Shown piece after piece: positions 1 to 9,788 of a DNA stretch of 9,788 nt. Origin of the DNA: Conexibacter sp. (lineage in GTDB: Bacteria; Actinomycetota; Thermoleophilia; Solirubrobacterales; Solirubrobacteraceae); NCBI GenBank assembly GCA_025964295.1, contig JAOPZD010000311.1, positions 1 through 9,788 of the forward strand, given 5' to 3'. A program made the translations under genes and the position numbers. Positions within the stretch are counted from its first letter, which is position 1; each line of letters begins with the position of its first letter. The notes under the pieces were generated by a model. It was not told where the DNA came from. It saw nothing but the letters and a program-made list of their open reading frames with translations, and searched no databases.

Positions 1-65
1 CACGTCCCGGCCGACAGCAGCGCCGCGAGCTCGCGCTCGAACAGCGCCTCGTGCGACGCCTCGTA
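1..65 (-). other. Coding-like in-frame continuation after the MFS stop codon
   Basis: Directly after the MFS stop (TAG, 66-68), the same minus-strand frame stays open to the window edge for 21 codons. It begins YEASHEALFERELAALL, and every codon ends in G or C. The peptide is amphipathic and charged, like the short cytoplasmic C-terminal tails that I recall on related actinobacterial MFS transporters. No start codon or ribosome binding site is visible in this stretch. It is therefore better read as the displaced end of the transporter (nonsense change, sequencing error or readthrough) than as a new gene. The true end lies outside the window. Confidence 0.4.
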
Positions 66-1700
66 CTAGCGCGCCTTGCGCGGGCTCCAGCGCCCGGTCA
101 GCAGCAGCGCCGCGGGCAGCAGCGCGACCTGGCCGGCGAAGCAGATCCACCACCAGGTCTGCCACTGGCCCGGGTTGTCCTTCTGGGCCTTGGCGACCTT
201 GGCCGCGTTGGCCGACAGGAACGCGAGGTCCTCCTTGGGGACCTTGGCCACGGCGGTCAGCCGCGCGGTCGCCTGCTGGGGCGTGAGCTTGAGCTTGGTG
301 ACCAGCTCGCCGACGGCCTTGGCGCCGGCCGCCTGGTCGCCCTTGCCGGCGGCGGCCAGCGTCGCCGGGTCGACCGTGGAGAGCACCTGGACCTCCTGCG
401 GGTGGGCCGCGACGATCTCGCCGACCCGCGTGCCCTTGTCGACCAGCGTCGTCGTCGCGGGCACGACGGCGGGCAGCGCGGCGAAGGACAGCGTCACGAC
501 GATCCGCAGGATCCAGCCCCAGACGGCCAGGCCGGTCGCCGTCGCCGCCGGGTTGACCCTCTCCACCGTCTCGGTGAAGGCGGCCATCCACGCGACGTAG
601 GCGGTGCCGCCGCCGACCGCGCCGAGCACGAAGACCCACGCGAACGTGTGGTAGCTGGTGTCCGGGTTCGTCGCGGCGGAGGCGAAGATCGCCGCGGCGA
701 TCAGGCTCAGGACCGTGCCGGCGACCATCACCGGCTTGCGCACCCGCAGGCGGTCCGAGAGCAGGCCCGCGACCAGCAGCCCGATCGCGTTGGCCACCCA
801 GTACCAGTTGGCCAGGTTGTTGGCTCGGGCCTCGCTGTAGCCGAAGACCGTCGCGAAGTAGACCACCAGGAACGCGACGAAGATGTAGTACAGCAGCAGG
901 AAGACGCTGATGGCCAGCGCGGGCAGCACGATGTCGGCGCGCGCCATCTGCTTCCAGTGGTTGCCGGCGATGCGCTCGGGCGCGACACCCTGGGCGCGGG
1001 CCTCGATCAGCGCGCGGTCGCGCATCGAGACCATCAGCTGGTCGCGCAGGCGCGGCGACAGCTCGCGCAGGCCGATCGCCGCGATGACGAAGACCACGAG
1101 GCCGGCGGCGCCCGCGACGTGGAACTGGAACTGCCAGCTGGGATGGCTGCCCAGCGTGTGGCTGGAGACCTCGGTGACCGCGAGGCTGCCGAGCACCGGG
1201 CCCATCGTCCAGAAGGCCATCGCGCTGGCGCGGCCGATCTGCGGCGAGAAGTCGCGGATCAGCGCCGGCGTGGCGACCAGCGCCATCCCCTCGACGATGC
1301 TCACCAGCGCGAAGAAGATGGTGTACTCGGCCTTGCTGGAGGCCGCGGGCAGCGCGAACGCGGTCAGCAGGCCGGTCAGCAGCAGGCCGCCGACGACGAG
1401 GTTCGCTCTCCCCCACCGATCTGCCAGACCGGCGAACAGCGAGGCGAACGCGCCGAACGCGTTGCCGATGACCAGCACGAACACGAACTGCGTGAACGTG
1501 AAGCCGAAGTCGGCGATGATCTTCGTCGCGACCGAGCCCTGGACGTAGAGCTGGTAGTAGAGGACGACGGTCGCGAGGACCGTGATCGCCAGGTAGGTGG
1601 TGCGGCGCGCGGTGTCCGGATAGTGCGCCAGCTGGCGGTTGAGGATCGACCCGTTGGCGTCGTCGCGGTATCCCGCGCGGTCTCCTGCGACCGTGCTCAT
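66..1700 (-). CDS. MFS transporter with a large loop before the last membrane helix
   Basis: This is a major facilitator superfamily secondary transporter of the inner membrane, about 544 residues, with unknown substrate. A soluble N-terminus of about 35 residues precedes a first helix around TTYLAITVLATVVLYY. The MFS motif A is clear in the loop after helix 2 (GLADRWGRANL, about residues 91-101), and the half-repeat version appears as GLLSDRLRVRKP (about 312-323). A roughly 100-residue, Ala/Lys-rich, soluble segment (about 413-514) separates the penultimate from the last helix (WWWICFAGQVALLPAALLL). That is far longer than a normal MFS loop, though I recall it as a feature of one actinobacterial subfamily. 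The start at 1700 is preferred over the ATG at 1724 because AAGGGAG lies 7 nt upstream of it. The gene follows topoisomerase IB by 98 nt on the same strand, so it may be cotranscribed or have its own promoter. The frame continues past the TAG stop in a coding-like manner. Confidence 0.88.
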   Translation of the reverse strand: MSTVAGDRAGYRDDANGSILNRQLAHYPDTARRTTYLAITVLATVVLYYQLYVQGSVATKIIADFGFTFTQFVFVLVIGNAFGAFASLFAGLADRWGRANLVVGGLLLTGLLTAFALPAASSKAEYTIFFALVSIVEGMALVATPALIRDFSPQIGRASAMAFWTMGPVLGSLAVTEVSSHTLGSHPSWQFQFHVAGAAGLVVFVIAAIGLRELSPRLRDQLMVSMRDRALIEARAQGVAPERIAGNHWKQMARADIVLPALAISVFLLLYYIFVAFLVVYFATVFGYSEARANNLANWYWVANAIGLLVAGLLSDRLRVRKPVMVAGTVLSLIAAAIFASAATNPDTSYHTFAWVFVLGAVGGGTAYVAWMAAFTETVERVNPAATATGLAVWGWILRIVVTLSFAALPAVVPATTTLVDKGTRVGEIVAAHPQEVQVLSTVDPATLAAAGKGDQAAGAKAVGELVTKLKLTPQQATARLTAVAKVPKEDLAFLSANAAKVAKAQKDNPGQWQTWWWICFAGQVALLPAALLLTGRWSPRKAR

Positions 1701-1707
1701 CCCATCG

Positions 1708-1714
1708 CTCCCTT
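1708..1714 (-). promoter_or_regulatory. Shine-Dalgarno site deciding the MFS start
   Basis: The minus strand reads AAGGGAG, 7 nt before the ATG at 1700. The alternative in-frame ATG at 1724 has no comparable site, so the shorter protein (544 rather than 552 residues) is more likely. Confidence 0.65.
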
Positions 1715-1798
1715 GTTGACCCATGGCACGGCCCAGCCGGCGGCGGGCCGCAACAATCTCTCCAGACGTTGCATACCCGGATCGGGCGAATCGTCACA

Positions 1799-2902
1799 TC
1801 AGGCAGCGCGCGCCAGCTCGGCGGCGATGTCCTCGCCGCCCGGCGGCGCGATGGCCGGCAAGTCCTCGCCGGTGAGCAGCTCGAGCACCGCGCGCTCGAC
1901 CTCGCCCTGGATCGCGGTGCCGTCGCCGGCCTCGGCCAGGCCGGGCAGGGTCCCGGCGATCGTGACGCCGTCGAGGTAGCGGTCGAACGTGCGCGGGTCG
2001 ATGTAGGAGGCGCGCGCGACCGCGGGCGTGTTGCCGAGGTGGTGGGCGACCTCCTTGACGACGCGGGCCATCGCGCGCTTGCGGGCGGTCTTGGTGTCGG
2101 GGACCGGGCTGACGGCGAGGCCGACGGCGGCCAGGACGGTGGCGCCCCAGGTGCGGAAGTCCTTGGCCGAGACGTCCTCGCCGGTGGCGGCCTTCAGCCA
2201 CGCGTTGATGTCGGCGGACTTCACGTCGACCCAGCGGCTCTTGACCTTGTAGGCCAGCAGCTCGTCGCCGCCGCCGCGGCGCTTCTTGAGCGTGCACACG
2301 TCGCCGGCGAGCTCCGGGTCGACCACGGCCTGCACGCGGCGCTTGCCGTGCTTGGCGGGGTAGTCGAAGTAGAGGTCGCCGCCGCGGATCTGGACGTGGC
2401 GCTTCTTCATCGTCGCCAGGCCGTAGGTCTCGTTGGTGACCGCGTAGTCCTCGGTCCCGATCCGGAAGAAGCCGCGGTCCAGCAGCCGGACGGCCATGGC
2501 CAGGACGTGGTCGGCGGAGAAGTCGCCGCGGTCGAGGTCGGCCTGGACGCGCTCGCGCAGCCGGGGCAGCGCGTGGGCGAAGACGACCATGTCCTCGAAC
2601 TTGGCCTGGTCGCGGCGGGCGCGCCAGCGCGGGTGGTAGAGGTACTGCTTGCGGCCGCGCTGGTCGAGGCCGGTGGCCTGGATGTGGCCGCCGGGGTACG
2701 GGCAGATCCACACGTCCTGCCACGCGGGCGGGATGACGAGCTCGTTGACGCGCGTGAGGACCTCGGGGTCCTCGACCTTCGCGCCGTCGCCGTCGAGGAT
2801 CGAGAAGCCGCGGCCGCGCCTGACCCGGCGCAGGCCCGGCCCGCTGCAGTCGACCTTCTTCAGGCGCGGGGCGCGGGCGGCGGCGGCGGGCGGTTGCGGC
2901 AT
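1799..2902 (-). CDS. DNA topoisomerase IB (poxvirus/bacterial type)
   Basis: Type IB topoisomerases nick one DNA strand through a 3'-phosphotyrosyl bond, let the duplex swivel, and reseal it without ATP. The 367-residue protein has the N-terminal DNA-binding domain (GPGLRRVRRGRGFSILD, then IPPAWQDVWICPYPGGHIQATG, about residues 21-78). The catalytic domain includes FFRIGTEDY (Arg147), KHGKRR (Lys184 is the probable general acid), DFRTWGA (Arg250), and LGNTPAVARASYIDP with Asn291 and nucleophile Tyr300. The 50-residue Arg-to-Tyr and 9-residue Asn-to-Tyr spacings match what I recall for the Deinococcus enzyme, where Asn replaces the viral His. Length is usual for bacterial members. It lies 34 nt downstream of Ku. 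The ATG at 2902 has no clear ribosome binding site and sits 2 nt after a perfect 9-bp hairpin, so translation may depend on Ku. Confidence 0.93.
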   Translation of the reverse strand: MPQPPAAAARAPRLKKVDCSGPGLRRVRRGRGFSILDGDGAKVEDPEVLTRVNELVIPPAWQDVWICPYPGGHIQATGLDQRGRKQYLYHPRWRARRDQAKFEDMVVFAHALPRLRERVQADLDRGDFSADHVLAMAVRLLDRGFFRIGTEDYAVTNETYGLATMKKRHVQIRGGDLYFDYPAKHGKRRVQAVVDPELAGDVCTLKKRRGGGDELLAYKVKSRWVDVKSADINAWLKAATGEDVSAKDFRTWGATVLAAVGLAVSPVPDTKTARKRAMARVVKEVAHHLGNTPAVARASYIDPRTFDRYLDGVTIAGTLPGLAEAGDGTAIQGEVERAVLELLTGEDLPAIAPPGGEDIAAELARAA

Positions 2903-2904
2903 CT

Positions 2905-2928
2905 GCGGGCGGCATACCCGCCGCCCGC
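2905..2928 (-). repeat. Perfect hairpin between Ku and topoisomerase IB
   Basis: GCGGGCGGC (2905-2913) and GCCGCCCGC (2920-2928) are exact reverse complements around a 6-nt loop. The hairpin fills most of the Ku-TopIB gap and ends 2 nt before the topoisomerase ATG on the transcribed strand. It could attenuate transcription between the two genes or mask the start codon. No T-run follows it, so an ordinary intrinsic terminator is less likely. Confidence 0.6.
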
Positions 2929-2936
2929 GGACGGCA

Positions 2937-3830
2937 CTACTTCTTCGCGGCCTCGGACTTGGCGCCGGACTTGGCCTTCGACGCGGCCGGGGCGCGCTTG
3001 CGCTTGCCCTTGCCGTCGGCGTCTGCGTCGTCGTCGCCGCCCGTCTTGCGCACGGCGTCGAGGCTGGCCTTCAGCGCGCTCATGAGGTCGGGGACCGGCG
3101 CGGCCTCCTCGGCCTCCTCGGCGACGACGATCTCCTCGCCGGCGGCCTTCTTCTCGATCATCGCGAGGACGGCCTCGCGGTAGGTGTCGTGGTACTTGCC
3201 GGGCTCGAACTCGCCGGCCAGCGACTCGACGAGCTGCTTGGCGATGTCGAGCTCGCGCGCGTTGGTCTTGACGTCGTCGGCGCCGGGGATGTCGTCGAGG
3301 CGGTCGGGGTCGACGACCTCGTCGGCGAAGAGCATCGTGGCCATCTCGAGGACGTCGTGGTCCTGCAGCGCCCGGATCGCGACGAGGCTCTCCTTCTGGC
3401 GGATGACGACCTTGGCGATAGCGACCCTCTCGGTCTCGCGCATCGCCTCGAGCAGCAGGCGGTAAGGCTTGGCGCCGCCGGCCGCCGGCGCGAGGTAGTA
3501 CGGGTGGTCGTAGAAGATCGGGTCGATGTCGGCGAGGTCGACGAAGTCCTCGATGTCGATCGTCTTCGTCTTGGCCGGCTGGACGGACTCCAGCTCGCCC
3601 GGGTCGATCACGACGTAGCGGTCCGCCGAGATCTCATAGCCCTTGACGAGATCCTCGTAGGCGACCTCCTCGCCCGTCGACGCGTCGACCCGCTTCTGCG
3701 CGATCCGCGAGCCCGTCTGGGCGTTGAGCTGGTTGAAGCGGACCGTCTTGCGGTTGACCGCGCTGTACAGCTTGACGGGCACGGTGACGAGCCCGAAGCT
3801 GATGGCGCCGGTCCAGATCGAACGGGGCAT
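2937..3830 (-). CDS. ku: Ku homodimer protein, non-homologous end joining
   Basis: Bacterial Ku forms a homodimeric ring that threads onto broken DNA ends and recruits the ligase LigD for end joining. The 297-residue product begins MPRSIWTGAISFGLVTVPVKLYSA in full, the diagnostic Ku N-terminus. It continues with the beta-barrel core (YEISADRYVVIDPGELE, DPIFYDHPYYLAP, RETERVAIAKVVIR). The C-terminal 35 or so residues are low-complexity, first Asp-rich then Lys/Arg/Ala-rich, as in actinobacterial Ku proteins whose basic tail adds DNA binding. The start at 3830 is fixed by the conserved N-terminus; no strong Shine-Dalgarno site precedes it. A 9-bp hairpin lies 20 nt upstream of the ATG. LigD is not in the window; topoisomerase IB follows immediately. 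Confidence 0.96.
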   Translation of the reverse strand: MPRSIWTGAISFGLVTVPVKLYSAVNRKTVRFNQLNAQTGSRIAQKRVDASTGEEVAYEDLVKGYEISADRYVVIDPGELESVQPAKTKTIDIEDFVDLADIDPIFYDHPYYLAPAAGGAKPYRLLLEAMRETERVAIAKVVIRQKESLVAIRALQDHDVLEMATMLFADEVVDPDRLDDIPGADDVKTNARELDIAKQLVESLAGEFEPGKYHDTYREAVLAMIEKKAAGEEIVVAEEAEEAAPVPDLMSALKASLDAVRKTGGDDDADADGKGKRKRAPAASKAKSGAKSEAAKK

Positions 3831-3850
3831 GAACGCGCAAGTGTGCCGGA

Positions 3851-3875
3851 CGGGAGGTGCTTTGCACACCTCCCG
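3851..3875 (-). promoter_or_regulatory. Inverted repeat upstream of Ku
   Basis: CGGGAGGTG (3851-3859) and CACCTCCCG (3867-3875) form a perfect 9-bp dyad with a 7-nt spacer, ending 20 nt before the Ku ATG. A second, overlapping pairing is possible (GTGTGC at 3841-3846 with GCACAC at 3864-3869), so two exclusive folds exist. The site may be an operator or a 5'-leader RNA structure. No T-run is present, and there is no visible gene immediately upstream for it to terminate. Confidence 0.5.
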
Positions 3876-3960
3876 CAGGGGAAATTGCGTGGACGGACCG
3901 GCAGCGGATCGCGTGTGAGATCCACGCCGGTCGCTTCGGGTGAGGCTTGCGGATCGCGAC

Positions 3961-4000
3961 GGGGGCCGCGGCCGTGCTCGACACGCGCGGCCGGACCCCC
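3961..4000 (-). terminator. Possible terminator after the PfpI/DJ-1 gene
   Basis: GGGGG at 3961-3965 pairs with CCCCC at 3996-4000, and an inner GGCCG/CGGCC pair extends the stem across a small internal loop. The structure begins 30 nt beyond the PfpI-family stop codon. It is imperfect and lacks a T-run, so the call is weak. It would help separate the PfpI gene from Ku, which lies 200 nt downstream. Confidence 0.3.
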
Positions 4001-4030
4001 TGCCACCGGTGAGGCGTTCCGGGGGAGCGG

Positions 4031-4633
4031 CTACGAGGTGGCCGCGCCCTCCTTGCGGAAGCGCTCGGAGGGCTTGTTGCCCTCGTGCTTGCCCTCGGCG
4101 AACTCCTCGATCATCTTGTCGTTGAAGGCCGGGATGTCGTCGGGCTTGCGCGAGGTCACCAGGCCTTGGTCGACGTGGACCTGCTCGTCGACCCACGTCC
4201 CGCCCGCGTTGCGGATGTCGGTCTGCAGCGACGGCCACGAGGCCAGCGTGCGGCCGCGGACGACGTCGGCCTCGATCAGCGTCCACGGCGCATGGCAGAT
4301 CGCGGCGACGGGCTTGCCCGCGTCGAAGAACGCGCGGACGAAGGACACCGCCTCCGGGTGCATGCGCAGGTTGTCGGGGTTCGCGACCCCGCCGGGGAGC
4401 ATCAGGCCGTCGTAGTCGCCGGCATCGGCGCTGCCGACCGTGCGATCCACCGGGAAGCTGTCGGCCTTGTCGAGGTGGTTGAAGGCCTGGGCCTCGCCGG
4501 CCTCCGGAGCCAGCAGCTCGACGGTGGCGCCGGCCTCCTCGAGCGCCTTGCGCGGCTCGGTCAGCTCGACCTGCTCGATCCCCTCGTTGGCGACGAGGAT
4601 CGCGACCTTCTTGCCCTTCAGGGTGTCCGCCAT
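4031..4633 (-). CDS. PfpI/DJ-1 family class I glutamine amidotransferase-like protein
   Basis: This 200-residue cytoplasmic protein belongs to the PfpI branch of the DJ-1 superfamily, variously reported as proteases, glyoxalases or protein/nucleotide deglycases. The exact reaction here is not predictable. The N-terminal strand KKVAILVANEGIEQVEL carries the conserved acidic residue Glu20. The nucleophile elbow AICHAPW places Cys113 followed by His114. Flanking family blocks include YDGLMLPGGVANPDNLR (74-90) and the typical tail region LVTSRKPDDIPAFNDKMIEE (158-177). The start is supported by AAGGAGGG 8 nt upstream (4642-4649). It is transcribed divergently from the ferritin-like gene across 55 bp, so the two may share a regulated promoter region. 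Confidence 0.93.
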   Translation of the reverse strand: MADTLKGKKVAILVANEGIEQVELTEPRKALEEAGATVELLAPEAGEAQAFNHLDKADSFPVDRTVGSADAGDYDGLMLPGGVANPDNLRMHPEAVSFVRAFFDAGKPVAAICHAPWTLIEADVVRGRTLASWPSLQTDIRNAGGTWVDEQVHVDQGLVTSRKPDDIPAFNDKMIEEFAEGKHEGNKPSERFRKEGAATS

Positions 4634-4688
4634 CGTGGCGTCCCTCCTTCTGATTCGGGGTCGGGGAGCTACGGGTAGGGCTCACCGC
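4634..4688. promoter_or_regulatory. Divergent promoter region between PfpI and ferritin-like genes
   Basis: The 55-bp spacer between two divergent start codons must hold the 5' signals of both genes. It contains the PfpI Shine-Dalgarno site (4642-4649, minus) and GGGTAGGG (4673-4680, plus), whose end lies about 8 nt before the ferritin-like ATG and probably serves as its ribosome binding site. I cannot place convincing -35/-10 pairs. Core promoters may extend into the coding regions. Confidence 0.45.
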
Positions 4689-5201
4689 ATGGCCCAGACA
4701 CGAAACGCGAGCCAGGGGATCCTGGCCGATGACAAGACGCACGAGCGCGAGCAGATCGTCGAGCTGCTCAAGAAGGCCTACTGGATGGAGCTCGAGACGG
4801 TGATGTCCTACATCACGAACTCCGTGAACCCGGACGGCGTCCGCGCCCAGGAGATCATCGAGTCGCTCAACGGCGACATCCAGGAGGAGCTGGGCCACGC
4901 GCAGCAGTTCGCCGCGCGCATCAAGGAGCTCTACGGGGTCGTTCCCGGCTCCATGGACTTCACGCCCGAGCAGACCTACCTCCAGCCGCCCGAGCACCAG
5001 ACCGACGTCGTCCACGTCATCAAGGGCGTCATCGAGGCCGAGACCGGCGCGATCGAGCACTACAACGCGATCATCGAGGCCACCGAGGGCATCGACCCGG
5101 TGACCAACGACATGGTCATCGCGATCCTCCGCGACGAGGAGGGGCACCGGCGGCTCTTCGAGGGGTACTTGCGGGAGTACGAGGCCGAGGGGCTGGCTTA
5201 G
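4689..5201 (+). CDS. Ferritin-like diiron protein, not encapsulated
   Basis: This 170-residue four-helix-bundle protein of the ferritin-like superfamily is likely to bind or oxidise iron in the cytoplasm. Both halves of the diiron site are visible: a helix with MELETVMSY (Glu34/Glu36), ExxH in EELGHAQQF (Glu67, His70), a third helix with IEAETGAIEHY (Glu116/Glu118), and a second ExxH in RDEEGHRRLFEGYL (Glu150, His153). Length and motif order fit the bacterioferritin/Dps-like group. It lacks the C-terminal cargo peptide seen on the encapsulated ferritin at 6636-7040, ending instead EYEAEGLA, so it probably acts outside the encapsulin shell. Divergent from the PfpI/DJ-1 gene. No clear terminator follows. 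An earlier start in this frame is unlikely because the family begins near this Met. Confidence 0.88.
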   Translation: MAQTRNASQGILADDKTHEREQIVELLKKAYWMELETVMSYITNSVNPDGVRAQEIIESLNGDIQEELGHAQQFAARIKELYGVVPGSMDFTPEQTYLQPPEHQTDVVHVIKGVIEAETGAIEHYNAIIEATEGIDPVTNDMVIAILRDEEGHRRLFEGYLREYEAEGLA

Positions 5202-5277
5202 GTCGCTCGCTGCGGGTTTCCTTGAGCGTTTGTGGATCGCTGTGAGGGTCCGGGACGCCGTTGGTCGGCGGGGCTGT

Positions 5278-5395
5278 CGACACGCTCGCCACCGCACCCC
5301 GCTCGCGCTCGCGTGGCGGTGGCTCGAACGTCGAGGGTCGGTATCGCTGGCTTGGTGCCGCCGACTGTCGTGGCATCGATCGCGCGCTTTGTCGC
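5278..5395 (+). repeat. Repeat copy A of an inverted pair
   Basis: This sequence matches the reverse complement of 5655-5771 over its whole length with only small indels, at roughly three quarters identity by eye. A 21-bp block is identical (5332-5352 here, 5698-5718 in copy B), and GTGGCATCGAT (5370-5380) is also shared. The upstream part contains the common TCGCGCTCGCGT stretch. Both copies keep an open frame reading EGRYRWLG then ADC, GID and AL, but changes between copies include several amino-acid replacements. Coding is therefore unproven. It is possibly a genus-specific dispersed intergenic repeat or a terminal arm of a decayed element. Confidence 0.75.
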
Positions 5396-5577
5396 GGGGT
5401 GCGGATGACGACGTGTCACAGCCCCGCCACGTCCACACTCCCGGCACGTCTCCGCGCCACCCGGCTCAGAGCCTGCGCGAGGCCCTCGGCGCCTTCGGTC
5501 GAACTCACCGGCGCGTCTGGGCATCCGCGTCGCGCACCCTGAGCGCGGAGGCGCCGCGCGACGCGCAGCTGGCTGGT

Positions 5578-5613
5578 GTGCGTCGGGCGGGAAGGGTGCG
5601 TCGGGCGGGAAGG
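5578..5613. repeat. 18-bp perfect tandem duplication
   Basis: GTGCGTCGGGCGGGAAGG occurs twice in direct succession (5578-5595 and 5596-5613) without a mismatch. It lies between repeat copies A and B. The unit is a multiple of three but no gene is supported here. Replication slippage is the simplest origin. Confidence 0.85.
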
Positions 5614-5654
5614 CCGAGGGAGGCCGGCAATCCGTGATGTCGGCGCCGATCGGA

Positions 5655-5771
5655 GCGGCTAAGCGCGGGATCGATGCCACCGCAGTCGGCAGGACCGAGC
5701 CAGCGATACCGACCCTCGGCGTCAGCGGCGCCGCGACGCGAGCGCGAAGCGGAGTGAGGGGTCGAGCGTCG
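5655..5771 (-). repeat. Repeat copy B of an inverted pair
   Basis: This is the minus-strand counterpart of 5278-5395. It has the identical 21-bp core at 5698-5718 and ATCGATGCCAC at 5670-5680. About 260 bp of unrelated sequence separates the two copies. No obvious target-site duplication flanks the pair. Copy B ends about 20 bp from the encapsulin terminator hairpin. Confidence 0.75.
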
Positions 5772-5793
5772 CGGAGTGCCGGGCCGGCCAGCG

Positions 5794-5821
5794 GCGGTGG
5801 CGCTGCCCAAAGCGCCACCGC
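5794..5821 (-). terminator. Hairpin terminator after the encapsulin gene
   Basis: GCGGTGGCGCT (5794-5804) and AGCGCCACCGC (5811-5821) form a perfect 11-bp stem with a 6-nt loop. The stem starts 11 nt after the encapsulin stop codon on the minus strand. No T-run follows, which is common in high-GC actinobacteria. Placement and strength make it the likely 3' end of the sigma-encapsulin operon. Confidence 0.65.
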
Positions 5822-5832
5822 AGATGCAGTGA

Positions 5833-6639
5833 TCAGCGCACGATCGACACCGCGGCCTCCGGGGACACGACCCGGAAGGTGAAGGACTCCTCGAGGTAGA
5901 GGGTGACCGTGTCGGCGTCGTGGGACTCGTAGCCCACGGCGATGTCCTGGCCGGAGTCGAAGAGGAAGTCGCCGCCGCGGAGGGAGAGGACGACGCCGCC
6001 GTCGACGCCCGGAGCCCAGACGATCGGGCCACCGAGGATCTTGCGGAGGTGGTCGAAGAGGAGGTGGCCGCCGTTCTCGGCGGTCTCGATGACGCGGGTG
6101 TACTCCTCGCGGCCGAGAGCCAGGCCGTAGGGGCCCGACACCCCGTGGCGCAGGAGGGTCTCCACCGCCCTGGCCACGTGCGAGGGCCAGCGGTCGATGG
6201 CGTCGCCGCAGGGGATCGGGTCGTGGGGCGACACGCGCGCCACGCCGTCGATCCCGGCCTCCGACCAGCCGTGGAAGACCGCCGTGTTCTCGGCCACGAC
6301 CAGCCGCTGGGCGGCGGCGTCGAGGTCGTCGAAGTCGACGTCCTGCGCTCCGCGGTCGCCGGCGGCCAGCTCGGCGCGCGCGACGGTGAACCGCGCCCGC
6401 AGCTCGGCGAGCGGCAGCACCCTGCGCAACCGGCCCTCGACGTGCTCGAGCGGGCTGATCTCGTCGTCGGCGATCCGGCCGAGGTTGACGCTGGAGCGCT
6501 CCCAGCCCTCGGGGCCGGCGAAGTCGACCAGGCGCCGCGCGGCGAGGCCGGGCGTCAGGCGGTCGCGCGCCTCGTCGTCGATGAGCTTCCACGCGGTGTC
6601 GCTGATCGGCGCGTGGCGGCGCAGCAGATGGCCGCTCAT
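5833..6639 (-). CDS. Encapsulin shell protein, family 1 (HK97 fold)
   Basis: Family 1 encapsulins are HK97-fold proteins that self-assemble into icosahedral shells and take up cargo carrying a short C-terminal peptide. The 268-residue length fits the classical Thermotoga-type protein (about 265). Landmarks I recognise by recall are the N-terminal LLRRHAPISDTAWKLIDDEA, LVDFAGPEGWE (38-47), RVLPLAELRARFTV (73-86), GVSGPYGLALG (166-176), LRGGDFLFDSGQDIAVGYE (220-238) and the terminal ESFTFRVVSPEA (251-262). The start ATG at 6639 overlaps the EncFtn stop in an ATGA, with GGGGAG 8 nt upstream inside the EncFtn gene, so translation is coupled. Cargo is the neighbouring EncFtn. A hairpin terminator follows. 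The sequence gives no sign of phage head or maturation genes nearby, which supports a cellular nanocompartment rather than a prophage capsid. Confidence 0.95.
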   Translation of the reverse strand: MSGHLLRRHAPISDTAWKLIDDEARDRLTPGLAARRLVDFAGPEGWERSSVNLGRIADDEISPLEHVEGRLRRVLPLAELRARFTVARAELAAGDRGAQDVDFDDLDAAAQRLVVAENTAVFHGWSEAGIDGVARVSPHDPIPCGDAIDRWPSHVARAVETLLRHGVSGPYGLALGREEYTRVIETAENGGHLLFDHLRKILGGPIVWAPGVDGGVVLSLRGGDFLFDSGQDIAVGYESHDADTVTLYLEESFTFRVVSPEAAVSIVR

Positions 6640-7040
6640 CGCGTCGCTCCCCGCAGCGAGCCGATGCCGAGCGAGCCGTCGGGCCCGCCGGAGGCCGGCG
6701 AGCCGCCGCCGTCCTCGCCGTCCTCGTCGCCCGCCGCGGCCTCCGCCGTCTCGCCGTGCTCGACGATGTCGCCCGGCTGGAACAGCACGCCCTCGGCGAT
6801 CTCGCGCCACTTCGGCTTGCGCCGCAGCAGGAACTCCAGATCCATCGCGAAGTGCTTGTACTCCTCGCCGACGGCGTCGCTCATGACCGCGTGCGCCTCC
6901 GGGTCCTTCTCGATCGCCAGCCGCTGCTCGTACCAGCCGATCGCCTCGGCCTCCTCGGTCAGCGACGCGCAGAGCCGCGCGAACGTGCGGGTCTCCTCCG
7001 GCAGCTCGTCCGGAGGCTCGTGGTACTGGTCGAAGCCCAT
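6636..7040 (-). CDS. Encapsulated ferritin-like protein (EncFtn) with cargo-loading peptide
   Basis: EncFtn is a two-helix ferritin relative that forms an annular oligomer, oxidises ferrous iron at subunit interfaces, and works inside an encapsulin shell where the mineral is stored. The 134-residue protein has the family core: EEAEAIGWYEQR (Glu32), DPEAHAVMSDAVGEEYKHFAM with Glu60 and His63 as the ExxH pair, and KPKWREIAEGVLF. These align with the Glu32/Glu62/His65 ferroxidase residues I recall for the Rhodospirillum rubrum protein. An acidic Gly/Ser/Pro-rich linker (about 95-120) leads to DGSLGIGSLRG (121-131), the classic encapsulin-targeting peptide, followed by only three residues. It overlaps the shell gene by 4 nt and starts 9 nt after a Pro-rich small gene. 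Only a weak ribosome site (GTAGG) precedes the ATG, so coupling to upstream translation is likely. Confidence 0.95.
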   Translation of the reverse strand: MGFDQYHEPPDELPEETRTFARLCASLTEEAEAIGWYEQRLAIEKDPEAHAVMSDAVGEEYKHFAMDLEFLLRRKPKWREIAEGVLFQPGDIVEHGETAEAAAGDEDGEDGGGSPASGGPDGSLGIGSLRGATR

Positions 7041-7049
7041 GCGCCCAAC

Positions 7050-7262
7050 CTACTCCGCCGGCGAGGGCGGTTCGATCGGCTCTTGTGGCGGATCGATCGG
7101 GTCCTCGCGCGGGGCGTCGGGCTCGGGGACGTCGGGGCCGACCGGGTCGCCGGGCGTGCCGGGCTCCTCGATCGGGACCGGGTCCGCCGGGGCCGGCGCG
7201 GGCTCGGGGACGATCGGCGTCGCGGGCTCGACGGGCTGCGGGACTTCCAGAACGGGGGTCAT
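7050..7262 (-). CDS. Small proline- and acid-rich protein in the encapsulin operon
   Basis: This 70-residue open frame starts 10 nt after the HAD stop and ends 9 nt before EncFtn, so it fits the operon exactly. By my count 25 residues are Pro and 16 are Asp/Glu, with one Arg and no Lys. There are repeated PEP, PAPAP, DPV and EPP patterns and no hydrophobic segment or signal peptide. Such a protein should be disordered and strongly acidic. I do not recognise a family. GGGTAGG lies about 8 nt before the ATG. Against it, high-GC DNA readily gives chance Pro-rich frames. For it are the spacing, the ribosome site and the lack of any other gene in this 232-nt gap. It might coat or tether the nanocompartment, but that is speculation. 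Confidence 0.6.
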   Translation of the reverse strand: MTPVLEVPQPVEPATPIVPEPAPAPADPVPIEEPGTPGDPVGPDVPEPDAPREDPIDPPQEPIEPPSPAE

Positions 7263-7272
7263 GGGCCCATGC

Positions 7273-7938
7273 CTACCCGAGCGGCGTCTCGTCCAGCGCG
7301 AGGCGCAGCGCGTCGATCGATCCGAACACCGCCGACGCCCCCGCGTCGAGCAGCTCCTCCTCGGAGAACCCGCCGGTCAGCACCGCGATCGACGGGATGC
7401 CAGCGGCCTTGGCGGCCTCGCAGTCCCAGGTCGAGTCGCCGATCATGATCCCCGGCGCGCCGTCGAGCTTCTCCAGCGCCGCCAGGATCAGGTCCGGCGC
7501 CGGCTTGGTCTGCTCGACGTCGGCCGACGTCGTCCAGCTGTCGGCCAGCGAGCGCGCGTCGAGGAGGTCGAGGTAGTGGTCGACCTCGTCGGCCTTGGCG
7601 CTGGAGGCCAGGACGACCTTGCGGCCGCGGTCGCGCAGGTCCTCCATCAGCGCCCGAGCGCCGCGCAGCGGCTCGACCTCCTCGATGAACGTGAGGTACA
7701 GCGCCTTCTCGGCGGCGCGGATGTCCTCGCCCTCGCGCTCCTCGACCTCCTCGCTGAGCAGCGCGCTGATGAGCTTGTCGCCGCCCATGCCGATGTGGCG
7801 GTGGATGCGCCAGATCGGGACCACGTGGCCGTACTGGCGAAACGCCCGGAACCACGCGATCGCGTGGTGGTAGTTCGTGTCGACCAGCGTTCCGTCGATG
7901 TCGAGGATCGCGGCGGGCGGCTGCTTCTTGGCGGTCAC
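7273..7938 (-). CDS. HAD-superfamily hydrolase, phosphatase-like
   Basis: This haloacid dehalogenase superfamily enzyme is probably a small-molecule phosphatase or phosphomutase of the Gph/beta-PGM type, using an Asp-phosphate intermediate and Mg2+. All four motifs are present in the 221-residue form: motif I ILDIDGTLVDT (Asp13, Asp15), motif II LASSAKAD (Ser112), motif III TKPAPD (Lys145) and motif IV IGDSTWDCEAAKAAG (Asp168, Asp172). Residues about 22-90 form a helical C1 cap. The substrate cannot be read from sequence. The start is taken as GTG at 7938, which overlaps the DUF6328 stop as GTGA; a GTG one codon upstream is equally possible. The frame also opens further upstream (to 8013), but that part overlaps the previous gene and looks non-native. 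It is cotranscribed with the encapsulin genes. Confidence 0.9.
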   Translation of the reverse strand: MTAKKQPPAAILDIDGTLVDTNYHHAIAWFRAFRQYGHVVPIWRIHRHIGMGGDKLISALLSEEVEEREGEDIRAAEKALYLTFIEEVEPLRGARALMEDLRDRGRKVVLASSAKADEVDHYLDLLDARSLADSWTTSADVEQTKPAPDLILAALEKLDGAPGIMIGDSTWDCEAAKAAGIPSIAVLTGGFSEEELLDAGASAVFGSIDALRLALDETPLG

Positions 7939-8432
7939 CACTCCGTCTTGCCCGCAGCGCGCCGCCGCAATGCGAGACCGAACCACAGCCAGCCGAACAG
8001 CGCCGCCGAGCACACCAGCGTGATCGCGACCGTGAGGCTGTGGAAGAGGATGTCGGTGAGCAGCAGCAGCGCGCCGTTCATCGCCAGCGCGAGCGCGCCC
8101 ATGCCGACGATCGTCTGCCGCGTCCCGAGCTCGACGAGGTAGGGCTTCTGGCCGGCGCGGAAGGTCAGCCGGTGAAAGGCCGAGGGCGCCATCAGGAACG
8201 CGGCCGCGACGGCCGTGAGCAGCAGCGTGACGAAGTAGACGTCGCGCTGGAAGGCGTCGATCTTCTGGAAGCCCTGCTGGAACGGCACGGTCAGCAGGAA
8301 GCCGAACAGGACCTGCACCCCGGGCATGATCACCCGCAGCTCGTTGAGCAGCTCGATCAGCTCGCGGTCGAGCCGCTCGGCCTGGTCCTCGTCGGACCGG
8401 GCCTCGTGCTTGGACTCCTCGGGCGCCATCAT
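7935..8432 (-). CDS. DUF6328 four-helix membrane protein
   Basis: This 165-residue integral membrane protein has a charged N-terminus (about 1-35, with QAERLDRELIELLNELRV). Four hydrophobic segments follow at about 36-52, 65-87, 107-128 and 132-154, then a basic C-terminus (LRRRAAGK). The segments VIMPGVQVLFGFLLTVPFQQ, FQRDVYFVTLLLTA and FLMAPSAFHRLTFR match the DUF6328 family as I recall it. That family is widespread in actinobacteria; some members carry an unsupported 'sodium:proton antiporter' label. Its function is unknown. Start MM at 8432/8429 with no strong ribosome site. It lies 33 nt after the sigma factor stop and overlaps the HAD gene by 4 nt, so it belongs to the sigma-encapsulin operon. 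Confidence 0.82.
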   Translation of the reverse strand: MMAPEESKHEARSDEDQAERLDRELIELLNELRVIMPGVQVLFGFLLTVPFQQGFQKIDAFQRDVYFVTLLLTAVAAAFLMAPSAFHRLTFRAGQKPYLVELGTRQTIVGMGALALAMNGALLLLTDILFHSLTVAITLVCSAALFGWLWFGLALRRRAAGKTEW

Positions 8433-8465
8433 CGACGCCCGAGGGATGTCCGGAAGGCGGCGCGA

Positions 8466-9227
8466 CTATGCGGCGGCGGGGACCGTGATGCGGTCGCGCA
8501 GCTGCTGCACGGTGCGGCGGATCAGCCGCGAGACGTGCATCTGGGAGATCCCGATGTGCTCGGCGATCTCGCGCTGGGTGAGGCCCTCGTAGTAGCGCAG
8601 GCGCACGATCTCGCGCTCGCGCGGGGCCAGCTCATGGAGCCCGTCGGCGAGCATCGCGCGCGCCTCGGCGCGCTCGTAGCCGTGGTCGTCGTCGCCGATC
8701 GCCTCCAGCGGGCCGGTGCCGTCCAGGAACGGCTGGTCGAGCGACAGCGTGCGGTAGGCCTCGGCGGCGGCGAGCGCCTCGGAGACGCGGTCCTCGTCGG
8801 CGCCGGTCGCCCGGGCCAGCTCGGCGACCGTGGGCGAGCGGCTGAGGTCGTGCACGAGCCGCTCGCGCACGACGCCGATCCTGCCGCTGAGCTCCTGGAT
8901 CTCGCGCGGGACGCGCATCATCCAGCCGCGGTCGCGGAAGTGGCGCTTGAGCTCGCCGGCGATCGTCGGGACCGCGTAGGTCGCGAACCGCACGTCGCGG
9001 CTGAGGTCGAAGCGGTCGATCGCCTTGATCAGGCCGACGCACGCGACCTGCTCGAGGTCGTCGAGCGGCTCGCCCTTGTTGGCGTAGCGGCGCGCGAGGC
9101 TGCGGGCCAGCGGGAGCATCCGCGCGGCCACCTCGTCGCGTGCCGCCCGGTCGTCCTGGGTCTGCCAGCGGTGCAGCAGCGCGCGCACGTCGTCGCCGCC
9201 CGCGCTCGAAGCGGTCGTCGGACTCAT
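8466..9227 (-). CDS. SigF/SigB-family RNA polymerase sigma factor
   Basis: This 253-residue group 3 sigma-70 factor directs RNA polymerase to alternative, typically general-stress, promoters. Region 2 spans about 37-106, with DLEQVACVGLIKAIDRFD (57-74) and FATYAVPTIAGELKRHFRD (81-99) for core binding and -10 recognition. Region 3 follows MRVPREIQELSGRI (104-117). Region 4 ends with the helix-turn-helix LTQREIAEHIGISQMHVSRL (216-235) for -35 recognition. The order and the PREIQEL and ISQMHVSR blocks fit the SigB/SigF/SigG branch. The start at 9227 is chosen because GGGAGGGGA lies 3-11 nt upstream; an in-frame extension to 9347 has no such site and crosses a palindromic operator. No RsbV/RsbW anti-sigma partner appears next to it, which is unusual for this branch. 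It is divergent from a MerR-PAS gene. Confidence 0.94.
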   Translation of the reverse strand: MSPTTASSAGGDDVRALLHRWQTQDDRAARDEVAARMLPLARSLARRYANKGEPLDDLEQVACVGLIKAIDRFDLSRDVRFATYAVPTIAGELKRHFRDRGWMMRVPREIQELSGRIGVVRERLVHDLSRSPTVAELARATGADEDRVSEALAAAEAYRTLSLDQPFLDGTGPLEAIGDDDHGYERAEARAMLADGLHELAPREREIVRLRYYEGLTQREIAEHIGISQMHVSRLIRRTVQQLRDRITVPAAA

Positions 9228-9230
9228 GGT

Positions 9231-9239
9231 TCCCCTCCC
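9231..9239 (-). promoter_or_regulatory. Shine-Dalgarno site deciding the sigma factor start
   Basis: The minus strand reads GGGAGGGGA close before the ATG at 9227. This strong site argues against the 40-residue N-terminal extension that the open frame would allow. Confidence 0.7.
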
Positions 9240-9256
9240 GGTGATGTCCCTGCCTG

Positions 9257-9278
9257 CCATCCCCAGAACTGGGGATGG
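9257..9278. promoter_or_regulatory. Perfect 10-bp dyad operator candidate in the divergent spacer
   Basis: CCATCCCCAG (9257-9266) and CTGGGGATGG (9269-9278) are exact reverse complements with only AA between them. The half-site TGGGGATGG recurs at 9294-9302, 24 bp after its first copy (9270-9278). The compact dyad is typical of a dimeric regulator such as MerR. It lies 29 nt upstream of the sigma ATG and 79 nt upstream of the MerR-PAS ATG, so one bound protein could control both. TATCCT at 9282-9287 (plus strand) is a possible -10 box, but no good -35 accompanies it. Confidence 0.65.
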
Positions 9279-9310
9279 GCGTATCCTCACTTTTGGGGAT
9301 GGCCGCGCAA

Positions 9311-9383
9311 GGTGGACACGACTGGGCAGAGGTCGCTTCGGCAACAATTGTCACCATGTCCGGGGTGGACAAGGCTGGGCAGA
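9311..9383 (+). repeat. Pair of 20-bp direct repeats spanning the MerR-PAS start
   Basis: GGTGGACACGACTGGGCAGA (9311-9330) recurs as GGTGGACAAGGCTGGGCAGA (9364-9383), matching at 18 of 20 positions. The offset is 53 bp, close to five helical turns. One copy lies in the leader and the other inside the first codons of the MerR-PAS gene. The pair could be protein-binding sites, or a local duplication that donated the start of the gene. Confidence 0.6.
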
Positions 9384-9788
9384 CGGTCAGCGCCACGCGG
9401 TTCTCGGAGCTGACCGGCGTCTCGCGCGAGCGGCTGCGAACCTGGGAACGGCGCCACGGGTTCCCAGACCCGGTCCGCGTCGGGTCCGGACCCCGGCGCT
9501 ATGCGGCCGCTGACGCTCCCCGTGTCGTCGCCGTGCGGTTCGCCGCGCAGGCGGGGACGCCGCTGGAGACCGCGATCGCCGCCGCGCGCGCCGCCGTCCC
9601 GCCGGACGCGCCGCACGACAGGGCGTTCCGCGCCGCGGTCGAGCTCGCGCCGGTCCCCGTCGCGCTGGTCAGCGGCCCGGAGCCGCTGCGGATGGCCTGG
9701 GCCAACGCGGCGCTGCGGGCGATCGAGGGCTCCCCCGCACCCGGCGAGCTGCTGTCGGTGGTCGCCGCGCACCGGACCGGCGCGACGA
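9358..9788 (+). CDS. MerR-type HTH regulator with PAS-like domain (partial, cut by window end)
   Basis: From the ATG at 9358 the frame is open to the window end (143 codons), so the C-terminus is missing. Residues about 10-60 form a MerR-like winged helix-turn-helix: TRFSELTGVSRERLRTWERR followed by GFPDPVRVGSGPRRYAAAD, including the family's WERRhG and RRY marks. After an Ala-rich linker (about 62-90), the segment VELAPVPVALVSGPEPLRMAWANAALRAIEG resembles the start of a PAS sensor domain, as I judge by the 'WANAAL' pattern. A C-terminal output domain (for example GAF, PP2C phosphatase or further sensor) may follow outside the window. The start lacks a strong ribosome site; ACAATTGT at 9344-9351 is just upstream. 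Being divergent from the sigma gene, it is a good candidate for a regulator of that operon and of itself. Confidence 0.75.

Follow-up and report, generated by a model that had tools for sequence, protein, structure and literature searches.

In a 9,788-nt stretch of Conexibacter sp. DNA (the window, by which we mean the whole stretch analysed), a SigB/SigF-type sigma factor gene heads a run of six minus-strand genes that ends in an EncFtn-encapsulin pair. The question raised by this locus is whether the genes ahead of the pair are parts of the nanocompartment or bystanders. We consider it fairly likely, taken as a whole, that the window represents a stress block (SigB-HAD-ferritin-Ku) conserved in a Solirubrobacteraceae-like lineage, and that an ordinary EncFtn-encapsulin pair entered this block by a single insertion behind the gene of a Pro-rich peptide (Pro), in an ancestor of the six sampled genomes that now carry it there by inheritance.

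Genes of the run and of the surrounding block

Recomputing the order and gaps reported in the earlier note (33, -4, 10, 9 and -4 nt) gave identical values, with all six reading frames open. The family identities proposed there also hold, as profile matches were obtained for every product except the Pro-rich peptide.

8466..9227, minus strand: SigB/SigF-type sigma factor, 253 aa (TIGR02980, 263.8 bits against a cut-off of 234.35)
7935..8432, minus strand: DUF6328 membrane protein, 165 aa (PF19853, 157 bits, E 3.5e-46)
7273..7938, minus strand: HAD hydrolase, GTG start (HAD_2, PF13419, 92 bits)
7050..7262, minus strand: acidic Pro-rich peptide of 70 aa, probably disordered (no family match)
6636..7040, minus strand: EncFtn, encapsulated ferritin, 134 aa (PF22277, EncFtn-like, 72 bits against a cut-off of 27; PDB 33bf, 7oe2, 5da5)
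5833..6639, minus strand: Family 1 encapsulin shell, 268 aa (NF041155, 274.9 bits against a cut-off of 100; PF04454, E 2.3e-76; PDB 9ry4, 8dn9, 7odw)
5794..5821, minus strand: hairpin after the shell gene, perfect 11-bp stem and 6-nt loop, possible terminator without a T-run
9356..9787, plus strand: divergent MerR-type regulator gene, N-terminal part, running off the window (PF13411, 30 bits against a cut-off of 21.6)
4689..5201, plus strand: Dps/ferritin-like protein, convergent (PF00210)
4031..4633, minus strand: DJ-1/PfpI protein (TIGR01382, above cut-off)
2937..3830, minus strand: Ku protein (PF02735, 173.5 bits), position shared with relatives
1799..2902, minus strand: topoisomerase IB (PF01028 and PF21338), position shared with relatives

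The shell sequence falls within the Linocin_M18/encap_f1 family in the profile search, and the protein may assemble into an icosahedral compartment with cargo. EncFtn scored 84.5 bits against NCBI TIGR04535, under its cut-off of 125, and was therefore placed in the wider Pfam family PF22277; the protein has numerous relatives (at least 8000 candidates in a protein search). Its C-terminus is the cargo-type peptide GSLGIGSLRG, the protein of the window ending SLGIGSLRGATR; an LGI..L peptide was found in 36 of 38 EncFtn relatives with a shell versus 0 of 20 without one, a count that omits two of 60 rows. For the Pro-rich peptide, NCBIfam and Pfam profiles at E 0.01 gave zero matches, as did Rfam at gathering scores for the whole window.

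The stress block comprises the MerR-type regulator, the SigB-type sigma factor, DUF6328, HAD, CsbD and/or the Pro peptide, the Dps-like ferritin, DJ-1, Ku and topoisomerase IB. Full-length orthologues of the MerR-type regulator (407 and 413 aa) carry the MerR HTH and a GAF_2 match under cut-off, and the block ferritin is 87-96% identical in seven block relatives, the match in G230 being partial. The perfect hairpin claimed after the shell gene is present. It has no T-run, a terminator scan of 4600-9788 gave no terminator-like site, its region folded no better than shuffles (z -0.91), and inspection by eye of the 110 nt 3' of the shell gene in the five relatives described below did not reveal it. 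In G274 a different inverted repeat follows the shell gene.

The gene order recurs in related genomes, as a comparison suggested by the earlier note made clear: EncFtn-encapsulin occupies the block position in the window and in G403, G230, G274, G302 and G402, which is beyond chance, with one contig among these five ending inside DUF6328, one locus (G274) lacking HAD and one (G230) keeping a HAD remnant only. The block was also found with sigma and HAD, and with no EncFtn-encapsulin at that position, in 11 relatives (G318, G019, G401, G397, G013, G367, G415, G320, G398, G404 and G109); DUF6328 is present in 8 of them and Ku in 10, the G401 contig stopping at DJ-1.

Predicted promoters of the pair and of the block

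7047..7052, minus strand: TAGGTT, a TANNNT (-10-like) box of a predicted leaderless EncFtn-encapsulin promoter, located on the stop codon of Pro and 6 nt upstream of the EncFtn start
7273..7278, minus strand: GGGTAG, possible SigB-type -10, 10 nt before the Pro gene, coinciding with HAD's final Gly codon and its stop codon
4652..4678, plus strand: GATT-N17-GGGTAG, predicted SigB-type ferritin promoter, 10 nt upstream of the ATG
9283..9312, minus strand: CCTTG-N19-GAGGAT, probable sigma-gene promoter, conserved pattern CCTTG-N19-GA..AT

Promoter types were compared with those in PMC3898074 and in excerpts of PMC8346170. A TANNNT box, the mark of a leaderless promoter, lies 6-9 nt before the EncFtn start in all six loci with the pair, and since it does so the pair probably has its own leaderless promoter besides read-through. 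The box coincides with the Pro stop codon in five of the six, where the stop codon supplies the TA for free, and the six boxes are orthologous. G230 retains the box, its Pro stop being 11 nt upstream of it; in G403 stop and box read TAA and TAAGTT. With motifs chosen after the sequences had been inspected and start codons of relatives set by a nearest-start rule, TANNNT occurred 5-10 nt before the start in 18 of 80 EncFtn genes overall versus 0 of 57 encapsulin genes. The other controls were at zero for sigma (0/26), MerR (0/19), HAD (0/7), Pro (0/8), DJ-1 (0/9) and topoisomerase (0/12), and above zero for DUF6328 (1/8), ferritin (1/8) and Ku (1/16). By the rule of the script used, a Shine-Dalgarno sequence is absent at EncFtn in four of the six loci; the window and G302 have GGAG at a poor distance, which the script scored as Shine-Dalgarno. 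No -35 was visible by eye upstream of EncFtn.

Given the short gaps and the absence of a terminator-like site between sigma and EncFtn in the scan, a long transcript across the run is quite possible; set against the single transcript proposed for the run is the separate promoter predicted in silico before EncFtn, a kind of finding that the earlier note had itself named as counting against it.

The ferritin gene is preceded by a SigB-type box: all eight block loci have GGGTAG/C at a distance of exactly 10 nt, and four of the eight have GNTT at 16-17 nt; in 10 further ferritin loci GGGTAN lies within 60 nt in eight and is absent in two. Before Pro, GGGTAN is found at 9-19 nt in 6 of 8 block loci, partly as HAD coding sequence, with a GNTT -35 in none. 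It also precedes topoisomerase (5 of 7 block loci) and CsbD (3/3). Block Ku has it in 0 of 7, and the remaining genes gave HAD 0/7, encapsulin 1/57, EncFtn 12/80, MerR 2/19, DUF6328 1/8 and DJ-1 1/9.

In the likeliest of the alternatives, the stress sigma factor would read the -10-like box on the Pro stop (GAGTAG/GGGTAG), so that the compartment would have been a direct SigB-type target since landing in the block: a leaderless member of the SigB regulon alongside the Dps-like ferritin and DNA-repair genes. Lying 9-12 nt upstream of the ATG, the box reads GGGTAG in G230 and either GAGTAG or GAGTAA at the remaining five loci; it is close to the GGGTAG-N10 of ferritin. However, the full GGGTAN is seen in only one of the six, without a GNTT -35, and outside the block TANNNT stands at the same place in 11 of 26 EncFtn genes without Shine-Dalgarno, most of them lacking GGG. 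We regard this reading as possible but rather doubtful; if true, it would define a combined iron-sequestration and DNA-protection programme. The sigma factor that reads a given box may also be another of the several SigB-type paralogues present per genome.

Autoregulation of the sigma gene through a SigB-type promoter was rejected, as GGGTAN occurs within 60 nt of it in 0 of 26 cases. The pattern CCTTG-N19-GA..AT, written after viewing the alignment, was found in 14 of the 15 loci that have a divergent MerR gene and in none of the nine where no such gene is visible, one of these nine (G403) being contig-cut. A spacing of 19 nt is typical of MerR-controlled promoters, and the two elements may be a -35 and a -10, with the MerR-type regulator as their presumed ligand. 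A sigma-70 promoter scan of 4600-9788 gave zero sites.

Compartment parts and probable bystanders

Sigma and HAD, mostly with DUF6328, form a stress-block unit that is independent of encapsulin. Of the 11 genomes with a pair-free block, seven gave no EncFtn when searched, and in G318, G019 and G401 a shell was also sought and not found; many genomes are drafts, so that an absence may be an assembly gap. In the other four (G367, G320, G415 and G397) block and EncFtn-encapsulin are both present, the latter elsewhere in the genome.

In the model built on the earlier note, the run is a single operon under stress control, and the products ahead of the pair (sigma, DUF6328, HAD and Pro) work together with the iron compartment, for instance by anchoring it to the membrane, supplying phosphate or serving as a disordered cargo. 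Short gaps, two 4-nt overlaps, a gene order kept in relatives and the absence of terminator-like sites between the genes are in its favour, but sigma and HAD occur in 11 relatives that lack the pair at this position, and in three of them neither EncFtn nor encapsulin was found genome-wide. In addition, HAD is missing from G274 and in G230 has lost residues 1-73, DxD included, leaving a remnant in frame with Pro, yet both genomes retain EncFtn and shell. The HAD of the window has the DxD, S, K and GD motifs by eye; its best NCBIfam models are an inorganic diphosphatase and a phosphoglycolate phosphatase, both under their own cut-offs, and its nearest solved chain is 3s6j. A phosphatase needed to supply phosphate for the iron core was rejected, because HAD accompanies sigma in the 11 pair-free loci and is lost or cut in two of the six with the pair. 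The membrane-partner role of DUF6328 is unsupported. Pro was likewise dismissed as cargo: it shows no LGI..L peptide by eye, and its orthologues occur with and without an adjoining EncFtn (without in G318 and G019).

Within the family, EncFtn is present in 47 of 146 genomes, five of them in the block. We inspected its neighbourhood in 46 of the 47, and in the other 41 block genes never adjoin EncFtn on the same strand, several contigs stopping within 1-3 kb. A SigB-type gene 1.0-1.6 kb upstream of EncFtn and divergent from it in G266, G372 and G224 was taken as unrelated, since it is a distant paralogue in the tree and a gene intervenes in G372, the one case inspected. A scan of genome contigs yielded three loci only. 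The partner reading is improbable, and the neighbours of the pair look more like stress-block genes than like new compartment components. Stress-linked control of the iron compartment is the part of that proposal that stays plausible, given the conserved SigB/F sigma-DUF6328-HAD-Pro-EncFtn-encapsulin neighbourhood in the clade.

A pair that belonged to the block originally and was later lost in G318, G019, G401 and others would fit the wide occurrence of EncFtn in the family, but is unlikely, as it requires several losses, block and pair coexist apart in four genomes, and the block shells form a single nested clade. That clade unites all six shells (96/86); in the sigma tree G318, G019 and G401 fall outside the five sequences from genomes with the pair, and the EncFtn core tree has little resolution.

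Working model, known systems and meaning

Under the insertion reading, a MerR-type sensor would switch on the sigma gene through its 19-nt-spaced promoter, and the sigma factor (or a paralogue) would then activate the SigB-type GGGTAN promoters of the ferritin, Pro/CsbD and topoisomerase genes, and that of Ku in related blocks, raising DNA protection and iron sequestration in concert. EncFtn and shell would come from their own leaderless promoter with its -10 box on the Pro stop codon, plus some read-through from upstream; EncFtn would oxidise Fe(II) and the shell hold the mineral, as in known systems. The model builds on the genes, their conserved order, the block without the pair, the single shell clade and the conserved boxes; from these we infer insertion over repeated loss, the function of the promoters, the specificity of the sigma factor, control by MerR and all physiological roles.

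Family 1 encapsulins with EncFtn cargo (Haliangium ochraceum 7oe2, Rru_A0973 5da5, 33bf) share with the window an EncFtn directly upstream of and overlapping the shell gene, the cargo peptide LGIGSL and a full-length shell. Unlike them, the window pair ends a SigB-type stress block, has a predicted leaderless start and has an EncFtn under the TIGR04535 cut-off. Short EncFtn-like proteins that lack a cargo peptide (s-FLP; 3k6c, match E 2.4e-11; PMC11202242) share the EncFtn core, whereas the window protein has peptide and shell; shell-less relatives are other loci.

The earlier note knew of no described case in which an encapsulin pair shares its transcript with a stress sigma factor, a membrane protein and a HAD phosphatase. 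As far as a stress sigma factor beside an encapsulin is concerned, that statement has to be qualified: according to excerpts of PMC10960027 and PMC12140327, a conserved RpoH-like sigma gene adjoins enterobacterial DyP-encapsulin pairs, which differ from the window in having DyP cargo, another sigma class, the sigma gene downstream of the shell and a location on mobile elements. For EncFtn-encapsulin with a SigB-type sigma factor, nothing was found in the open-licence literature searched. Streptomyces coelicolor has nine SigB homologues with general stress regulons, and the regulons in the excerpts of PMC8346170 have in common with the window block a SigB-type sigma factor, GNTT ... GGGTAN boxes and, in some relatives, a CsbD-like protein. 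Compared with these, the window block has a divergent MerR-type gene instead of an anti-sigma among the genes named here, and it includes Ku and topoisomerase IB.

The comparison separates the true compartment parts, EncFtn and shell, from bystanders that a reading of a single genome would call partners, and it offers a natural contrast between related genomes that share the stress block and differ in whether the compartment is there. Should the promoter reading be true, this would also be a clear case of a cassette that builds the stop codon of the preceding gene into its promoter. Through the wider block (SigB, DUF6328, HAD, CsbD, ferritin, DJ-1, Ku and topoisomerase IB), a stress sigma factor is linked to DNA end joining in understudied bacteria.

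Gene content and conservation of the arrangement

The earlier note described one stress operon of six minus-strand genes, and we recovered these genes with the same gaps (33, -4, 10, 9 and -4 nt); their family names were upheld by family profile matches. The features used below are as follows.

5794-9227, minus strand: genes for SigB/F-type sigma factor, DUF6328 protein, HAD protein, 70-aa Pro-rich peptide (Pro), EncFtn and family 1 encapsulin shell, then a perfect hairpin
5202-5832: shell-ferritin interval
4689-5201, convergent: Dps/ferritin-like gene
9257-9278: palindrome between the sigma promoter and the sigma start

EncFtn has the C-terminal peptide SLGIGSLRG, and its gene shares 4 nt with that of the shell. 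By PDB matches the pair is of the same type as the EncFtn-encapsulin pairs established elsewhere. The divergent MerR-type gene upstream of sigma (9356-9787) is interrupted by the window end; two full-length orthologues (407 and 413 aa) have a MerR helix-turn-helix and a GAF_2 match under the cut-off. Downstream of the shell follow the convergent ferritin-like gene, DJ-1, Ku, topoisomerase IB and an MFS transporter. The ferritin-like gene is 87-96% identical in seven relatives with the block and more conserved than sigma or shell; two ferritin-type systems with different predicted promoters adjoin here. The shell-ferritin interval measures 631 nt, compared to 29-137 nt in the related genomes G402, G403 and G302, is also long in G274 (836 nt) and G230 (3,530 nt), and appears repeat-rich by eye. 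The palindrome, CCATCCCCAG TT CTGGGGATGG, has similar arms in G403, G230 and G274 and none in the compared stretches of G302, G318 and G401; it is a possible operator or hairpin.

Among 399 genomes from the class of G001 (a Solirubrobacteraceae MAG genome), 69 contain EncFtn. We examined the stretches around 60 EncFtn matches for neighbours, and three (G274, G230, G302) have sigma and DUF6328 upstream as in the window. A sigma search of 146 genomes in the family of G230 returned seven close orthologues (64-92% identical), and four of these genomes (G403, G230, G274, G302) have the EncFtn-encapsulin cassette inside the block. The order in G402 is DUF6328, HAD, Pro, EncFtn, encapsulin, ferritin, DJ-1, Ku and topoisomerase, with no sigma gene visible in this stretch, the contig ending within DUF6328. 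The arrangement is thus conserved in a clade (window, G403, G230, G274, G302, G402) except for HAD, which has no match within the G274 block and matches in G230 over residues 74-168 only, where the N-terminus, catalytic DxD motif included, is missing and the remnant continues in frame into Pro. Of the 146 family genomes, 47 gave an EncFtn match, and in five of the 46 whose loci were inspected (G417 and the second copy of G350 being left out) it lies inside the block.

Short EncFtn relatives without the cargo peptide occupy 21 of the 60 loci (L069, L071-L087, L092, L094, L095), the window not among them. Their identity across the matched core is 57-78%, most measure 103-109 aa, and no encapsulin was seen in the examined stretches around them. 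A shell search of 24 genomes with such genes gave one real shell, beside the other EncFtn of G376, and a weak partial match in G199. These proteins may be related to the s-FLP type already described (PMC11202242).

The block with and without the cassette

In G318, G019 and G401, sigma, DUF6328 and HAD are followed by convergent ferritin and DJ-1 without a cassette there, and by Ku and topoisomerase as far as the contigs extend. CsbD is additionally present in G318 (the copy tested against PF05532) and G401, and Pro in G318 and G019; a CsbD-like gene lies 3' of HAD in these two CsbD genomes and in G415, G404 and G109. Neither EncFtn (search of 146 family genomes) nor an encapsulin shell (shell search) was found in the three. 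Of 20 sigma loci, that of G397 reads MerR, sigma, HAD, Ku; sigma leads directly to Ku in eight and to topoisomerase in three. We chose twelve further places via ferritin and DUF6328 matches. Seven (G013, G367, G415, G320, G398, G404, G109) have sigma, HAD and Ku in order, five of them with DUF6328 and none with EncFtn-encapsulin in the block; the remaining five are partial or different. Eleven relatives therefore keep sigma and HAD without the cassette at that place: EncFtn was found nowhere in seven (G318, G019, G401, G013, G398, G404, G109), and the pair sits at another locus in G367, G320, G415 and G397. With these eleven, the proposal that sigma and HAD are additional compartment components is not supported; judged by gene order, both genes, usually accompanied by DUF6328, are members of a stress and DNA-repair block in which the compartment genes look like a newcomer.

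A tree of 50 shells places the six from the block in one group (support 96/86) nested among family shells, and in the sigma tree, calculated without G402, G318, G019 and G401 are outgroups to the five cassette genomes. One gain of the cassette would explain both trees. Losses in the outgroups could account for them too, at the cost of more events than one gain. The arrangement is, on these sequence comparisons, real, conserved in the clade and best explained, for the most part, by insertion of the cassette into a stress block that was already there. The remark in the earlier note that no such case was known has to be limited, since PMC10960027 and PMC12140327 report a conserved sigma gene next to the encapsulin pair in enterobacterial DyP systems; the word sigma is absent from the main texts of an encapsulin survey (PMC8346489) and a review (PMC11202242).

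Predicted promoters

We tested 80 EncFtn upstream stretches (79 distinct) for TANNNT, the -10-like box of leaderless promoters. It ends 6-9 nt before the start in 15 of 30 genes without a Shine-Dalgarno match (11/26 outside the block, four of the 30 being block loci) and occurs elsewhere in 70 positions in two of these stretches. Among 49 genes with Shine-Dalgarno, two (window, G302) have it at that distance, and 22 hits are scattered over positions 31-69, which matches the expectation for promoters that have a leader. The box is present in each of the six block genes (TAGGTT in the window and G402, TAAGTT in G403, TAGATT in G230 and G274, TAGCGT in G302), although these six are orthologous and the pattern was chosen after the sequences were viewed. 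At that spacing it almost never precedes other genes of the EncFtn loci, and no -35 element was seen upstream of the block EncFtn genes. Leaderless promoters mapped in Mycobacterium tuberculosis bear this mark (PMC3898074), and the three bases preceding the EncFtn box fit, by eye, the extended form given there; the box is a predicted mark of a leaderless promoter. In five of six block loci the stop codon of Pro supplies the TA of the box; in G230, where that stop lies 11 nt farther upstream, the box is retained all the same, an argument that it is under selection.

Streptomyces SigB-type promoters combine GNTT with GGGTAT/G/C (PMC8346170). In 8/8 block loci (G230 unscored) the ferritin start is preceded, at a distance of exactly 10 nt, by GGGTAG or GGGTAC, with GNTT 16-17 nt above this box in four; eight of 10 further ferritin loci have GGGTAN within 60 nt (two at 9-10 nt, six at 31-43 nt). 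Counts for other genes are tabulated.

GGGTAN upstream of other genes
Topoisomerase: 6/11 overall, 5/7 in block
Pro: 6/8 block loci, all without GNTT
CsbD: 3/3, each with GNTT; at 9-10 nt in two, at 41 nt in one
Ku: 8/16 at 10-12 nt, seven with GNTT; block Ku 0/7
Sigma 0/26; HAD 0/7; encapsulin 1/57; DUF6328 1/8; DJ-1 1/9; MerR 2/19; EncFtn 12/80

MerR-type promoters have a spacing of 19-20 nt. CCTTG-N19-GA..AT precedes sigma in 14 of 15 loci with a divergent MerR gene and in 0/9 without a visible one, one of the nine being contig-cut. In L036, L037, L041, L127 and L129 the MerR-type gene is flanked by two SigB-type sigma genes, the block sigma and, some 2 kb upstream, a paralogue of 50-53% identity; the window edge precedes that place. 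Eight loci (L130-L133, L140, L141, L143, L145) have sigma with divergent MerR and Ku directly next, and all except L133 have GNTT-N15/16-GGGTAN 11-12 nt before the Ku start; the stress sigma is apparently tied to end joining there.

A possible regulatory scheme

Sigma-ferritin links may already be known, because the window ferritin weakly matches (E 4e-4) 2qqy, a PDB chain deposited as 'Sigma B operon'. From sequence we infer that the MerR-type sensor would control expression of the sigma gene, whose product would in turn act on the predicted SigB-type promoters of ferritin, Pro/CsbD and some of the repair genes. For EncFtn and the shell, transcription would begin at their own start, supplemented by read-through, which may also come from the box upstream of Pro.
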